A DNA stretch of 64,000 nt from Candidatus Woesearchaeota archaeon. Lineage in GTDB: Archaea > Nanobdellota > Nanobdellia > Woesearchaeales > JAFGPW01. A program made the translations under genes and the position numbers. This document shows positions 1 to 64,000 of this stretch, piece by piece. The stretch spans positions 86,956-150,955 of the forward strand of contig JAFGPW010000007.1 of NCBI GenBank assembly GCA_016935985.1. The letters are read 5' to 3'. Position 1 is the first letter of the stretch. Each line of letters opens with the position of its first letter. Under the pieces are notes generated by a model that was not told where the DNA came from, made no database searches, and worked only from the letters and a program-made list of their open reading frames with translations.

Positions 1-1172
1 GACGACGGGCAGGCATAGCCGCGCTTCGTGGCTTCCCGTATGTAGAGGGAGTCGAGCGAGGCGACACTCGCCTGCACGCGGTCGAGGGGCATCCCGGTGA
101 GCATCGAGCGCCCGACCGAGAGCGCGAGCACGCCGGTCTTCTCGAGGATGCGCGCGACGAGCTCGGCGTCCTTCAGGTTGTAGTCGACGAGCCTCTGCGG
201 CTCCTCTTTCCAGAGGCGCACGATGTCATCGCCCTTGTTCTCGAAGGTGATGAGCTTCTTCTCCCCCAGGAAGACCTTCGCGGCGGTGTCGAGCCGGTAG
301 TCCTCGAGCGAGATGAAGTTGATGCGCAGCAGGCGGATGCCGTCGAGGACCACGCGGCCGTGCAGGTCCGCCTGGCTGTCGCGCAGGAACTCGTCGTATA
401 TCCTGATGACGGAGTCGCGGTCGGTCCTGCCGAGCCTGAACGGGAGCCGGTGCTTCCGGAACCGGTCGTGGAGCATGGCGAGGTCGAAGCCTATCACGTT
501 CCATCCGGTGACGATGTCGGGGTCGATCTCCAGCACGAGCTCCGCGAAGCGCGCGAGCAGCGCCTTCTCGTCCGCGCAGACCTCGGCGTTCCTGAGGCTC
601 GCCCCCGCCTTCAGGCTCCTGCCGTTCAGGAGCGCCTTCCGGTGGCCGTCGGTGTAGAGCGCGATAGAGAGCACCTCCGAGGTCCGGTGGTCGCTCTCGA
701 TGTCGAAGGAGAGGACCTTGAGCGGTATCGGCGTCTTCGGGCCGGGGCCCACCTCGGGGTTATGGTAGATATGCGCGACGCGCTCTCCCTTCTCCGGCGT
801 GCCCTCGATCGAGACGGTGCCGAGGATGCCCTTGTCCATCAGGTAGCGGTAGGCGAACCTGATGTCCGCCTCGTAGCAGGCGACGCCCGCCTGCTCGAGC
901 GCCTTGCGGAGATCCGGAACCTCTGCAGGGATGCCGACGTTCACGGTGACGAGGGGCTCGCCCGCGAAGTCCTTGAGCCTGCTCGTCTCGTGGTCGAACG
1001 CCTGCACCTTGAGGGCCTTCGCGAGGTCCTTCCCGCGTATGAGGAAGTGCGGCCGCAGGCGGTCGTCCTCGATCAGGAAGGAGTTGCCGTCAGCGTCTTT
1101 CCCGTAGAGCTGCACCACCGGCACGCCCTGCCTGACCTGGTAGGTAGGGTAGAGAATGAAACCGTCGGTCAT
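1..1172 (-). CDS. polB: DNA polymerase family B, Pol II subtype (5' part; runs off the left edge)
   Basis: N-terminal 390 codons of a family B DNA polymerase, read right to left from the ATG at 1172. The three motifs of the 3'-5' proofreading exonuclease are present in order: Exo I (SFDIES), Exo II (GWNVIGFDL) and Exo III (YNLKDAEL). The text between them (for example KHRLPFRLGR, and a DGI element after a GR-VVLDGI stretch) is much closer to bacterial DNA polymerase II (E. coli PolB) than to the usual archaeal replicative PolB. The polymerase palm and thumb lie beyond the window, so polymerase activity is inferred from the family. The likely role is accessory or repair synthesis. A TATA box about 27 bases upstream of the ATG suggests a leaderless transcript, and the same box may serve nfnA in the other direction. 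Confidence 0.93.
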   Translation of the reverse strand, partial: MTDGFILYPTYQVRQGVPVVQLYGKDADGNSFLIEDDRLRPHFLIRGKDLAKALKVQAFDHETSRLKDFAGEPLVTVNVGIPAEVPDLRKALEQAGVACYEADIRFAYRYLMDKGILGTVSIEGTPEKGERVAHIYHNPEVGPGPKTPIPLKVLSFDIESDHRTSEVLSIALYTDGHRKALLNGRSLKAGASLRNAEVCADEKALLARFAELVLEIDPDIVTGWNVIGFDLAMLHDRFRKHRLPFRLGRTDRDSVIRIYDEFLRDSQADLHGRVVLDGIRLLRINFISLEDYRLDTAAKVFLGEKKLITFENKGDDIVRLWKEEPQRLVDYNLKDAELVARILEKTGVLALSVGRSMLTGMPLDRVQASVASLDSLYIREATKRGYACPS

Positions 1173-1194
1173 GGGTTCACACGTAACGGGAAGC

Positions 1195-1204
1195 TTTATA
1201 AAAA
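1195..1204. promoter_or_regulatory. Bidirectional TATA box between polB and nfnA
   Basis: The sequence tttataaaaa reads as a TATA box on both strands. Its centre is about 27 bases from the polB ATG, which fits a leaderless message. It is about 39 bases from the preferred GTG of nfnA, leaving a leader just long enough for the GGTGG ribosome binding site. Confidence 0.6.
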
Positions 1205-1237
1205 CCTTGTGTTTTGACTGGTCCTGGTGGTGAACCG

Positions 1238-2044
1238 GTGACATTCCCGATCGTCGAAAAGGAGACGCTGAACGAGGGCACTGTGCTGCTGCGCGTGAAG
1301 GCGCCGCGCATCGCCGCGCACGCACAGGCCGGGCAATTCGTCGTGCTGCGCATCCGCGAGAAGGGAGAGCGCATCCCGCTGACCCTCGCCGACTGGGATG
1401 AGGAGACGATAACGCTGGTCTTCCAGCCGGTGGGCAAGACCACGCAGGATCTCGCGAAGATGCTGCCCGGCGGGAGCATCAGGGACGTGCTCGGGCCGCT
1501 CGGCAACCCAGCGGAGATATCAAAGGTCGGGACTGTCGTCCTCGTCGGCGGCGGGCTCGGCATCGCGCCGCTCTTCCCGCAGGCGCGCGCGTTCAAGGAG
1601 GCGGGGAACCGGGTGGTGTGTGTCATCGGCGTGCGCACGAAGGGGCTGCTCTTCTGGGAGGACCGGTTCAAGGGATATGCCGAGCTCGTCGTCTGCACCG
1701 AGGACGGCAGCCACGGCATGAAGGGGCTCGTCACCGACGGGCTGAAACGGGTCATGAGGGAACGGAAGGTCGATCGCGTCGTCGCCATCGGCCCGCCGGT
1801 CATGATGAAGTTCGTCTCCCTCGCGACGAGGGAGGCGATGATACCCACGGTCGTCTCGATCAACTCGATCATGGTCGACGGCATCGGGATGTGCGGCGGC
1901 TGCCGCGTCCCGCTGACGACGAAGGAGATACGGTTCTCGTGCGCGGACGGCCCCGAGTTCGATGGCCATATCGTCGACTGGGACGCGCTCCTCGTGCGCA
2001 ACCGGATGTATGAGGACGAGGAGAAGGCCTGCCGATGCACGTGA
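1238..2044 (+). CDS. nfnA: Electron-bifurcating ferredoxin:NADP+ oxidoreductase, alpha (small) subunit
   Basis: 268-residue FAD and [2Fe-2S] protein of the ferredoxin-NADP reductase fold. It corresponds to the small subunit of NfnAB, also annotated as sulfide dehydrogenase beta. An N-terminal flavin-binding barrel is followed by an NAD-binding segment (VVLVGGGLGIAPL). A C-terminal cysteine cluster (GMCGGCRV, then FSCADGPEFDG) should carry the [2Fe-2S] centre. The GTG at 1238 is chosen because GGTGGTG lies 6-12 bases upstream and the TATA box would place transcription start near 1224; an in-frame TTG at 1214 lies upstream of that point. The stop overlaps the start of the large subunit by 10 bases, typical of a co-translated pair. 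Role: exchange of electrons between NADH, NADPH and ferredoxin. Confidence 0.9.
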   Translation: MTFPIVEKETLNEGTVLLRVKAPRIAAHAQAGQFVVLRIREKGERIPLTLADWDEETITLVFQPVGKTTQDLAKMLPGGSIRDVLGPLGNPAEISKVGTVVLVGGGLGIAPLFPQARAFKEAGNRVVCVIGVRTKGLLFWEDRFKGYAELVVCTEDGSHGMKGLVTDGLKRVMRERKVDRVVAIGPPVMMKFVSLATREAMIPTVVSINSIMVDGIGMCGGCRVPLTTKEIRFSCADGPEFDGHIVDWDALLVRNRMYEDEEKACRCT

Positions 2045-3399
2045 CGAGAACCCAGGATCCGAAGGAGCGCATCAGTAACTTCTCAGAGGTCGATCTCGGC
2101 TATGCCGACACGGATGCGATCGCCGAGGCGAAGCGGTGCCTACAGTGCACGAACCCCACATGCGTCCCCGGCTGCCCGGTGGGAATCGACATCCCGGGCT
2201 TCATCAGGCGCATCGCCGCGGGCGACCCCGACGGCGCGCTCGCCGTCCTGAAAGAGACGAATTACCTCCCGGGCACCTGCGGCCGCGTCTGCCCGCAGGA
2301 GGACCAGTGCGAGAAGGCGTGCATCCTGCAGGCGAAGAAGGACCCGATCAACATCGGCAAGCTCGAGAAGTACGCGGCTGATATGGGGAAGCATTCCTTC
2401 GTGAAGAAGCCGCCAATCGGCAGGAAGGTCGCGGTCGTGGGGTCAGGCCCCGCCGGGCTCACCTGCGCCAGCTTCCTCGCCATGCACGGCGTCGCGGTGA
2501 CCGTCCTCGAGGCGCTGCACGAGCCCGGCGGCGTGCTCCGCTACGGCATCCCCGAGTTCCGCATGCCGAACGCGATCGTCGAGCGGGAGGTGGAGCAGCT
2601 CACGCGGCTCGGGGTCGTGTTCGAGATGAACGTTCTCGTCGGGCGGACGGTGACTCTCGACGAGCTGCGCGCGGAATACGACGCCGTCTTCATCGGGTCG
2701 GGGGCGGGGCTCCCCTATTTCCTCAACGTGCCCGGTGAGGAGAAGACCGGCGTGCTCACCGCGAACGAGTTCCTGACGAGGATCAACCTCATGCACGGCT
2801 ACCGCTTCCCCGAGTACGACACCCCGATCAAGCGGGCCGAGCACGCGGTCGTCATCGGCGGCGGGAACGTCGCGATGGACGCGGCGCGGGCAGCGCGCCG
2901 TCTCGGGTCGCAGGTGACGGTCGCGTACCGCAGGACCGAGGCGGAGATGCCGGCACGCATCGAGGAGATACGGCACGCGAAGGAGGAGGGGATCGGGTTC
3001 GAGCTCCTCGCGGCGCCTATCGAGATAATCGGCGATACGAAAGTCTCGGGCATATCCTGCCAGCGCATGGCGCTCGGCGATCCCGACGCGTCGGGCAGGC
3101 GCCGGCCGGTGCCGGTGGAGGGCGAGACCTTCACGCTCCCCTGCGACCAGGTGGTGATCGCGATCGGCCAGGGGTGCAACCCGGTGCTCCTCAAGGGCTG
3201 CGACGCGGAGCTCGGCAAGGGTGGGACGGTCGCGGTCGATAGGACGTTCATGACGAGCATTCCCGGCGTCTACGCCGGCGGCGATGCGGTGTCCGGCTCC
3301 TCCACGGTCATTATGGCGATGCACGACGGCAGGGAGGCGGCGAAGGCTATCCTCGCCCGCCTGAAAAATCACCATTCTAGAATAGCAAATTATAAATAG
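2035..3399 (+). CDS. nfnB: Electron-bifurcating ferredoxin:NADP+ oxidoreductase, beta (large) subunit / GltA-like
   Basis: 454-residue homologue of the glutamate synthase small chain. The N-terminus has two cysteine clusters (CLQCTNPTCVPGCP and CGRVCPQEDQCEKAC) for [4Fe-4S] centres. It is followed by an FAD-binding Rossmann motif (VVGSGPAGLTCAS) and an NADP-binding motif (VVIGGGNVAMDAAR), then a C-terminal FAD closing motif (GVYAGGDAV). Coupling to nfnA, with overlapping start, argues for NfnAB rather than glutamate synthase; no GltB large chain is nearby. Family members annotated as NADPH-dependent glutamate synthase cannot be excluded by sequence alone. Confidence 0.9.
   Translation: MHVTRTQDPKERISNFSEVDLGYADTDAIAEAKRCLQCTNPTCVPGCPVGIDIPGFIRRIAAGDPDGALAVLKETNYLPGTCGRVCPQEDQCEKACILQAKKDPINIGKLEKYAADMGKHSFVKKPPIGRKVAVVGSGPAGLTCASFLAMHGVAVTVLEALHEPGGVLRYGIPEFRMPNAIVEREVEQLTRLGVVFEMNVLVGRTVTLDELRAEYDAVFIGSGAGLPYFLNVPGEEKTGVLTANEFLTRINLMHGYRFPEYDTPIKRAEHAVVIGGGNVAMDAARAARRLGSQVTVAYRRTEAEMPARIEEIRHAKEEGIGFELLAAPIEIIGDTKVSGISCQRMALGDPDASGRRRPVPVEGETFTLPCDQVVIAIGQGCNPVLLKGCDAELGKGGTVAVDRTFMTSIPGVYAGGDAVSGSSTVIMAMHDGREAAKAILARLKNHHSRIANYK
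3389..3398 (+). promoter_or_regulatory. TATA box of the surface-protein gene
   Basis: attataaata lies over the last codons of nfnB, about 43 bases before the ATG at 3437. The predicted start site near 3420 leaves a short leader with a GGTGGT ribosome binding site at 3428-3433. Confidence 0.55.
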
Positions 3400-3436
3400 C
3401 CCCGCCGGTTCGATTGGGCGTATCGATGGTGGTACC

Positions 3437-4885
3437 ATGAGACGCTCACGCTTCCTGCCGGCACTGCTGACACTGCTCCTCCTCGCGCCCTCGGCCTTCG
3501 CCCACCATGCCGGGCTCGTCGTCACCTTCCCGACCGGGGACACCGACGTCTGGTGCATCGCGTTCGAGGGGAGCCAATCCGCCTATACGCTCCTCCAGAG
3601 GACTGAGTACCGGATTTCCGCGCAGGGGTCCGGGGACCTGGTCTTCATCGGCGCGCTGGAGGGCATCGCGAACCGAGACCTGGATTCCTGGGCCTTCTGG
3701 ACCGGTGAGGGGGACGGCGGCTGGGAGCTCGCGAATGTCGGGCTCGGCGGCTACGATGTCTCCGACGGCGACGTCCTCGGCCTGTCCTACGCCACGTTCG
3801 ACCTCAGCACGTTCGAGGCCGCGCCCGCGCCGGAGGAGATCTCCTTCGAGGAGGCGTGCCGGCTGCGGCTGACGAACGCCGATGTCTCTGTCGACCATGA
3901 CGAGGCGTCGGGGGTCGACGAGTTCGGCGGGACCATCGACGAGGTCTCGCCCGGCTCGATCGTCAATTTCGACCTCACGTTCGAGAACACGTATACGGAC
4001 GATGACCGGATCGCGATCGAGGACGTCTCGTGCGACCTCGTCGCTTACGGCATCGACGACCGCGACGACCTCGAAGAGGACTCCGGCCGCGTCGACATCG
4101 ACGAGGACTCCGACGAAGAGGTGACGATTTCGATCGACGTGCCGCCCGAGGTGGATGAGGGCATCTACGACGTCTCGATCAGGTGCGAAGGCTCTGACGG
4201 CGACATCTCCCGGATGTATCTCATCCCTATCAGGTACCGCATCCAGGTCGAGAAGGAGTCGCACGACGTGCGCTTCCTCTCGGCCTCGCTGCAGCCCGCG
4301 TCGGCCAGGTGCGGCGAGCGGTCAGCCGCTCTCTTCACGCTCCTGAACTACGGCACCAAGGACGAGGACCTCGACATCGAGGTAAATTCCCGTGACCTCA
4401 GCGTCGAGGTGTCCGACACCGACGAGATCGAGGCCTATTCCGGCGACATCGAGCTCACCAGGTCGTATGGTTTCTCCATCCCGGCCGGTACGCCGTCGGG
4501 GACGTACCCGGTCGAGATCGAGGTCTTCTATGACGACGGCGACGAGTCGGTGACGAGGAAGCTCAGCCTCGACGTGACATGCGGGTCCGGATCATCCGGA
4601 GAGGAGAAGGAAGAGGAAGGCGCTGCGGAGGAGCCGCCGGCGGAGGAAGCGACTAAGGAGACGACCGGCGGGATGAAGGCCACCGGCGGGCTCGTCATAG
4701 ACCCCTCGAAGGGCGAGATATTCGTCGCGCAGCCGCCGCAGCAGGAGACGCGGGCGCCGGCCGGGGGCGGGAGCGGCGCGACCGTGCTCGGCTACCCGCT
4801 CGAGGCGGTCGCGCTCGTCGGCGCGGTCTCGATCTTCGTGCTGCTGATGGTCGTGCTGGTCGTGGGAGCGATGGTCAGGAAATAG
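3437..4885 (+). CDS. Secreted, membrane-anchored acidic surface protein
   Basis: 482 residues. It starts with a clear signal peptide (basic MRRSR, then a leucine run, likely cut after AFA near residue 22). It ends in a single hydrophobic anchor (about 456-479) followed by RK. The middle contains two or three beta-rich modules of about 110-130 residues, very rich in Asp and Glu, that look like Ig/NEW3-type adhesion domains. Regularly placed cysteines (CRLRL, SCDLV, RCEGS, RCGER, TCGSG) could form disulfides. A Glu/Ala/Pro-rich low-complexity linker precedes the anchor. I recognise no named family; an S-layer-associated or adhesive role is inferred from architecture alone. Confidence 0.8.
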   Translation: MRRSRFLPALLTLLLLAPSAFAHHAGLVVTFPTGDTDVWCIAFEGSQSAYTLLQRTEYRISAQGSGDLVFIGALEGIANRDLDSWAFWTGEGDGGWELANVGLGGYDVSDGDVLGLSYATFDLSTFEAAPAPEEISFEEACRLRLTNADVSVDHDEASGVDEFGGTIDEVSPGSIVNFDLTFENTYTDDDRIAIEDVSCDLVAYGIDDRDDLEEDSGRVDIDEDSDEEVTISIDVPPEVDEGIYDVSIRCEGSDGDISRMYLIPIRYRIQVEKESHDVRFLSASLQPASARCGERSAALFTLLNYGTKDEDLDIEVNSRDLSVEVSDTDEIEAYSGDIELTRSYGFSIPAGTPSGTYPVEIEVFYDDGDESVTRKLSLDVTCGSGSSGEEKEEEGAAEEPPAEEATKETTGGMKATGGLVIDPSKGEIFVAQPPQQETRAPAGGGSGATVLGYPLEAVALVGAVSIFVLLMVVLVVGAMVRK

Positions 4886-4886
4886 G

Positions 4887-5261
4887 TAAATTGAAATCAC
4901 CCTCTTAAACATTAAACCGGAAAAAGTTCAAGAGTCTGAAGACAAGAGGTTCCTGATTTCAACAGCGCAAAAAGATTTCTACGAATTAAGTAATGCAATG
5001 CTTTCACAAATTAATATCTTTTATTCAAGATTATCATTATTAGTTGCGATTCTTGCGGTCATTATTGCTTTTCAAGGGGGATAACATATCTAGTCAGAAT
5101 CACGTTTTATATTCTATTAGTAATATTCATTATTAATCTAATTAGTCATTATTAATCTAATTAGAATGAATGCACGTAAGAGAGCAACAAAAAAATTAAT
5201 GAAGATTTCAATGAATAATTTTAATAAATTGTTTAAAGAGTATACAAAAAAATTCTCATAA
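4887..5261 (+). pseudogene. AT-rich decayed gene for a small two-helix membrane protein
   Basis: This stretch is strikingly AT-rich inside GC-rich DNA and carries a broken reading frame that can be rebuilt. Piece 1 (about 4890-5084) encodes a helical segment (KRFLISTAQKDFYELSNAML) and a membrane helix (LSLLVAILAVIIAF), ending at a stop just after a run of five G (5076-5080). One extra G would continue the frame into ITYLVRITFYILLVIFIINLI, a second membrane helix. A perfect 19-bp tandem duplication (5127-5164) then breaks the frame again. Removing one copy joins the helix to a basic tail (RMNARKRATKKLMK to the stop at 5259-5261). No start codon is evident at the 5' end, so the beginning is probably lost. 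Product family not recognised. Composition suggests foreign origin. Confidence 0.65.
5127..5164. repeat. Perfect 19-bp tandem duplication
   Basis: tcattattaatctaattag occurs twice with no spacer (5127-5145 and 5146-5164). As 19 is not a multiple of 3, the duplication shifts the frame of the decayed gene around it. Confidence 0.95.
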
Positions 5262-7169
5262 TCACTTCAGCCGTATCGTCTCGAGGTTCCGCGGCGCCAC
5301 CGTCTCCATGCGGTACTGCTTGTGGATGCTGGTGGCTAGGTCTAGGCACCTGCTGACCTCGCCGTGGTTGATGATCACCTTCTTCGGCCGCGGGCTCAGC
5401 TTATGGACGAAGCTCATCAGCTGCCTCCTCCCTGAGTGGCCGGTGAACCCTTCGATTGTGAAGATCTCCATGTTGATCTCGATGACCTCCTGCCGGTTGC
5501 CGCGCGTGAAGATGATCTCGCGCTCGCCGCGCTGGATGCGCCTCCCCAGCGACCCCTCGCCTTGGTAGCAGACGAAGACGAGCGAGTTCTTCGAGAACGA
5601 GGCGAACTCTTTGAGGTACTGCACCGACGGCCCGCCGACGAGCATGCCGCTCGTCGCGAGCACCACGCAGGCGCCTGTCTCCTCGATGATCTGCCGCCTC
5701 TCTTCCTGGGAGCCGACGCGCTTGAAGATCTCGTTGAGGAAAGGGTTCTGGTTCCTATGGAATATCTGCTTCCTGACGTGCGCGTTCAGGAACTCGGGAT
5801 ACGCGGTGTGGATCGCGGTCACGTCCCAGACCATGCCGTCGATGTAGACCGGGACCGGGTCGATCATCTTCTCGCGCACCAGCTTCTCGACGATGAGCAT
5901 GACCTCCTGGGCGCGACCGACGCCGAGCACCGGGACGAGGACCTTGCCGCCCCGCTTGATGGTGCTGGTGATGATGTCGGCGAGCACCTGGTCGCACTCC
6001 TCCTTGCTCGGGAGCACGTTGTCCTTCCCGCCGTAGGTCGCCTCGATGATCAGGCTCTCCAGGCGCGGGAAACGGGTGGCTGCGGGGTCGAGGAGCTCGG
6101 TCTTGCCGAACTTCATGTCAGCCGAGTAGAGCAGGTTGTGCAGGCCGTTCCCGATGTGCAGGTGGGCCATCGAGGAGCCGATGATATGGCCTGAGTTGTA
6201 GAGCGTGAGCCGCACGTCCGGCGTGATGTCGGTGACCTCCTCGAAGTCGAGCGTCACCGTGTGCTTGACCATCTCCCGCACCTCATCCGAGGTGTAGAGC
6301 GGCTCGCGGCCCTCGCCGCGAGCGATCTTCACCAGGTCGAGCTGCAGGAGCGCCATCACGTCGCGCGTCGGCGCGGTGCAGTAGACCGGACCGCGGTAGC
6401 CGAACTTGAAGAGGTAGGGGATGAGCGCCGAGTGGTCGAGGTGCGCGTGCGTCACGATCACCGCGTCGAGCTCCTCGATCCTGAACTCCGGGACGTCGAG
6501 GTAGGGGTAGGCCTCCTTGTCGCTCGCGACGTCCATGCCGCAGTCGAGGAGGATCCTCGACTCAGGGGTCTGGAGGAAGATTGCCGAGCGCCCGACCTGG
6601 CGGCCGCCGCCGAGGTAGGTGAGCCGCACCCACTCCTCCTTCTTGCCGCGGATCCAGCCGTCGTAGATGCGGTGACCGATGCGGTCGAGGAACTTGCGCC
6701 GCTGGTCCGAGTTCTGGTAGAGCACCGAGCGTATCGACTCGATGAGCTGGGAGCGGATGGCGGGCGTGCGCTTGATGAGCGGGACCCACAAGGTCTTCTC
6801 CCTGATCTCGCGGAGCGTGGAACCCTGCTTGCCGATGGCGATCCCCGGCTTCTCGCTCTCGATGATGACCTGGCTTCGCTGCGTGTCGAAGATCACGTTG
6901 CCGACGCCCGCCTCAGGAGGCAGGATTTTCCGTATCTCGATCTCCGCCTCCTCGGCTGGCATGCAGACCGAGGGGTCGGGCCGCAGCTCCACGCGCTTCT
7001 TGATCTTGTTGACGACGTCGCGGATGAGCCCGTTGTTGTGCAGGAAGAAATCCTTCTCCTTCGTGTAGAGCACGATGTTCGCGCCCTCGAAGTTCGCTTC
7101 CGATATCTTCTCCTTCGGGAGATGCTTCATGATCTCCTTGACGATCTCCGATTCAGCCACTGTGTACAC
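5262..7169 (-). CDS. aCPSF1: KH-domain metallo-beta-lactamase/beta-CASP ribonuclease (archaeal transcription termination factor)
   Basis: 635 residues, the usual length of archaeal CPSF73 homologue 1. N-terminal KH-like RNA-binding domains (GxxG loop IGKQG near residue 115) precede a metallo-beta-lactamase core with the zinc motif THAHLDH and the ligand Asp in SADMKFG. These are followed by the beta-CASP domain (IEATYGG; ATSGMLVGG; GFTGHSGR) and a C-terminal NHGE motif. Family members act as the general archaeal 3'-end-forming nuclease that terminates transcription at U-rich sites, as a homodimer. The start shown is GTG at 7169; a second in-frame GTG three codons later is equally possible, and neither has a strong ribosome binding site. 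It lies downstream of the proteasome gene on the same strand. Confidence 0.95.
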   Translation of the reverse strand: MYTVAESEIVKEIMKHLPKEKISEANFEGANIVLYTKEKDFFLHNNGLIRDVVNKIKKRVELRPDPSVCMPAEEAEIEIRKILPPEAGVGNVIFDTQRSQVIIESEKPGIAIGKQGSTLREIREKTLWVPLIKRTPAIRSQLIESIRSVLYQNSDQRRKFLDRIGHRIYDGWIRGKKEEWVRLTYLGGGRQVGRSAIFLQTPESRILLDCGMDVASDKEAYPYLDVPEFRIEELDAVIVTHAHLDHSALIPYLFKFGYRGPVYCTAPTRDVMALLQLDLVKIARGEGREPLYTSDEVREMVKHTVTLDFEEVTDITPDVRLTLYNSGHIIGSSMAHLHIGNGLHNLLYSADMKFGKTELLDPAATRFPRLESLIIEATYGGKDNVLPSKEECDQVLADIITSTIKRGGKVLVPVLGVGRAQEVMLIVEKLVREKMIDPVPVYIDGMVWDVTAIHTAYPEFLNAHVRKQIFHRNQNPFLNEIFKRVGSQEERRQIIEETGACVVLATSGMLVGGPSVQYLKEFASFSKNSLVFVCYQGEGSLGRRIQRGEREIIFTRGNRQEVIEINMEIFTIEGFTGHSGRRQLMSFVHKLSPRPKKVIINHGEVSRCLDLATSIHKQYRMETVAPRNLETIRLK

Positions 7170-7299
7170 CTTGGTCCAGGATTGCCAGTATATCCTCGCG
7201 TTGTAGATTCAGACAGGCGGTCGCATACTCGAATGCCCTTGCCGATACATGATGCATATACGGGGAAAAAAGCTCTATGAAAGCAAAGGGAAGGGAGGA

Positions 7300-7989
7300 T
7301 CAGATCGTGACGGTCGGGTCGTTCGCCTTCTGGACGACGCGGACGAGCCCCTTGTCGGTTATTGTCATCACGTCGATGCCGCCGCCTGACGCGGTGTCGC
7401 GCTTGAGCGCCGCGTTGATCGACTTCACCGCGAGCTTGACGCCCTCCTCGACCGAGAGGCCCTCCGTGTAGAGTGTCTCGAGCACGCCGAGCGCGAAGAC
7501 GCTGCCCGAGCCGCTCGTGACATAGTCGTCGACCTCGTTGAGCGAGCCGTCGACGAACAGGTCGTAGAGGTAGTAGCCGGTCTCGTCCTTCCCGCCCATG
7601 AGGAAATGGGATATCCCAGGGATCATCGACAGCTTCCTGATGTTCTCGTAGATCATGCCTGAGAGCAGGTTCGCCGCCTCCTTGATCCTGACCTCGCGGC
7701 CGCTCCGTATCCGCTTGAGGTTGAGCTCCGCCTTGATCCACTTGATGAGCAGCTGCGCGTCGGAGACCGTGCCGGCGATCGTCACCGCGACGTTCGGGCC
7801 GATCTGGTGGATCTTGTCGGCGAGCTTCTGCACGATGAGGTTGCCCGCTGTCGCGCGCTTGTCGGCCGCTATCACGATGCCGTCCTTGCACTTGAGGGCG
7901 ACCGTCGTGGTGCCGGTGCCCATGGTCTTGTGGTCGTCGTTCACGTCGAACACCTGGGGTTGTGGTATGCCATCCTTGCTGGGTGCCAT
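7300..7989 (-). CDS. psmB: Proteasome subunit beta (20S catalytic subunit)
   Basis: 229-residue precursor of the N-terminal nucleophile hydrolase that forms the inner rings of the archaeal 20S proteasome. A 26-residue propeptide ends in MGTG and is predicted to be cut before TTTVALK, exposing the catalytic Thr1. Mature-numbered Asp17 (AADKR) and Lys33 (LADK) of the active site are present, as is the SGSGS element near the C-terminal third. The ATG at 7989 follows a GGAGA element, and an archaeal TATA box lies about 69 bases upstream. aCPSF1 lies 130 bases downstream on the same strand. Confidence 0.96.
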   Translation of the reverse strand: MAPSKDGIPQPQVFDVNDDHKTMGTGTTTVALKCKDGIVIAADKRATAGNLIVQKLADKIHQIGPNVAVTIAGTVSDAQLLIKWIKAELNLKRIRSGREVRIKEAANLLSGMIYENIRKLSMIPGISHFLMGGKDETGYYLYDLFVDGSLNEVDDYVTSGSGSVFALGVLETLYTEGLSVEEGVKLAVKSINAALKRDTASGGGIDVMTITDKGLVRVVQKANDPTVTI

Positions 7990-8053
7990 GCTCTGAGAAT
8001 TCTCCTAGAAGCGTCGGCCTCTCAGAAAGATCACCCTGCGGTAACTGAAGGCA

Positions 8054-8063
8054 CTATATAAAT
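8054..8063 (-). promoter_or_regulatory. TATA box of psmB
   Basis: Read on the minus strand this is atttatatag, about 69 bases before the psmB ATG. Confidence 0.6.
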
Positions 8064-8099
8064 GTTTCGCTGGCATCCTCGCAGCAGTCAGGCGAGCGT

Positions 8100-9005
8100 T
8101 CATGTCCGCTGCGAGAAGGGGACCAGGGCTCCGGTATAGGCGACCGACCCTTCCTTCCCGATCCCGCCGGCGCCGATGAATATCTCCTGGAAAGGGTGGA
8201 TATGCCGCTCCTGGAAGCCCTTGATCAGGTCGTCGGTCTCCAAAGTGAGCGGCCGCACCAGGGCCTGGTCGGGGATGTCGAAGAGCACGGCATTGTAGGG
8301 GAGGATGACGCCCGGCCCCCCGGTTGGCTTCCTGAGGTCCGGATCCCTGACGAGCGTCGCGCTCGCGAGCGTCGTGCCGTCATGGGAGAGGGTGAAGGAG
8401 ACCGCGTCCTTATTGCGATAGTCAGGGTCAGGGCCGCCTTGGTGGAGATAGCTGGTCGCGCAGGCCGCGTTCACGCCCTTGTATATCTTCGCCTGGCTCA
8501 TCATTCCGTGCACGAGCTCGGCGAGACCGCTCTGCCTGACGTGGAACTGGGAGAGCGCCTCCTTGAGGACATCGTTCTCTCTGATCGCTTCCTTCATGCG
8601 GTCGAAGTACTTCACCGCAGCGGCGAAGGCGAGCGGCGAGTAGGCCTTCATGAAGAGCCGGTCCGGGTTGTAGGGGGGCCCGGTCCCGTCCATCGCATCC
8701 TCGATCCTGACCGGGACCTGGGGGTTGTGCGGATGGTAGTGCGCCTCGAAGAGGAGCAGCGGCGTCGTCTCGCGTTTCAGGTAGGGGAAGATCCTCCCCT
8801 CGCGGCGGTAGGTCTCGGTCGCGAGGATCGTCTTGCGCAGGATCGACTCGCTCGTCCGGTGGTCCATGTGGTTCTTAGCAGTGATCCCGATCTTCTTCCC
8901 CTCGGAGACCGAGGCGAGCTCCTGCGCGATCGTCTCGAGCACCGCGCGGATGGCGGGCTCGTCCTGGAAGAGGCGGGAAATCCGCTTGATACGGCCGTCG
9001 TTCAT
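8100..9005 (-). CDS. Uncharacterised protein, third member of a tandem paralogous family
   Basis: 301 residues, soluble, no signal peptide or membrane helix, family not recognised. It shares an N-terminal signature with the upstream gene (VLETIAQELASVSEGKK here, VLETIATELADAYEGKR there). It also shares a central helical stretch (AAAVKYFDRMKEAI) and a C-terminal region that follows a VRPLTLETDD segment. The ATG at 9005 is chosen over an upstream in-frame GTG at 9014: it forms an ATGA overlap with the stop of the upstream gene and has GGGTGG about 5 bases before it. The three genes at 8.1-10.6 kb read as one operon. No catalytic motif stands out. Confidence 0.75.
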   Translation of the reverse strand: MNDGRIKRISRLFQDEPAIRAVLETIAQELASVSEGKKIGITAKNHMDHRTSESILRKTILATETYRREGRIFPYLKRETTPLLLFEAHYHPHNPQVPVRIEDAMDGTGPPYNPDRLFMKAYSPLAFAAAVKYFDRMKEAIRENDVLKEALSQFHVRQSGLAELVHGMMSQAKIYKGVNAACATSYLHQGGPDPDYRNKDAVSFTLSHDGTTLASATLVRDPDLRKPTGGPGVILPYNAVLFDIPDQALVRPLTLETDDLIKGFQERHIHPFQEIFIGAGGIGKEGSVAYTGALVPFSQRT

Positions 9006-9853
9006 CTGCCCCACCCCTTGAACACGTTGGAGTCGTTCGTATCGCCGAACGGATTCGGGAACGTCTGCTGGTAGGGCGTGACGCTGACATTAGGGGTCTT
9101 CGGGTAGCGCCCATGCTTCTTGTAGTCGCGGATCGCCGTCATCACGCCGGAGAGGACCGGCGATGCGTCCTCCTGTGTCGCGTACATAGGGATGACCCTA
9201 TAGTCGTCGGGAGCATCGGCCAGCCTCACCACGCGCACGGTCGCGGCGGTCGTCCTTCCGTTGCGCAGCACGAGGTCGGTCACCCTTCCGATCGCCGCGT
9301 CTACGGCGCTCTCGCCGATGTCGTACGGATCAAGCCCCCTCGTGTCGAGGGCATTCGCGACGATCGAGAGCTGTTCGCGCATCCTCTCCTCGAGGTCGCC
9401 GTTCCGGATATGGAAGCCGTCGGCGAAGGGCTCGAGGAGCCGGTCGGTGTAGAGCGCTCTCAGGAAGCCGGTGAAGTGCCGGCGCGCGGCCAGGTAGGCG
9501 TGCTCGTCATGCACGGCGAGTCCCACGCTCGCCGGATTGATGGTCTGCGTGAAGGAGAGGACCATGACCGGCTCTGCGGAGAAGAGGTCGGCGAACCGCT
9601 GCCTGAAGGTCCTCTTCATGGCAGGGACGAGCCCGATGCTGTCGGTCGCGACGAGGTGGTTCGTCGGTGTCGTCGCGATGGGATTGAATCCCGCATAGTC
9701 CCCTGAACCGGCGCCCGGATCGGCGATGAAGTTCGGCATGACATTGGTGTAAATGATCACCGGCCGCTTCCCTTCGTAGGCGTCAGCGAGCTCAGTGGCG
9801 ATCGTCTCGAGCACGTTCCGCGCGACCGTCCCTTCGGTTGTTCCTTTCATCAT
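9002..9853 (-). CDS. Uncharacterised protein, second member of the tandem paralogous family
   Basis: 283 residues, soluble, family not recognised. After the shared VLETIATELADAYEGKR start comes a segment with VIIYTNVMPNF. A later helical part (AYLAARRHFTGFLRAL) matches its neighbours, and the C-terminal IRDYKKHGRYPKTP corresponds to NDYVRKGTYPRTP in the first member. Two adjacent ATG codons (9853, 9850) follow a weak GAGG element. Much longer upstream in-frame extension overlaps the neighbouring gene and is low-complexity Arg-rich, so it was not used. It lies 7 bases after the first member and overlaps the third. Confidence 0.75.
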   Translation of the reverse strand: MMKGTTEGTVARNVLETIATELADAYEGKRPVIIYTNVMPNFIADPGAGSGDYAGFNPIATTPTNHLVATDSIGLVPAMKRTFRQRFADLFSAEPVMVLSFTQTINPASVGLAVHDEHAYLAARRHFTGFLRALYTDRLLEPFADGFHIRNGDLEERMREQLSIVANALDTRGLDPYDIGESAVDAAIGRVTDLVLRNGRTTAATVRVVRLADAPDDYRVIPMYATQEDASPVLSGVMTAIRDYKKHGRYPKTPNVSVTPYQQTFPNPFGDTNDSNVFKGWGR

Positions 9854-9860
9854 GATAGCC

Positions 9861-10613
9861 TCATGCGATCCGTCGGTACCTGATAGCGTCCGCCTTCTCC
9901 GCCGGGCCTTCGCCGAAGAGCACGGCCGGTGTCCGGGGATAGGTGCCCTTGCGGACATAGTCATTCGCTGCGGAAAAGAGCCGGTCCCTGACCAGGTCGG
10001 CGACGCTCCCGCAGGGGAATTCGCCGCCGAGCCCCTCGGCGACCGTGTAGAGCAGCCGGTGCGACGTTTCGGTCTTGGCGGGTCCGATCACCGCAGTGGT
10101 GACCAGCGGCCGGGCATGGTCAAGGCTCATAGACCCATCGTCCTTGTAGAGCGTATACGCGTCGCCGATCTTTCCCTTCGCCGGCCCGCGTCCCCAGATT
10201 GTGGACTCGAGCACGACATGCCGCATGTCAGTCCCGTTGGAGAAATCGGCTGCGATCTGCCGCATTGCATCCTCGATGCGGCCCTTGAGGCTTCCGAAAT
10301 AGATGGTGAGCCCTTTCGCCTCTTCGGCGAGGTGCATGCTCTTCAGGAGCTCGGACTGGATCTCCCGATAGTGCCGCTTCGCCGACTCCCAGGCAGGGTC
10401 GTCGAAGACATGGATCGACGCTGCGCTCGGCAGGAGCACCTCGTTGAAGAGCATGAGGTCCTTGCCGTCGGCCGTGCTGATGATGTCCTGCTCGATATAG
10501 TATGCGTTCTGGAGGTCATTTGGGGTGGAGTTGGTGCGGCGCTGCAGCTCGGAACCGTAATATGGTTGGAGCTCGGTGATGATCGTGTCGATGAACTTGG
10601 TCGCGTGGGTCAT
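9861..10613 (-). CDS. Uncharacterised protein, first member of the tandem paralogous family
   Basis: 250 residues, soluble. The opening (KFIDTIITELQPYYGSE) aligns with the start of the two following genes. The middle (WESAKRHYREIQSELL) and the end (VADLVRDRLFSAANDYVRKG) keep the same helical pattern. No known domain recognised. The ATG at 10613 is preferred over a GTG three codons upstream, which lies closer to the predicted transcription start. A TATA box at 10655-10665 heads this three-gene unit. Confidence 0.72.
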   Translation of the reverse strand: MTHATKFIDTIITELQPYYGSELQRRTNSTPNDLQNAYYIEQDIISTADGKDLMLFNEVLLPSAASIHVFDDPAWESAKRHYREIQSELLKSMHLAEEAKGLTIYFGSLKGRIEDAMRQIAADFSNGTDMRHVVLESTIWGRGPAKGKIGDAYTLYKDDGSMSLDHARPLVTTAVIGPAKTETSHRLLYTVAEGLGGEFPCGSVADLVRDRLFSAANDYVRKGTYPRTPAVLFGEGPAEKADAIRYRRIA

Positions 10614-10654
10614 GAGAAGCACTTATATAGTTTTCACTTGGTGGTAATGACAAT

Positions 10655-10665
10655 AGTATATAAAG
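10655..10665 (-). promoter_or_regulatory. TATA box of the three-gene paralogous unit
   Basis: ctttatatact on the minus strand, about 47 bases before the ATG at 10613; a second AT element lies at 10624-10633. Confidence 0.5.
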
Positions 10666-10681
10666 GTTTCCTTTGGCTGTG

Positions 10682-12142
10682 TCAATAGGATTTCGAGAAA
10701 TAGACCCGATATGCAGCGGGCTTGCCGCAGTGGACGCACGCCTTGCCTTTCGCCTCAGACCCTTTCAGCGGGATCGCGCGGGTCGATGCGCCGCCGGTCT
10801 TGTCCTTGATCCAGTCCTCGCACTCCTCCTCGCCGCAGTGGGGGGAGAAGACGAGCTTGCGCTCGTCGATGGCGGTCGTGAACGCGTCCCAGGTCTCCGC
10901 CGCGGTCATGCTCCTCTCGAGCCTCTCCTTGGCGCGGGCGAGAAGATCCGTCTGCATCGTGTCAAGCGTCTTCCGGACGGTCGCGAGGATCTCCTTTCTC
11001 GGCACGAAGCTCTTCTCTCCGGTGTCCCGGCGCACCATCACGACCTGCCTCTTCTCGATGTCCTTCGGCCCTATCTCGATCCTGAGCGGGACGCCCTCGA
11101 CCTCGTACTGGTTGAACTTCCAGCCGGCGGAGTGCTCTTCCGAATCGTCGAGGATCGGGTCGAACGGCGCGAGCTCGTCCGCCACCTTCCCCGCCTCGGC
11201 GAGGATCTGCTTCTTGCCCGTGTCGAAGATGATAGGCACTATCGCGACCTTGTTCTTCGCTACCTTCGGCGGCAGCACGAGCCCCTTGTCGTCGGAGTGC
11301 GTCATCACCATCGCGCCGATGAGCCGGGTCGAGAAGCCCCAGCTCGACTGCCAGGGCGTGTGCCTCTTCTCGTCCTCGCCGACGAACGATATGCCGAACG
11401 CCTTGCCGAAGCCCTGGCCGAGGTTGTGCGAGGTGCCGCACTGCAATGCCTTGCCATCGGGCATGAACGCCTCGATCGTGAGCGTGTATTTGGCGCCCGC
11501 GAACTTCTCCTTCTCCGATTTCCTGCCGACGATCACCGGCACCGCGAGGAGCTCCTCGCACAGCCTCGCATACTCGTCGATGATGATCCTGACCTCCTCG
11601 TCGCACTCCTCCTCCGTCGCGTAGACGCAGTGGCCCTCCTGCCAGAGGAACTCCCTGCTGCGCAGGAAGAGCTTGACGTCGGACACTTCCCAGCGGACGA
11701 TGTTGCACCACTGGTTGATCCGCAACGGCAGGTCGCGGTGCGAGCGCACCCAGCGCGAGTAGGAGTCGTACATGATGGTCTCGGAGGTGGGACGGAGGGC
11801 GAGGCGCTCGCCGCCGTCGTCCTCCTTCTTCTCGATCCACGCGACCTCGGGCTCGAACCCCTCCGCGTGCTCCTTCTCCTTCTCGAAGAAGGACTCGGGG
11901 ATGAACATCGGGAAATAGGCGTTCTCGACGCCGATCATCTTCAGCCGCTCATTGAAGTAGTCCATGACGGTCTGCCAGATGGCGTAGCCCTTGGGCCGTA
12001 TCACCATGCAGCCCTTGATGCGGCTGTGCTCGGCGAGCTTGGCCTTGAGCACCACCTGGCTGTACCACTCAGGCATGTCGTCCGCCTTCTTCACCGTGAT
12101 GCCGGTGGTCTCCTCCTTGACGAGGTCTTTCCTGGCTGCCAT
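10682..12142 (-). CDS. proS: Prolyl-tRNA synthetase, archaeal/eukaryotic type
   Basis: 486-residue class II synthetase charging tRNA-Pro. Motif 2 appears in QWCNIVRWE, the proline pocket and ATP site in LRPTSETIMYDSYSRW, and motif 3 in GFSTRLIGAM. The C-terminal zinc-binding domain has its cysteines (HCGEEECEDW, then CVHCGKPA). The chain ends in Tyr (YFSKSY), the hallmark of the archaeal/eukaryotic type in which the terminal Tyr reaches into the active site. It is divergently transcribed from a small + strand gene, sharing a palindromic TATA element. Confidence 0.96.
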   Translation of the reverse strand: MAARKDLVKEETTGITVKKADDMPEWYSQVVLKAKLAEHSRIKGCMVIRPKGYAIWQTVMDYFNERLKMIGVENAYFPMFIPESFFEKEKEHAEGFEPEVAWIEKKEDDGGERLALRPTSETIMYDSYSRWVRSHRDLPLRINQWCNIVRWEVSDVKLFLRSREFLWQEGHCVYATEEECDEEVRIIIDEYARLCEELLAVPVIVGRKSEKEKFAGAKYTLTIEAFMPDGKALQCGTSHNLGQGFGKAFGISFVGEDEKRHTPWQSSWGFSTRLIGAMVMTHSDDKGLVLPPKVAKNKVAIVPIIFDTGKKQILAEAGKVADELAPFDPILDDSEEHSAGWKFNQYEVEGVPLRIEIGPKDIEKRQVVMVRRDTGEKSFVPRKEILATVRKTLDTMQTDLLARAKERLERSMTAAETWDAFTTAIDERKLVFSPHCGEEECEDWIKDKTGGASTRAIPLKGSEAKGKACVHCGKPAAYRVYFSKSY

Positions 12143-12200
12143 GGGCGTTCAGGCGTTCTCCAGGCGGTTAATAATCTTTCGGTCGGTCTCGAGAGAAAAG

Positions 12201-12212
12201 TTTATATATATG
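12201..12212. promoter_or_regulatory. Bidirectional TATA box between proS and a small gene
   Basis: tttatatatatg works on both strands: about 64 bases from the proS ATG and about 42 bases from the small + strand ATG at 12248. A 10-bp palindrome, tagtatacta (12231-12240), sits at the expected + strand start site. Confidence 0.5.
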
Positions 12213-12247
12213 TTATAGCACTATAGATATTAGTATACTAATAGAGG

Positions 12248-12415
12248 ATGTATGCAGTGGCCATCTCGTACCGCGCCCAGCAGAACAACTTCCGGCTCAC
12301 CGACTTCGCTGAGCTGAAGGAGGCGGTGGTCGAGTATAGGAGCGTGAAGAACATCCCCGACCGGCTCAAGCGCGGGCCGGCGATCGAGGACCAGTCACTG
12401 TCGCTGTTCCTGTAG
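12248..12415 (+). CDS. Small uncharacterised protein (55 aa)
   Basis: Starts MYAVAISYRAQQNNFRLTDF and ends LSLSLF-like (DQSLSLFL). Codon choice (gcc, ctc, gac, ttc, gag, cgg) matches the genome's strong GC3 bias through all 55 codons, which argues for a real gene. A TATA box lies 42 bases upstream. A GAGG element touches the ATG, closer than usual, so translation may be leader-independent. It converges with the next gene, overlapping its 3' end by 21 bases. No family recognised. Confidence 0.6.
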   Translation: MYAVAISYRAQQNNFRLTDFAELKEAVVEYRSVKNIPDRLKRGPAIEDQSLSLFL

Positions 12416-12853
12416 GCGCTTTCGCAGTTCTCCCCTGTTCCTGGTCTCTTCATAGAGGAAGAAGCGCGCCATCTCGCCCATGGTCGCATACATGCCTTTA
12501 ATGGTCTGCGCGAGCGGCTCGGTGTCGCCGACGAAGAGCGTGTGGACAGCGACGTTCCGGCCGAGACGGCAGACGCCGCCGGCGAGGCCCTTCGCGACCG
12601 ATTTGATGTAGCCATCCTGCGCCTGCCGCGCGTTGCGGTACTGGCTGACCGATTCCTGCGCCGCGCCTGCGAGCGTCGGCAACCAGTAGGTGAGCGCATA
12701 GGTGAAGCCGTCCTGGATGTCGGGGTCGATGATGAACGCCGAGCCCGCGATCACGCCGAGGTCCCAGTAGTCGCGGACGATGCGTCCGGCGCCCCTCTTC
12801 ATCTTCTGCATCGTGGAAAGCTTCTGTTCCAGGGGCTCGGTCGTCTGGTCCAT
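12395..12853 (-). CDS. Uncharacterised protein, paralogue of the 13823-14248 product
   Basis: 152 residues. The central part (ESVSQYRNARQAQDGYIKSV, then GLAGGVCRLGRN) aligns with ETVSIYLKARDRHCYSRKD and FTGGALRGLRNH of the protein at 13823-14248. Weakly hydrophobic stretches (LGVIAGSAFIID; ALTYWLPTLAGAA) suggest membrane association or a buried helical core. It ends in a basic Glu/Arg tail. Located 6 bases after the preceding gene on the same strand. Function unknown. Confidence 0.7.
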   Translation of the reverse strand: MDQTTEPLEQKLSTMQKMKRGAGRIVRDYWDLGVIAGSAFIIDPDIQDGFTYALTYWLPTLAGAAQESVSQYRNARQAQDGYIKSVAKGLAGGVCRLGRNVAVHTLFVGDTEPLAQTIKGMYATMGEMARFFLYEETRNRGELRKRLQEQRQ

Positions 12854-12859
12854 GGCGGT

Positions 12860-13345
12860 TCACTTGGCAAGGTTCGGCTTGGCATAGGTCTCACGCACCG
12901 TCGCGAGCATGGCAGCGATGTCGGAGAAGCGCTGGGCGTCCGCGAGCTCACGGACCTTCGCGGTGATGGTCGCATAATCCCGGTTCGCCTGGACCGCCTT
13001 ATGGAGCGAGTCGTAGGTCTCCTTCGTCTTCCGGGGCGGATGATTAACGCCAGCATCCCTGATCTGCGCGACCTCCGCGATCGCCGTCGACGGGTGGGAG
13101 CCGATCGCGTACTGGAGCAGGTACCGGTCGAACGGCTGCGCCTTCTTCGTCCCCCGGCGCCAGCTCTTGAAAGAGTGCTCTCCGGTCGTTTTCCGGAGCG
13201 TGTCGCCGAGCGCCCCATACACCTTCGACGCGTACTCGCCATCCATACGGCTCTGTGTCATCCTCGCGCGCTCGAACGCCTCGAACGCCTGGTCGGCCTG
13301 GAGCTCGAGGGAATCGATCTCGTCCTTGGTGGGTGTGCGTGCCAT
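12860..13345 (-). CDS. Uncharacterised basic helical protein
   Basis: 161 residues from the ATG at 13345 (MARTPTKDEIDSLELQADQA). Mostly helical, Lys/Arg-rich, no membrane segment, family not recognised. An upstream TTG-type extension to 13405 would overlap the previous gene by 50 bases and lacks a better ribosome binding site, so the ATG was preferred. The preceding gene ends 10 bases upstream, suggesting co-transcription with 13356-13745. Confidence 0.65.
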   Translation of the reverse strand: MARTPTKDEIDSLELQADQAFEAFERARMTQSRMDGEYASKVYGALGDTLRKTTGEHSFKSWRRGTKKAQPFDRYLLQYAIGSHPSTAIAEVAQIRDAGVNHPPRKTKETYDSLHKAVQANRDYATITAKVRELADAQRFSDIAAMLATVRETYAKPNLAK

Positions 13346-13355
13346 GGTGATTGTC

Positions 13356-13745
13356 TCAATTGAGTTTCCTATCGAGAGAATTGTATGTTGGAACGACCGT
13401 TTCAAGCGTGTCGATTGCCATAGACCGATGGCGAGACGCGTAGAGCGGCATACGTTCGATGAGGGAAGGCGGGGCGTCCTCGAGCGCTTTCCTGAAGGAC
13501 CGGTCGATACGCATCATCTCCAAGTAAAAGTCAGGGAGTGAGAAGCGTCTCTTCTGGGCCCGCTCGATCTCAGTCATGATGTCTTCTTTCGGTTCGACGA
13601 CGAGCTCGACGACGCGCCGCGGCCGGCAGGCCATCTCGTCGGTGACGTACTGTCCTGCGCCTATGCTGCCGAACCACTCGGTCGGCCGTATGGTAAGCCA
13701 TAACTGATAAGCAGATTTCTGGAGTTTCTCAGGGATGAGCTTCAA
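13356..13745 (-). CDS. Uncharacterised protein with TTG start
   Basis: 129 residues, starting KLIPEKLQKSAYQLWL after the initiator. The TTG at 13745 is supported by a perfect GAGGTGAT ribosome binding site (minus strand of 13750-13757) with 4-base spacing, and by a TATA box (13777-13789) placing transcription start near 13759. Longer readings would begin upstream of the promoter. A hydrophobic N-terminal half is followed by a charged helical half; family not recognised. It heads a small minus-strand unit with the two genes downstream. Confidence 0.68.
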   Translation of the reverse strand: MKLIPEKLQKSAYQLWLTIRPTEWFGSIGAGQYVTDEMACRPRRVVELVVEPKEDIMTEIERAQKRRFSLPDFYLEMMRIDRSFRKALEDAPPSLIERMPLYASRHRSMAIDTLETVVPTYNSLDRKLN

Positions 13746-13776
13746 AACAATCACCTCAGCAAGCCTATGAGAAGCC

Positions 13777-13789
13777 GGATTATATAAAA
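13777..13789 (-). promoter_or_regulatory. TATA box with downstream GAGGTGAT ribosome binding site
   Basis: ttttatataatcc on the minus strand. The predicted transcript begins right at the ribosome binding site (13750-13757) and uses the TTG at 13745. Confidence 0.6.
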
Positions 13790-13822
13790 CTTTCGATTTT
13801 GTTATCACTTATAAGTGACAAA

Positions 13823-14248
13823 TTAGTAGGAATAGGGTCTCGGCCGCATCGTGTGCTTGTTCAGCAGCCGCATAGCCTCAGGAATCCCGAGGCCGACGAC
13901 CCACTCGATGCCCTGCTGCGGCAGCCCGTCGCCTGCCATCATATAGCCGAGATGGTTGCGCAGCCCCCTGAGTGCGCCGCCGGTGAATGCCATGATGAGA
14001 GAGTCCTTTCGGCTGTAGCAGTGCCGGTCGCGCGCCTTGAGGTAGATCGAGACAGTCTCCTGCAGCACGCCGAACGCCTGGGGCGCGTAGTATGAGACTG
14101 CATCGGAGAGGTCGGGGAGGAAGGTCTGGAGAAGGACGATCGCGGTGAGGTCCCCATGATCCTTCGCCGCCCGCTTGACGAGGCTCTTGAGGGAAAAGGG
14201 CCGCTCCGGCCTGACAGAGCCGTTGAGCTCGAGCCGTTGGTCGTCCAT
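13823..14248 (-). CDS. Uncharacterised protein, paralogue of the 12395-12853 product
   Basis: 141 residues. Shares the Glu-(S/T)-V-S-x-Y-x3-A-R core and the following GGxxRxxRN segment with the protein at 12395-12853. The second half (GIEWVVGLGIPEAMRLL) is mildly hydrophobic. No recognised family. The duplication on either side of two other unknown genes suggests the 12.4-14.2 kb cluster arose by local duplication. Confidence 0.7.
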   Translation of the reverse strand: MDDQRLELNGSVRPERPFSLKSLVKRAAKDHGDLTAIVLLQTFLPDLSDAVSYYAPQAFGVLQETVSIYLKARDRHCYSRKDSLIMAFTGGALRGLRNHLGYMMAGDGLPQQGIEWVVGLGIPEAMRLLNKHTMRPRPYSY

Positions 14249-14298
14249 CGTGCGGCGGGGGGAGAGCGGCTCCTATTTATTATTTCTTATTAGTAGTA

Positions 14299-14511
14299 TC
14301 ATCTGTGGTAATAGCGGTAGCCGGCGACGCCGAACATGCCGATGCCCACCAGGCCGATCACGAGGAATATCCAGTCTGACGCGACGATCCATCCGTATGC
14401 GCGGTTGAGGAGGTAGAACGCGATGAACATGATGCCGGCGACGAGGTAGGATCCCGCCTTCTGGAGCGCCGGGTCGCCGTGCGTCCGGACCGCCTTCAGG
14501 TCTGGCTTCAT
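14299..14511 (-). CDS. Small membrane protein (70 aa, two helices)
   Basis: Two hydrophobic helices (about residues 21-37 YLVAGIMFIAFYLLNRA and 45-64 IFLVIGLVGIGMFGVAGY) separated by a short loop, with a basic/aromatic end (YRYYHR). Diverges from the CorC-like gene; a TATA-like attataata lies just upstream. No family recognised. Confidence 0.65.
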   Translation of the reverse strand: MKPDLKAVRTHGDPALQKAGSYLVAGIMFIAFYLLNRAYGWIVASDWIFLVIGLVGIGMFGVAGYRYYHR

Positions 14512-14626
14512 GGACGTGCCTTCGGCGCGGCACTATTATAATTTTTCCCCTCTCCGACAGAAAGCTATAAAAAGAATAGGGGATATGCTGGCTCAACGGG
14601 CAGCAAGGCCCGGGAGAATTGGAGTC

Positions 14627-15880
14627 ATGATCTGGACTGTCGTGCTGCTCGTCATCCTTCTCGCGCTCTCGGCGCTCTTCTCATCGATCGAGACAGCGAT
14701 CACCTCCGTGAGCCTGATCAGGGCGAAGCAGCTCGCGCGGAGCAAGGGAGCGCAGGGCAGGACGCTGCTCAAGCTCAAGCGCGGTCCCCATCGCATGCTC
14801 ATCACGATCCTCATCGGCAACAACTTTGTCAACATAGCGGCATCCATGGTCATGGCCGCGCTCGCGATGCAGCTCTTCAGGAGCAACGCGCTCGGGATCG
14901 CGACCGGCGTGATGACGTTCCTCATCCTGATATTCGGCGAGATCACCCCGAAGAGCTACGCCGCGCTCAACTCCGAGAGGCTGGCGCTGCGTTTCAGCCG
15001 CCTCGTCGACCTGCTCGCCGAGCTCCTCAAGCCGGTGATATGGCTGCTCGACGTCTATATGAAGGTCCTCTTCAAAGGCGACATCCACTTCGAGAAGAAG
15101 ATATCCGAAGAGGACATCAAGTCGATCGCCTCCATCGGCGAGGAGGAGGGCGCGATCAAGAAGGATGAGAAGGAGATGATACAGCGCATCTTCCTCTTCG
15201 ATGACACGAAAGTATCGGATATCATGACCCCACGCGTCGAGATGTTCGCCATCGAGCAGAACCGCACGGTCGGCGAGGTGCTCAACGACGTGATCGAGAT
15301 GGGGTACTCGCGCATTCCGGTCTACGCGCGAGCGGTGGACAAGGTGTGCGGCATCGTCTATGTGAAGGACATCCTTGCCCAGGTGTCTGCCAGGAAGACA
15401 GGCATCAGGATGAAGGAGATCATGGTCAAGCCGCTATTTGTCTACGAGAACAAGAAGCTCGACGCCATGCTCAAGGACTTCAAGAAGAAGCGGCTGCATA
15501 TCGCGATCGTCGTCGATGAGTATGGCGGTGTCCGCGGCATGGTGACGATCGAGGATCTGCTCGAGGAGCTAGTGGGCGAGATCTACGACGAGACCGACTC
15601 CGAGCACCACATGATCCAGCCCAAGGGCAAGGAATACATCATCGACGCGCACATACCGCTCGAGATCCTTAACGAGCGGCTCAGGACCGGCATCTCGGAG
15701 CGCAAGGCGTACGACACGCTCTCAGGCTACATCCTCGAACGGCTCGGCAGGTTCCCGAGGCAGGGCGAGCGGATGAACCTCAAGGGATTCGAGCTCGTGG
15801 TCGATAGTGTCGAAGGGCAGGTGATCAGGACCGTCCGCCTGGTGCAGAAGGGGTCCAAGAACCCTCCTAAGACCTCTTGA
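14627..15880 (+). CDS. CNNM/CorC-HlyC family membrane protein with CBS domains
   Basis: 417 residues from the ATG at 14627. The N-terminal CNNM/DUF21 membrane domain has three to four helices (VVLLVILLALSALFSSIETA; GEITPKSYA). It is followed by a CBS pair (VSDIMTPRVEMFAI; HIAIVVDEYGGVRGMVTIED) and a C-terminal CorC_HlyC domain (YDTLSGYILERLGRFP). Family members are linked to Mg2+/divalent cation efflux or sodium-coupled transport, and older names call them hemolysins. The later start is preferred over upstream in-frame ATGs because the TATA element near 14563-14572 (ctataaaaag) predicts transcription start after them, and GGAG precedes 14627. Confidence 0.88.
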   Translation: MIWTVVLLVILLALSALFSSIETAITSVSLIRAKQLARSKGAQGRTLLKLKRGPHRMLITILIGNNFVNIAASMVMAALAMQLFRSNALGIATGVMTFLILIFGEITPKSYAALNSERLALRFSRLVDLLAELLKPVIWLLDVYMKVLFKGDIHFEKKISEEDIKSIASIGEEEGAIKKDEKEMIQRIFLFDDTKVSDIMTPRVEMFAIEQNRTVGEVLNDVIEMGYSRIPVYARAVDKVCGIVYVKDILAQVSARKTGIRMKEIMVKPLFVYENKKLDAMLKDFKKKRLHIAIVVDEYGGVRGMVTIEDLLEELVGEIYDETDSEHHMIQPKGKEYIIDAHIPLEILNERLRTGISERKAYDTLSGYILERLGRFPRQGERMNLKGFELVVDSVEGQVIRTVRLVQKGSKNPPKTS

Positions 15881-15923
15881 TAGCCCTTGGGAAGAAAGAG
15901 AAAGGTGCTGCGCGGCCGCACCC

Positions 15924-16031
15924 CTAATTCTTCGGCCGGCAGTCGTAGCATACCTTCCTGTTGCCGTTCAGCGCCTCGAACCTGCTCGTGCAGAGGAGAC
16001 ACCGACGGATCAGCTTGAACGCACGGGACAT
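15924..16031 (-). CDS. Tiny zinc-ribbon protein (35 aa)
   Basis: Reads MSRAFKLIRRCLLC, then CYDCRPKN at the end: two CxxC pairs 14 residues apart in a basic peptide, the pattern of a treble-clef or ribbon zinc site. A perfect GAGGTG lies 8 bases before the ATG, and a TATA-like element lies further upstream near 16053. The length is below usual gene-calling cut-offs. Similar tiny archaeal zinc proteins often act with RNA or ribosomes, but nothing here fixes the role. Confidence 0.7.
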   Translation of the reverse strand: MSRAFKLIRRCLLCTSRFEALNGNRKVCYDCRPKN

Positions 16032-16379
16032 CGCCTTCACCTCGCTTACTCATTTGTAGGTTTATTCAGTGGGGTTCTTGACGGTCAGACTCCTGAAAAA
16101 GGGCAGAGAACGCATCGAGCCAAGGGATTGGCTTTCCATACATCCTTTAACCCCCTATAAGGACTGCCTGATTGTCGTCATAGCCTAAAAGGAGAAGCTT
16201 TCGTCTTTTTTGCCTTGAAAGGCGGATGGAAAAGCCCATTCTCCTCTTCTTATCGTCTCTTTCACCTTCTTTTTTCTTCCAATCCTCGAGGTATTACCAT
16301 ATATAAAGCTATTGGTCAGGCCACCCTACCGGCGTGTCCGCCCAACAGATATTTATACTCGTGATGACTGCATGATCCC
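16032..16379. other. Intergenic region with two + strand TATA boxes
   Basis: No coding potential on either strand. It holds an imperfect hairpin (gccttgaaaggc) after a T-rich run near 16205-16230. TATA-like boxes occur at about 16298-16308 (atatataaag) and 16349-16358 (atatttatac), the latter about 26 bases before the following small gene. A short structured RNA from the first box is possible, but I see no known RNA signature. Confidence 0.4.
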
Positions 16380-16487
16380 ATGGGAGAACAGACCAGGGAA
16401 ACCTTCCCTGAGGAACGCAAGAAGAGGCGGTACCGGAACCGCTACCGCGCTGGCGGCCCGTTGCGCAGCCAGAAGAGCAACCGGTGA
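16380..16487 (+). CDS. Tiny Arg/Lys-rich protein (35 aa)
   Basis: MGEQTRETFPEERKKRRYRN followed by RYRAGGPLRSQKSNR. Codon third positions are strongly GC-biased as in neighbouring genes. A TATA box about 26 bases upstream would give a leaderless or nearly leaderless message. An overlapping ATG 8 bases earlier opens another frame with poorer codon use. The composition suggests a nucleic-acid-binding or ribosome-associated peptide, but this is a guess. It converges with the endonuclease-like gene one base away. Confidence 0.5.
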   Translation: MGEQTRETFPEERKKRRYRNRYRAGGPLRSQKSNR

Positions 16488-16488
16488 A

Positions 16489-16848
16489 TCAGCCCGATAT
16501 CGCCATGAACTCTACCTTGCCTTCATCAACCTGCTGACGAACCTTCTGCTGCTTCGCCGACAGCCTGCTCGCTCCGGTCTTTATCTCGATGAAGACGATC
16601 CGGTCCTCCTCGAAGGAGATCCCATCGATTGGGCTTCCCAGGAAGCGGAAGTTCTGCGGGTCGAAGGGATAGGACCGCATGAACGGCACGAACTGCTCCC
16701 AGGCCTTGCCGTGCCGGACGCTGTCGCCCGCCCGCGCCGAGCGCAGCTCGGCGACCGTCTTCCTGAGCGAGAGGAATGCCTTGAGCAGGAGCGCGAACGC
16801 GATGAGCATCGCGAGAAGCAGCAGCGTGAGATAAGCCTCGTATGCCAT
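16489..16848 (-). CDS. Membrane-anchored endonuclease related to archaeal Holliday junction resolvase
   Basis: 119 residues. One N-terminal membrane helix (about 5-27, AYLTLLLLAMLIAFALLLKAF) is followed by a PD-(D/E)XK-type core. FLGSPIDGISFEEDRIVFIE carries the Asp, and EIKTG carries the E-x-K pair, followed by RLSAKQQKVRQQVDEG. This matches the Endonuc_Holl family (PF10107), whose members are commonly membrane-anchored and of unknown in vivo role. Confidence 0.8.
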   Translation of the reverse strand: MAYEAYLTLLLLAMLIAFALLLKAFLSLRKTVAELRSARAGDSVRHGKAWEQFVPFMRSYPFDPQNFRFLGSPIDGISFEEDRIVFIEIKTGASRLSAKQQKVRQQVDEGKVEFMAISG

Positions 16849-16857
16849 CAGGAAACC

Positions 16858-16989
16858 TCAATCCTGCCTGCGCGCGATTTGCCGCCTGCAAGGCTCGCAT
16901 CGGAGAATGGCATAGGTTGACTCACCGACCGTCTCGGTGCGGAGGAAGGTCATCTCCTTGCCGCACACCGGACAGGCGCGATTGTGCAT
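16858..16989 (-). CDS. Small zinc-ribbon protein (43 aa)
   Basis: MHNRACPVCGKEMTFLRTET through RCEPCRRQIARRQD: CxxC...CxxC spaced 26 residues, a zinc ribbon. The ATG at 16989 is about 25 bases downstream of a minus-strand TATA box (ctttatatcg, 17012-17021), so the transcript is probably leaderless. It precedes the endonuclease-like gene by 9 bases and probably forms an operon with it. Its start overlaps the 3' end of the preceding gene. Confidence 0.7.
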   Translation of the reverse strand: MHNRACPVCGKEMTFLRTETVGESTYAILRCEPCRRQIARRQD

Positions 16990-17318
16990 GACGGCAAGGG
17001 AGATTCCTTGCGATATAAAGGTTTCGGTGACCATCCCTCGCGCTTGCACTCCTCGAGCGCACGCCTAACCCACACCCCCTCGAGAGGCACCACCTCCCTG
17101 ATCTCGTCGACGAGCCCCCAGGCGTCTGCCTCGTCCCTGAAGACTCCCTCGAGGAGCAGGCTCGCGCGATCGTCGAGCGCCTGCAGGGTGTTCGTCGCCG
17201 GGTGGCTCGCGAGGAAGGTCTTCACCGCCTCCACGCTCGGACTCGCGACCGTGAGGTGGATGATGCAGGGGGTCAGGCCGAGCCGGTGCCAGTCGATGAG
17301 GACAGTCGCGAGGGGCAT
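16950..17318 (-). CDS. Uncharacterised protein, possible stand-alone RAM/Lrp-like ligand-binding domain
   Basis: 122 residues. The pattern CIIHLTVA...VKTFLASHPATNTLQALDD...LLLEGVFRDEADAWGLVDEIREVV...LEGVWV resembles the beta-alpha-beta-beta-alpha-beta RAM fold of Lrp/AsnC regulators, without a DNA-binding part. The last 20 residues overlap the promoter and start of the next gene, so the true C-terminus should be viewed with care. The assignment is tentative. Confidence 0.5.
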   Translation of the reverse strand: MPLATVLIDWHRLGLTPCIIHLTVASPSVEAVKTFLASHPATNTLQALDDRASLLLEGVFRDEADAWGLVDEIREVVPLEGVWVRRALEECKREGWSPKPLYRKESPLPSCTIAPVRCAARR

Positions 17319-17396
17319 GGCGGAAGAAGAAGAGATAAGGGTTTAATAACCGTTTCCGGAAGGTTTAAACAGGATTTCCGATACCACTCTTTTTTG

Positions 17397-17448
17397 TCAC
17401 TACCATTTAATAATAAATTGCGAAAGGTTTATATAATATCACTACCAT
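17397..17448 (+). promoter_or_regulatory. Promoter of the signal peptidase-like gene with flanking direct repeats
   Basis: A TATA box (tttatataat, 17428-17437) lies about 29 bases before the ATG at 17462. The 10-mer tcactaccat occurs on both sides of it (17397-17406 and 17439-17448), 42 bases apart, a possible regulator binding site. Confidence 0.5.
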
Positions 17449-17461
17449 AGAGTCATAAATA

Positions 17462-18013
17462 ATGGTGGCCGAAGCGATCAAGGCGCTCAGGATGGGCCTT
17501 ATCTATCTCATCATGCTAGTCATCTTCCTCTATGGCATCTCGCTCGGTGGCAGCATGGTCCCTGGCATCCCTACTGAAGACCCGTCCGACGGCATCACCG
17601 GCTCGCTCTCGCGGACGATCGCGTTCGTGATGGGTGACGCCGGCACCGCAGAACGGATATCGCCTGCAGACCACATCACTGAGGAGAGCGTGCACGTCTA
17701 CGAGAGCCATATCGTTATTGACCTTCCGGGCGCGCGCTGGGCCACCTTCACCGACACCAATTCCATGGACCCGACAATCGACGCGGGCGCGAACTCTATA
17801 GAGATTGTGCCGGCAGGTCCGGAGGATGTCGGGGTCGGGGACATCATATCCTATACTGACGGCGGGAGCGTGATCATCCACCGCGTGATCGGGATCGGGA
17901 TCGACAGCGAGGGCTGGTACGCCCGCTGCAAGGGCGACAACAACCAGGATCCCGATCCCGACAAGGTCAGGTTCGGCCAGGTGACCGGCATCGTCGTCGC
18001 GGTGCTCTACTGA
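17462..18013 (+). CDS. Signal peptidase I-like protease (S26 family)
   Basis: 183 residues. An N-terminal membrane helix (about 11-28, MGLIYLIMLVIFLYGISL) is followed by a region that includes TNSMDPTID, which carries the catalytic Ser (residue 101, box SMxP). VIIHRVIGI follows, with a His (140) in place of the bacterial Lys, as in archaeal/ER-type signal peptidases. The next box, CKGDNNQDPDPD, supplies Asp residues. The roughly 70-residue acidic stretch between helix and Ser is longer than in minimal family members. It probably cleaves exported or pilin-like proteins at the membrane. The next gene starts 24 bases later on the same strand. Confidence 0.82.
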   Translation: MVAEAIKALRMGLIYLIMLVIFLYGISLGGSMVPGIPTEDPSDGITGSLSRTIAFVMGDAGTAERISPADHITEESVHVYESHIVIDLPGARWATFTDTNSMDPTIDAGANSIEIVPAGPEDVGVGDIISYTDGGSVIIHRVIGIGIDSEGWYARCKGDNNQDPDPDKVRFGQVTGIVVAVLY

Positions 18014-18036
18014 GCATACAAAGAGGCGGGATGACA

Positions 18037-18948
18037 ATGGCACGGCCTCTCCGGGATTTCTGGTTCCTGATGGATGTGCCGGTCAACCACAATCTCAGGG
18101 CGCTCTTCAATGACGAGCCGAATGATGAGAGCGAGAAGGCAGTCTTGCAGGAGTATATCCGCCAAGGGCTCTATAAGTATCACAAGGATGTCGTCGATAT
18201 CATGCGGAAGAAGACCGCTGACTGGAATGAGGAGAGCATCGGTAGGGATCCTACGATCCCCGAGGAGGAACGCGACCTCATCTCCGGTGTCGTCCTCTCC
18301 GGCCACATCAAGGACCCGATGAGGACCGAAGCGCTCCAGGCGCAGGACAAGTGGATCCTCCAGGTGATCGACGGGAGAGCGGCATTCTCTGACCGGATGC
18401 TCCACCTGGCGACCGGCGCAGGCTATATGGAAGGGGGGAAGACTGTCCTCGCCTGGGCGTGGGCGCCGCGGGCTGGGGAGATATTCAGCGCAGAGGACGG
18501 CGATGGGGTCAAGCGGTATTCGATGCAAGGGTATGCCCAGAGACCGAATGCCGAGGTGAACACGGACAACGCCCTGGACCGCATCGTGATCGAGAAACCG
18601 GAAGGGATGGCATCCACGCATATCGACTTCGCAGCGAAGGCGCTCCGCATCACGAAGACGAACTACGGACCCACAGGATCAAGGCTCGCCGGCATGCTGA
18701 TGGTCGCGAGCGGCCTCGCGAACGGCATGCTCTCGCCAATGCCGGACATCTACACGCTCGAGATCGGAAGGAGGATCGTCGAGGAGGCAGGCGGCAGGGT
18801 CACCGACGGGTTCGGCAACCCGCCGATGCCGGGCAGTGGCATCATGGTCGTCTCGAACGGCAGGATCCATCAGGACCTCAGCGACCTCGCGCAGACGGTC
18901 CGTATCTACAGCCCTCAGGACATGCCCGGCGGCGGCAGGATCATATGA
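18037..18948 (+). CDS. Degenerate inositol monophosphatase/FBPase-fold protein
   Basis: 303 residues from the ATG at 18037; GAGGCGG at 18023-18029 is better placed for it than for the ATG at 18031. The layout follows the IMPase fold: KWILQVIDGRAAFSDRM (residues 106-121) sits where active enzymes have W-I-x-D-P-I-D-G-T-x-N-F. APRAGEIFSAEDGDG matches the P-x-x-x-E-L-F-x-A-x-x-G segment, GSRLAGMLMVASGLANGML the G-S-x-A motif, and EEAGGRVTDGFGNP with VVSNGRIHQDL the C-terminal EAGG and N-G-x-H motifs. Two metal-ligand Asp residues appear lost (Gln109; Thr240 in place of the Asp of WDxAAG), and the motif Thr is Arg114. This implies altered or absent phosphatase activity. It follows the signal peptidase-like gene. 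Confidence 0.68.
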   Translation: MARPLRDFWFLMDVPVNHNLRALFNDEPNDESEKAVLQEYIRQGLYKYHKDVVDIMRKKTADWNEESIGRDPTIPEEERDLISGVVLSGHIKDPMRTEALQAQDKWILQVIDGRAAFSDRMLHLATGAGYMEGGKTVLAWAWAPRAGEIFSAEDGDGVKRYSMQGYAQRPNAEVNTDNALDRIVIEKPEGMASTHIDFAAKALRITKTNYGPTGSRLAGMLMVASGLANGMLSPMPDIYTLEIGRRIVEEAGGRVTDGFGNPPMPGSGIMVVSNGRIHQDLSDLAQTVRIYSPQDMPGGGRII

Positions 18949-19231
18949 TGAGCTCGAGGTGCCGCGAGGCGCCGCAGTAGAAGTAGGTCGTGATGTTCTC
19001 GAGGTCGAGCAGCTTCCTGATCTTGCGGAGCTGCCGACGCGCCTTGACCAGCCGGTGCGAGCACTTCACCTCATAGACGTCGACCCGGTCGCCCTTGATG
19101 CCGAGCAGGTCGATCTCGCCGGCCATGCGCCGGCTCTTGTGAGAAACGAGCGGGAGGTGGCTGTACACGACATCATAGTCGTCCTTGATCTGGCCGATCA
19201 GCTCCTTGACGAAGCGGTCATGCTTGTTGAT
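18941..19231 (-). CDS. Small PD-(D/E)XK-like nuclease, probable ATC start
   Basis: 96 residues if translation begins at ATC 19231. The core AGEIDLLGIKGDRVDVYEVK has Glu-Ile-Asp, then Glu-x-Lys, as in VRR-Nuc/Holliday-resolvase-like nucleases. It is followed by a helix (RLVKARRQLRKIRKLL) and a final YFYCGASRHLELII strand. The first conventional start in frame (GTG 19168) would remove the coding-looking NKHDRFVKELIGQIKDDYDV. A GAGGTG (minus strand of 19240-19245) lies 8 bases before the ATC, and a TATA box (19269-19280) predicts start of transcription near 19249. It overlaps the 3' end of the IMPase-like gene by 8 bases. Confidence 0.62.
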   Translation of the reverse strand: MNKHDRFVKELIGQIKDDYDVVYSHLPLVSHKSRRMAGEIDLLGIKGDRVDVYEVKCSHRLVKARRQLRKIRKLLDLENITTYFYCGASRHLELII

Positions 19232-19246
19232 AGTGTGCGCACCTCG

Positions 19247-19268
19247 ATAGTTTCTGTCAGAAAACTAT
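19247..19268 (-). promoter_or_regulatory. Palindrome between TATA box and ribosome binding site of the small nuclease gene
   Basis: The core tttctgtcagaaa is a perfect palindrome around its central base, extended imperfectly to atag...ctat (22 bases). It lies directly downstream of the TATA box (minus strand of 19269-19280). A second inverted repeat, tatacgttttcgtata (19281-19296), lies on the other side. The placement suggests operator sites controlling the nuclease gene. Confidence 0.5.
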
Positions 19269-19364
19269 CCCATATATTACTATACGTTTTCGTATATTTA
19301 TTTTTTTCGGTGGTGGAGTGCCTAATACGCAGATTTAAAAACATCCTCCTCTTTTTCTCCCGGC

Positions 19365-19709
19365 ATGGAGCTCAAGCAGGTGATCCTCATGCGGGCTGAC
19401 CTCAGGCTGCCGAAGGGAAAGATGGCGGCGCAGGCGGCGCACGCCGCGGCCGAGGCGGCGCTGCGCAGCGGGAAAGAGGCCCTCAAGGCCTGGCGCGCCG
19501 CCGGCCAGAAGAAGGTCGTCCTGAAGGTGGCGGACGAGAAGGAGCTCCACCGGTACAACCAGCTCCTCAAGGACGCGGGGATAACGACCGCGGTCATCAC
19601 CGACGCGGGAAGGACCGTCATCGCGCCGGGCACGGTCACCTGCCTCGGCGCTGGGCCCGACGAGGAGGAGAAGATCGACCGGATAACCGGCACGCTCAAG
19701 ATGATGTGA
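19365..19709 (+). CDS. pth2: Peptidyl-tRNA hydrolase, archaeal type (Pth2)
   Basis: 114 residues, standard length. Conserved Pth2 elements: KQVILMRADLRLPKGKMAAQ with the catalytic-site Lys/Gln and AAHAA, then the WRAAGQKKVVLKV segment, NQLLKDAGI, IxDAGRT and the G-P-D-E-E-I/K-I end. It releases peptide from drop-off peptidyl-tRNAs. A TATA-like gatttaaaaac (19332-19342) lies about 28 bases before the ATG, indicating a leaderless message. lysK starts 2 bases after the stop, so the two are an operon. Confidence 0.96.
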   Translation: MELKQVILMRADLRLPKGKMAAQAAHAAAEAALRSGKEALKAWRAAGQKKVVLKVADEKELHRYNQLLKDAGITTAVITDAGRTVIAPGTVTCLGAGPDEEEKIDRITGTLKMM

Positions 19710-19710
19710 G

Positions 19711-21396
19711 ATGGCACGCGCGACCAGAGGAGATGAGGGGAAGGGAAACGCCGAGGACGGGTCCCTTCACTGGGCTGACCAGATGGCGCGCGAGTGCAGG
19801 CGCCGGGTGGAGGAGAGCCCGCTGCTCAAGAAAATCGTCAAGGAGAAGGGCCACATCGTCTACGACGAGAAGACGCCGTCGGGCAAGATCCACATCGGCT
19901 CAGGCCGCGGCTGGATCATCCACGACGCGATCGCGAAGGCGATGAAGAGCATGGGCCTGAAAGGGAGGTTCATCCTCTCGAGCGACGACATCGACCCGTT
20001 CGACAAGATGAACGCTGACCTCCCGCCGAAGTATCGGCAGTACCTCGGCATGCCATTCATGGACATCCCGAGCCCGGAGAAGGGGTACGACTCCTTCGCC
20101 GACTACTATTTCCGCATGTGCACCGACCGGTTCGAGGAGTTCGGCATCGACGCCGAGCTCGAGAGCACGGGCGGGCGCTACCGGAAGGGCGACTTCAACA
20201 AGGCCATCAGGACCGCGCTCGACAAGGCGCACATCATCGACCGGATATTCGAGGAGCTCTACGGCCACCCGTTGGGGAAGCTCCCCTTCAACCCGATCTG
20301 CGAGAAGTGCGGCAGGATCGGCACGACCGTCGCGACCGCATGGGACCCTGACCGCGAGGCCGTCACCTACACCTGCGCGAAGGACGCGGTCGAGTGGGCC
20401 AAGGGCTGCGGCCACACGGGCGAGACGAGCCCGTACGACGGCGCGGGCAAGCTCCCTTGGAAGGTGGAGTGGGCGGCGAAATGGCCGACGGTGGGCGTCG
20501 TGTGCGAGCTCGCGGGGAAAGACCACTTCGCGGCGATGGGGAGCAGGGATGCCGCCATCAGGATCAGCGACCAGGTCTACGGATTCCCGCCGCCATACCC
20601 CTCGACCGCCACGAAGACCGGCAAAGGCTATGAGTTCTTCACCGTCGGCGGGAAGAAGATGAGCACGAGCAAGGGGCAGGGCATCGGCTTTTCCGACATC
20701 ACCGGGTACGTCCCGGCGAACATGCTGCGGTATCTCCTCATCGCGACCAGGCCGCACGCGGTGATCGACTTCGACCCCGAGAACGGCAACGACCTCATCC
20801 TCTTGTATGAGCGCTTCGACCGGACCGAGCGCGTCTACTTCGGCGCCGAGGGGGCGAACGAGCACGAGAAGCAGAAGCACCGGCGCATCTACGAGCTCAG
20901 CCACATCGGTACCATCCCGAAGAGGCTCCCGCCACAGGTGCAGCTGACGCATGCCGGCGTGATCGTCCAGACGCAGCCCACCATCAACGACGCGATCGCG
21001 ACGCTCCAGGAGCTCGGGAACATCCCTGCTGACCTCACGCCGGCCGACCGCCAGTACGTCACCGACCGGCTTCTCTTCGCGAAACGGTGGATCGACACCT
21101 TCGCCGAGGAGCAGTACCGCTTCACGCTCCAGGAGACGGTGACGATGGACCTCGCGCCCAAGGAGAAGGAGGCGCTCTATACTGTCGCCGCGCGGCTGAA
21201 GGAGCGGAAGTGGGATGAGATGTCGCTCCATGAGGAGTTCAGGAGGATCGCCGACGCGGCGGGGCTGCCCACCAAGGAATTCTTCAGGGCCGCCTATCTC
21301 GCCCTCATAGCCAAGGAGCGCGGACCGAAGCTCGCGCGGTTCATCCTCTCGATCGGCGCCGGCAAGGTCGCGAAGGTGCTCGGCACCATCGGGTGA
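19711..21396 (+). CDS. lysK: Lysyl-tRNA synthetase, class I
   Basis: 561 residues. Class I signatures are clear: HIGH-type SGKIHIGSGRG near the N-terminus and KMSTSKGQGIGF (KMSKS) near residue 318. Zinc-type cysteines (CEKCGRIG...CAKDAVEWAKGCGH) and the alpha-helical C-terminal anticodon-binding part complete it. Class I LysRS occurs in most archaea and a few bacteria in place of the class II enzyme. It begins 2 bases after pth2. Confidence 0.96.
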   Translation: MARATRGDEGKGNAEDGSLHWADQMARECRRRVEESPLLKKIVKEKGHIVYDEKTPSGKIHIGSGRGWIIHDAIAKAMKSMGLKGRFILSSDDIDPFDKMNADLPPKYRQYLGMPFMDIPSPEKGYDSFADYYFRMCTDRFEEFGIDAELESTGGRYRKGDFNKAIRTALDKAHIIDRIFEELYGHPLGKLPFNPICEKCGRIGTTVATAWDPDREAVTYTCAKDAVEWAKGCGHTGETSPYDGAGKLPWKVEWAAKWPTVGVVCELAGKDHFAAMGSRDAAIRISDQVYGFPPPYPSTATKTGKGYEFFTVGGKKMSTSKGQGIGFSDITGYVPANMLRYLLIATRPHAVIDFDPENGNDLILLYERFDRTERVYFGAEGANEHEKQKHRRIYELSHIGTIPKRLPPQVQLTHAGVIVQTQPTINDAIATLQELGNIPADLTPADRQYVTDRLLFAKRWIDTFAEEQYRFTLQETVTMDLAPKEKEALYTVAARLKERKWDEMSLHEEFRRIADAAGLPTKEFFRAAYLALIAKERGPKLARFILSIGAGKVAKVLGTIG

Positions 21397-21401
21397 GCGC
21401 C

Positions 21402-21794
21402 ATGCCCGGCGACGTCATCGTCAAGGCATCGCGCATCCACGGCACGGGCGTCTTCGCGGCGAGGGACTTCCGGAAGGGCGAGACGGTCCTCAGATGGGAC
21501 CTGTCGCGCCGGCTGACAAAAAAGCAGGCGGCGGCCGTCCCTGACGACGAGAAGCCGTTCATCACCTTCATTGGCGGGAAGCACACGCTCCTCCTGCCGC
21601 CCGAGCGATTCGTCAACCACTCCTGCGACAACAATACGAGGGCGGAGGGCCATTGCGACGTCGCGGTGCGGGACATCCGAGAGGATGAGGAAATCACCGC
21701 CGACTACGCCGATGACCTCGAGCCCGGCGTCGAGATGGCCTGCAGGTGCGGATCTCCCCGATGCAGGAGGGTCATCAGGAATCTCGGGGAGTGA
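21402..21794 (+). CDS. SET-domain protein (putative lysine methyltransferase)
   Basis: 130 residues, little more than the SET domain. The opening IHGTGVFAARDFRKGE is the usual SET start, RFVNHSCDNNT is the NHSC substrate/cofactor motif, and DEEITADYADD matches the G-E-E-x-x-x-D-Y motif. A post-SET-like cluster follows (CRCGSPRCRR). It would methylate lysines of proteins using S-adenosylmethionine. The ATG at 21402 lies 8 bases after GGTGA, which overlaps the lysK stop; an in-frame GTG at 21393 is an alternative. Confidence 0.85.
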   Translation: MPGDVIVKASRIHGTGVFAARDFRKGETVLRWDLSRRLTKKQAAAVPDDEKPFITFIGGKHTLLLPPERFVNHSCDNNTRAEGHCDVAVRDIREDEEITADYADDLEPGVEMACRCGSPRCRRVIRNLGE

Positions 21795-21810
21795 CGGCGG
21801 CAATCCGAAA

Positions 21811-21822
21811 ACTATATATAAC
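21811..21822 (+). promoter_or_regulatory. TATA box of the retropepsin-like/RimK-like pair
   Basis: actatatataac, about 30 bases upstream of the ATG at 21847. Confidence 0.6.
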
Positions 21823-21846
21823 GAGCGAGATTCGGGCAGTGGTATA

Positions 21847-22221
21847 ATGTTCGAACTTCCCCTGATCGAGCGGCACCAGCGCATCAAGGGCTGCATCGTC
21901 ATCGGGCTCACCGAGGAGGTCGTCGTCGTCGGCGACTACGGCGAGAAGAGGCTCATAGCGCGGGTCGATACCGGCGCCACCAAGAGCTCGGTCGACGCGA
22001 GGCTCGCGGCTGAGCTCCGGCTCGGCCCGGTGACGCGGACGAAGATGGTCAAGTCGGCGCACGGCCACTCGCTGCGTCCGGCGATCGACGCGACGATCGA
22101 GATCGCGGGGAAGCGATTGACATCAGATTTCACGCTCGCCGACCGGAGCAACCTGAAGTACAAGGTGCTCCTCGGCCAGAACATCCTGAAAGGGTTCCTC
22201 ATCGATCCGAGGCTCCCGTGA
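21847..22221 (+). CDS. RimK-associated retropepsin-like protein (putative ATP-dependent zinc protease family)
   Basis: 124 residues. RVDTGATKSSVDARLA is the aspartic-protease D-T-G-A motif, and HSLRPAIDATIEIAGK with YKVLLGQNIL completes the single retropepsin-like lobe (PF05618). Family members are typically encoded next to RimK-like ATP-grasp ligases, as here (20 bases before the next gene). A role in processing the ligase product is suspected in the literature but not settled. Longer upstream readings overlap the SET gene and are not supported. Confidence 0.85.
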   Translation: MFELPLIERHQRIKGCIVIGLTEEVVVVGDYGEKRLIARVDTGATKSSVDARLAAELRLGPVTRTKMVKSAHGHSLRPAIDATIEIAGKRLTSDFTLADRSNLKYKVLLGQNILKGFLIDPRLP

Positions 22222-22240
22222 AGGGTAAAGGGGGAATACC

Positions 22241-23335
22241 ATGCTCAGAGGAGCGGTCATCAGCCAGCAGAGCACGTCCTCGAAATGGACCGTCGAACGC
22301 ATGCGGAAGTACTTCGACACGGTCGACGACATCAAGCTCTCGGACATCGAGGTCAACCTCGGCGAGCGGGAGAAGGTTCTCCACGACGGCAGGCCCCTCG
22401 GCGAGTACGACTGCATCTACGCGAAGGGATCGTTCCGCTTCGCCGCGCTCCTGCGCTCCATCACCACGTTCCTCGCCGACAAGGCCTACATGCCCATCAA
22501 GCCGAACGCCTTCACGATCGTCCACAACAAGCTGCTCACCCACCTCGAGCTCGAGAAGGGCGGAATCCCGATGCCGAAGACCTACATCTCCTCGACCACC
22601 GCCGCCGCGAAGAAGGTGCTCGAGTCCCTCAACTACCCGATCATCATGAAGTTCCCGTCAGGCACGCAAGGGAAGGGGGTGATGTTCGCGGACTCCTACT
22701 CGAGCGCGATCACGCTCCTCGACGCCCTCGCGACGCTCAACCAGCCGTTCATCATCCAGGAGTACGTCGAGACCGGCGGGACCGACGTCCGCGCGATCGT
22801 CGTCGGCGACAAGGTGGTGGCTGCGATGAAGCGCAAGGCCGAGCACGGCGAGAAGCGCGCGAACATCCATGCCGGCGGCAAGGGCGAGGCCTACGAGCTC
22901 GACATGAGGACGAAGCAGATCGCTGTCAAGACGGCGAAGCTCCTCGGCACAGACATCTGCGGGGTCGACATCCTGGAAGGTCACAAGGGGCCGGTGGTGA
23001 TCGAGGCGAACATCTCGCCGGGGCTGCAGGGCATCACCGAGTACACGGGGATCGACGTCGCGGACCGGATCGCCCGATTCTTGTATGAGCGGGCGAGCGG
23101 GAAGACCCAGGCGGAGCGCAAGAACGGCGCTGCGCAGATACTCTCGACCGTCGGCATCAAGACGACCGGGAACGGCTGCCAGCACCTGCTCACCAACATA
23201 TCCTATCGGGGCAACAGGATACTGCTTCCCGAGATCCTCACCATGATATCCAGGTTCAAGGATGGTGAGGATGTGGTGATCGACGTCTGCAAGGGAAGGA
23301 TCGTCATCAAGGAAGAGGATGTCACGAAGGACTGA
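22241..23335 (+). CDS. RimK-like ATP-grasp ligase
   Basis: 364 residues. The ATP-grasp core includes KLLTHLELEKGGIPMPKTY, the phosphate-binding YPIIMKFPSGTQGKGVMF, QEYVETGGTDVRAIVVGDKV and the metal-binding end GVDILEGHKGPVVIEANISP. It belongs to the RimK/LysX group that joins an amino acid to a carboxylate (glutamate addition to proteins or cofactors). A C-terminal extension of about 90 residues follows the core and is not part of minimal RimK. The partner is the retropepsin-like protein just upstream. The substrate cannot be told from sequence. Confidence 0.85.
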   Translation: MLRGAVISQQSTSSKWTVERMRKYFDTVDDIKLSDIEVNLGEREKVLHDGRPLGEYDCIYAKGSFRFAALLRSITTFLADKAYMPIKPNAFTIVHNKLLTHLELEKGGIPMPKTYISSTTAAAKKVLESLNYPIIMKFPSGTQGKGVMFADSYSSAITLLDALATLNQPFIIQEYVETGGTDVRAIVVGDKVVAAMKRKAEHGEKRANIHAGGKGEAYELDMRTKQIAVKTAKLLGTDICGVDILEGHKGPVVIEANISPGLQGITEYTGIDVADRIARFLYERASGKTQAERKNGAAQILSTVGIKTTGNGCQHLLTNISYRGNRILLPEILTMISRFKDGEDVVIDVCKGRIVIKEEDVTKD

Positions 23336-23400
23336 AGACGTCCGCGTTCGTCCGCTTAGGGTGACGAATGTAACCATCCTTGAGTAAAGAAAAACGGAAA

Positions 23401-23466
23401 CTATTTATAGGTCTCCTTCTCCGCTCCCTTTATTCTCACAGTATCTCTAGGTGTGAGAGGGGGTCG
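23401..23466 (+). promoter_or_regulatory. Promoter and hairpin leader of the purine operon
   Basis: TATA box ctatttatag (23401-23410). Transcription should begin near 23431, just before a 7-bp stem (tctcaca 23434-23440 with tgtgaga 23452-23458, loop 11). The 3' arm leads straight into a G-rich ribosome binding site (gagaggggg, 23455-23463), so the hairpin could occlude it. This is a candidate control point for the ten-gene operon. Confidence 0.5.
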
Positions 23467-24825
23467 ATTTCGATCGCAGAGTCACGGTCCAAGTACGCAG
23501 CCGCAGGAGTAGACTTCTCGAAGGAGCACGATGTCGTCGCCATATTCAAGAGGGTGTACGACGCGACCAAGCACAACCTCAATGAGTGGGAGCATAAGGG
23601 CGTCATCGGACCGGACGCGATCGGCGGGTTCGCGGACGGCGTGAGGGTAGACCTGATGAGGCTCGTCGACGGCCTCTCCTCCGGGACAGGCATCCGGCAG
23701 GAGCTCATCCTCCTCAAGAGCACGGATGGCGCCGGCACCAAGCCGCTCGTCCACCAGCTCTACCGCATCGTCGGCGGGAAGGACCGGACCGCGCTCGCGA
23801 GCTGCGGGATCGACGCGGTGAACATGGTCGCGAACGACCTCGTCTGCGCAGGCGCGGAGCCGTTCCTCTTCACCGACTACGTCGCCTGGAACACGATCGA
23901 CCTCATGATCGCACGCGACCTCGCAAGAGGCCTCACTATCGGGCTCGACGACGCGCATGCCACGCTCATCGGCGGCGAGAACGCATCGCTCTCCGAGATG
24001 ATCAAGGGCGTGCCGAAGCCCGACGACGATTTCTACCTCAACGGCGTCGGCTACAGGTTCCATAATGACGTCGACAGGAGCATGGTCCACGAGGGCCCGC
24101 TCGTTCCCCAGGTCATCGCGATGATGGGGGCTCCCGGCCTGTATATGGACGTGCATGCCGGTGCCGGCTACGACATCTGCTGCGACGGCACCGGGCTGAT
24201 CACCGACGAGAAGGCCCTCACGCGTCCGCTCGACGGCTCGCGGTTCGAGCCGGGCGACATCATCATCGGGCTGCGCTCGAGCGGCATCCACTGCAACGGC
24301 ATCAGCCTCGCGCGCAGGAGCCTCATCGACTATTCCCCAATGGGCTGGCACGGCCTGTTCAAGCCTGACGAGAAAGCGGGCGAGTTCGGCGGCAGGACCG
24401 CGCTCGAGGAGCTGCTCACCCCGACCGTCTCCTATGTCGTCCCGGTGCTCGGCCTGCTCGGCGACAGCGATGCCGACGTCAAGGGCATCGTGAACGTCAC
24501 GGGCGAAGGGATTGACAACCTACGCCGCCTGCTCAAGCCCACCGGCCTTGCCGCGCGGTTCGACTTCGCGAACGCGCCGGGGCCACAGCCCATCTTCACG
24601 CTCATCCAGGAGAGGTCGGGAGCGAGCGACCGGGAGATGCACCAGGACTTCAACATGGGCTGGGGGATGTATGTCATCGTCTCTGGCGGCCCCGGGTCGG
24701 TCAAGGAGGCGCTCGGCTACCTCAACCACGTGGCCGACGTCGGGGCGGTGCCGGTCGGACGCATCGCGAAGGGGAGGGGCATCGAGATGATCGCGCACAG
24801 CGGGAACCGGGTGATCTACCGGTGA
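23467..24825 (+). CDS. purM: Phosphoribosylformylglycinamidine cyclo-ligase (AIR synthetase)
   Basis: About 452 residues, longer than the usual 340-350. SKYAAAGVDFSKE is the conserved PurM start. STDGAGTKPLV, CGIDAVNMVANDLVCAGAEPF (shown in two parts in the family), LIGGENASL and the GLRSSGIHCNG segment mark the ATP and substrate sites, and VNVTGEGIDN the glycine-rich part. No ATG, GTG or TTG lies in frame between the TATA box and this conserved start. ATT at 23467 or ATC at 23473, just after a G-rich ribosome binding site, is the probable start. A TTG at 23380 lies upstream of the promoter. First gene of the purine operon; it closes the imidazole ring (step 5). Confidence 0.9.
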   Translation: MSIAESRSKYAAAGVDFSKEHDVVAIFKRVYDATKHNLNEWEHKGVIGPDAIGGFADGVRVDLMRLVDGLSSGTGIRQELILLKSTDGAGTKPLVHQLYRIVGGKDRTALASCGIDAVNMVANDLVCAGAEPFLFTDYVAWNTIDLMIARDLARGLTIGLDDAHATLIGGENASLSEMIKGVPKPDDDFYLNGVGYRFHNDVDRSMVHEGPLVPQVIAMMGAPGLYMDVHAGAGYDICCDGTGLITDEKALTRPLDGSRFEPGDIIIGLRSSGIHCNGISLARRSLIDYSPMGWHGLFKPDEKAGEFGGRTALEELLTPTVSYVVPVLGLLGDSDADVKGIVNVTGEGIDNLRRLLKPTGLAARFDFANAPGPQPIFTLIQERSGASDREMHQDFNMGWGMYVIVSGGPGSVKEALGYLNHVADVGAVPVGRIAKGRGIEMIAHSGNRVIYR

Positions 24826-24841
24826 AGGGGGCGACCTGCTG

Positions 24842-25351
24842 ATGGCGTGGCTCGAGATCCTCCGGAAGCAGGAGATGGAGAACATCGCCGGCGACGGCGC
24901 AGCCGACTACATCAGGAACGTGCTCGGCATCCCTGTCGATAGGGTCGTCATCAGCCATCTCTACCTCATCTCCGACGACATCCCGCAGGCGATGCTCGAC
25001 GGCATCGGCGAGCGCCTCGTCGACCCGATCACCCAGGACTATAGGATCGTCGACGACGAGCGGCTCGACGCGATCGTCGCCGGCGAGAAGCCCGCCACCG
25101 ACCTCACCGCGCACGTCGGACCCTGGGAGGTCGTCGTCGGCTACAAGACGAACCCGCTCGTGCTCGACAGCTGGGGGGACCACACGCGACGCGCCCTCGC
25201 CGACATCGGCTTCCCCGCGCGCGACGTGCGCAAGTTCGAGAAATATCTAGTCATCGGGAAGCTACCCTTCCGGAAGATACGGCTCATCGCCGAGGAGAAG
25301 CTCTCCGACGGCAAGGTGCAGGACTACCTGCTCCTGCCGGCGACGAGGTGA
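24842..25351 (+). CDS. purS: FGAM synthase PurS-type subunit (double-length)
   Basis: 169 residues, twice the length of bacterial PurS. The second half (VGYKTNPLVLDSWGDHTRRA, then LADIGFPARDVRKFEKYLVI) is a clear PurS domain. The first half has a related layout (SHLYLISDDI...LVDPITQDYRI, the phrase usual at the start of large PurL). It therefore looks like a fused PurS pair, equivalent to the N-terminal domain of large PurL but encoded separately. It sits directly before purL, and its stop overlaps the purL ribosome binding site. Confidence 0.75.
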   Translation: MAWLEILRKQEMENIAGDGAADYIRNVLGIPVDRVVISHLYLISDDIPQAMLDGIGERLVDPITQDYRIVDDERLDAIVAGEKPATDLTAHVGPWEVVVGYKTNPLVLDSWGDHTRRALADIGFPARDVRKFEKYLVIGKLPFRKIRLIAEEKLSDGKVQDYLLLPATR

Positions 25352-25356
25352 CCGGC

Positions 25357-27830
<2,474 letters not shown>

Positions 27831-27840
<10 letters not shown>

Positions 27841-28649
27841 TCAGGGCACAGCCGAGGGCGGCCATCGTCGTCGCGGAAGGGAGCAACTGCCAGCGCGAGT
27901 CGCGCGAGGTCCTCCGCCATGTCGGCTTTTCTGTCGACACCGCGCATATCAACGACCTCCTCTCGGGCGGGAAGCGGATCAACGACTATGATTTCCTCTT
28001 CGTGATCGGCGGTTTCTCCTACGGCGACTACATCAAGGCGGGCAAGCGCTTGGCGTTCCGGCTCCAGGACCCCTCGCTCGCCGGGGGCATCGACCGCTTC
28101 TACGAGGACAACAGGCTCCTGCTCGGCATCTGCAACGGATTCCAGATACTGACCCATGCGGGGATGCTGCCGACGACCGACGATCCCGTCGGCGAGCAGG
28201 CCTTCACGCTCGATTACAACACCGTCGGCGGCTTCAGGAACCAGTGGGTCGCGCTCAAGAACGTCAATCGCGGGAACTGCGTGTTCACGAAGGGAATCGA
28301 GGAGACGCTCTGGATGCCGATGCGGAACGGCGAAGGCAGGTTCGTCCCGAAGGGGTATCCTGACGGGAGCGAGGTGGAGGACCTGCTCCGGAGACAGGAC
28401 CAGGTTGTCTTCGAGTACGCCCTGCCGGAGAAGCCGTTCCTGACCGAACGGTTCGATCCCACGGGATCGGTCAAGCACATCGCCGGCGTCTGCAACACGA
28501 GAGGTACCTGGATGGGCATGATGCCGCATCCCGAATGCGCGCACGACCCCTTCACCGACCCGCGCTGGCAGGTGCGGGGCGCGAAGGGGGAAGGCGACGG
28601 CGTGATCATATTCAGGAACGCGTACGAGTACGCGAAGAGGAACCTATGA
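27831..28649 (+). CDS. purQ: Phosphoribosylformylglycinamidine synthase, glutamine amidotransferase subunit
   Basis: 272 residues, class I glutaminase. FVIGGFSYGDYIKAG and LLLGICNGFQIL (nucleophile Cys) are typical PurQ, and GMMPHPECAHDP carries the catalytic His-x-Glu. It supplies ammonia to PurL. The GTG at 27831 overlaps the purL stop by 10 bases; GAGAGGGG lies just upstream. Longer than bacterial PurQ (about 230). Confidence 0.93.
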
Positions 28650-28671
28650 AAGCAGGGCAGGGCCGATCCCA

Positions 28672-30252
28672 ATGAAGAATGACAGCATATCCGGAAAACT
28701 TCTCATGAAGATCTTCGAGACGCTCTGGCCGATGTCAGACCTGCGGAGGTACATGTCGGAGAAGATCATCAACCATTCGCCCTTCGACTCGATCACCTCG
28801 CGGACGCTCGACGAGTACTATGTCGTCATCAGGGAGAGCGGCGCCGTCCACGTGCCGGAGAACATCGACCTCACGACGCCGCTCGTGAAGTACTGTGCAG
28901 GCGAGGAGCCGAAGCACACCCTCAACATCCCGCTCGTGTCGGCAGCCATGCAGTCGGTCACCGGGCCGGACATGGTCATCAACCTCGACCGCCAGGGCGG
29001 CACCGGCTTCATCTACTGCAGCCAGCCGATCGAGGAGGAGGCCGCGATGGTGCGGGCGGTGAAGGAAGTGAAGGCCGGACGCGTGAAGCCGATCACCGTC
29101 ACGCCGGACATGGGCATCGACGACGTCCTGCGTCTCGTCGCCGAGAAGGGCTACAACAACTATCCGGTCGTCGACGCGGACAACCGGTTCCTGGGATTGC
29201 TCGAGGGGAGGAACTACATGCCTGGCGACGAGGGCAAGGGGGTGAAGGTCGGCGACGTCTTCGTGCAGGCGAGCGAGCTCACGGTCGGGAAGGCGTCATG
29301 GGACCTGAAGCATTGCAACAAGGTCCTCCGCGAGGCGCGGCGCCAGAGCATCCTCCCGCTGCTGGACGACGACGGCACCCTCGATTCCATCGTCTTCAAG
29401 AAGGACATAAAGCGCTACAACGAGCTCGAGGGGCGCGAGACGGTGGACGACGACAAGCGGTACCTCGCCGTCGCCGCGATCAACACCTTCGACTACCGGA
29501 CCCGGGTGCCGGCTCTCGTCGATGCCGGGGTCGACATCCTCGCGTTCGATTCCTCGAACGCCTTCCGCGGCTACCAAAAGGAGGGCATCCGATGGGTCGT
29601 GGCGACCTATCCGCATATCCCGATCATCGGCGGCAACGTCATCTCAGGCGACGGCTTCAGGTTCCTCGCCGAGGCAGGCGCGCACGCGGTGAAGGTCGGC
29701 ATGGGCTCCGGCTCGATCTGCATCACCTCGGAGCAGAAGGGCGTCGGACGGGGGATCGCGACCGCGCTGATGGACGTCGTCGCCGCCCGCGACCGCTGGC
29801 GCAAGGAGACCGGCGTGTACATCCCGGTGATCGCCGACGGCGGCGTGTACTTCTCGAAGCAGATCGCGGTGGCGATCGCCGACGGCGCCGACTATGTCAT
29901 GATGGGCAAGTATTTCGCGCGGTTCGACGAGAGCCCGACCGAGGTCGAGAAGTCCGGCGACCTGCCGGTCAAGCCGTACTGGGGGGAAGGGGCGCCCCGC
30001 GCCCGCGCCTGGATGGGCCAGCGCTACGGCCAGAGCACCTTCCCCGAGGGGGTCGAGACGAAGATCCCGTTCGCGAACTCCATGCATAGGCCTGAGAACC
30101 TGCCGCGGATGATCGCCCAGATCAAGGCGACGATGGCGGATATGGGCTGCCTCTCCCTCGCCGACATGCGCGCCTACGGGATGATCGAGCACATCTCCGA
30201 GGCGGCCCTTGAGCAGGGCACCGCGAAGGACGTGCTGGCAGGGAGGAAGTGA
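28672..30252 (+). CDS. guaB: IMP dehydrogenase
   Basis: 526 residues. A TIM barrel with an inserted CBS pair (KPITVTPDMGIDDVLRLV; NNYPVVDADNRFLGLLEG). The active-site loop reads GMGSGSICITSEQKGVGRG, with the catalytic Cys. The flap region carries RARAWMGQRYGQ. The first committed step from IMP to GMP (NAD-dependent oxidation to XMP). The inserted residues after the flap (for example EVEKSGDLPVKPYWGEGAPR) and the SEQKG loop resemble the longer clostridial-type enzymes. Placed 22 bases after purQ. Confidence 0.92.
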   Translation: MKNDSISGKLLMKIFETLWPMSDLRRYMSEKIINHSPFDSITSRTLDEYYVVIRESGAVHVPENIDLTTPLVKYCAGEEPKHTLNIPLVSAAMQSVTGPDMVINLDRQGGTGFIYCSQPIEEEAAMVRAVKEVKAGRVKPITVTPDMGIDDVLRLVAEKGYNNYPVVDADNRFLGLLEGRNYMPGDEGKGVKVGDVFVQASELTVGKASWDLKHCNKVLREARRQSILPLLDDDGTLDSIVFKKDIKRYNELEGRETVDDDKRYLAVAAINTFDYRTRVPALVDAGVDILAFDSSNAFRGYQKEGIRWVVATYPHIPIIGGNVISGDGFRFLAEAGAHAVKVGMGSGSICITSEQKGVGRGIATALMDVVAARDRWRKETGVYIPVIADGGVYFSKQIAVAIADGADYVMMGKYFARFDESPTEVEKSGDLPVKPYWGEGAPRARAWMGQRYGQSTFPEGVETKIPFANSMHRPENLPRMIAQIKATMADMGCLSLADMRAYGMIEHISEAALEQGTAKDVLAGRK

Positions 30253-30258
30253 TCGGCC

Positions 30259-31671
30259 ATGGTCTTCGTCAAGGCGATTATCGGGCTCCAGTATGGCGAT
30301 GAGGGGAAGGGCAAGCAGGTGGATGTGGATGCCGCGCTCGCGGACGCTGTGGTGCGCTACGGCGGCGCGACGAACGCGGGGCACACGCTCGAGAAGGACG
30401 GCCTGAAGTTCATCGCGCACAACCTCCCGTCGGGCGTGCTCTATGACCGGAAGCATCCGAACGCCTACGGCATGCCGGTGATGAACATCATGGGCATCGG
30501 CGAGCTCGTCGATCCGGAGATCACGCTCACGGAGCTTAGAGAGGTGCGGGCGCTCGGGTTCGAGCCGGATCTCTCTATCGACGCCAAGTGCCCGGTGATA
30601 ACCCAGTGGCAGAAGGTCTTCGACTGCGGCATCGAGGCGGCGCTCGGGGAGCGCAAGATCGGCACGACCGGCAGGGGCGTCGGGCCGACGGTGATGGCAT
30701 GGGCGAACCGTGCGACGTCGCTCCGGATGGAAGACCTGCTCGACCCCTATCTCGAGGGGCGCGTGGTCGACATCGTGCGTCAGCTCTCGAGGGAGATCAT
30801 CGCCTTCCATCCCGACTTCAAGGGCTTCCATTCATCAACGGTCAGGACCGCGATCGCGCCTCCGGAGGGCCACCCTATCAGGGGGAAGCTTGAGGGTCTT
30901 GCCAGGTTCTACGCGAAGGAGCTCGCCAGCTGGGGGAAGGAGCTCGCCGGATACATCACGGCCGACACCTTCAGGATCGTCAGGGACCCGTCCCTCCAGC
31001 GCATGGTGCTCTGCGAGGGCGCCCAGGGCCATTTCCTCGACCCTGATTTCGGCTATCGTCCTGACACGACCTCGACCCATCCTGTCGCCCAGCAGGCGAT
31101 GGTGGGGGGCGGCGTCGACCACATCGACCATGTCACCGGCGTGCTCAAGATGTATCTCACCAGGGTCGGCAGCGGCCCGCTCTTCACCGAGACAGAGGGC
31201 AAGGACGGCGAGTACCTCAGGGAACAGGGGGGCGAGTACGGCGCCACCACCGGACGGCCGCGCCGGTGCGGCTGGCTCAACATCCCGGAGGCGAAGGAGG
31301 CGGTCCTCTACAACATGGCAAGAGGCATCGCCGCCACCAAGCTCGACGTTCTCACCGGACTGAAGGAGATCCCTATCGCGACCGCCGTCAGCTGGAAGAA
31401 GGCGGAGGAGGGGTACATCCTCGAGGATGTCTCGTACACGAGGCTCCCCGGCTGGGAGGACGACCTCTCAGGCATCAGGGGCTGGGAATACCTGCCGAGG
31501 AACGCGCGGAAGTATGTCGAGTTCATCGAGCAGTCGACCGGCATCCCGACCGAGACGATCGGCGTCGGGCCGGGCCAGCGCCAGGTCATCTACCGACAGT
31601 CATACATCGACCTGATGGAGGGCCGCAGCCTGCCGATCCGGATGGTGCTCAAGGAGCGGGGATTCCTATAA
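30259..31671 (+). CDS. purA: Adenylosuccinate synthetase
   Basis: 470 residues. GLQYGDEGKGKQVD is the GTP-binding signature, GGATNAGHTLE the IMP/aspartate loop, and GTTGRGVGPTVMAWANR and GAQGHFLDPDFG are further active-site blocks. It forms adenylosuccinate from IMP, aspartate and GTP. It starts 6 bases after guaB, so the GMP and AMP branches are encoded side by side. Confidence 0.95.
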   Translation: MVFVKAIIGLQYGDEGKGKQVDVDAALADAVVRYGGATNAGHTLEKDGLKFIAHNLPSGVLYDRKHPNAYGMPVMNIMGIGELVDPEITLTELREVRALGFEPDLSIDAKCPVITQWQKVFDCGIEAALGERKIGTTGRGVGPTVMAWANRATSLRMEDLLDPYLEGRVVDIVRQLSREIIAFHPDFKGFHSSTVRTAIAPPEGHPIRGKLEGLARFYAKELASWGKELAGYITADTFRIVRDPSLQRMVLCEGAQGHFLDPDFGYRPDTTSTHPVAQQAMVGGGVDHIDHVTGVLKMYLTRVGSGPLFTETEGKDGEYLREQGGEYGATTGRPRRCGWLNIPEAKEAVLYNMARGIAATKLDVLTGLKEIPIATAVSWKKAEEGYILEDVSYTRLPGWEDDLSGIRGWEYLPRNARKYVEFIEQSTGIPTETIGVGPGQRQVIYRQSYIDLMEGRSLPIRMVLKERGFL

Positions 31672-31697
31672 AAACGATAATCAGGGAGGGGGATGGT

Positions 31698-32909
31698 ATG
31701 GGAAGCGTCAAGGAAACGGTCAAGGTCAGGGGGAGATCGCTGCTCAGGGGGTATCCGGTAGGGGAGTTCCGATTCTCCGACGACTACTCGGCGTTCGACT
31801 GGGGCAAGATGCCGCAGCAGATCCCGCAGAAGGGGCATATGCTCACGCTCATGGCTGCGGCGAACTTCGAGATGCTCGAGGAGCACGGCCTGCGCACGCA
31901 CTACCTCGGACTCACGATCGACGGCGACACGTACACCACCGACAAGATCGGACAGAACATCGGCCTCGTCACGAACCAGATGCGCATCAGGCTCGCGAAG
32001 GTCATCAAGCCGGGGTTCGTCGAAGGAGAGAACCGGTATGATTACTCGGCGTACCGGGGAGAGGATCGCTACGTGATCCCGCTCGAGATCATCTTCAGGA
32101 ACTCGCTCCCCGAATCGAGTTCGGTGTGGCGCCGCCTCGACGACGGGTCGCTGAAGCCCGAGGACATGGGGCTTTCCCGGCGGCCGGAGCCCGGACACGC
32201 GTTCAAGCCGGCGTGGATCGACTTCTCGACGAAATATGAGGAGCAGGCGGGCGACCGCTACCTCTCGAGGGCGGAGGCGGAGGCGATCAGCAACCTGACC
32301 CCAATCCAATTCCTCAGCTTGGTATCGCAGGCGCAGCGGATAAACGACCTGCTCTCCGCGAAGGCGGCGGAGGCAGGGCTCGTCCATGAGGACGGCAAGG
32401 TCGAGGCGGTCTACTGGCCGAGCATGCTCTCGATGACGAACCCGATCATGTGGGCGGATGTCGTGGGGACGCTCGACGAGGACAAGTTCACGCACCAGGG
32501 CATCCCGCTCTCCAAGGAGCTTCTCCGCGACCCCTACCGGATCGAGCATCCCGGCTGGGTCGCCGACGTCATGACCGCGAAGAAGCTCGCGAAGAGGTTC
32601 GGCAGGGAGGACTGGAAGCCGCTCTGCCTCGAGGGCATCGCCGACGATGTCGAGCGGAAAGGTGGCCCTGAGAAATTCGAGGAGGGGCACTGGAAGGAGT
32701 ACGCGAGGAAGCCCTATATCGGGATCAACAACCCTCCCGAGCTCGACAATGAGTGGATAACGCTCGCGTCGCAGGCCTATGTCGGCGGCGTCCGGGCGTA
32801 CACGGGGCTCCCCGTCTTCGCCAGCCACTTCCTGGAGGTCCCGAAGCTCGAAGCGGTGCTCGATAGGTACCATGAGAGGATTGAGCAGGCGAAGCGGCAG
32901 CGGGGATGA
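31698..32909 (+). CDS. purC: SAICAR synthetase
   Basis: 403 residues, longer than bacterial PurC (about 240). The core is clear: GEFRFSDDYSAFDWGK matches the F-x-D-x-x-S-A-F-x-G motif, ANFEMLEEHGLRTHYLGL the next helix-strand, and VIPLEIIFRNSLPESSS the ligand-binding block. The C-terminal half is expanded. The ATG at 31698 follows GGGAGGGGGATGG; upstream in-frame sequence overlaps purA and is not supported. It condenses CAIR with aspartate (step 8). Confidence 0.88.
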   Translation: MGSVKETVKVRGRSLLRGYPVGEFRFSDDYSAFDWGKMPQQIPQKGHMLTLMAAANFEMLEEHGLRTHYLGLTIDGDTYTTDKIGQNIGLVTNQMRIRLAKVIKPGFVEGENRYDYSAYRGEDRYVIPLEIIFRNSLPESSSVWRRLDDGSLKPEDMGLSRRPEPGHAFKPAWIDFSTKYEEQAGDRYLSRAEAEAISNLTPIQFLSLVSQAQRINDLLSAKAAEAGLVHEDGKVEAVYWPSMLSMTNPIMWADVVGTLDEDKFTHQGIPLSKELLRDPYRIEHPGWVADVMTAKKLAKRFGREDWKPLCLEGIADDVERKGGPEKFEEGHWKEYARKPYIGINNPPELDNEWITLASQAYVGGVRAYTGLPVFASHFLEVPKLEAVLDRYHERIEQAKRQRG

Positions 32910-32925
32910 ATAGGGGGTATCAGGC

Positions 32926-34275
32926 ATGGCGAACATACTCATCGTAGGGAGCGGCGGCCGCGAGTCGGCGCTCGAATGGAAGCTCAACGAGGAAGGCCAT
33001 ACGGTCTGGACGGCGCCAGGCAACGGCGGCTCGACGAACAGGATGGGCATCAAAGAGTCGGACTTCACGGCGATCGGCGACTTCTCGGAACAGAAGGCCA
33101 TCGACCTCGTGGTCGTCGGACCTGAGGCGCCGCTCGCGGCAGGCATCACCGATAGGCTCCGGAGCAAGGGGATCAGGGTCTTCGGGCCGACGAAGGAGGC
33201 GGCGCAGCTCGAGGCGAGCAAGGTCTTCGCGTACGAACTCATGGAGAAGGCCGGCATCCCGACGCCCTCGAGCGCGGTCTTCTCATCCATCACCGACGCG
33301 GCGGATTACCTGAGGCGCAGTTGGAAGGAGGGCGAGAAGGAGTATGTCATCAAGGCGGACGGGCTCGCGCAGGGGAAGGGAGTATTCGTTCCGGACACGC
33401 TCGAGGAGGCGCTGGATGACCTTGTCACCATGCATGAGAAGCTCCCCACGGCATCGGAACGGTTCCTCATCAGCAGGAGGGTGTACGGCCCCGAGGTCTC
33501 GGTGCTCGCCTTCGTCGACGGAAAGGATTATGTGCTGCTGCCCGCATCGCAGGACCACAAGCGGATCGGCAGGCGCGCGAGCGGCCTCGTCCCGTATGGC
33601 CGCGGCGACGTCGGGAAGAACACCGGCGGCATGGGCGCGTACGCGCCGACGCCGCTCTTCTACCATGAGAGCGAGGTCGCGAATGGCATCATCGGACCGG
33701 TGATCGAGCGGATGAACGCGCGCAAGACTCCCTATGGGGGCATCCTCTACCTCGGGCTCATGATCACCGACGAAGGGCCGCAGGTGCTCGAGTTCAACGT
33801 GCGCTTCGGCGACCCCGAGATCCAGGCGGTCCTGCCGCTCCTTGACTCGAGCCTCTATGAAGCGATGGAGCGCACGGTCGAGGGGAAGCTTTCCGGATAC
33901 CACCTTCGGACAAAGCCAAAGCACGCCGTGAACGTGGTTCTCGCTTCAGGCGGCTACCCCGACAAGTATACTAAGGGCTATCCGATCTCAGGGCTCGAGG
34001 AGGCCGAGTTCATGCCCGACGTATTCGTGTTCCATGCGGGGACCGAGCGGAACGACGAGGGATTGGAATTCTACACCGCAGGCGGCCGCGTGCTCTCGGT
34101 GACCGGGCTCGGCGTCACGCTCGAGTCGGCGCAGAAGCGCGCCTATGAGGCGGTCGAGAAGATTAGATTCCAGGACTGGTACTATCGTGTCGACATCGCC
34201 GAGACCGGCATCGAGCATCTCGACCTGCTCGACAGCATGCCGAAGCCCTCAGGGTTCCCGAAGGTATTACCATGA
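32926..34275 (+). CDS. purD: Phosphoribosylamine-glycine ligase (GAR synthetase)
   Basis: 449 residues. ILIVGSGGRESALEWKL is the N-terminal PurD signature. VIKADGLAQGKGVFV is the ATP-grasp glycine-rich strand, YGGILYLGLMITDEGPQVLE and FNVRFGDPEIQAVLPLL carry the metal-binding Glu/Asn. Second step of the pathway. The stop overlaps the purN start (ATGA-type coupling). Confidence 0.95.
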   Translation: MANILIVGSGGRESALEWKLNEEGHTVWTAPGNGGSTNRMGIKESDFTAIGDFSEQKAIDLVVVGPEAPLAAGITDRLRSKGIRVFGPTKEAAQLEASKVFAYELMEKAGIPTPSSAVFSSITDAADYLRRSWKEGEKEYVIKADGLAQGKGVFVPDTLEEALDDLVTMHEKLPTASERFLISRRVYGPEVSVLAFVDGKDYVLLPASQDHKRIGRRASGLVPYGRGDVGKNTGGMGAYAPTPLFYHESEVANGIIGPVIERMNARKTPYGGILYLGLMITDEGPQVLEFNVRFGDPEIQAVLPLLDSSLYEAMERTVEGKLSGYHLRTKPKHAVNVVLASGGYPDKYTKGYPISGLEEAEFMPDVFVFHAGTERNDEGLEFYTAGGRVLSVTGLGVTLESAQKRAYEAVEKIRFQDWYYRVDIAETGIEHLDLLDSMPKPSGFPKVLP

Positions 34276-35123
34276 CCCTCGGACGCCTCTTCACGCCGCA
34301 TGCGGACGGCTCGCCGATGCGGGTGCTCGCGCTCGGCAGCGGCAGCGGCACCAACATCGAGGCGCTCATCCACGAGGAGCACCGGCAGCGGCACCTCCTC
34401 GGCACGCCGACGTTCGAGATCGCGGCGATCCTCACCAACAAGACGAGCTCCCGGATCGTGGAGGAGTTCGAAGGGCTCTACGGCATCCCGGTGATCGAGC
34501 ACCCGAACCTCGCGTACGCGCGGTCGAAAGGGCGTGAGTGGAAGGAGGTCAGGGACGACGACGGGTTCAGGCAGGAGTACGACAACGCCGGGCTCGCGAA
34601 GGTCGCGGACTTCCAGGACCGGACCGGCATCGCCTTCGACCTCGTGGTCCTCGGCGGCTACATGCTCCGCCTGAGCAGGCCGTGGATAGAGAGCTTCCCG
34701 AACCTGATCCTGAACGTCCATCCGGCCGACCTGCGCATCCTCGACGGGCAGGGGAAGCGGAGGTTCCGCGGCGACGACGCGGTCTACGATGCCTATATCT
34801 CCGAGGAGAAGGGGACGGCATCGACGATCCACATCGTGAACGAGCTGATGGATGAGGGGCCGATCGTGCTCATCTCCGAGCAACTGCCGTTCAAGGTCCC
34901 TTATGAGGAGCTTGACGGCATGCTGAAGGGCAGGGACCTGAGGGTCCGCATTGCGGCGGCGAAGACGATCGCGTCCTACCACCAGGAGCTGCAGAAGATG
35001 AAGTGCGACTGGCCGGCCTACATCCAGGCGGTCAACCGTTTCGCGGCAGGCGATGTCTACTGTGACGCCGCGAAGGGGTCGGTCTCCATCGCCGAGACGC
35101 GCAACTTCCCATCGACCAGGTGA
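34272..35123 (+). CDS. purN: Phosphoribosylglycinamide formyltransferase
   Basis: 283 residues, longer than the usual 200. VLALGSGSGTNIEALI is the substrate loop, LVVLGGYMLRLS the central strand, ILNVHPADLRILDGQGKRRF the N-x-H-P-x-x-L motif with the catalytic His, and STIHIVNELMDEGPIVL the late motif with the catalytic Asp/Glu region. It uses 10-formyl-tetrahydrofolate. It overlaps purD by 4 bases. Confidence 0.92.
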   Translation: MTLGRLFTPHADGSPMRVLALGSGSGTNIEALIHEEHRQRHLLGTPTFEIAAILTNKTSSRIVEEFEGLYGIPVIEHPNLAYARSKGREWKEVRDDDGFRQEYDNAGLAKVADFQDRTGIAFDLVVLGGYMLRLSRPWIESFPNLILNVHPADLRILDGQGKRRFRGDDAVYDAYISEEKGTASTIHIVNELMDEGPIVLISEQLPFKVPYEELDGMLKGRDLRVRIAAAKTIASYHQELQKMKCDWPAYIQAVNRFAAGDVYCDAAKGSVSIAETRNFPSTR

Positions 35124-35132
35124 CGAGAGACA

Positions 35133-36686
35133 ATGATCATCGTCCTCGACTGTGGGAGCCAGTACAACCAGAACATCGCGAGGAGGGTCCGTGAGAACAG
35201 GGTCTTCACCGAGATCAGGCCATACACGACCCCGGTGGGAGAGCTCAGGCGGCCTGACCTCGAGGGCATCATCATCTCCGGCGGCCCTTGGTCGGTCTAT
35301 GATGAGGGATCCCCGCTCTACCCCAAAAAGGTGTTCGACATCGGCGTGCCGGTGCTCGGCATCTGCTACGGCATGCAGTCGATGGCTTACCTACTCGGCG
35401 GGAAGGACGCGGTCGAGCCGGCGGAGGGCAGGCGCGAGTACGGCCCGATGGAGGTCATCATCACATCCGGGACCGACAGCATATTCAAGGGTATCGCGAA
35501 GGGGAGCATCCAGACATGGATGAGCCACGGCGATGTCGTCAAGGGCATGCCGGATGGCTTCAAGGTCGCGGCGACGTCGGGGACCGGCCACCTCAGCGCG
35601 ATGATCGACCCGCACCGGCGGCTCTACGCCGTCCAGTTCCACCCTGAAGTCGACAACACCGAGCACGGCAGGGACATCCTCGCGAACTTTGTCGATATCT
35701 GCGGATGCGCGCGCGACTGGACGAGCGGGAACTTCATCGAGGAGAAGATTCGGGAGGTCAGGGAGCGCGTCGGCGACGCCCATGCGATCGGCGGGATATC
35801 AGGCGGCGTCGACTCGACGACCGCCTCGACCCTCATGCATAAGGCGCTCGGCAGCAGGTACCACCCTATCCTCGTCGACAACGGCGTGCTCAGGAAGGGA
35901 GAAGCGAGAGAGGTCCTCGGCTATCTGGGACGGCATTTCCCGAAGATGGATGTGGCCTATGTCGATGCAGGCGAGCTGTTCCTCGCGCGTCTTGCCGGCG
36001 TCACCGACCCTGAAGAGAAACGGAAGATCATCGGCGGCACCTTCATCGAGGTCTTCGAGCGGGAGGCAAGGCGTATCGGCATGGAGGTCCCGATACGCTA
36101 CCTCATGCAGGGGACGCTCTATCCGGACGTCATCGAGAGCGTGCCCGCCTACGGCGGCCCGCAGGACACCATCAAGAGCCATCACAACGTAGGCGGCCTG
36201 CCGGAGAGGATGGACCTCGAGCTCATCGAGCCCTTCAGGGAGCTCTTCAAGGATGAGGTCCGGGAGGTCGCGAAGGAGCTCGGCATCCCGAAGGAGATCT
36301 ACGGCAGGCACCCGTTCCCTGGACCGGGCCTTGCCATCCGGATCATCGGCGAGGTCACGCCCGAGAAGGTCGCGATTCTCCAGGAGGCTGACCGCCGCTT
36401 CATCACCGCCATTCGCGAGCATGGCCATTACGATAGGATATGGCAGGCGCTCACCGTCCTTACCGACTCGAAGTCCGTGGGGGTCATGGGCGACGCCCGG
36501 ACGCACGAGTACGCGGCGGTTCTGCGCGCAGTGACGAGCAGGGACGGCATGACCGCCGATGTCTATGAGTTCCCGCCGCGGTTCCTTCGCGATGTGACGG
36601 TAGATATCGTGAACAGCGTCAGGGGCATCAACCGCGTGACCTATGACTGCACGCCGAAGCCTCCCGGGACGATCGAATGGGAATAG
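35133..36686 (+). CDS. guaA: GMP synthetase (glutamine-hydrolysing, two-domain)
   Basis: 517 residues. An N-terminal class I glutaminase (VLGICYGMQ with the nucleophile Cys; QFHPEVDNTEHG with His and Glu) is joined to the ATP pyrophosphatase domain (GGISGGVDSTTAS P-loop) and the C-terminal dimerisation domain (HPFPGPGLAIRI). A fused form, unlike the split GuaAa/GuaAb of many archaea. Last gene of the purine operon, starting 9 bases after purN; hisS is convergent. Confidence 0.96.
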   Translation: MIIVLDCGSQYNQNIARRVRENRVFTEIRPYTTPVGELRRPDLEGIIISGGPWSVYDEGSPLYPKKVFDIGVPVLGICYGMQSMAYLLGGKDAVEPAEGRREYGPMEVIITSGTDSIFKGIAKGSIQTWMSHGDVVKGMPDGFKVAATSGTGHLSAMIDPHRRLYAVQFHPEVDNTEHGRDILANFVDICGCARDWTSGNFIEEKIREVRERVGDAHAIGGISGGVDSTTASTLMHKALGSRYHPILVDNGVLRKGEAREVLGYLGRHFPKMDVAYVDAGELFLARLAGVTDPEEKRKIIGGTFIEVFEREARRIGMEVPIRYLMQGTLYPDVIESVPAYGGPQDTIKSHHNVGGLPERMDLELIEPFRELFKDEVREVAKELGIPKEIYGRHPFPGPGLAIRIIGEVTPEKVAILQEADRRFITAIREHGHYDRIWQALTVLTDSKSVGVMGDARTHEYAAVLRAVTSRDGMTADVYEFPPRFLRDVTVDIVNSVRGINRVTYDCTPKPPGTIEWE

Positions 36687-36707
36687 AGACAGCAGGATTG
36701 TCCCGTC

Positions 36708-37979
36708 CTATTTCAGCCTCTTGATCATCTCGTCGAGAGGGAGCTTCTCCTCCGTGCCGCTCGCCATGTCGCGGAGCGTGCACTTCCCGGAGAGCACCTC
36801 ATCCTCGCCTATGATGATGGCATAGGGGATGCCCTGCTGCGAGACGTAGGCCAGGTTCTTCGACACCCCGCGCCCCATCAGGTCGAGGTCCGCCCTGATG
36901 CCCTTCTCCCGCAGCCGCGTCACCGCGTTGAACGAGTCTGCCATCGTGTTGATGGGGATGACGAAGGCTGTCACCGGCACGGCAGGCCGCTCCGTGCCCC
37001 TGATCGCGTCGAAGATGACATCCACGCCGAAGGAGATGCCGACCGCTGGGAACTGCTGCCTGCCGCCGAGGTAGCCGCCGATCATGTCGTCGTAGCGGCC
37101 GCCGCCGGCGACGCTGCTCGTTATCTCTGAGCCCTTCAGGAACGCCTCGAAGACGGTGCCGGTGTAGTAGGAGAGCCCGCGGACGAGCGAGAGGTCGAAA
37201 CGGTATTCCGATACGTGCGCGATGTCGAGCAGGTCGAAGAGGAAGGTGAGCTCGGCGAGGCCCTCCTTCATGAGCTCGTCGTCGGCGATCGCGTGCAGCT
37301 GCTTGACATCCTCGTGCGCGAAGAGCCCCATGAGCTTCTCCGTCGTCTCCTTCGGGATGCCCTTCTCATCGAGCTCCTTCTCGACCGCGGCATGGCCCTG
37401 CTTCTCCATCTTGTCGAGCGAGACCATGGCGGTGTCCCACAGGTGCTTCGGGACCTTCGCGTGCTGGAGGATGCCGCACAGGAGCTTTCGGTTGTTGATC
37501 CTGATCTCCGCCGGGAGCCCGAGCTCCCGGAACGCGGCTGCGGTGAGGGTGATGAGGTCGGCTTCCGCCGCCATCCCCTTCGCGCCGACGATGTCGACGT
37601 CGCACTGCCAGAACTGGCGGTACCTGCCGAGCTTGATGGGCCCATCCCTGAAGACCGGCCCTGTCTGGTAGCGCTTGAACGGCAGCCGCAGCTTGGGGTT
37701 GAGGCCGATGAACCGAGCGAGCGGGACGGTCAGGTCGAAGCGCAGTCCGAGCTTCCTTTTGCCCTGGTCCTCGAAGGTGAAGGTCTCTTTCAGCGCGTCG
37801 GACCCTTCCCCTGCCGCGAACTTGGCGGCGAGGATGTCGTAGCGCTCGAAGACCGGTGTCTCGAGCGGGACATAGCCGAAGCGCTCGAACACGGCGCGGA
37901 GCGTGTCCATGACGCGCTGCCGCACGCGCATCTCGTCAGGCATAATATCTCTCGTCCCACGGGGGAGCTGGATCTTCAT
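36708..37979 (-). CDS. hisS: Histidyl-tRNA synthetase
   Basis: 423 residues, class II. Motif 1 region (TPVFERYDILAAKF), motif 2 with FKRYQTGPVFRDGPIKLGRYRQFWQCDVD-type text, the histidine-specific block RGLSYYTGTVFEA and motif 3 (GGGRYDDMIGGY) are all present. The C-terminal anticodon-binding domain ends with LPLDEMIKRLK. It lies 27 bases downstream of bud32 on the same strand. Confidence 0.95.
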   Translation of the reverse strand: MKIQLPRGTRDIMPDEMRVRQRVMDTLRAVFERFGYVPLETPVFERYDILAAKFAAGEGSDALKETFTFEDQGKRKLGLRFDLTVPLARFIGLNPKLRLPFKRYQTGPVFRDGPIKLGRYRQFWQCDVDIVGAKGMAAEADLITLTAAAFRELGLPAEIRINNRKLLCGILQHAKVPKHLWDTAMVSLDKMEKQGHAAVEKELDEKGIPKETTEKLMGLFAHEDVKQLHAIADDELMKEGLAELTFLFDLLDIAHVSEYRFDLSLVRGLSYYTGTVFEAFLKGSEITSSVAGGGRYDDMIGGYLGGRQQFPAVGISFGVDVIFDAIRGTERPAVPVTAFVIPINTMADSFNAVTRLREKGIRADLDLMGRGVSKNLAYVSQQGIPYAIIIGEDEVLSGKCTLRDMASGTEEKLPLDEMIKRLK

Positions 37980-38006
37980 GATGGTGTCCCTAGGCGCGTT
38001 CGTTTA

Positions 38007-38603
38007 TTAATATTTCGCCTTGTTGCGGCCACGGGCCTCGACCTTCTCGAGATGCTTCCTGACTACCGGATCAGCATACCCCATGAGGACCTCCTTGAAG
38101 GAGTCCTCCCAATGTGTGTAGTGCTTGGACTCGAGCGCCTGCCTGAGCAGGTGAAGGTCGACTGCCTTGTCCTCCACCTTCTTCGAGAAGAAGGAGAGCC
38201 CGAAATCGATGAAGAATGCCTTTCCGTCGATGAGCTTCATGTTGCTGGTGGTGAGGTCGCCGTGGATGATGTCGTTGTCATGCAGGATCCTGATTCTCTT
38301 CCCGATCCCCCTGCAGGCGGCCCGCCGCTCGCGGGTATCGAGCCGGTCGAGCGCGGTCTTCATCAGGTCGCCGCCGAGACGCTCCATGCGGATCCGCATG
38401 CTGGTGCCATCTGCCGAGATGAGCTTCGGGCCGAAGCCGAGGGCATGGACCTTGCCGATGACCTTTGCCTCCCGCCGGGTCCTGCCCTTCCTGAGCCGAT
38501 CGTCTATCGCCCTGATACGGTAGCCCTTCGGCACCCGGTCCTTGACGACCGTTTCCCTGTCAGCATAGATGACGCTCTCGGCGCCCTGGGCAAGCCGTTC
38601 CAT
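38007..38603 (-). CDS. bud32: Bud32/PRPK kinase-ATPase of the KEOPS complex
   Basis: 198 residues, a minimal protein-kinase fold. The N-lobe has AQGAESVIY and VVKDRV (Lys), the catalytic loop is HGDLTTSNMKL, and the metal motif is IDFGLS. The C-terminal extension is basic (RGRNKAKY), as in family members. It works with Kae1 in forming t6A37 in tRNA. It is a separate gene here, whereas many archaea carry a Kae1-Bud32 fusion. A TATA-like element (minus strand, about 38622-38634) precedes it. Confidence 0.93.
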   Translation of the reverse strand: MERLAQGAESVIYADRETVVKDRVPKGYRIRAIDDRLRKGRTRREAKVIGKVHALGFGPKLISADGTSMRIRMERLGGDLMKTALDRLDTRERRAACRGIGKRIRILHDNDIIHGDLTTSNMKLIDGKAFFIDFGLSFFSKKVEDKAVDLHLLRQALESKHYTHWEDSFKEVLMGYADPVVRKHLEKVEARGRNKAKY

Positions 38604-38712
38604 GGGCGGGTGAACGTTTCCCTCCTATATATAATATGCCTCCATACGCCCCCGAAAGGCCCTTGTATGGCCTCCCTGGCCGAGAGGGGGCCGATTCAAC
38701 CCCAATCCAAAG

Positions 38713-38841
38713 GTTTATTAATCAGGTCGCGCTTACAAGGCCCGCTTTTTCGGGCTCCGCCCGAGACAATCCCTTGGGGGTCGATGCAACAGGCTTTCGT
38801 TGACGGCCCATGACGGCCGGCTCAGCTGATGATTGCGGACT
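38713..38841 (+). promoter_or_regulatory. Promoter and structured leader of the ATP-grasp locus
   Basis: TATA-like gtttattaat (38713-38722) predicts a leader of roughly 100 bases before the ATG at 38842, long for this genome. It contains a strong hairpin (gcccg-cttttt-cgggc, about 38750-38765), a second GC-rich stem-forming stretch (gacggcccatgacggccggc) and a ctgatga element. No known riboswitch family recognised. Confidence 0.4.
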
Positions 38842-39828
38842 ATGAAGGTAGGAGTAATCTACAACGGTTTCTATGGAAAGGATCCCACGCCTGAGGAGAG
38901 GGAGCTCCGCGCGATGGGCACCTCTGCCGCCGTCGCGCTGGAGAAGCTCGGCCATGAGGCGACGCTTTATGACATGGACAATCCGGCAGACATCGAGCGG
39001 CTCGCGACCGCTGACATCGAGGCGGCGTTCTACGCCTGCGAGCGGATCGGCGCCGATCCGCTCGGCGAGGCCTATGTCTCGGCGTATCTCGAGCTCTTGG
39101 GAATCCCACACACGAGCGTGCGCTCCTCGGTCCTGATCCTCGCGACCCATAAGCCGCTGATCAAGATGCTGTGTGCGCACCACAGCCTTCCGACGCCGGC
39201 GTTCCAGGTGTTCCGGTCGGCCGACGAGCCGCTCGACCCGAAGCTCCGCTTCCCGCTGATCGTGAAGGGCGCGATCACCGAGAACAGCATCGGCATGGAC
39301 GATACCTCGGTGGTGCTGGACGAGAAGGAGCTGCGGAAGCGGCTCGCCCGCACGATCACCGAGCTCCGGCAGGAGGCGCTCGTGGAGGAGTTCATCGACG
39401 GCCGCGAGTTCAACGTCGCGATCATCGGCGGCGAGCCGCCCGAGGTGCTGCCCATCTCCGAGATCGTGTTCGAGGGCCTGCCCCTACGCAAAAGGGTCTG
39501 CAACTACCTGGCGAAGTGGGATGAGGGGTCTGTAGAGTATCAGAAGACGGTCCCGCGATGCCCGCCCGACCTCACGGCCGAGGAGGAGCGCATCGTGACC
39601 GACGCTGCGGTCCGCTGCTACCGGATGCTCGGCTGCGAAGGGCACGCTAGGGTCGACATCCGGTACCGTGACGGCGTCCCGTACATCCTGGAGATCAACC
39701 CGAACCCCGGCATCGCCGAGACCGGCTGCGGGTTCGTGCGCTCGGCGAACGCGCACGGCCTCTCGTACCCGGCGATGATCGGGAGGCTGCTCGAGAACGC
39801 GCTGCTGAAGGGGAGGGACGCCCGATGA
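38842..39828 (+). CDS. ATP-grasp ligase, D-Ala-D-Ala ligase-like (paralogue 1)
   Basis: 328 residues. MKVGVIYNGFYG starts the N-terminal Rossmann-like domain. The ATP-grasp part has HKPLIKMLCAHHSLPTP, PLIVKGAITENSIGMD (glycine loop replaced by Glu-Asn-Ser), VEEFIDGREFNVAIIGG, ARVDIRYRDGVPYILEINPN and a PGIAETG end. The overall relation is to D-alanine-D-alanine ligase. No peptidoglycan genes are near, so a different carboxylate-amine pair is expected. Shares EEFIDGREF and E(I/V)NPNP with paralogue 2, which overlaps it by 4 bases. The ATG at 38842 is preferred to a TTG three codons upstream. Confidence 0.82.
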   Translation: MKVGVIYNGFYGKDPTPEERELRAMGTSAAVALEKLGHEATLYDMDNPADIERLATADIEAAFYACERIGADPLGEAYVSAYLELLGIPHTSVRSSVLILATHKPLIKMLCAHHSLPTPAFQVFRSADEPLDPKLRFPLIVKGAITENSIGMDDTSVVLDEKELRKRLARTITELRQEALVEEFIDGREFNVAIIGGEPPEVLPISEIVFEGLPLRKRVCNYLAKWDEGSVEYQKTVPRCPPDLTAEEERIVTDAAVRCYRMLGCEGHARVDIRYRDGVPYILEINPNPGIAETGCGFVRSANAHGLSYPAMIGRLLENALLKGRDAR

Positions 39829-40853
39829 GGGTCGCTGTCGTCTACAGCGTCGTCGACGTCCCCATGACAGGCGACCCGGCCGACCTCGCCGCCGAGCGCG
39901 ACGTCCTCCGGTCGGTCGAGGGGATCGCGGAGGCGCTGCCCAAGCTCGGGCACACGGTCGTGAAGGTCCCGTTCTCCCGGACGCTCTACGCCGATCTCAG
40001 GAGGATTAGGCCCGACATGCTCTTCAACCTCTGCGACAGCTTCGAGGGGCCGAGCACGCTCGAGGCGACGGTCCCCGCCATCGCCGAGATGCTGGATCTC
40101 CCTTATACAGGATCGGGCATGCTCGCGGTGTCGCTCTGCCTGGACAAGGCGCGCACCAAGGCGATCCTCTCCGCTGTGGGGATTCCGAACGCCAGGTTCC
40201 AGCTCTTCAGCAAACCCGATGGGCCGCTCGACAGGGATCTCCGGTTCCCTCTCATCGTCAAGCCGAACAACGAGGACGCCTCGCTCGGAATCCGGCGGGG
40301 CTGCGTCGTGACCGATGAGAAGGCCCTGAGGAAGCGGCTCGAGGAGACCATCAGGATCCGCGGCCAGCCGGCGATCGTGGAGGAGTTCATCGACGGCCGC
40401 GAGTTCGACATCGCGCTCCTGGGGAACGACGACCCGCAGGCTCTCCCCATCTCAGAGACAGTGTTCCGGAACTTCGCGCCCGGCGAGTTCAGGGTCTGCG
40501 ACTACGAGGCGAAGTGGATCGAGGGCGACAGGCATTATGATGACCTCCCCTCAGAGTTCCCGGCGAAGCTCCCGGAAAAGGTCGCCGAGCGGATGCGCTC
40601 GCTCGCGCGGGCAGCCCATCGGCTGACCGGCTGCAGCGGGTACACGAGGGTCGAGATGCGGCTGCGCGGGGAGGAGCCGTTCGTCATCGAGGTCAACCCG
40701 AACCCGGACATCTCACCGGGAGGGCAGCTCTTCAGGCTCGCGGCATCAGTGGGGATCGGCGAGCGTGAGCTGATGAAGAAGGTTCTCGATTTCGGTCTCG
40801 AGCGCCATAGGCAGAAGCGCTGGCGGCTCGAGGGTGAGATGCGGCAGGGCTGA
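39825..40853 (+). CDS. ATP-grasp ligase, D-Ala-D-Ala ligase-like (paralogue 2)
   Basis: 342 residues. VAVVYSVVDVPM begins the pre-ATP-grasp domain. DMLFNLCDSFEGPSTLEATV is the D-Ala-D-Ala ligase-type Asn-Leu...Glu segment, followed by LPYTGSGMLAVSLCLDKART (lid and ATP site). LIVKPNNEDASLGI, VEEFIDGREFDIALLG, TRVEMRLRGEEPFVIEVNPN and PDISPGG complete the core. Start overlaps the previous stop, so the two are co-translated and may work in sequence or as a complex. The substrate is unknown. Confidence 0.84.
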   Translation: MRVAVVYSVVDVPMTGDPADLAAERDVLRSVEGIAEALPKLGHTVVKVPFSRTLYADLRRIRPDMLFNLCDSFEGPSTLEATVPAIAEMLDLPYTGSGMLAVSLCLDKARTKAILSAVGIPNARFQLFSKPDGPLDRDLRFPLIVKPNNEDASLGIRRGCVVTDEKALRKRLEETIRIRGQPAIVEEFIDGREFDIALLGNDDPQALPISETVFRNFAPGEFRVCDYEAKWIEGDRHYDDLPSEFPAKLPEKVAERMRSLARAAHRLTGCSGYTRVEMRLRGEEPFVIEVNPNPDISPGGQLFRLAASVGIGERELMKKVLDFGLERHRQKRWRLEGEMRQG

Positions 40854-40886
40854 ACCAGACCAGCCCCTATGCTGAGGTGAATTCTC

Positions 40887-41558
40887 ATGACCACAGGTTC
40901 TGACACGCCACTGCTGATTCCGGACACCACCGTGCTCGCCGGCCCTGACCATGCGCCGGTCACCGAAGCGATCGTCCTTCCGCGGCAGCTCTCGCTCCGT
41001 CCGGTCGAGCCGGCGGACGCGCCGCTCCTCGCCCGGTGGTTCAACGATTACGAGAACATCAAGTGGATGAGCACGTTCGTCAGGTGCAGGAAGCATACGA
41101 CCGAGGAGCTCCGCCAGGACATCGTATCGTCCGACCCGTCGTCGGAGCGCCTGTTCATGGTGTACGATGAATGGGGCATCGAGCCGATTGGCCATGCCGG
41201 GATCGACGGCATCGACCAGCACGACCGCAGGGCCGAGATCTTCTTCCTGATCGGGGATCGCGCGAACCAGGGAAAGGGCTACGGCAGGATGATCCTCCGG
41301 CTGCTGATCGAGCAGGCGTTCGACGCGATGGGCCTCAACAGCCTATTCGCGACAGCCGCTGTCGAGAACCATGCGTCGGTCCGGCTGCTGGAGAGCGGCG
41401 GCTTCCGGCGGATCGGCATCAGGCGCGAGTTCAACCTGGTCGACGGTGCGTTCGTCGACGAGGTGTTCCTCGACATGACCCGGAAGGACTATCAGGCGAT
41501 GAAGGACGGAGCGGCCGGCATCGCCGGTGTGCCTGCCGGCGGAACGCAAATGCAATAA
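40887..41558 (+). CDS. GNAT-family N-acetyltransferase (RimJ/RimL-like)
   Basis: 223 residues. LSLRPVEPADAPLLARWFND is the RimJ/L-type start, and the acetyl-CoA loop reads IGDRANQGKGYGRMILRLLI (Q/R-x-x-G-x-G/A form). NSLFATAAVENHASVRLLES and GGFRRIGIRREFN are the late motifs. A GAGGTGA lies 6 bases before the ATG. Set between ATP-grasp genes, it probably acetylates an amine in the pathway product. Confidence 0.85.
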   Translation: MTTGSDTPLLIPDTTVLAGPDHAPVTEAIVLPRQLSLRPVEPADAPLLARWFNDYENIKWMSTFVRCRKHTTEELRQDIVSSDPSSERLFMVYDEWGIEPIGHAGIDGIDQHDRRAEIFFLIGDRANQGKGYGRMILRLLIEQAFDAMGLNSLFATAAVENHASVRLLESGGFRRIGIRREFNLVDGAFVDEVFLDMTRKDYQAMKDGAAGIAGVPAGGTQMQ

Positions 41559-41803
41559 TTTTAAATACTAGTTTCACCTACTCCCGATGTTCAGCAGATT
41601 TCAGGCGAACCAAGGAAGCGATACGACGATGCATGACGATATTTCTCCAGTGTCCTTCTCCCTCCAGCGGATGACGACGGGGGGTCGCCGAGAGATCCGA
41701 TGGCGCATGACGGGATCCCACCGCCAGTCAGACGCACCAAATTCCTCGATATCCGGCGATGGCCGCAGGAGGCCTGCCGGTACCGGAGCGTGACAATCGG
41801 GCG
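41559..41803 (+). other. Gap inside the ATP-grasp locus with small possible peptide (41629-41793)
   Basis: A TATA-like element (attttaaatact, near 41558-41569) suggests a second promoter. One frame from ATG 41587 or ATG 41629 could encode a polar Arg/Ser/Gly-rich peptide (MHDDISPVSFSLQRMTTGG and onward) ending at 41793, just before the next ATP-grasp gene. Codon bias is weaker than in neighbours and a second frame (from 41700) looks equally plausible. I do not call a gene. Confidence 0.3.
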
Positions 41804-42967
41804 ATGCTACACGTCGGACTTACCTTCAACAAGAAGCCCGAATCCGGCGAGGCTCAGGACCTGCCTGACGATTTCTTCGCTGAGTTCGACACCGACGACA
41901 CCATCCTCGCGATAGGGCGAGCGCTCGAGTCGATGGGCAATAGGGTGACGCTCATCGAGGCGGACGAGGAGGCGTACGGCAAGCTCCGGCGCCTGCGGCC
42001 CGATATCGTCTTCAACTTCGCCGAGGGCATCAGGGGCGAGAGCCGCGAGTCTCACGTCCCGGCGTTCTGCGAGATGCTCGGCATCCCCTACCACGGCTCA
42101 GGGCCGCTCACGCTCGGGATAGGCCTCAACAAGGCGCGCAGCAAGGAGACGCTCATCGTGCACGGCGTGCCGACGCCGCGTTCGGTCGTCCTCTCCGGCC
42201 CGGTCTCCGATATCCCCTTGCGCTTCCCGCTCATCGTCAAGCCCATCGCGGAAGGGTCGAGCAAGGGCATCAGGAACGACTCGCTCGTGAGGGACATCGA
42301 CGCGCTCAACGCCCAGGTCCGTCTCGTCCTCTCGGACTATGGCCAGGCGGCGATCGCGGAGGAGTTCATGCCCGGCGACGAGTTCACCGTCGGCGTGCTG
42401 GGCAACGAGGAGCCGATCGTACTCCCCATCATCAAGAAGAACTTCGGCGAGCTCCCGCCCGAGGCGAACCCTATCGACTCCTTCGAGGCGAAGTGGGTGT
42501 GGGACACGCCGGAGAAGCCGCTGAACATGATCGCCTGCGAGCCGCTCCCGAAGGCCCTCGCGCGCGAGATACGCCACGTCGTCATCGCGACCTACCGCGC
42601 CTTCGACTGCAAGGACTGGGCGCGGATCGACCTGCGGCTCGACGCGGAGGGCAGGGTGAACGTGCTCGAGATCAACCCCATCCCAGGGCTCCTCCCGAAG
42701 CTCGAGGAGAATTCCTGCCTGCCGCGCGCCGGCCACGAGGCGGGGCTCTCCTATGCCGAGCTCGTGAACGCCCCGCTCTACTACGCGCTCATCAGGCACG
42801 ACCTTCTGCACAAGGCGGAGCAGAAGGCGTACGCGCGCCTCGGCGAGAAGCTGGAGGCGGTGCGCCGCGCGGTGCCGACCTTCAACACCCCGCAGGGGAG
42901 AAGACAGCTCGAGGAGCTGCGCGCGATCGAGACGCCGCGGACCTCGCGCAAGGCGGGTGCGGCCTGA
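41804..42967 (+). CDS. ATP-grasp ligase, D-Ala-D-Ala ligase-like (paralogue 3)
   Basis: 387 residues. IVFNFAEGIRGESRESHVPA and LGIPYHGSGPLTLGIGLNKA match D-Ala-D-Ala ligase more closely than the other two paralogues. LIVKPIAEGSSKGI carries the glycine/serine loop, EEFMPGDEFTVGVLGNEEP the strand after, and ARIDLRLDAEGRVNVLEINP with IPGLLP the metal site. A C-terminal basic helix of about 45 residues follows. The start at 41804 fits the family start (MLHVGLTFN); upstream codons are not conserved-looking. Its stop overlaps the kamA start (tgATG), so the two are coupled. Confidence 0.84.
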   Translation: MLHVGLTFNKKPESGEAQDLPDDFFAEFDTDDTILAIGRALESMGNRVTLIEADEEAYGKLRRLRPDIVFNFAEGIRGESRESHVPAFCEMLGIPYHGSGPLTLGIGLNKARSKETLIVHGVPTPRSVVLSGPVSDIPLRFPLIVKPIAEGSSKGIRNDSLVRDIDALNAQVRLVLSDYGQAAIAEEFMPGDEFTVGVLGNEEPIVLPIIKKNFGELPPEANPIDSFEAKWVWDTPEKPLNMIACEPLPKALAREIRHVVIATYRAFDCKDWARIDLRLDAEGRVNVLEINPIPGLLPKLEENSCLPRAGHEAGLSYAELVNAPLYYALIRHDLLHKAEQKAYARLGEKLEAVRRAVPTFNTPQGRRQLEELRAIETPRTSRKAGAA

Positions 42968-44139
42968 TGGCGATGCTGACGACCGACGAACGGAGAATGC
43001 TGACGATGACCAAGAACGAGACCATAAGCCTCATCGCCGCGAAGGCGGTCGAGACCGTCGTTGAGGAGGAGACCTTCCCGGAGACGAAGTTCTCCCTCTG
43101 GCGCCAGATCCTCAGGGAGAGCGTGACCTCGGTCGAGGACCTGCAGCGCGTCTGCAAGGCCGACCTCGACGTCACCGAGCTGAAGGAGGTCGTCAAGCGC
43201 TATCCGATGAGGGTGAACCCTTACTTCCTCTCGCTCATCAAGGAGAAGGGCGATGCCATATGGAAGCAGTGCATCCCCGACCGGCAGGAGATCCAGGACA
43301 CGACTGGGGTCGAGGACCCGCTCGCCGAGGAGACCCATAGCCCGGTGCCCGGGCTCACGCACCGCTATCCCGACCGGGTGCTGCTGCTCGTCTCGAACCA
43401 GTGCGCGATGTACTGCCGGTTCTGCACCAGGAAGCGCCGCGTCGGCGACCCGTTCAAGCGCATCACCAAGGAGCAGATCTCGAAGGGCATCGCCTACATT
43501 AGGGAGCACTCCGAGGTGCGGGATGTCATCCTCTCCGGCGGCGACCCGCTCATGCTCTCTGACGGCTATCTCGAATGGATCCTCAAGGAGGTCAGGCAGA
43601 TCCCCCATGTGGAGATCATCAGGATTGGCACCAGGGTTCCCTGCTCGCTCCCCCAACGCGTGACGCCAGAGCTGTGCATGATGCTCAAGAAGTACCATCC
43701 GCTCTATGTGAACATCCATTTCAACCATCCGGCGGAGATCACGCCCGAGTCGCGCATGGCGTGCGAGATGCTCGCCGATGCCGGCATCCCGCTCGGCAGC
43801 CAGACTGTCCTCATGAAGGGCATCAACGACGACCCTGCAGTCATCAAGGAACTCTTCCACAAGCTCGTCATGATGCGCGTAAAGCCCTACTATCTTTACC
43901 AGGCTGACATCACCAAGGGGACCAATCACTTCAGGACGAGCGTCAAGAAGGGCATCGAGATGATCGAGGCGATCAGGGGGCACACCTCAGGCCTGTGCGT
44001 CCCGCACTTCGTGGTGGACGCGCCTGCCGGCGGCGGCAAGATCCCGCTGCTCCCTGACTATCTGGTCGAGCACACGGGCAAGAAGGTGGTGCTCAGGAAT
44101 TACCAGAACAGGCGGTTCGAGTACCCTGAACCCGAGTGA
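42967..44139 (+). CDS. kamA: Lysine 2,3-aminomutase
   Basis: 390 residues. Radical SAM motif CAMYCRFCTRKRR (Cys146, Cys150, Cys153). HRYPDRVLLLV precedes it, DVILSGGDPLMLSD carries the S-adenosylmethionine GGD motif, and the PLP-binding region is VDAPAGGGKIPLLPDY. It interconverts L-lysine and L-beta-lysine using [4Fe-4S], SAM and PLP. In methanogens the homologue (AblA) supplies beta-lysine for the osmolyte N-acetyl-beta-lysine. The ATG overlaps the stop of the third ATP-grasp gene, tying beta-lysine to those ligases. Confidence 0.93.
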   Translation: MAMLTTDERRMLTMTKNETISLIAAKAVETVVEEETFPETKFSLWRQILRESVTSVEDLQRVCKADLDVTELKEVVKRYPMRVNPYFLSLIKEKGDAIWKQCIPDRQEIQDTTGVEDPLAEETHSPVPGLTHRYPDRVLLLVSNQCAMYCRFCTRKRRVGDPFKRITKEQISKGIAYIREHSEVRDVILSGGDPLMLSDGYLEWILKEVRQIPHVEIIRIGTRVPCSLPQRVTPELCMMLKKYHPLYVNIHFNHPAEITPESRMACEMLADAGIPLGSQTVLMKGINDDPAVIKELFHKLVMMRVKPYYLYQADITKGTNHFRTSVKKGIEMIEAIRGHTSGLCVPHFVVDAPAGGGKIPLLPDYLVEHTGKKVVLRNYQNRRFEYPEPE

Positions 44140-44185
44140 GCGCCGGCCCGTCGGCCCCTATTTCCCTTGCCTTCTCTGGGGAAAA

Positions 44186-44196
44186 GATTTAAAAAT
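44186..44196 (+). promoter_or_regulatory. TATA box of tRNA-Gln
   Basis: gatttaaaaat, about 33 bases (centre) upstream of the first tRNA base. Confidence 0.6.
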
Positions 44197-44223
44197 GGAG
44201 GAGGATTCTCACGCGGTGCACAC

Positions 44224-44296
44224 AGCCCCGTGGTGTAGTGGCCAATCATCTCAGACTCTGGATCTGAGGACCTCGGTTCGAATCCGGGCGGGGCTA
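44224..44296 (+). tRNA. tRNA-Gln (anticodon CTG)
   Basis: Acceptor agccccg pairs with cggggct (44289-44295) plus discriminator A. The anticodon stem tcaga/tctga encloses the loop ctctgga with anticodon CTG. The T arm has ttcgaat within ctcgg...ccggg. The 3' CCA is not encoded and no intron is present. Confidence 0.93.
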
Positions 44297-44746
44297 TATC
44301 GTAGCTGACCTCGCGGGCAGGGAGCGGGGTGGACGAGGGAAGCGCAAGCGGTTGTTTGCGTAGCAGAAAATCCCGAAGAGTAAAATTCTTACTTTCCATT
44401 CAATCCTGCGTTAGCAGACCGTATTTCCGAAGGATGGGAACTCTCCCCTTTTGCTCCTTTTTCTCAAAGAAGAGTGAACTTAAACACAAGGGGTTCAACG
44501 CCGGGCTTCATGCGTAGTCCAAAATTTTGGGCAACCCACAAATTCTGAATTTGGGAGAGCAGGGGAAAACGCTTGGCGATTTAGGCGAAGCCGACCGATT
44601 TTCCTGTAGATCATTGTTGAACTCGTTTTCGGTCACGAAGTCCCGAAACCCTGCGTCCGCAGAGTCGAGAAAGAGGGCGCATTCCAAATATCTCACCCGT
44701 ATCAGGCGGGAATAAGGCTAGGAGTAAGAGAAAAAAATGAGCGGCC
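44297..44746. other. 450-base region after the tRNA without a convincing gene
   Basis: Base composition is lower in GC than the surroundings. Overlapping frames on both strands (62 codons each, about 44508-44715) lack the codon bias of this genome. Palindromic elements are present: ccaaaattttgg (44519-44530), caaattctgaatttg nearby, and agtaaaattcttact (about 44379-44393). No second copy of the tRNA 3' end was seen, so an integrated element is not demonstrated. Confidence 0.4.
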
Positions 44747-44944
44747 TCATGCCGCCTCTTTCCTTGCCTCGCCTGAGGCGATCGCCGCCTCCGCGTTCTC
44801 CTTCGATATCATGGCACAGAGCGTCGTCCCGCACGCCTCGTGCACGCCCTTCGCCATGTATCCTCCCTTCTCGGTCACATGGATGACCGGATCCTTCATC
44901 GTCACGCCTTTCGCCTTGCACTTGACACAGTATGCGGTTACCAT
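44747..44944 (-). CDS. Small DUF5679-like zinc-ribbon protein (65 aa)
   Basis: AYCVKCKAKGVTMKDPVIHV at the start is the archaeal DUF5679-type C-x-x-C ribbon. Later cysteines (HEACGTTLCAM) may supply the other ligands. A helical Ala/Glu-rich end follows (ENAEAAIASGEARKEAA). A TATA-like cttaaatagc (minus strand of 44993-45002) lies about 53 bases upstream. Function unknown. Confidence 0.75.
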   Translation of the reverse strand: MVTAYCVKCKAKGVTMKDPVIHVTEKGGYMAKGVHEACGTTLCAMISKENAEAAIASGEARKEAA

Positions 44945-45019
44945 GGTGTAGTACCTTCCGTAGAGTCGTTAGGATACCGATTGCACCGGGGCTATTTAAG
45001 AATTTCGTCTATTTGGGGG

Positions 45020-46180
45020 TCAGAGGAAGTCCGTGTGGGCGCCGACCTGGCTGGTGAGGACCTGCTCGAGGGTCTGGTTGATCATGTGGTACTTGCAGTT
45101 CGGCGGGCAGTTCGTCAGGCCGTCGCGCCGCATCCGGTCGATCGCCTCCCGCCGCTCCTCTCCTGCCCAGATGTCCGTGAAGCGGTCCTTGTTGACGTTG
45201 CCGAAGGTGTATTCCTTGAGCCCCCGCGTATGGCAGCAGAAATTGACATAGCCATCAGCGCTCACGGTGGTCATGAAGGGATGCCCCCAGCAGAATGAGT
45301 AGGTGCGGTTGTAGCTGCCCATGAGGAGGTCGTTGAACTTGTATTCAAGGGCAAGCACCCTGAAGCTATCGGTCTCGAGGTCCCGCGCGGTATGGATATA
45401 ATGGAGGCATGACGTGAAGTAGGAATGGTCTATCTGGTCCTTCCGGTGCATCACGACCGGCTTTATCTGGATGTAGTCGACGCCGAGGTCACGGGCGAGG
45501 CGCGTCGCGTCATAGATCTCCTTGTAGTTCTCGGGGTGCGCGAGGAACGAGAACCCGACGGTCAGCCGGTCGCCGTTCGGCCTCTTCGCGGCGTCGCGAG
45601 CGCGGCAGAGGCTCTCGATGTTCTTGGTGATCCTCTCGAAATCGTTGCTCCCATGGATGGTGCGATGCATCGCCTTCGATGCGGCATCGACGCTGAAGCG
45701 CGCATAGACGAACCGGTCGGCGAACACCTCGTTGTGCGCGGGGGTGACGAGCGAGCCGTTGGTTGCGATGCCCTGGGCGAGCCCCTTGCCGTGGTAATAG
45801 ATGAAGGCCTCGAGGCAGCCCCTGTTGACGAGCGGCTCGCCGCCGCCGGTCCACACCACCGCCTTGACGCCCATGTCGGCGAAGTCGTCGGCGAGCGCGA
45901 AGAGCACCTCTTTGGAGAGCCGCTTCACATTGAGCTCGTGGTAGTCCTCGAAGGTGCATCGCAGGCAGTGGTGGTTGCAGGCGTTCGAGGGGTCAACCTC
46001 GACCGTTATCGGCACCGTGTCCCCGGTGTCCAGGTATTCCTTGATCCGGTCGAGGTGCTGGAGAATCTTCTGAGGAGCGAACTGCTGCAGGTGCGCCGTC
46101 TCCCAGATCGCGTTGCTGGTCTCCCGAGGATCGTTTCCGGCCCCCTTGGGGGCAGGCTGGCTGCTTCCGACAGAGGTCAT
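45020..46180 (-). CDS. Radical SAM/SPASM-domain protein
   Basis: 386 residues. VEVDPSNACNHHCLRCTFED carries the radical SAM C-x3-C-x2-C motif, and AVVWTGGGEPLVNRG the GGE motif. A C-terminal SPASM-type region has FCWGHPFMTTVSADGYVNFC, CHTRGLKEYTFGNV and NCPPNCKYH, giving auxiliary cluster ligands. Related proteins modify peptides or small molecules. No obvious precursor peptide is adjacent. It diverges from the AbrB-PhoU regulator across the 46.2 kb palindrome. Confidence 0.85.
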   Translation of the reverse strand: MTSVGSSQPAPKGAGNDPRETSNAIWETAHLQQFAPQKILQHLDRIKEYLDTGDTVPITVEVDPSNACNHHCLRCTFEDYHELNVKRLSKEVLFALADDFADMGVKAVVWTGGGEPLVNRGCLEAFIYYHGKGLAQGIATNGSLVTPAHNEVFADRFVYARFSVDAASKAMHRTIHGSNDFERITKNIESLCRARDAAKRPNGDRLTVGFSFLAHPENYKEIYDATRLARDLGVDYIQIKPVVMHRKDQIDHSYFTSCLHYIHTARDLETDSFRVLALEYKFNDLLMGSYNRTYSFCWGHPFMTTVSADGYVNFCCHTRGLKEYTFGNVNKDRFTDIWAGEERREAIDRMRRDGLTNCPPNCKYHMINQTLEQVLTSQVGAHTDFL

Positions 46181-46246
46181 GCGGGCGAGGAAGCACTACT
46201 GGCCATTATCAGTTGTCAATAGGATACCTGTCCATTATATCACCAC

Positions 46247-46268
46247 ATATTCTCACTAGTGAGAATAT
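46247..46268. promoter_or_regulatory. 22-bp perfect palindrome (candidate operator)
   Basis: Half-site atattctcact and its exact reverse complement form a 22-bp perfect palindrome. It lies just upstream of the TATA box of the AbrB-PhoU gene and 67 bases upstream of the radical SAM gene. An autoregulatory site for the AbrB-like domain encoded next door is the simplest idea. Confidence 0.7.
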
Positions 46269-46275
46269 TCAATAA

Positions 46276-46290
46276 CTATTTATATATATT
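46276..46290 (+). promoter_or_regulatory. TATA box of the AbrB-PhoU gene
   Basis: ctatttatatatatt, about 38 bases before the ATG at 46321; gggggat lies 6 bases before the ATG. Confidence 0.6.
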
Positions 46291-46320
46291 CACCTTACCC
46301 ATATCATAGGGGGATAGTAC

Positions 46321-47319
46321 ATGAGACGCCGGATCATCAAGCAAGGGCATAACACACTCACCATCACCCTCCCGTCAGACTGGACCAGGCAGCTGCACCT
46401 GAAGGCCGGCGATGATGTCGATATCGTCGAGCGGGAGACGAGCCTCGTCATCAACGGCAAGGACCAGGGCGAGAAGAGGTCCTATGATATCGACATAACC
46501 GACCTCACGGTCCCGATGCTCTGGCGCTACCTGCAGGGCGTCTACCGGGCCGGCTGCGAAGAGATCACCATCCATCTTGACCCGCATAGGAAGGAATACG
46601 AGGACCCCTACCATTATTATACCACCCAGTTCGACTATTCGAGGCTCGGGGAACGGGTCCCGACGAAGCCCGGGCTCGCCATGATGCAGGAGATCGTGAA
46701 CAGGTTCATCGGGATCGATATCATCGAGACAGGGAAGAACCACTGTGTCATACGGGAGATGGCAGCGGTCTCCCCGAAAGAGTTCGACAATTCCCTGCGG
46801 CGGATCTTCATCATCATGATCAACCTCTTCGACAGGCTCATGGAGGCGATCGAGAAGGACGAGATCGGTGACCCGAACCTCTGCAAGGAGATCCACACCA
46901 TCGACCTCAACATCGACAAGCTCGTCGACTACTGCGCACGGATCCTCAACAAGGTCTCATCCTCCTTCACCGAGAGGAGGAAGCAGCTCATCTTCTCGAG
47001 CCTCTTCATCCTCGAGCTCGCGGGCGACGAGTTCAAGTACATCGGCAAGCATCTCGCCACGTCGAAGGAGAGCGCGAAAAAGGTCCTCCCTCTCGCCCGT
47101 ATGGTGAAGGAGCACTTCGAGATCTACTACCGGATGTACTACGCGTACAGCAGGGAACTGGCGGTCGAGTTCGGCAGGCATGACATGAAGCTCTATGAGA
47201 CGCACTTCAACATGAAGGGTCCGCTGTCCGGAGAGACCAGGAGCATCCTCAAGCACTACATGCTGCTCAGCAAGTTCACGCTGGGGCTCGTGGAGCTGCG
47301 AATCCAGATGGAGTTCTAG
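46321..47319 (+). CDS. AbrB-like DNA-binding domain fused to PhoU domain (phosphate-type regulator)
   Basis: 332 residues. The first 50 (RRIIKQGHNTLTITLPSDWT, then LKAGDDVDIVE) form an AbrB/MazE swapped-hairpin DNA-binding domain. The rest is alpha-helical with two PhoU-like repeats (NSLRRIFIIMINLFDRLMEA; ERRKQLIFSSLFILELAGDE). Such fusions are widespread in archaea next to or acting on phosphate uptake genes; no Pst genes are in this window. The palindrome upstream supports autoregulation. Confidence 0.85.
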   Translation: MRRRIIKQGHNTLTITLPSDWTRQLHLKAGDDVDIVERETSLVINGKDQGEKRSYDIDITDLTVPMLWRYLQGVYRAGCEEITIHLDPHRKEYEDPYHYYTTQFDYSRLGERVPTKPGLAMMQEIVNRFIGIDIIETGKNHCVIREMAAVSPKEFDNSLRRIFIIMINLFDRLMEAIEKDEIGDPNLCKEIHTIDLNIDKLVDYCARILNKVSSSFTERRKQLIFSSLFILELAGDEFKYIGKHLATSKESAKKVLPLARMVKEHFEIYYRMYYAYSRELAVEFGRHDMKLYETHFNMKGPLSGETRSILKHYMLLSKFTLGLVELRIQMEF

Positions 47320-47519
47320 CCGAGGACGACCGGCAGGTGCACGTCCCCGACGTCTACCCGGTCGCCTCGCCGGAGCTTGCGCTTGTTCCGCGTCTCGACC
47401 TTCCCGTTCACCCGCACTCCGCCTGAGCGGATGAGCAGCTTCGCCTGGCCGCCGGTGGGGACGATCCCGCGCGTCTTGAGGAAGGCGTTCAGCTCGATGT
47501 GTTCCCGGTCGCCCTGCAT
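47316..47519 (-). CDS. S4-domain RNA-binding protein (YbcJ-like, 67 aa)
   Basis: IELNAFLKTRGIVPTGGQAK, then IRSGGVRVNGKVETRNKRKL and RRGDRVDVGD form one S4 domain with no extra parts, as in the YbcJ/YaaA family. Likely binds structured RNA. Converges with the PhoU-type gene (4-base overlap of stops). Confidence 0.88.
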   Translation of the reverse strand: MQGDREHIELNAFLKTRGIVPTGGQAKLLIRSGGVRVNGKVETRNKRKLRRGDRVDVGDVHLPVVLG

Positions 47520-47605
47520 CGCAGTCAAGCCAGGGAGAAGCAGGTATATTAATCCATGCGTCAGGCATCCGGCGCCCGCCGTTTCGCCATCGCGGCGAGG
47601 CAGGG

Positions 47606-49315
47606 CTATCCCATCGCTATCTTCGCCCGCTGCCGGGACGGGTACTGCCGCATCACGACGACGGCGCGCATCGCCTCCCCCGCCGCGAAGACGAGGAGGG
47701 CGACCGAGACGAGGCTCGTCCAAGGAGGCAGCGAGAGCATGAGGACCGCTATCGGGAAGTAGAGGCCGAGCAGCGCGCAGCTGACCGAGACCACCAGGCG
47801 CTGGACGAACGCCCTCGTCCTGAGCGCATGCCAGCTGCCTTCGATGCCGCCGAGAACCTTGAAGAGGAGCGATGCCGCGGCGCGGGACGACCGGTAGCAG
47901 ATGAGAGAGAGCCAGCCGACCGCGCCGAGGGAGAGGCCGTACGAGAGCATGAGGAGAGGGAGGCCCGTGCCTGCGGCGTGCAGCCTGAGCAGGAGGACTA
48001 TCACGAAGAGCAGCGCCAACAGGAGGACGACGACCTTCGCCGAGAGGCGAAGCATCTTCTTCTTGAGCCGGTTCGTGAGGGTGTGCTCGATCCGCAGGTG
48101 CTCCACGAAGGAGGTGATGTACCGCGAGAGGCCGGCGATGGGCCCTGAGGAGGAGTGCCTCCAGAAGAGCGTCCCCGCAATCGCAGGGGAATGCCTCACG
48201 GTGAGGGACATCATGAGGGCCTGGACAATCATCATGAGCGAGACGATGGAGAGCAGGTCGACTCCTATGTCGAACTGGGCTGCCTGCCGCGCGACGAGGA
48301 GCGAGAACGTCCCGAAGGGGAGCATGGCCAACGTCGAGAAGATCGCGCCTTCGGACGTGAAGCCGGCGAAGACCCGGGTGATCAGGCCGACGCCGACGAT
48401 GAGCCCGATGGCGCAGAGGGCGAGGAGCCATACGATCAGCTTGATGTTTCCCATGACGCTGCCGAAATCGATCATCGTCCCCATTGCGATGAAGAACAGC
48501 GCGTTGAATATCACCAGGTACGGCCGGGTCGCGTGCTCGAACGTCTTCGCTTCGGAGAGGGACGATATCACGCTTCCCGCGAGGAAGGCGCCGACCCCTG
48601 GGCCGAAGCCGACGAGGGCCGCGAGATAGGAGAAGCCTGCACAGAGCGAGAGGCTCACGAAGACAGCGACCTCATCCCCTGAATGGGTGGTTATCCAGCC
48701 GACGACCCGGTTCGCTATCTTCGAGACGGCGAAGTAGACGAGGAGGAGCATGATGAGGCCGATGATCAGCCTGCCGATCGATTCGGCTAGGACGACCTTC
48801 GACATGTCGAGCAGGCCGAAGACGGTGAGCATCGCGACGCCGAAGACATCCTCCATGATGAGAACGCCGGTGAGCATCGGCATCTCCTGGCGGTTCCGGA
48901 AGCCGTACTGGTTGAGGATGTTCAGGATGATCATCGTGCTCGAGAACGACACGGCGACGCCGGTGAACGCAGCGGCGGCGACGCCGAAGCCGAGCAGCAC
49001 CATGACCGAATAGCCGATGAAGAAGAGCACCCCCACCTTGAGGAGCGTTACGAGCATGACCATCGGCCCGAGCCGCGCGAGCTTCTTGACCGAGAATTCA
49101 AGGCCGATGAAGAAGAGGAAGAGGAGGGTCCCGAGCTCGATCATGAGCGAAATCATCTCCTGGTCCCTGACGATCTCGAGCGCGTTCGGTCCGATGACTG
49201 TCCCCACCAGCAGCAGGGCGAGTATCACCGGCTGCCTGAAGCGGTTGGCTATCAGCCCGCCGATTATCGCGAAGAGGAACAGGAGCCCGAGGGTTATGAG
49301 CGTGTCGTCGATCAT
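47606..49315 (-). CDS. Kef-type cation/proton antiporter (CPA2 family)
   Basis: 569 residues from the ATG at 49315. Twelve or so membrane helices cover the first 390 residues, with the CPA2 signature stretches ALLLVGTVIGPNALEIV, FFIGLEFSVKKL and FGPGVGAFLAGSVIS. A further hydrophobic region continues to the C-terminus (KVVVLLLALLFVIVLLLRL; VSCALLGLYFPIAVLMLSL) in place of the usual cytoplasmic TrkA-N domain. The extra membrane tail is unusual. The later ATG is preferred because a TATA element (49385-49392) would start transcription after the upstream GTG at 49381. Confidence 0.87.
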   Translation of the reverse strand: MIDDTLITLGLLFLFAIIGGLIANRFRQPVILALLLVGTVIGPNALEIVRDQEMISLMIELGTLLFLFFIGLEFSVKKLARLGPMVMLVTLLKVGVLFFIGYSVMVLLGFGVAAAAFTGVAVSFSSTMIILNILNQYGFRNRQEMPMLTGVLIMEDVFGVAMLTVFGLLDMSKVVLAESIGRLIIGLIMLLLVYFAVSKIANRVVGWITTHSGDEVAVFVSLSLCAGFSYLAALVGFGPGVGAFLAGSVISSLSEAKTFEHATRPYLVIFNALFFIAMGTMIDFGSVMGNIKLIVWLLALCAIGLIVGVGLITRVFAGFTSEGAIFSTLAMLPFGTFSLLVARQAAQFDIGVDLLSIVSLMMIVQALMMSLTVRHSPAIAGTLFWRHSSSGPIAGLSRYITSFVEHLRIEHTLTNRLKKKMLRLSAKVVVLLLALLFVIVLLLRLHAAGTGLPLLMLSYGLSLGAVGWLSLICYRSSRAAASLLFKVLGGIEGSWHALRTRAFVQRLVVSVSCALLGLYFPIAVLMLSLPPWTSLVSVALLVFAAGEAMRAVVVMRQYPSRQRAKIAMG

Positions 49316-49548
49316 GGGGGGAAGGGAGGTCTCGTGAGGGAAGGAGGAGCGCCTGCCCAGGAGGGCGCATAGTGTGTTCACCGGTATTTATCCCTTTATC
49401 GAGCGGATTTTTTACTTTTCATCATGCCACCGGCCGGCCATGATGGAAAATAAAGGGAGCGGCCTTCGAGGACCATCCGGATACCGCGCCAGGGACATGA
49501 TAACGTTGAGGGACGCGCCGCCGTCAGCCCGGCGATAGATATGAGCAG

Positions 49549-49586
49549 GATTAGATATAATTGATTAGATATAATTAGATATAAAT
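49549..49586. repeat. Tandem 14-bp AT-rich repeat
   Basis: gattagatataatt occurs twice without spacer (49549-49562, 49563-49576), then a partial third unit (agatataaat). It lies in the 330-base non-coding stretch 49316-49646, which also holds TATA-like elements near 49600 and 49620 for the + strand gene. Confidence 0.8.
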
Positions 49587-49646
49587 AGGTTCAAATAATA
49601 TAAAGGGGTACAAATAGATATATAAAGCAGCTGGCTTTCCAGCCGC

Positions 49647-50060
49647 ATGCTCCATCACGGCGCCCCTCGGGGCGGTCGGAAGAGACGCGTGAACAGCGAC
49701 ACCGGCGTGGAAGCGGCGAGACAGTCCCTCTCCTCCTTCTGCATGACGGCCTGCAGGGCAAGCTGCTGCAGGAAGGGATTCGTGGTACTCAGGACCATGG
49801 ACGAGGCGGCGCTCCTCGGCGTGCCTTGGGACCAGTCGAAGCAGTACGCGGTGCTGGATGTCCGGAAGGGATGCGTGAAGCTCGAGGGCGACGCCTGCTC
49901 GATCTACGCCCAGCGGCCGGCCATCTGCCGCGAGTTCCCGCTCTTCGAGCGCGGGAGAACGCTCGTCATCGCCGGCTGGTGCCCCGGCTACCGGGCAGGC
50001 CTGCTCGATCGGTTCGTGCAGGACACGAAGCGTGACGGGCGCACCGTGATCGTCCAGTAG
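49647..50060 (+). CDS. YkgJ-type CxxxCxxCC metal-binding protein
   Basis: 137 residues. CMTACRASCCRKGFVVL and, later, GDACSIYAQRPAICREFPLF are the conserved blocks of the zinc/iron-chelating YkgJ family (PF03692). The CxxCC part here is spread as C-x3-C-x3-CC. GWCPGYR follows. The ATG at 49647 is about 22-25 bases from the TATA element atatataaag (49618-49627), implying a leaderless transcript. Function unknown; Fe-S or zinc binding is expected. Confidence 0.8.
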   Translation: MLHHGAPRGGRKRRVNSDTGVEAARQSLSSFCMTACRASCCRKGFVVLRTMDEAALLGVPWDQSKQYAVLDVRKGCVKLEGDACSIYAQRPAICREFPLFERGRTLVIAGWCPGYRAGLLDRFVQDTKRDGRTVIVQ

Positions 50061-50068
50061 GGGACAAG

Positions 50069-50079
50069 GTTTATATACC
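50069..50079 (+). promoter_or_regulatory. TATA box of marC
   Basis: gtttatatacc, about 42 bases before the ATG at 50116; ggtggcattggt lies just upstream of the start. Confidence 0.6.
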
Positions 50080-50115
50080 CGGATATGCTGTTCCGTAAGC
50101 AGTGGTGGCATTGGT

Positions 50116-50721
50116 ATGATCGAGATCGAACAGGCTTTGCTCGCGTTCGGGACTCTCTTCACCATAGTCAATCCCTTCTCGACGAGCCTCGTCTTCTCCA
50201 AGCTCACGCAGGGCATGGGGACGAAGGAGCGGCGGAGGATCGCCTTCACGGCGAGCTTCGCCGCTCTCGTCGCGATGACCATCTTCCTGCTCGTCGGCCA
50301 GCCGCTGCTCATGTTCTTCGGGGTCACCATCTACGCGTTCCGGGTCGCCGGCGGCCTCTACCTCGCGTGGATCGGGTTCGAGATGTTGGGGCCCCGGCTG
50401 CGCCGCGATCCTGACAACTACCGCGAGGCTGACGGCTCCATCGCCGTCATCCCGATCGCGATCCCGCTGCTCTCGGGCCCTGGCGCGCTGACGAGCGTGC
50501 TCGTCCTGAGCTCTGAGATGCCGTGGGTGCCGGTGCTCGTCAGCATCCTCGCGGTGAGCCTTCTCAGCTGGATCGTGCTGCGCCAGTCGGACCTGATCCA
50601 GAAAGCGCTCGGCCACACCGGCACGAGCGTCGTCGAGCGGCTGCTCGGGATCATCGTGCTCGTGGTGGCGGTGCAGTTCGTTTTCAACGGCATCAGCGGC
50701 TACCTGGCGACGCTCGGTTGA
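50116..50721 (+). CDS. MarC family (UPF0056) integral membrane protein
   Basis: 201 residues, six membrane helices. TLFTIVNPFSTSLVF and the later IPIAIPLLSGPGALTSVLVL are the two inverted-repeat motifs of the family (N-P and G-P-G). The family was once linked to multiple antibiotic resistance but its transport role is unproven. Confidence 0.92.
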   Translation: MIEIEQALLAFGTLFTIVNPFSTSLVFSKLTQGMGTKERRRIAFTASFAALVAMTIFLLVGQPLLMFFGVTIYAFRVAGGLYLAWIGFEMLGPRLRRDPDNYREADGSIAVIPIAIPLLSGPGALTSVLVLSSEMPWVPVLVSILAVSLLSWIVLRQSDLIQKALGHTGTSVVERLLGIIVLVVAVQFVFNGISGYLATLG

Positions 50722-50742
50722 GCGCCGGACTGGTCCTGTCCC

Positions 50743-51210
50743 TCACGGGCAGGCCTGCACGCCGTCTTGAAGGTACTCCTGCTCCTCGCACACGTACTGC
50801 CTGCCCTCCGCCTCGCCGACCGGATACAGCCTGACGCTCCGCAGCGAGCCGAACCGCTCCTCGTCGTAGGGGATGTCGAGATGGAAGACCCGCCGCTCGG
50901 CGGGAAGCCGTTCGGTCACGTTGAAGCCGCCCGATCCTGTCCCGACAACGACGAGTACGGCGTACGGCGGATTTGAGAAGTCGTATTCGAGCAGCATCCT
51001 TATCTTCCCGTCCTGCAGGCAGAGCCTCCGCAGGCCGTCGATCTCGGTCGGCTGCAGCTGGTAGGAGAAGACGCACCGCGCCTCGCGCGCCTGGGCCCGG
51101 TCGACGTCGAGGACCGCCTGGCCGAAGATGGGATTGTCGCAGCCCTGGACCAAGAGGAGCGAGACGACGACCGCCGCATACAGAACTGGCCCCCTGCCGC
51201 CGAAGCCCAT
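50743..51210 (-). CDS. Lipoprotein-like secreted protein
   Basis: 155 residues from the ATG at 51210. The signal sequence (GRGPVLYAAVVVSLLLVQGC) ends in a lipobox-like L-V-Q-G-C. The mature part has four further cysteines (RCVFSYQLQ; LRRLCLQDG; YVCEEQE; QACP) that could pair. A palindromic TATA element (atatttaaatat, 51233-51244) centred 28 bases upstream implies a leaderless message and excludes an upstream in-frame ATG at 51252. Family not recognised. Confidence 0.7.
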   Translation of the reverse strand: MGFGGRGPVLYAAVVVSLLLVQGCDNPIFGQAVLDVDRAQAREARCVFSYQLQPTEIDGLRRLCLQDGKIRMLLEYDFSNPPYAVLVVVGTGSGGFNVTERLPAERRVFHLDIPYDEERFGSLRSVRLYPVGEAEGRQYVCEEQEYLQDGVQACP

Positions 51211-51308
51211 GGATGCCGCTCTGGCGCGGGAGATATTTAAATATTGTGCCATGATCGTTCCCTGCCGCGCCGAAAAGGTATTAAAGGCATCCGCCGCAGG
51301 AAGAGCGC

Positions 51309-52223
51309 ATGGCAGGAGCCTCGGTCCTCACATATGTCTTCATCGGCATGATGGTCGTCTTCATGGTCTCGGCGATCGCGTTCGAATACCAGCAGTACGT
51401 GCAGGAACGCTCGCTCGCGACGAGGGAGGAGGCGGAGATCGTCACCGCCCAGCGCGGGACGACGGTCATCCTCACCGTTACCCGCTATGATGAGGCTGAG
51501 GACGACGCCCTCGTCGAGGCCGAGAACACCGGCAAGACAAGCATCTCGCTCAGCGACGTCGATTTCATCCTCGACGACGTGTTCGTGCCCAGAGAGCCAG
51601 GGTCACGGACACTCACCCTCCCGGTCGACCATGACGACGACGGGGTATGGGACAAGGGCGACATCCTGCTCGCGCGCATCAACCGAACCCTGGACGACGG
51701 CACCTACGGCGTCGTGCTGCTCACGCCGTACGGCGTCTTCCCAGGGGACCTGACCGTCGGCGACGACGTTTCGGAGACACTCTACGTCGCGGCCGGCACC
51801 TGGAGCCCCGCGGATCCGGGCGACCCGCTCAACTCGACGGAGCTGCTCGCGATCGACAACGACGGCGGGACCGCGATCGCGCTCGTCGGCATGGACCCTT
51901 TGGGGAACGACGCCGGCTGCGCGATGACGGACCTCGACGGGAGCATGGGCCAGCATCGGAGCACTAGGATCCTCGTCGACTACGACGCCCCGGCGATCGC
52001 CCCCGCGAGCCTCGTCGTCGAGGCGCGGAACGTCTCGTTCGCCGGCCCGCTCTTCTGCGGCGCGGCCTTCGGCCCGACAGCAGGCGAGGCGACCGCGGCT
52101 GTCGACTGCCCGGCAGCCGACACCCAGGAGGAGACCGACAATCTTTATATATATATCATCCTCTCCGACCCGAGCGACGTGACGCTCGACTTCGTGCGCG
52201 CGGAGATCAACTACACTGAGTGA
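51309..52223 (+). CDS. Pilin/FlaF-like surface protein
   Basis: 304 residues. One N-terminal membrane helix (about 5-25, SVLTYVFIGMMVVFMVSAIA) is followed by a beta-rich exterior. TVILTVTRYDEAEDDALVEA, then ENTGKTSISLSDVDFILDD resembles the beta-sandwich of archaellar FlaF/FlaG stator proteins and type IV pilin-like proteins. An acidic, DHDDDGVWDKGD segment could bind calcium. There is no class III signal peptide site that I can define. No other archaellum gene is nearby, so the role is uncertain. Its stop overlaps the next gene by 4 bases. Confidence 0.6.
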   Translation: MAGASVLTYVFIGMMVVFMVSAIAFEYQQYVQERSLATREEAEIVTAQRGTTVILTVTRYDEAEDDALVEAENTGKTSISLSDVDFILDDVFVPREPGSRTLTLPVDHDDDGVWDKGDILLARINRTLDDGTYGVVLLTPYGVFPGDLTVGDDVSETLYVAAGTWSPADPGDPLNSTELLAIDNDGGTAIALVGMDPLGNDAGCAMTDLDGSMGQHRSTRILVDYDAPAIAPASLVVEARNVSFAGPLFCGAAFGPTAGEATAAVDCPAADTQEETDNLYIYIILSDPSDVTLDFVRAEINYTE

Positions 52224-52903
52224 CGACCGTGAAGACCGTCTTCATCGAGGCCAGGTACCGGAGGGTGATCCGGCTCACCGAGAGCCAGATGCGGAAGCTC
52301 CCGGCGCGCGTGCTGCTGCTCGCGTCGGTCCAGTTCCTCGGCTCGCTCCCCGGGATATGGGAACAGCTCGAGCGGAGCGGGAGGATAGGCGTGCTGCCTC
52401 GGCTGCGGCATGCCGCGCACGACGGCCAGCTCCTCGGCTGCAACATCGCCGACATGCGGAAGATGGCGTTCGACGCGATCCTCTACGTCGGCGACGGCGC
52501 GTTCCACCCGCACACGCTCGTCCTGAAGAACGACCGGCAGGTGTTCCGCCTCGATCCCCGGAGCCGCAGGATGCGGGAGGTGCCGAGCGCCGAGGTGCGG
52601 GAGATGCGCAGGCGCATGAACGCGGCGCTCCTCTCCTTCCACCGCGCCGACCGCGTGGGCGTCCTCGTCACCGCCAAGCCGGGCCAGGAGCGGCTCGAGG
52701 CGGCCCTCCGCCTGCGGACGGCGTACCCTGAGAAGGAGTTCTTCTATCTCGTCGCCGACACGCTCGACCTCGCGTCCCTCGAGGACTTCCCGTTCCTGCA
52801 GTGCCTGGTCAACACCGCCTGCCCGCGCATCGGCTATGAGGACCATGCCGCGGCGCCGCGGCCGGTCATCAACCTCGATGAGGTGCTCGACACGGTCTTC
52901 TGA
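52220..52903 (+). CDS. Dph2-like protein lacking the first domain
   Basis: 227 residues against about 340 for archaeal Dph2. Matching blocks: VLLLASVQFLGSLPG and GQLLGCNIADMR (Cys74, the second cluster-ligand position), YVGDGAFHPHTL, VGVLVTAKPGQERLE and FPFLQCLVNTACPRIGY (Cys201, third ligand position). The first of the three homologous domains, which supplies the first cysteine, is absent. No separate domain-1 gene is visible within the window. Dph2 builds the 3-amino-3-carboxypropyl group of diphthamide on EF2 by radical SAM chemistry. With one ligand missing, activity is doubtful unless a partner supplies it. GTG start overlapping the previous stop. Confidence 0.8.
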   Translation: MTTVKTVFIEARYRRVIRLTESQMRKLPARVLLLASVQFLGSLPGIWEQLERSGRIGVLPRLRHAAHDGQLLGCNIADMRKMAFDAILYVGDGAFHPHTLVLKNDRQVFRLDPRSRRMREVPSAEVREMRRRMNAALLSFHRADRVGVLVTAKPGQERLEAALRLRTAYPEKEFFYLVADTLDLASLEDFPFLQCLVNTACPRIGYEDHAAAPRPVINLDEVLDTVF

Positions 52904-52916
52904 CCATCATGACACC

Positions 52917-53711
52917 ATGAGAATCCTCACCTTCGCCACCGGAAACTTCTTCCGCCAGGAGAGCTACGACATCAACAGGATCCTCGGCATGATCCGCCGG
53001 CTCGGCCCTGACATCCGAGGCGTCGAGCTCACGCTCGGCTTCGTCGAGGATGCGCTCTCGCTGCGGCTGACGAAGGCCTCGCGCGACTATCTCTCGACGC
53101 TCGACTTCAACACGATCCATGGCCCGCTCTTCGACCGGTCGTACACGACGTTCCGGATTGTCAGGAACGAGAGGACGCGCCAGGTGCTCGGCGCGCTGCA
53201 CCGGCTCTACGACCGTATCGACGGCAGGAACATCAACTTCCATGTCTCGAACATCAGGAACTACGCGATGCTCGACGACGGCTATTCCTACTCGATCGAG
53301 AACATCCACGAGAGCCACGGCGTCACCGTCGAGGAGGCGGAAGGCATCCTGGATGCGCATCCGCGGCTCGGCCTGGTGCTCGACAGCGGGCATTCCCAGA
53401 ACGTGGGGCCCGCCGAGACGCGCCGGTTCGTGGAGCGGCTGGCCCATCGCGTGCGCTACGTGCACCTCAAGGGGAACGAGCACGGCTTCCAGGAGATACC
53501 GACCGCCTTTCTCTCGAAGGAGGCGCTGCGCGAGATCCTTACGGTGAAGGAGCTCGACGTCCCCTTCTGCATCGAGACCTGGCTCGAGACCGAGGCGCTC
53601 GCCGTTTTCAGGGAGGAGATAGCGTACGCGAAGGGGTGGCTCGGCATCCGCGGCGTACGCGGTGCGCGCGGCGTCAGCCGAGCAGGAAGAGCGCGAGGAA
53701 GAAGCCGATGA
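52917..53711 (+). CDS. Sugar phosphate isomerase/epimerase-like TIM-barrel protein
   Basis: 264 residues from the ATG at 52917. The layout follows the AP-endonuclease-2 superfamily barrel: LDFNTIHGPLF (His on strand 2-3), INFHVSNIRNY, SYSIENIHES (metal-type Glu), LGLVLDSGHSQNVG (Asp/His), VRYVHLKGNEHGFQEIP (His) and FCIETWLE (Glu). Substrate unknown. The C-terminal 35 residues are low-complexity Arg/Gly and overlap a convergent gene by 38 bases. It follows the Dph2-like gene by 13 bases. Confidence 0.78.
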   Translation: MRILTFATGNFFRQESYDINRILGMIRRLGPDIRGVELTLGFVEDALSLRLTKASRDYLSTLDFNTIHGPLFDRSYTTFRIVRNERTRQVLGALHRLYDRIDGRNINFHVSNIRNYAMLDDGYSYSIENIHESHGVTVEEAEGILDAHPRLGLVLDSGHSQNVGPAETRRFVERLAHRVRYVHLKGNEHGFQEIPTAFLSKEALREILTVKELDVPFCIETWLETEALAVFREEIAYAKGWLGIRGVRGARGVSRAGRARGRSR

Positions 53712-53847
53712 CGATCCCGATGATGATGCCATGGATGAGCTCTTTCGTCCCGTACTCTATGCTCTTGATATGGTCGATTCTGCTGACGACCCTTGCGAGG
53801 TCCTGAGTGGAGGGCTTGCCCTTCCCTGCCGTCTGCCGCCGCTTCAT
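53674..53847 (-). CDS. Small single-helix membrane protein (57 aa)
   Basis: A basic N-terminus (MKRRQTAGKGKPSTQDLARV) is followed by a short helical part and a C-terminal membrane helix (IIIGIVIGFFLALFLLG). The ATG overlaps the stop of the preceding 2-helix gene (4 bases), giving an operon. No family recognised. Confidence 0.6.
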   Translation of the reverse strand: MKRRQTAGKGKPSTQDLARVVSRIDHIKSIEYGTKELIHGIIIGIVIGFFLALFLLG

Positions 53848-54104
53848 CGTTGCCTCTTGCCGGGGAGCGTCTCCCTGAGCTCGATCTTCCCCAGCACCCA
53901 AAGCACCGCGCCGACCCCGAAGAAGAGCACGATCAGCAGGAAGTCCCTGCCCGCCGGCAGGTAGTCGAGGCTGCCGTAGTAGAGCGGCCGGTTCGCGAAC
54001 CACTGCACCACGTAGAGCCCGAAGCCGAGGCAGATGCCGGCGAGGAAGACGAGCAGGATGCCCACGAGCTCATGGCGCTTGAGGTTGTGCGTGATGGATG
54101 CCAT
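53844..54104 (-). CDS. Small two-helix membrane protein (86 aa)
   Basis: Helices at about 15-37 (LVGILLVFLAGICLGFGLYV) and 52-71 (DFLLIVLFFGVGAVLWVLG), with a basic tail (PGKRQR). ATG at 54104. No family recognised. Co-oriented with the 57-aa protein downstream. Confidence 0.65.
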   Translation of the reverse strand: MASITHNLKRHELVGILLVFLAGICLGFGLYVVQWFANRPLYYGSLDYLPAGRDFLLIVLFFGVGAVLWVLGKIELRETLPGKRQR

Positions 54105-54150
54105 CAAGGGCAGAGGGGGCTATTGGTGTATATAAAGATTGTCCGTACCT

Positions 54151-55650
54151 TCACTGTGGTGACTCGGCAGGCCGGGCTGGGTGATGCCCCCCTTTGAGTA
54201 TCTCCCAGACGAACACGAAGAAGCCGCCTGCGTAGAAGAGTATGGTCACCGTGAAGAAGATGAAGAGGTAAGCGCCGATGAGCGCGAGGTTCGTCCCGAA
54301 GAATGACTCGACCGTCCCCGCATAGTAGAGGAAGATGTCGCCGAAGTAGAGGAAGATGTAGTAGCCGAAGAAGCCCAGGATGCCCGCGATGCCGAGCAGG
54401 TTGTACATGCGGTGCAGGAAGCGGTTCTGGGCGAGCAGGAACGTCGCTGCGCCGATCGCGAGCGAGAGCGAGAGCGTCCTGACGAGCGGCTGCGCGGTCC
54501 CCACGATGCTCTGGGTGACGATGTCGACGCCGACGAGGTTCGGCGAGCCGATCATGCGGATGCCGAACGCCGGGAGCAGCAGGGACGAGACGACCGACAT
54601 GAAGAACATCGAGAGCGCGGCCGGAGAGAACGAGAGGCCGCGGTCTGAGAAGAGCCGGTACCAGAGCACCGACGGCAGGCACAGGAGCATCAGCATGCCG
54701 ATCAGGTTGAGGATGTAGCCCCAAAGCACCGAGACCTTCTCTGCGCCGAACGGCACCGCCGCGAAGTCCGCCGCCATGTGGAAGAGCAGGCTCTCGTGGC
54801 CGGCGCCCAGGTGCTCGAAGTAGAGCACGTCATGGAACCCGACGATATAAGGCACGAGGAAGTTGCCCACATCGGTCACGAGGTGCAGGACGAGCATGCC
54901 CGATATCCCGAGCAGGATCTTGTCCTTCGTGTGGAAGAGCCTGATGAAGCGGTCGAGGAACTCCTCGCTGAAGGTGCCGACCCGGTAGACGAAGCTCTCG
55001 GGGCTGAAGGCCTTGGCCTTGAAGATGAAGAAGAATATGCCGACGATGACGAGCGGCGCGTCGACCGCGATCGCGAGCCATTCCATCAGGAGGTTGAAGA
55101 CGACGACGAAGAAGGTGACGAGCAGGAAGAAGGTGAGGAACCACCGCTCGATCCATTTCATGACCGTCCTTGGCGGCGGGCCCTCCTCATGGATCGTCGC
55201 CATCACCGACGGGTCGCGGATGGTGGCGCGCCAGGTGAACCAGACCGAAAGGACCACGAGGATCGCGCCCCCGAGGTAGATGGACCATCGGGTGAGGAGG
55301 AGGTCGTGCTGGATGATGAACGAGTAGAAGGTGGACAGGTCCGCCCCTGCCTCGTCGACCGCCGATTTCGCGTACAGGATGAAGTCCTTGAAGAGGAGGG
55401 AGAAGTAGGCGAGGATGAGGAGGAGGTCGGCGCCGCGTCGCCGCTCGGAGAAGAAGATGTCGGTGAGCGAGGCCTTGTAGAGGAGGTAGCCGAGCGCGGT
55501 CCAGGAGACGATCTTCTTGACATAGTCGAGGTCGCCGGGAAGGATCTCGAAGAAGTCGAATATGTTCGCGAGGATGAGGAAGATGAGGATGAGCTCCTCG
55601 ATCCGCTCGCCCACCCTGTAGAGGGCGTACCTGAGGTGTTGGTAGACCAT
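54151..55650 (-). CDS. Large polytopic membrane protein of unknown family
   Basis: 499 residues with about 11-12 hydrophobic helices (for example ELILIFLILANIFDFFEILP, WFLTFFLLVTFFVVVFNLLM, ALIGAYLFIFFTVTILFYAG). Charged loops contain few candidate catalytic residues; a His-containing stretch LHLVTDVGNFLVPYIVGFHD lies near the middle. Not a transporter family I recognise. It diverges from the propeller-kinase gene, with promoters between. Confidence 0.75.
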   Translation of the reverse strand: MVYQHLRYALYRVGERIEELILIFLILANIFDFFEILPGDLDYVKKIVSWTALGYLLYKASLTDIFFSERRRGADLLLILAYFSLLFKDFILYAKSAVDEAGADLSTFYSFIIQHDLLLTRWSIYLGGAILVVLSVWFTWRATIRDPSVMATIHEEGPPPRTVMKWIERWFLTFFLLVTFFVVVFNLLMEWLAIAVDAPLVIVGIFFFIFKAKAFSPESFVYRVGTFSEEFLDRFIRLFHTKDKILLGISGMLVLHLVTDVGNFLVPYIVGFHDVLYFEHLGAGHESLLFHMAADFAAVPFGAEKVSVLWGYILNLIGMLMLLCLPSVLWYRLFSDRGLSFSPAALSMFFMSVVSSLLLPAFGIRMIGSPNLVGVDIVTQSIVGTAQPLVRTLSLSLAIGAATFLLAQNRFLHRMYNLLGIAGILGFFGYYIFLYFGDIFLYYAGTVESFFGTNLALIGAYLFIFFTVTILFYAGGFFVFVWEILKGGHHPARPAESPQ

Positions 55651-55738
55651 TTTATTTCGCTTCGAGCAGCAGGGTTATCCTGGGCTCTCCCTGCCGGTGA
55701 ACGTATAAAAACATGAGTTATTACTAAAAGATGAGAAA

Positions 55739-55749
55739 AATATATAAAC
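55739..55749 (+). promoter_or_regulatory. TATA box of the propeller-kinase gene
   Basis: aatatataaac, about 42 bases before the GTG at 55786; gtgggggat lies 7 bases before that start. Confidence 0.6.
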
Positions 55750-55785
55750 AGGGCGGGGCGCCTCGGTCAGTGGGGGATACATATC

Positions 55786-58700
55786 GTGCTTATCATGCCA
55801 GGCGGCCAGGAGAGCGGGCTCGAGGAGGCGGTGCAGCCGGTGTTCAGGAGGCCGAGGAGGTGGCTCTCGCGAGTGCGCGTCGGGCTCGCCGCGACCGCGG
55901 CGCTCGCGTTCCTCACCATGTACCTCGCCGACATCCTCGCGCCGAAGAGGGAGACCGCACAGGCGTTCCTGCAGGCCCAGGCCGAGAGCATCGCGCTCTA
56001 TGACCAGCACACATTCTCATCCTGCGCGACAGCGGTATTCGACGACGAGGAGCGGATGCCTGACCTCTACCTCGTCGACGGCGCGCGCGGGACCGCGGAA
56101 CGGCTCACGCATGACAGGAGCTACGAGAAGCCTGTCGCGATGCTGCCTGACGGCAGCGGCATGCTGGTCTCGGTCTCTGGCGACAGCCTCGATGGCCTGT
56201 ACCTCTCCGACCTGCGCTTCACGGACAAGGGATTCCTGTATAGCGACCCGCAGTGGCGTGAGGAGAGCCTCAGGTTCTTCAGGGGAGGGGAAGGTTTATT
56301 GTACCAGCGCTACGATGGGAGCCGATTCTCGCTCATGCGGTATGACCTCGGTAGCCGCACGCTCTCGACGGTCGCGAGCGTCGGGACAGGCGATGCGCAC
56401 CAGGCGGTCTGGGAGTCCTTCTCGCCGGCGCTCGACCTTGGCGGCACTGTCGTCGCCTATAACCTACCGCAGGAGGGGAAGAAGTCCATCGTCATCGAGG
56501 ACCTCACCACAGGAAGGAAGAGGCTGATACAGGGGATGCTCATGGACGGCGGAGATTTCCTGCCAGAGGGGATGGGGCTCGTGTTCGCCGAGCGCGGCAC
56601 CGGCCGGCTGTATCGCCATGACCTGGTGAGGGGCATCACCTCCCGCCTCGCCGAGACCGGCACCAGGCTTGAGGGTCCGTCGGTGTCGCCTGACGGCACG
56701 CTCATCGCCGGTCTCGCCGGCCACGGCCTCGACTCCCTGATCCTGTATGACAGCCGGACAGGACAGGCGCGGTTCATCGGCATCAGCAGGGGCGTCGACG
56801 GCCAGATCGAGAGCATCGCCTGGACCGGTCCGCGCTCGCTCGTCATGGGGACCTTCGCGACCGACGGCGAGCGCTTCACCACGGCCGACATCGACCTGGT
56901 CAGGGTCGGGGAGGGTCTCGAGACGAGGATTACGGACATCCTCGGGGAGAGCAGGGGGAGCTGGGAGTTCCTCGACGCTCTTGACAGGAGAGGGAAACGC
57001 GTCATCTTCAGGTCTGACAAGGATGCGACGCTCTTCGGCTCCTTCGACAGGTATGCCTGGCATCCGGACGATGGGAGCGTGACGCGCCTGACCAGGTTCG
57101 CCGAGAGCGCGGACTATCTCGTCGGCATCAACTACCCGCTGATGGGGCTCGCGCTCCTCGGTCTCGGCCTCTCGTTCGCCCCGTCCGCCTATTTCGCGCT
57201 CAAGGTCAGGCGCTCCATCGGACGGCGCAAGAAAAGGCGCGGCGAGAAGGAAGGCCTGCTCTCGAGGATCACAGGAAGCCCTGAGTTCTACGCCACTGCC
57301 GCGGCCGCAGCCGCGACGCTCCTCATCCCTGAGATGACGCCAGGGAAGGCGACCATCCTGAAGCCCTGGCTCAGGGAATCCTACCACGCGATCGCCTATA
57401 TCGTGCCGGCGAGCATCGGGCTCTTCCTTTACCCCACGCTCGCCCAGCTCTCGTTCTTCTCACGGCCGCGGCTGAAGAACATGCTGCAGAGCATCATGCT
57501 CTCCAGGGACTACCGGCGCGCGCTCAAGGACGATCCGGAGGAGGCGTATCGGCTCTCCAAGGGGTTCGCGGGGATCGTCGAGACCGACGACATGCAGGCG
57601 CCGCTGTATGCCGCCCAGGCGATGCTCGCGATGGGAAGGCCTGAGGAGGCGCTCTTCGAGATCAAGCGGATATCGTCGGGTATGTTGCGCGACCGCGACC
57701 TGGTCTTCCTGAAACGGGCGGATTTCTTCCAGCAGATCAGCGTGCTCCTCGGGAGGATGTCCTGGGGCTTGCCAAGGCAGGGGAAGGGAAGAGGGACCGC
57801 CGAACAAAGGCTCGGGAAGGCCGCGGTCGCCCTCTACGACGACAATCTCAAGGGCGCGAAGGCCTCGATGGACTCGCTCATCGTGACCGAGCACAATCCT
57901 GAACGCCGGATCGGCTACAAGATCGTGTACGGCAGCATGCTCGAGGCGATGGATCAGTACGGCGAGTCCGACCTGGTCTGGGGGTCTGTCGCAGAGGAGA
58001 TCGCGCGGTACTATGGGTCCCGGTTCCGTCCTATCGGCGGCAGCACCCATGAGGTGTGCGAGTTCGCGGCATCCGATTTCGGGAACCTTTTCAAGGGGGC
58101 GCTCGTCGCCGAGAGGAGCAGCAGGGAGCCGATACTGAGGAAGCACCTGCTCAACCGCTTCGTCGAGCAGGCCATGATCGAGCACATCCATAAACAGGGC
58201 CTCTCCTTCGACTGGTACCAGGCCGTGAGACCGCTCACCCATCTCCAGGTTGGGCAGCTCGAGTACGTCTTCTCGCAGCGGGACGGCATGAGGAACCTGG
58301 AGCAGACGCTCCCGCATATGGGCAGGCAGGAGCGGATCGAGGCGTTCGACCGGGCGGCCGACGGCATCGCGAAGATGCACCTCGTCCTCACGCCGGAAGT
58401 CAGGTCGGACGAGAAGGGATCCTACGTCAGCGCCATCGACAGGGCGAGGCGGCATGTCATCCCGCTGGGGCACGTCGACCTCCTACGTTGGGTCATCAGG
58501 CGGGCGTTCGATGGAAGGCAGGAGCAGGCGAACCGGCGTCTCAGGATACAGCCAGGCAGGCAGGAGGATTTCATGCAGCACCTCGGCCAGTTCATCGAGA
58601 GGAGCATCCCGAGGACGTCCGTACGGTATGTGCTGCACTACGACGCGTATGCGACGAACGTCACGGAGAACTCCACGATCATCGACTACGACAAGCTCGC

Positions 58701-59019
58701 CCTCGGACCGAACCCCATGCTCGACTTCACCCACCTCCTTGAGCATCCGCTGAACCCGGACAAGCCGGCGACCTATGACCACCTATGGGAGAAGATCATC
58801 CCGCTGTATCCCCCGCAGACGAGGGAAGCGATGCTCGAGGGCATGCTCCCCTGCGCAGCCATCACCAGCCTCTGCCTCGCCGGCGCGATGCTCGGCCAAG
58901 GGAACGGCCAGTACGCGGGGTACTACCTGAAGAACGCGCTCGGCAGGCTCGATGCGATCGGCGACCTGCCGCTCGCCTACGCGATGAGGAAGAACCTGAT
59001 ATCCCCGAAGGCCAGCTAG
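55786..59019 (+). CDS. Transmembrane beta-propeller protein with C-terminal kinase-like (APH-type) domain
   Basis: 1077 residues. TM1 (about 31-51) is followed by a TolB/WD-like propeller (about 60-440; blades such as PDLYLVDGARGTAERLTHD and EGPSVSPDGTLIAGLAGHG). TM2 (446-472), TM3 (501-518) and TM4 (532-557) follow, with a basic loop RRSIGRRKKRRGEK. A helical TPR-like stretch (about 575-740) comes next, then a phosphotransferase fold: FVEQAMIEHIHKQG (helix-C-like Glu), VLHYDAYATNV (His951-x-Asp953...Asn958), IIDYDKLALGPNPMLDFTHL (Asp967/Asp969). By the positive-inside rule the propeller is outside and the kinase part inside, a receptor-kinase layout. Start GTG 55786; ATG 55795 is an alternative. 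Substrate unknown. Confidence 0.75.
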   Translation: MLIMPGGQESGLEEAVQPVFRRPRRWLSRVRVGLAATAALAFLTMYLADILAPKRETAQAFLQAQAESIALYDQHTFSSCATAVFDDEERMPDLYLVDGARGTAERLTHDRSYEKPVAMLPDGSGMLVSVSGDSLDGLYLSDLRFTDKGFLYSDPQWREESLRFFRGGEGLLYQRYDGSRFSLMRYDLGSRTLSTVASVGTGDAHQAVWESFSPALDLGGTVVAYNLPQEGKKSIVIEDLTTGRKRLIQGMLMDGGDFLPEGMGLVFAERGTGRLYRHDLVRGITSRLAETGTRLEGPSVSPDGTLIAGLAGHGLDSLILYDSRTGQARFIGISRGVDGQIESIAWTGPRSLVMGTFATDGERFTTADIDLVRVGEGLETRITDILGESRGSWEFLDALDRRGKRVIFRSDKDATLFGSFDRYAWHPDDGSVTRLTRFAESADYLVGINYPLMGLALLGLGLSFAPSAYFALKVRRSIGRRKKRRGEKEGLLSRITGSPEFYATAAAAAATLLIPEMTPGKATILKPWLRESYHAIAYIVPASIGLFLYPTLAQLSFFSRPRLKNMLQSIMLSRDYRRALKDDPEEAYRLSKGFAGIVETDDMQAPLYAAQAMLAMGRPEEALFEIKRISSGMLRDRDLVFLKRADFFQQISVLLGRMSWGLPRQGKGRGTAEQRLGKAAVALYDDNLKGAKASMDSLIVTEHNPERRIGYKIVYGSMLEAMDQYGESDLVWGSVAEEIARYYGSRFRPIGGSTHEVCEFAASDFGNLFKGALVAERSSREPILRKHLLNRFVEQAMIEHIHKQGLSFDWYQAVRPLTHLQVGQLEYVFSQRDGMRNLEQTLPHMGRQERIEAFDRAADGIAKMHLVLTPEVRSDEKGSYVSAIDRARRHVIPLGHVDLLRWVIRRAFDGRQEQANRRLRIQPGRQEDFMQHLGQFIERSIPRTSVRYVLHYDAYATNVTENSTIIDYDKLALGPNPMLDFTHLLEHPLNPDKPATYDHLWEKIIPLYPPQTREAMLEGMLPCAAITSLCLAGAMLGQGNGQYAGYYLKNALGRLDAIGDLPLAYAMRKNLISPKAS

Positions 59020-59043
59020 CCCGAGGCAGCCGGCACGGCAGTT

Positions 59044-59754
59044 TCAGTCGACGAGCTCGTAGTAGATGCGCCGGTTGCTCCTGCCCTTGTTCTCCGCCTT
59101 CACGACCCTGATGCCCTTGATCTCGCCGATGTTCTTCACGTGCGTGCCGCCGCAGGCGCTCGTGTCGAATCCCTCGATCGCGATGATGCGCAGCTCCTTG
59201 ACATCCGGCGGGAGCACGTCCCGGAGCTGGAAGAGGCCGGGGATCCGGAACGCATCCTCGCGGGGCATGGTGCTGATCGTCACCGGCAGCGCCTTCGCGA
59301 TGATCCCATTCGCGCGCCGCTCGTATTCGGCTATCTTGTCCCTGTCAAAGCCCTCGAGGTCGAAGTCGATCCTGCTGCGGTCGAGGCCAAGCTGGTTGCC
59401 GGTTATCTTCGCGCCGGTCGCGTCGATTATCACGCGCGAGAGGACATGCGCCGCGGTGTGCGACCGCATGAGCCGGTAACGGCGGTCCCAATCGATCGCG
59501 CAGCGCACCGTGCCGCCGGGCTTCAGGCCCGGCCGGTCGACCTCGTGGGAAATAATCCCGCCTGACGTGCCGACAGACATGACAGCATAGGCCGTGCCGT
59601 CTCCGGTCGTCATGGTGCCGAGGTCGTTCGGCTGGCCGCCGGCGTTGGGATAGAAGGCGGTCTCCTTGAGGATCACATGTTTCCCTTGATCGACCGAGGC
59701 GACGGTCGAGGTGAACTCCTTGAGATAGCAGTCGGCCATGTAGAGCGCGTCCAT
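59044..59754 (-). CDS. alaX: Alanyl-tRNA editing protein AlaX-M
   Basis: 236 residues. FYPNAGGQPNDLG, SHTAAHVLSRV (the H-x3-H zinc pair) and SACGGTHVKNIGEI (Cys and His ligands) are the AlaX/AlaRS editing-domain motifs. It hydrolyses Ser-tRNA(Ala) or Gly-tRNA(Ala) in trans. The N-terminal glycine-rich beta-barrel is present, so it is the medium form. Confidence 0.94.
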   Translation of the reverse strand: MDALYMADCYLKEFTSTVASVDQGKHVILKETAFYPNAGGQPNDLGTMTTGDGTAYAVMSVGTSGGIISHEVDRPGLKPGGTVRCAIDWDRRYRLMRSHTAAHVLSRVIIDATGAKITGNQLGLDRSRIDFDLEGFDRDKIAEYERRANGIIAKALPVTISTMPREDAFRIPGLFQLRDVLPPDVKELRIIAIEGFDTSACGGTHVKNIGEIKGIRVVKAENKGRSNRRIYYELVD

Positions 59755-59807
59755 GATGCATCACTTGGCATGGCGCATGCGCCGGTCCATAATAAAGCTT
59801 GCGGTCG

Positions 59808-60701
59808 TCAGAACCATCGGTCGTACACGCCGGCGAGCGCCGTGTAGCCGGCTTTCACCGTCCTGACCGCAGGGTCGAGCGTCCATTCGAGGATCTTCGG
59901 ACGATGGGCGGGAGCGGCGTTCGCCTGCGGCCTCTTCATGGCGATCGCTGCCTGCTCAGCCCTCGTGCGCTCTGCCGCCTTCCGCTGCTCGAGCCTGCGC
60001 TCGAGCGCGTCGTACTGCCGCCGCTTCTCCTGAAGGCTCTTCTCGAGAGCCGAATGCTCACGCGCCTGCGCGCCGATCCGGGAGGAAAGGTCCTCGTAGC
60101 GCCTGACCGCCGACCCGAATGACATAGTGAGGGCCTGGTATTCGGTCTCGAGCTTGGGGATGAGCCGCGTCTCGATCGTCTCATAGGTGGAGTCCACCGA
60201 TGCCTCGATCGCCTCGACCTTGCCTTTGATTGAGGTCAGCCGGTTGTCCGGAGAGAGATAATTCGTATAGGCGAAATAGACGATGCCGGCCTTGAGGAGC
60301 AGCAGGGGGAGGCCCACCATGAGGGCTCGTCGCATGAGGCTCTGACGGGCCCCCCGCTGTGCGTCTTTCCGATAGCGCTCCTTCTCGACAGTGTCCTTCA
60401 GAGACAGCGTCTCGAGCGAACTGATGACCTTCTCATACGCACGGACCTTCTCGAGGCTGTCGTGATCCTGCTGGGCCGAATAGATGATCCGCGCGTCCCT
60501 GACCCTCTTCCTGACCTGCCGTGCTTGCTCGCTGTCATAGGGCAGGGTGAGGCCCGCCATTTCGTCGGCAGCCTCGTCGAGCTGCATCGCCGCGTAGAAC
60601 GCGAGGTTCGTCGCGCCTACCTTAAGGTCCCGGTTCTCAAGCCTGAGACGCACCGCGTTCAGGCGGTCCTCTATCGAATCGTACTCTTTCATATCCCTCA
60701 T
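59808..60701 (-). CDS. Membrane-anchored coiled-coil protein
   Basis: 297 residues from the ATG at 60701; GAGGTGG lies about 6 bases upstream, so the earlier in-frame start at 60746 is not used. An N-terminal helical domain (about 130 residues, SIEDRLNAVRLRLENRDLKV) precedes one membrane helix (ALMVGLPLLLLKAGIVYFAY). A long coiled coil follows (about 175-265; SSRIGAQAREHSALEKSLQE, KRRQYDALERRLEQRK). Family not recognised. Confidence 0.72.
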   Translation of the reverse strand: MRDMKEYDSIEDRLNAVRLRLENRDLKVGATNLAFYAAMQLDEAADEMAGLTLPYDSEQARQVRKRVRDARIIYSAQQDHDSLEKVRAYEKVISSLETLSLKDTVEKERYRKDAQRGARQSLMRRALMVGLPLLLLKAGIVYFAYTNYLSPDNRLTSIKGKVEAIEASVDSTYETIETRLIPKLETEYQALTMSFGSAVRRYEDLSSRIGAQAREHSALEKSLQEKRRQYDALERRLEQRKAAERTRAEQAAIAMKRPQANAAPAHRPKILEWTLDPAVRTVKAGYTALAGVYDRWF

Positions 60702-60889
60702 GTGATGCCACCTCATGCGAATCGATGGATAGGAAGAGGGAGCCATCCTTAAAGGTATTTTTTTAGAATAAGACGGAAAAATTTCATCGATGTCGAATAA
60801 AAAAGGGATTCAACCGAAAATCCAGATATTATCAATAAATAGTATCGGAAGATTTCCGGAAATGAAGAAGAATATGATACCAGGCAGGA

Positions 60890-61807
60890 TCATAGCCGCC
60901 TGTTGTCGAGGAGCCATCGGAAGGCCTGCATCGCCGAGCGCGCGCCCTCCGACGCGGCGATGAGGATTTGCTTCTCGGCGACCATCGTCACGTCGCCGGC
61001 GGCGAAGACGCCGGGGACGCTCGTCATATGGCTCTTGTCGATGACGATTTCTTGGTCCTTGTTGAGCTTCAGCCCCCTGATGAGGTCTGATACAGGCTTC
61101 CAGCCAGTCTCCACGAAGACGCCGTCGACCTTGATCTCCTGGGTGTCGTCGCCGTAGTGGATAGTGACCGACTCGACCTTGCCGTCGCCGTTGATGCTCG
61201 TCACCTGGGCGCTCTCGATGACAGTCACGTTCGCCGCCTTCCCGAGATCGCCGATCAGGTGCGGCTCGCCCATGAGCGCGTAGTCGGAGAGCAGGAAGAC
61301 GTGCGAGGCGATCCGCAGCAGGTGGAGCGCTGCGTAGATCGCGCTCATCCCCGACCCCACCACCGCAACCTGCTTGCCCTTGAAGAGCGGCCCGTCGCAG
61401 GTGGTGCAGTAGGTGACGCCCTTCCCGACAAGCTCCCTTTCGCCCGGCACCCCGAGCCTGCGCGGGACCTTGCCGGTCGCGATGATCACCGCCTTCACCT
61501 GATACGTGTCATGGCCGGCGGACACGATGAAGCCGCGGCCCTTGCGCTCCACCTTGGTTGCCGCGTTCCCCTCGACGACCGTCGGGCCGTGCGCCTCCAT
61601 CTGCGTCCGCATCCTCATGATGAGCTCTGCGCTCGGTATCGCCTCGAAGCCAAGGTAGTTCCCGATCGCGGGACCGTAGAGCATCTGGCCGCCGACGTCC
61701 TTGGAGATGACGACGGTCTCGAGCCTCTTGATGCGCGCGTAGAGCGCGGCCGCCATGCCGGCAGGGCCTGCCCCGATGACCGCGATGTCGTATGCCGCCG
61801 ATGCCAT
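60890..61807 (-). CDS. trxB: Thioredoxin reductase
   Basis: 305 residues. FAD motif VIGAGPAGMAAALYA, NADP motif VVGSGMSAIYAAL, and redox site TYCTTCDGPLFKGK with the C-x-x-C pair. FAAGDVTMVAEKQI closes the FAD site. A low-molecular-weight type enzyme that keeps thioredoxin-like proteins reduced; no thioredoxin gene is in the window. Confidence 0.94.
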   Translation of the reverse strand: MASAAYDIAVIGAGPAGMAAALYARIKRLETVVISKDVGGQMLYGPAIGNYLGFEAIPSAELIMRMRTQMEAHGPTVVEGNAATKVERKGRGFIVSAGHDTYQVKAVIIATGKVPRRLGVPGERELVGKGVTYCTTCDGPLFKGKQVAVVGSGMSAIYAALHLLRIASHVFLLSDYALMGEPHLIGDLGKAANVTVIESAQVTSINGDGKVESVTIHYGDDTQEIKVDGVFVETGWKPVSDLIRGLKLNKDQEIVIDKSHMTSVPGVFAAGDVTMVAEKQILIAASEGARSAMQAFRWLLDNRRL

Positions 61808-61881
61808 GGGAGCACGGATAGGAGGCGACTATAAATAAGTTGTCATGCTGCGTTCTGGGCCGGATGCGCAGGAGATTAGCA

Positions 61882-61893
61882 ATATTTATATAT
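61882..61893 (+). promoter_or_regulatory. TATA box of the 61.9-63.6 kb gene group
   Basis: atatttatatat, about 45 bases before the preferred ATG at 61933, with GGCGGTGA between. Confidence 0.55.
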
Positions 61894-61932
61894 CTACATA
61901 CGGATAGCGGAGTGCATGGCGGTGACGCTCCC

Positions 61933-62394
61933 ATGACGCTCGACAAGCTCCATCACGGCTTCGAGGCCCGCGAGAACCTGCTCCTCGAGCACATGAAGAA
62001 GTATCGGAAAGGCTCGACCAAGCATGTCCAGATCCAGGGGATGCTGGACGAGAACCAGCGGATCAGGATCTCGATACGCTATTATAAGGACGAGGAGCCG
62101 GAGAGCAGGGACTCGAGCGTCGTCAGGAAGCTCATCCGCGACTACCTCTCGCGCAGGAACAGCATCAAGCTCCACCTGAGGCGGCACATGGATTCGATGG
62201 CAGAGCCCCACAAGTTCCGCAACTACGGCTCGTTCCAGGAGATCGATGTCATCATCAGTACCCTTCAGACATACCTCGCGAGCGAGTTCGACAGGGAGAC
62301 ACCCGAGATCCTCCTCAAGAACCTCGGCGACAACCCCAAGCTCGTCTCCCAGGTGAAGAGCTTCACGCTCGAGTTCCTCGACGAGGAGTACTAG
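61933..62394 (+). CDS. Uncharacterised helical protein
   Basis: 153 residues from the ATG at 61933, just after a GGTGA element; longer readings start upstream of the promoter. Charged and helical (LDKLHHGFEARENLLLEHMK; YLSRRNSIKLHLRRHMDSMA; LETFL-like end EFLDEEY). No membrane segment, no recognised family. Ends 13 bases before the next gene. Confidence 0.7.
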   Translation: MTLDKLHHGFEARENLLLEHMKKYRKGSTKHVQIQGMLDENQRIRISIRYYKDEEPESRDSSVVRKLIRDYLSRRNSIKLHLRRHMDSMAEPHKFRNYGSFQEIDVIISTLQTYLASEFDRETPEILLKNLGDNPKLVSQVKSFTLEFLDEEY

Positions 62395-62407
62395 CCGGTG
62401 CTGTCCC

Positions 62408-62845
62408 ATGCCTTTCGACCTCGCCTATCTCTTCTGGGAGCATATCGTCGAGGTCCTCGCCGGCATCGCGCTCTTCACGGTCATCTTCCTCTTCCTCCCC
62501 CAAGATTTTAGGGGCCTCCGGAACTACCTGCTCCTCATCCTGCTTCCAGGCTGGATTAGCACAGCCTTCCCTGACCTCGCCTACGCGGGCAGCTACCTCC
62601 TCAGGTATGGGGCGCTCTCGGCGATCATGCAGCCGCACAAGCCGCTCGGGACGTATGACCTCTTCCACTCGCCGGCGTCCTATATCGCGGTCCCGCTCAT
62701 GATCGGCCTCGTCTACCTAACCGTTCTTGTCATGCGGAGGATGGGCAAGGAGACCGAGCTACCGGCAGGATGGATGCCGCTCGTCGGCGCCATCTCGCTC
62801 CTTGGGGTCACGGTCCACCTGGCATTCGACCTGATCGGGCTGTAG
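62408..62845 (+). CDS. Uncharacterised membrane protein (145 aa)
   Basis: Four hydrophobic segments (VEVLAGIALFTVIFLFLP; YLLLILLPGWISTAF; YIAVPLMIGLVYLTVLVM; LVGAISLLGVTVHLAFDLIG) and a short loop with HKPLGTYDLFHSPA. Last helix carries a His-x-x-x-Asp. Family not recognised. Confidence 0.7.
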   Translation: MPFDLAYLFWEHIVEVLAGIALFTVIFLFLPQDFRGLRNYLLLILLPGWISTAFPDLAYAGSYLLRYGALSAIMQPHKPLGTYDLFHSPASYIAVPLMIGLVYLTVLVMRRMGKETELPAGWMPLVGAISLLGVTVHLAFDLIGL

Positions 62846-62909
62846 TGGCCGCAGGCCCCCTGCACGATGAACAAAAAGGAATATATAGGATAGGCGCTTT
62901 GCGCAGGCC

Positions 62910-63638
62910 ATGGACAGCCTGATGGTCAGCCTGCTGCTCTTCCTGCCGTTCGTCGTCGGGTTCGCGATCTCGGTCTATCTCGAGGTCGTGCACACCATGC
63001 GCCATAAGGAGGCCCTGAAAGGTCTTGCGACGGTGCTCGGCGTGCCCTATGTCCCCGAAGAGCCATATCCTGCCTACATCCTCAGGCGGCTCAAGGAAGG
63101 ATTCTCCTACCAGGCGACGAAGGACATCGTCGCGCACTGGCCGTTCGGACGGGAGGGCTCGTGCTCTCGGGCGGCAGGCATGTACAAGGGGCTGCCCCTC
63201 ACCGTCGACTCCAAGCTCATCAAGATCAAGTACGTCAACATGAGGTATACGCGGGTGCGGATCCCCTTGGAGAACGGCATCCCGTATCTCTGCATCAAGC
63301 CGCGGGCATGGCTGCACTTCGGCGTCGACCAGCGCTTCCCTAAGGCATTCAGGAGGAAGTACCTCGTCAAGGGCAGACCGGAGCACCACAGCATCTTCAC
63401 CGACAAGTTCCTCTCCCGGGTCGCCGAGGAGAAGGGGCTCATCGTCGAGGTCATCCCGAAGGGGATCACCGTCATGCGCCAGGGTCTTACCGCCGACATC
63501 GAGGATCTCAAGGACCTCGTCGACCTGGCGGTGACGCTCGCCGGGACGATCAAGGGGCGATCGGGGAGCGTTGCCGCCGCAGGCGCCGATACAGGCGAGA
63601 GGGGAAAGAAGGATGGGGACAGGAAGAAGGACAGGTGA
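62910..63638 (+). CDS. Uncharacterised single-helix membrane protein
   Basis: 242 residues. An N-terminal helix (about 3-23, SLMVSLLLFLPFVVGFAISV) is followed by a soluble cytoplasmic domain (GLATVLGVPYVPEEPYPAYI; KIKYVNMRYTRVRIPLENG) and a Lys/Asp-rich tail. The layout resembles DUF3137-like proteins, but the match is weak. A TATA-like atatatagga (62880-62889) lies about 25 bases upstream, so it may be leaderless. It overlaps the next gene by 26 bases. Confidence 0.65.
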   Translation: MDSLMVSLLLFLPFVVGFAISVYLEVVHTMRHKEALKGLATVLGVPYVPEEPYPAYILRRLKEGFSYQATKDIVAHWPFGREGSCSRAAGMYKGLPLTVDSKLIKIKYVNMRYTRVRIPLENGIPYLCIKPRAWLHFGVDQRFPKAFRRKYLVKGRPEHHSIFTDKFLSRVAEEKGLIVEVIPKGITVMRQGLTADIEDLKDLVDLAVTLAGTIKGRSGSVAAAGADTGERGKKDGDRKKDR

Positions 63639-64000
63639 GAGGGAACGGACGCTCTCGGATGAGGAGATCCTCATCGGCGGGATGGCGGTGATCGAAGGGG
63701 TGATGATGCGCAGCCCGAATTTTGCCTGCACCGCGATCAGGAAGCCCTCCAAGCGCATCGCGGTCAACTGCGAGCGCGTGAGGAAGCTCCCGTTCGCGCC
63801 GCTCTACTGGCCCGTCGTCAGGGGCATCACTATCATGGTGTCGATGCTCGTCGTCGGCATGAAGGCGCTCACCTGGAGCGCCCAGGAGGTGGGGGAGGAG
63901 GACGAGAAGCTCTCGCACCTCGAGCTCGCCCTCACGGTCTCGGTCTCGCTCGCGCTCGCGGTCGGCATCTTCATCGGCATACCGTTCCTGCTCGCCTGGC
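63613..64000 (+). CDS. DUF1385 family membrane protein (5' part; runs off the right edge)
   Basis: First 129 codons. IGGMAVIEGVMMRSPNFACT and AIRKPSKRIAVNCE are the conserved DUF1385 opening (PF07136), followed by FAPLYWPVVRGITIMVSMLV and a membrane segment (ALTVSVSLALAVGIFIGIP). Members are integral membrane proteins of unknown function. The ATG at 63613 lies inside the preceding gene; a later in-frame ATG at 63681 is possible. Confidence 0.8.
   Translation, partial: MGTGRRTGERERTLSDEEILIGGMAVIEGVMMRSPNFACTAIRKPSKRIAVNCERVRKLPFAPLYWPVVRGITIMVSMLVVGMKALTWSAQEVGEEDEKLSHLELALTVSVSLALAVGIFIGIPFLLAW

Follow-up and report, generated by a model that had tools for sequence, protein, structure and literature searches.

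The DNA analysed here (hereafter the window) is a 64,000-nucleotide stretch of a contig from a Candidatus Woesearchaeota archaeon. On its forward strand, positions 55786..59019 hold an open reading frame of 1077 amino acids, which starts with GTG, or alternatively with an in-frame ATG at codon 4, and runs as a single open frame without stops. The 1.4 Mb genome holds a single copy of this receptor/kinase-like frame. Just upstream on the same strand, at 55738..55747, lies AAATATATAA, a sequence unique in the window (0.01 expected by chance), which probably serves as the archaeal TATA-like promoter element. The neighbours are a divergent gene for a 499-aa membrane protein of unassigned family and a convergent AlaX-type tRNA editing gene. 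At 52220-52900 of the window, a match to a diphthamide synthesis protein begins at profile position 65 of 302, and this protein is possibly shortened at its N-terminus.

Transmembrane helices and the side of the membrane were called from hydropathy and charge. Four helices were found on the + strand, as the original prediction of one N-terminal and three further helices had it: TM1 (residues 34-52, 55885..55941), TM2 (residues 452-470, 57139..57195), TM3 (residues 501-519, 57286..57342), which is the weakest of the four, and TM4 (residues 535-553, 57388..57444). The predicted cytoplasmic side is positive, with a positive N-terminus and a very basic loop 471-499 (+9) after TM2, and the segment 52-444 is acidic (-15). 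The four helices and the positive-inside charge support the proposed topology, in which the propeller is predicted to lie outside and the remainder of the protein, kinase included, inside. A fifth helix at the hydrophobic residues 1019-1037 was considered and rejected, as this stretch is part of a helix in the confidently modelled C-lobe of the kinase.

Residues 58-445 (55957..57120, + strand) form a TolB/DPP-IV-like beta-propeller, predicted to be outside. TolB structures are matched by residues 205-347 in two repeats (phmmer, E 1.3e-9), and the NCBIfam TolB match spans residues 168-327 (E 2.9e-8), so that the TolB/PD40 repeats of a TolB-like propeller are present. A model built with six propeller regions of relatives, which is of modest confidence (pLDDT only 59), is all-beta, and Foldseek aligned it with propellers of the S9/DPP-IV, tricorn and TolB types (E 1e-11 to 1e-9). 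Both the sequence matches and the predicted structure thus returned the TolB/WD-like propeller expected at the N-terminus. Neither the genome of the window nor the relatives yielded a paralogue of the propeller when searched with it. Sequence and fold are common to TolB, DPP-IV N-terminal and PD40 propellers; unlike periplasmic TolB or the peptidase propellers, the window propeller is tethered to the membrane, in the position of a sensor.

After TM4 comes a TPR-like helical solenoid (residues 560-740, 57463..58005, + strand), seen as helix pairs in the AF2 model and as TPR Pfam matches in the relative G041, followed by an APH/choline-kinase-fold domain (residues 741-1077, 58006..59016, + strand). 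A Pfam search with the window protein alone gave nothing useful: PF01636 (APH) was not passed, and there was no match to PF00069 (Pkinase), for which reason a Hanks-type receptor Ser/Thr kinase was rejected. The assignment to APH comes from relatives and from structure. PF01636 is matched by 19 of 26 relatives (best E 2.5e-13), the family profile matches structures of ACAD11 kinase, choline kinase, APH and YihE, and the AF2 model of residues 730-1070 (pLDDT mostly 80-94) was matched by Foldseek to APH and ethanolamine kinases with probability 1.00 (best E 1.1e-4). The TPR-like region and APH-type kinase domain of the original prediction are therefore both borne out. Its two motifs, HYDAYATN and IDYD, correspond to the catalytic loop H951-Y-D953-AYAT-N958 (58636..58659; D953 and N958 invariant in alignments A3 and A4) and to the metal-binding motif D967-Y-D969 (58684..58692; D967 invariant in A3). 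Together with D980 (58723..58725), an invariant family Asp in the alignments, D953, N958 and D967 make up the Asp/Asn/Asp/Asp set kept by the C-terminal homologues. The domain shares its fold, the HxDxxxxN and ID[x]E motifs and the family Asp with the APH/choline kinase (CAK) family, PF01636, and differs from it by fusion to TPRs and membrane helices and, in the window copy, by replacement of the beta-3 lysine.

Homology over the C-terminal ~340 aa places the window protein in a family of TPR-kinases (profile A5, E 1.6e-81, the window protein being one of the A5 rows), and its single-sequence matches to relatives reach E 1.3e-16. The relatives were retrieved from genome contigs with alignment A2; a single-protein scan with the window protein found none. 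In profile searches the family was present in 55 of 371 genomes sampled across the phylum and, within the order, in 82 of 353 genomes, and the named matches are Woesearchaeota/Nanoarchaeota MAGs. No description of it was found in literature searches, Pfam or NCBIfam, and as far as these sources show, the claim that no described family has this order of domains holds. The domain order itself was also right, but the protein is no isolated fusion: its TPR-kinase half belongs to a broad DPANN family, and its layout is repeated in another genome.

Within this family the sensor is exchanged. Soluble TPR-kinases occur in G041, G132, G265 and G308, TM-TPR-kinases in G036, G055, G273 and G315, and further members are propeller-bearing receptors. 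The protein of G253 has the layout of the window protein (TM1 - 343 aa - TM2 - TM3 - TM4 - TPR/kinase), with a propeller-like N-terminus set among helices at 25-43, 387-405, 472-490 and 553-571, and its gene is convergent with an AbrB-PhoU gene. This N-terminus is propeller-like by its repeat-like sequence only; it matched no PDB sequence, and BLAST showed no similarity between it and the propeller of the window protein. In G251, G285 and G291-G293 a PD40-like propeller lies behind the kinase, after an extra (fifth) helix. By predicted topology, all propeller layouts have the propeller on the outer and the kinase on the inner side of the membrane, and it is mainly because both arrangements agree in this that we read these proteins as receptors. 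In G121 a helix is followed by another kind of C-terminal segment, which suggests that there are further sensors in the family. Genes for small one-helix pilin-like proteins lie ahead of the G253 receptor gene and flank its counterpart in G285 (L123:145-2889, L121:6718-8404).

The family genes are recurrently paired with a gene for an AbrB-PhoU protein, which has a MazE/AbrB N-domain and in some cases a recognisable PhoU domain. Of the loci with 900 b or more of 3' flank, 22 of the 37 strong ones and 6 of the 11 weak ones (28/48) have a convergent AbrB-PhoU gene within 700 bp of the kinase gene, and the chance expectation, by our own estimate for a gene family of few copies per genome, is well under 1%. 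The two genes stand tail-to-tail, often overlapping by 4-20 bp; in G265 and G301 the AbrB-PhoU gene is on the strand of the kinase gene. Many of these AbrB-PhoU genes have a divergent Lrp/AsnC-like regulator gene beside them. About 40% of the family loci are without the pairing, which counts against a partnership. Archaeal MazE/AbrB-PhoU regulators share the N-terminal MazE/AbrB domain of the candidate partner, and literature searches yielded no description of their pairing with TPR-kinases. Because the family is usually paired in this way, the earlier view of a one-protein sensor is correct in its receptor anatomy but probably incomplete, and a DNA-binding partner is likely.

The genome of the window carries four AbrB-PhoU copies and one fragment. 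An adjacent convergent copy, common though not universal in the family, is missing at the window gene; the nearest lies 8.4 kb upstream on the same strand (46321..47319, +). This MazE/AbrB-PhoU regulator, the most family-like of the four, groups with kinase-paired copies of other genomes (local support 0.98) and is a candidate partner. Another copy (C4:74627) has kept its Lrp-like neighbour and has no kinase, which also counts against a partnership. The corresponding segment, L179:4013-5533, with its Lrp-like gene divergent from AbrB-PhoU, resembles a family locus with the kinase missing. A third copy (C2:4169) adjoins gyrB, and G132 and G041 carry both kinase and AbrB-PhoU there. The copy at C2:87457 is convergent with the gene of a membrane kinase of Hanks type, and this meeting of AbrB-PhoU with an unrelated kinase type suggests that AbrB-PhoU proteins may generally be under kinase control in this genome. 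In that pair (L073:3458-6338, about 87.5-90.3 kb of C2) the Hanks-type kinase has one C-terminal TM helix. On contig C8 (L076:2194-9504) a same-strand run encodes an 874-aa protein with a repeat-like C-terminus, two protein-kinase-like proteins and a TPR/beta-helix-like protein.

On balance, we lean towards the view that the window protein is a transmembrane receptor of the DPANN TPR-kinase family, whose kinases would act with AbrB-PhoU so that an outside cue alters transcription. The extracellular propeller, held between TM1 and TM2, would bind a ligand (peptide, glycan or surface protein), and TM2-4 would relay binding to the cytoplasmic TPR solenoid and the APH/choline-kinase-fold domain. 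Across the family, the kinase would most likely act on the DNA-binding AbrB-PhoU protein of the tail-to-tail gene, or the two would be gated jointly, and through this step the outside cue would change transcription. The first half of this mechanism is drawn from anatomy and domain shuffling, the AbrB-PhoU step from gene linkage. Against it speak the position of the window gene, which is not adjacent to AbrB-PhoU, and the fact that APH-fold enzymes mostly phosphorylate small molecules. That DPANN archaea possess a whole class in which exchangeable extracellular sensors act through TM-TPR stalks on APH-fold protein kinases controlling dedicated AbrB-PhoU regulators is a tentative proposal.

The strongest competitor, which we hold to be possible though less probable than the reading above, is a pseudokinase receptor, whose kinase fold would be a nucleotide- or protein-binding switch without phosphotransfer. 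The original prediction of phosphorylation missed the change at the beta-3 Lys/Arg position of ATP binding, and activity cannot be assumed. Position 776 is Lys in at least 90% of family rows (A3, A4) and Glu in the window protein (codon GAG, 58111..58113, + strand), the next residue being R777; this substitution may abolish catalysis in the window copy. The glycine loop reads STHEV in place of SRNEV, its Asn being His756, and Asp969 is the residue after the aromatic of the DFG-like motif. According to Kannan et al. (PMC1821047), the loss of this Lys in choline/aminoglycoside-type kinases goes along with correlated, compensating changes in the glycine loop and in DFG. The same three places are altered here (H756, E776, D969), so that loss of activity is possible, not established, and the changes may also be read as compensating ones. 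This compensation argument is weakened by L050, a Lys-bearing relative in which position 969 is likewise Asp, and by five Lys-bearing relatives in which the glycine-loop Asn is absent. Inactive-looking copies do exist in the family, since G093 and G095 read HGN where the catalytic Asp would make it HGD, while in the window protein D953, N958, D967 and D980 are all kept, which drift would not favour. The branch with HGN (L125 in G093, L089 in G095) probably consists of pseudokinases, and its genes still stand beside AbrB-PhoU.

Rather unlikely, in our judgement, is a membrane-anchored small-molecule kinase whose substrate would be a lipid head group, a sugar or a phosphate metabolite; AbrB-PhoU would then sense its phosphorylated product or the phosphate state. 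The closest solved folds are indeed aminoglycoside, choline and ethanolamine kinases, and the PhoU domain suggests phosphate physiology; however, signalling accounts better for the TPR region, the exchangeable outside sensors and the long TPR arrays of soluble members, and protein kinases of the same fold are known (YihE/SrkA, also matched by the family profile). The MazE/AbrB N-domain of the partner recalls HipAB, where HipA is a kinase toxin with a DNA-binding antitoxin partner, but a toxin-antitoxin-like module is very improbable and was set aside: the gene pairs are mostly convergent and form no operon, the kinase has membrane and sensor domains, AbrB-PhoU paralogues exist without kinases, and the Pfam search gave no HipA match in the window protein. 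An assembly chimera of a TolB-like gene and a kinase gene, conceivable in a metagenome-type assembly of 10 contigs, is next to negligible and was also set aside, since GC3 is even (0.85-0.93) across every domain and gives no sign of a join, the frame is unbroken, and the unrelated genome G253 has the identical layout.

The receptor reading preferred here has parallels outside the archaea. PknD-type receptor kinases combine a cytoplasmic kinase, a TM helix and an extracellular propeller, and the layout of G285 and G291 is nearer to PknD than that of the window protein. Bacteria are already known to have receptor kinases that carry propellers and TPRs but have a different kinase fold, WD40, PD40 and TPR being common partner domains of bacterial transmembrane Ser/Thr kinases (PMC2877116). 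These kinases and PknD have a Hanks-type fold, usually an N-terminal kinase and one TM, whereas the window protein has an APH/choline-kinase fold, a C-terminal kinase and four TMs and is archaeal. The AbrB-PhoU gene linkage is likewise a feature of the DPANN family, unlike the bacterial kinases, and should AbrB-PhoU output be confirmed, the system would count as a new class of signalling.

The DPANN archaea are host-attached organisms whose sensing of the outside is largely uncharted. If our reading is true, the fold of aminoglycoside and choline kinases would, strikingly, have been taken over for signalling, and membrane kinase-fold receptors with swappable sensors, tied to a DNA-binding regulator, would provide a testable sensing pathway of DPANN archaea.
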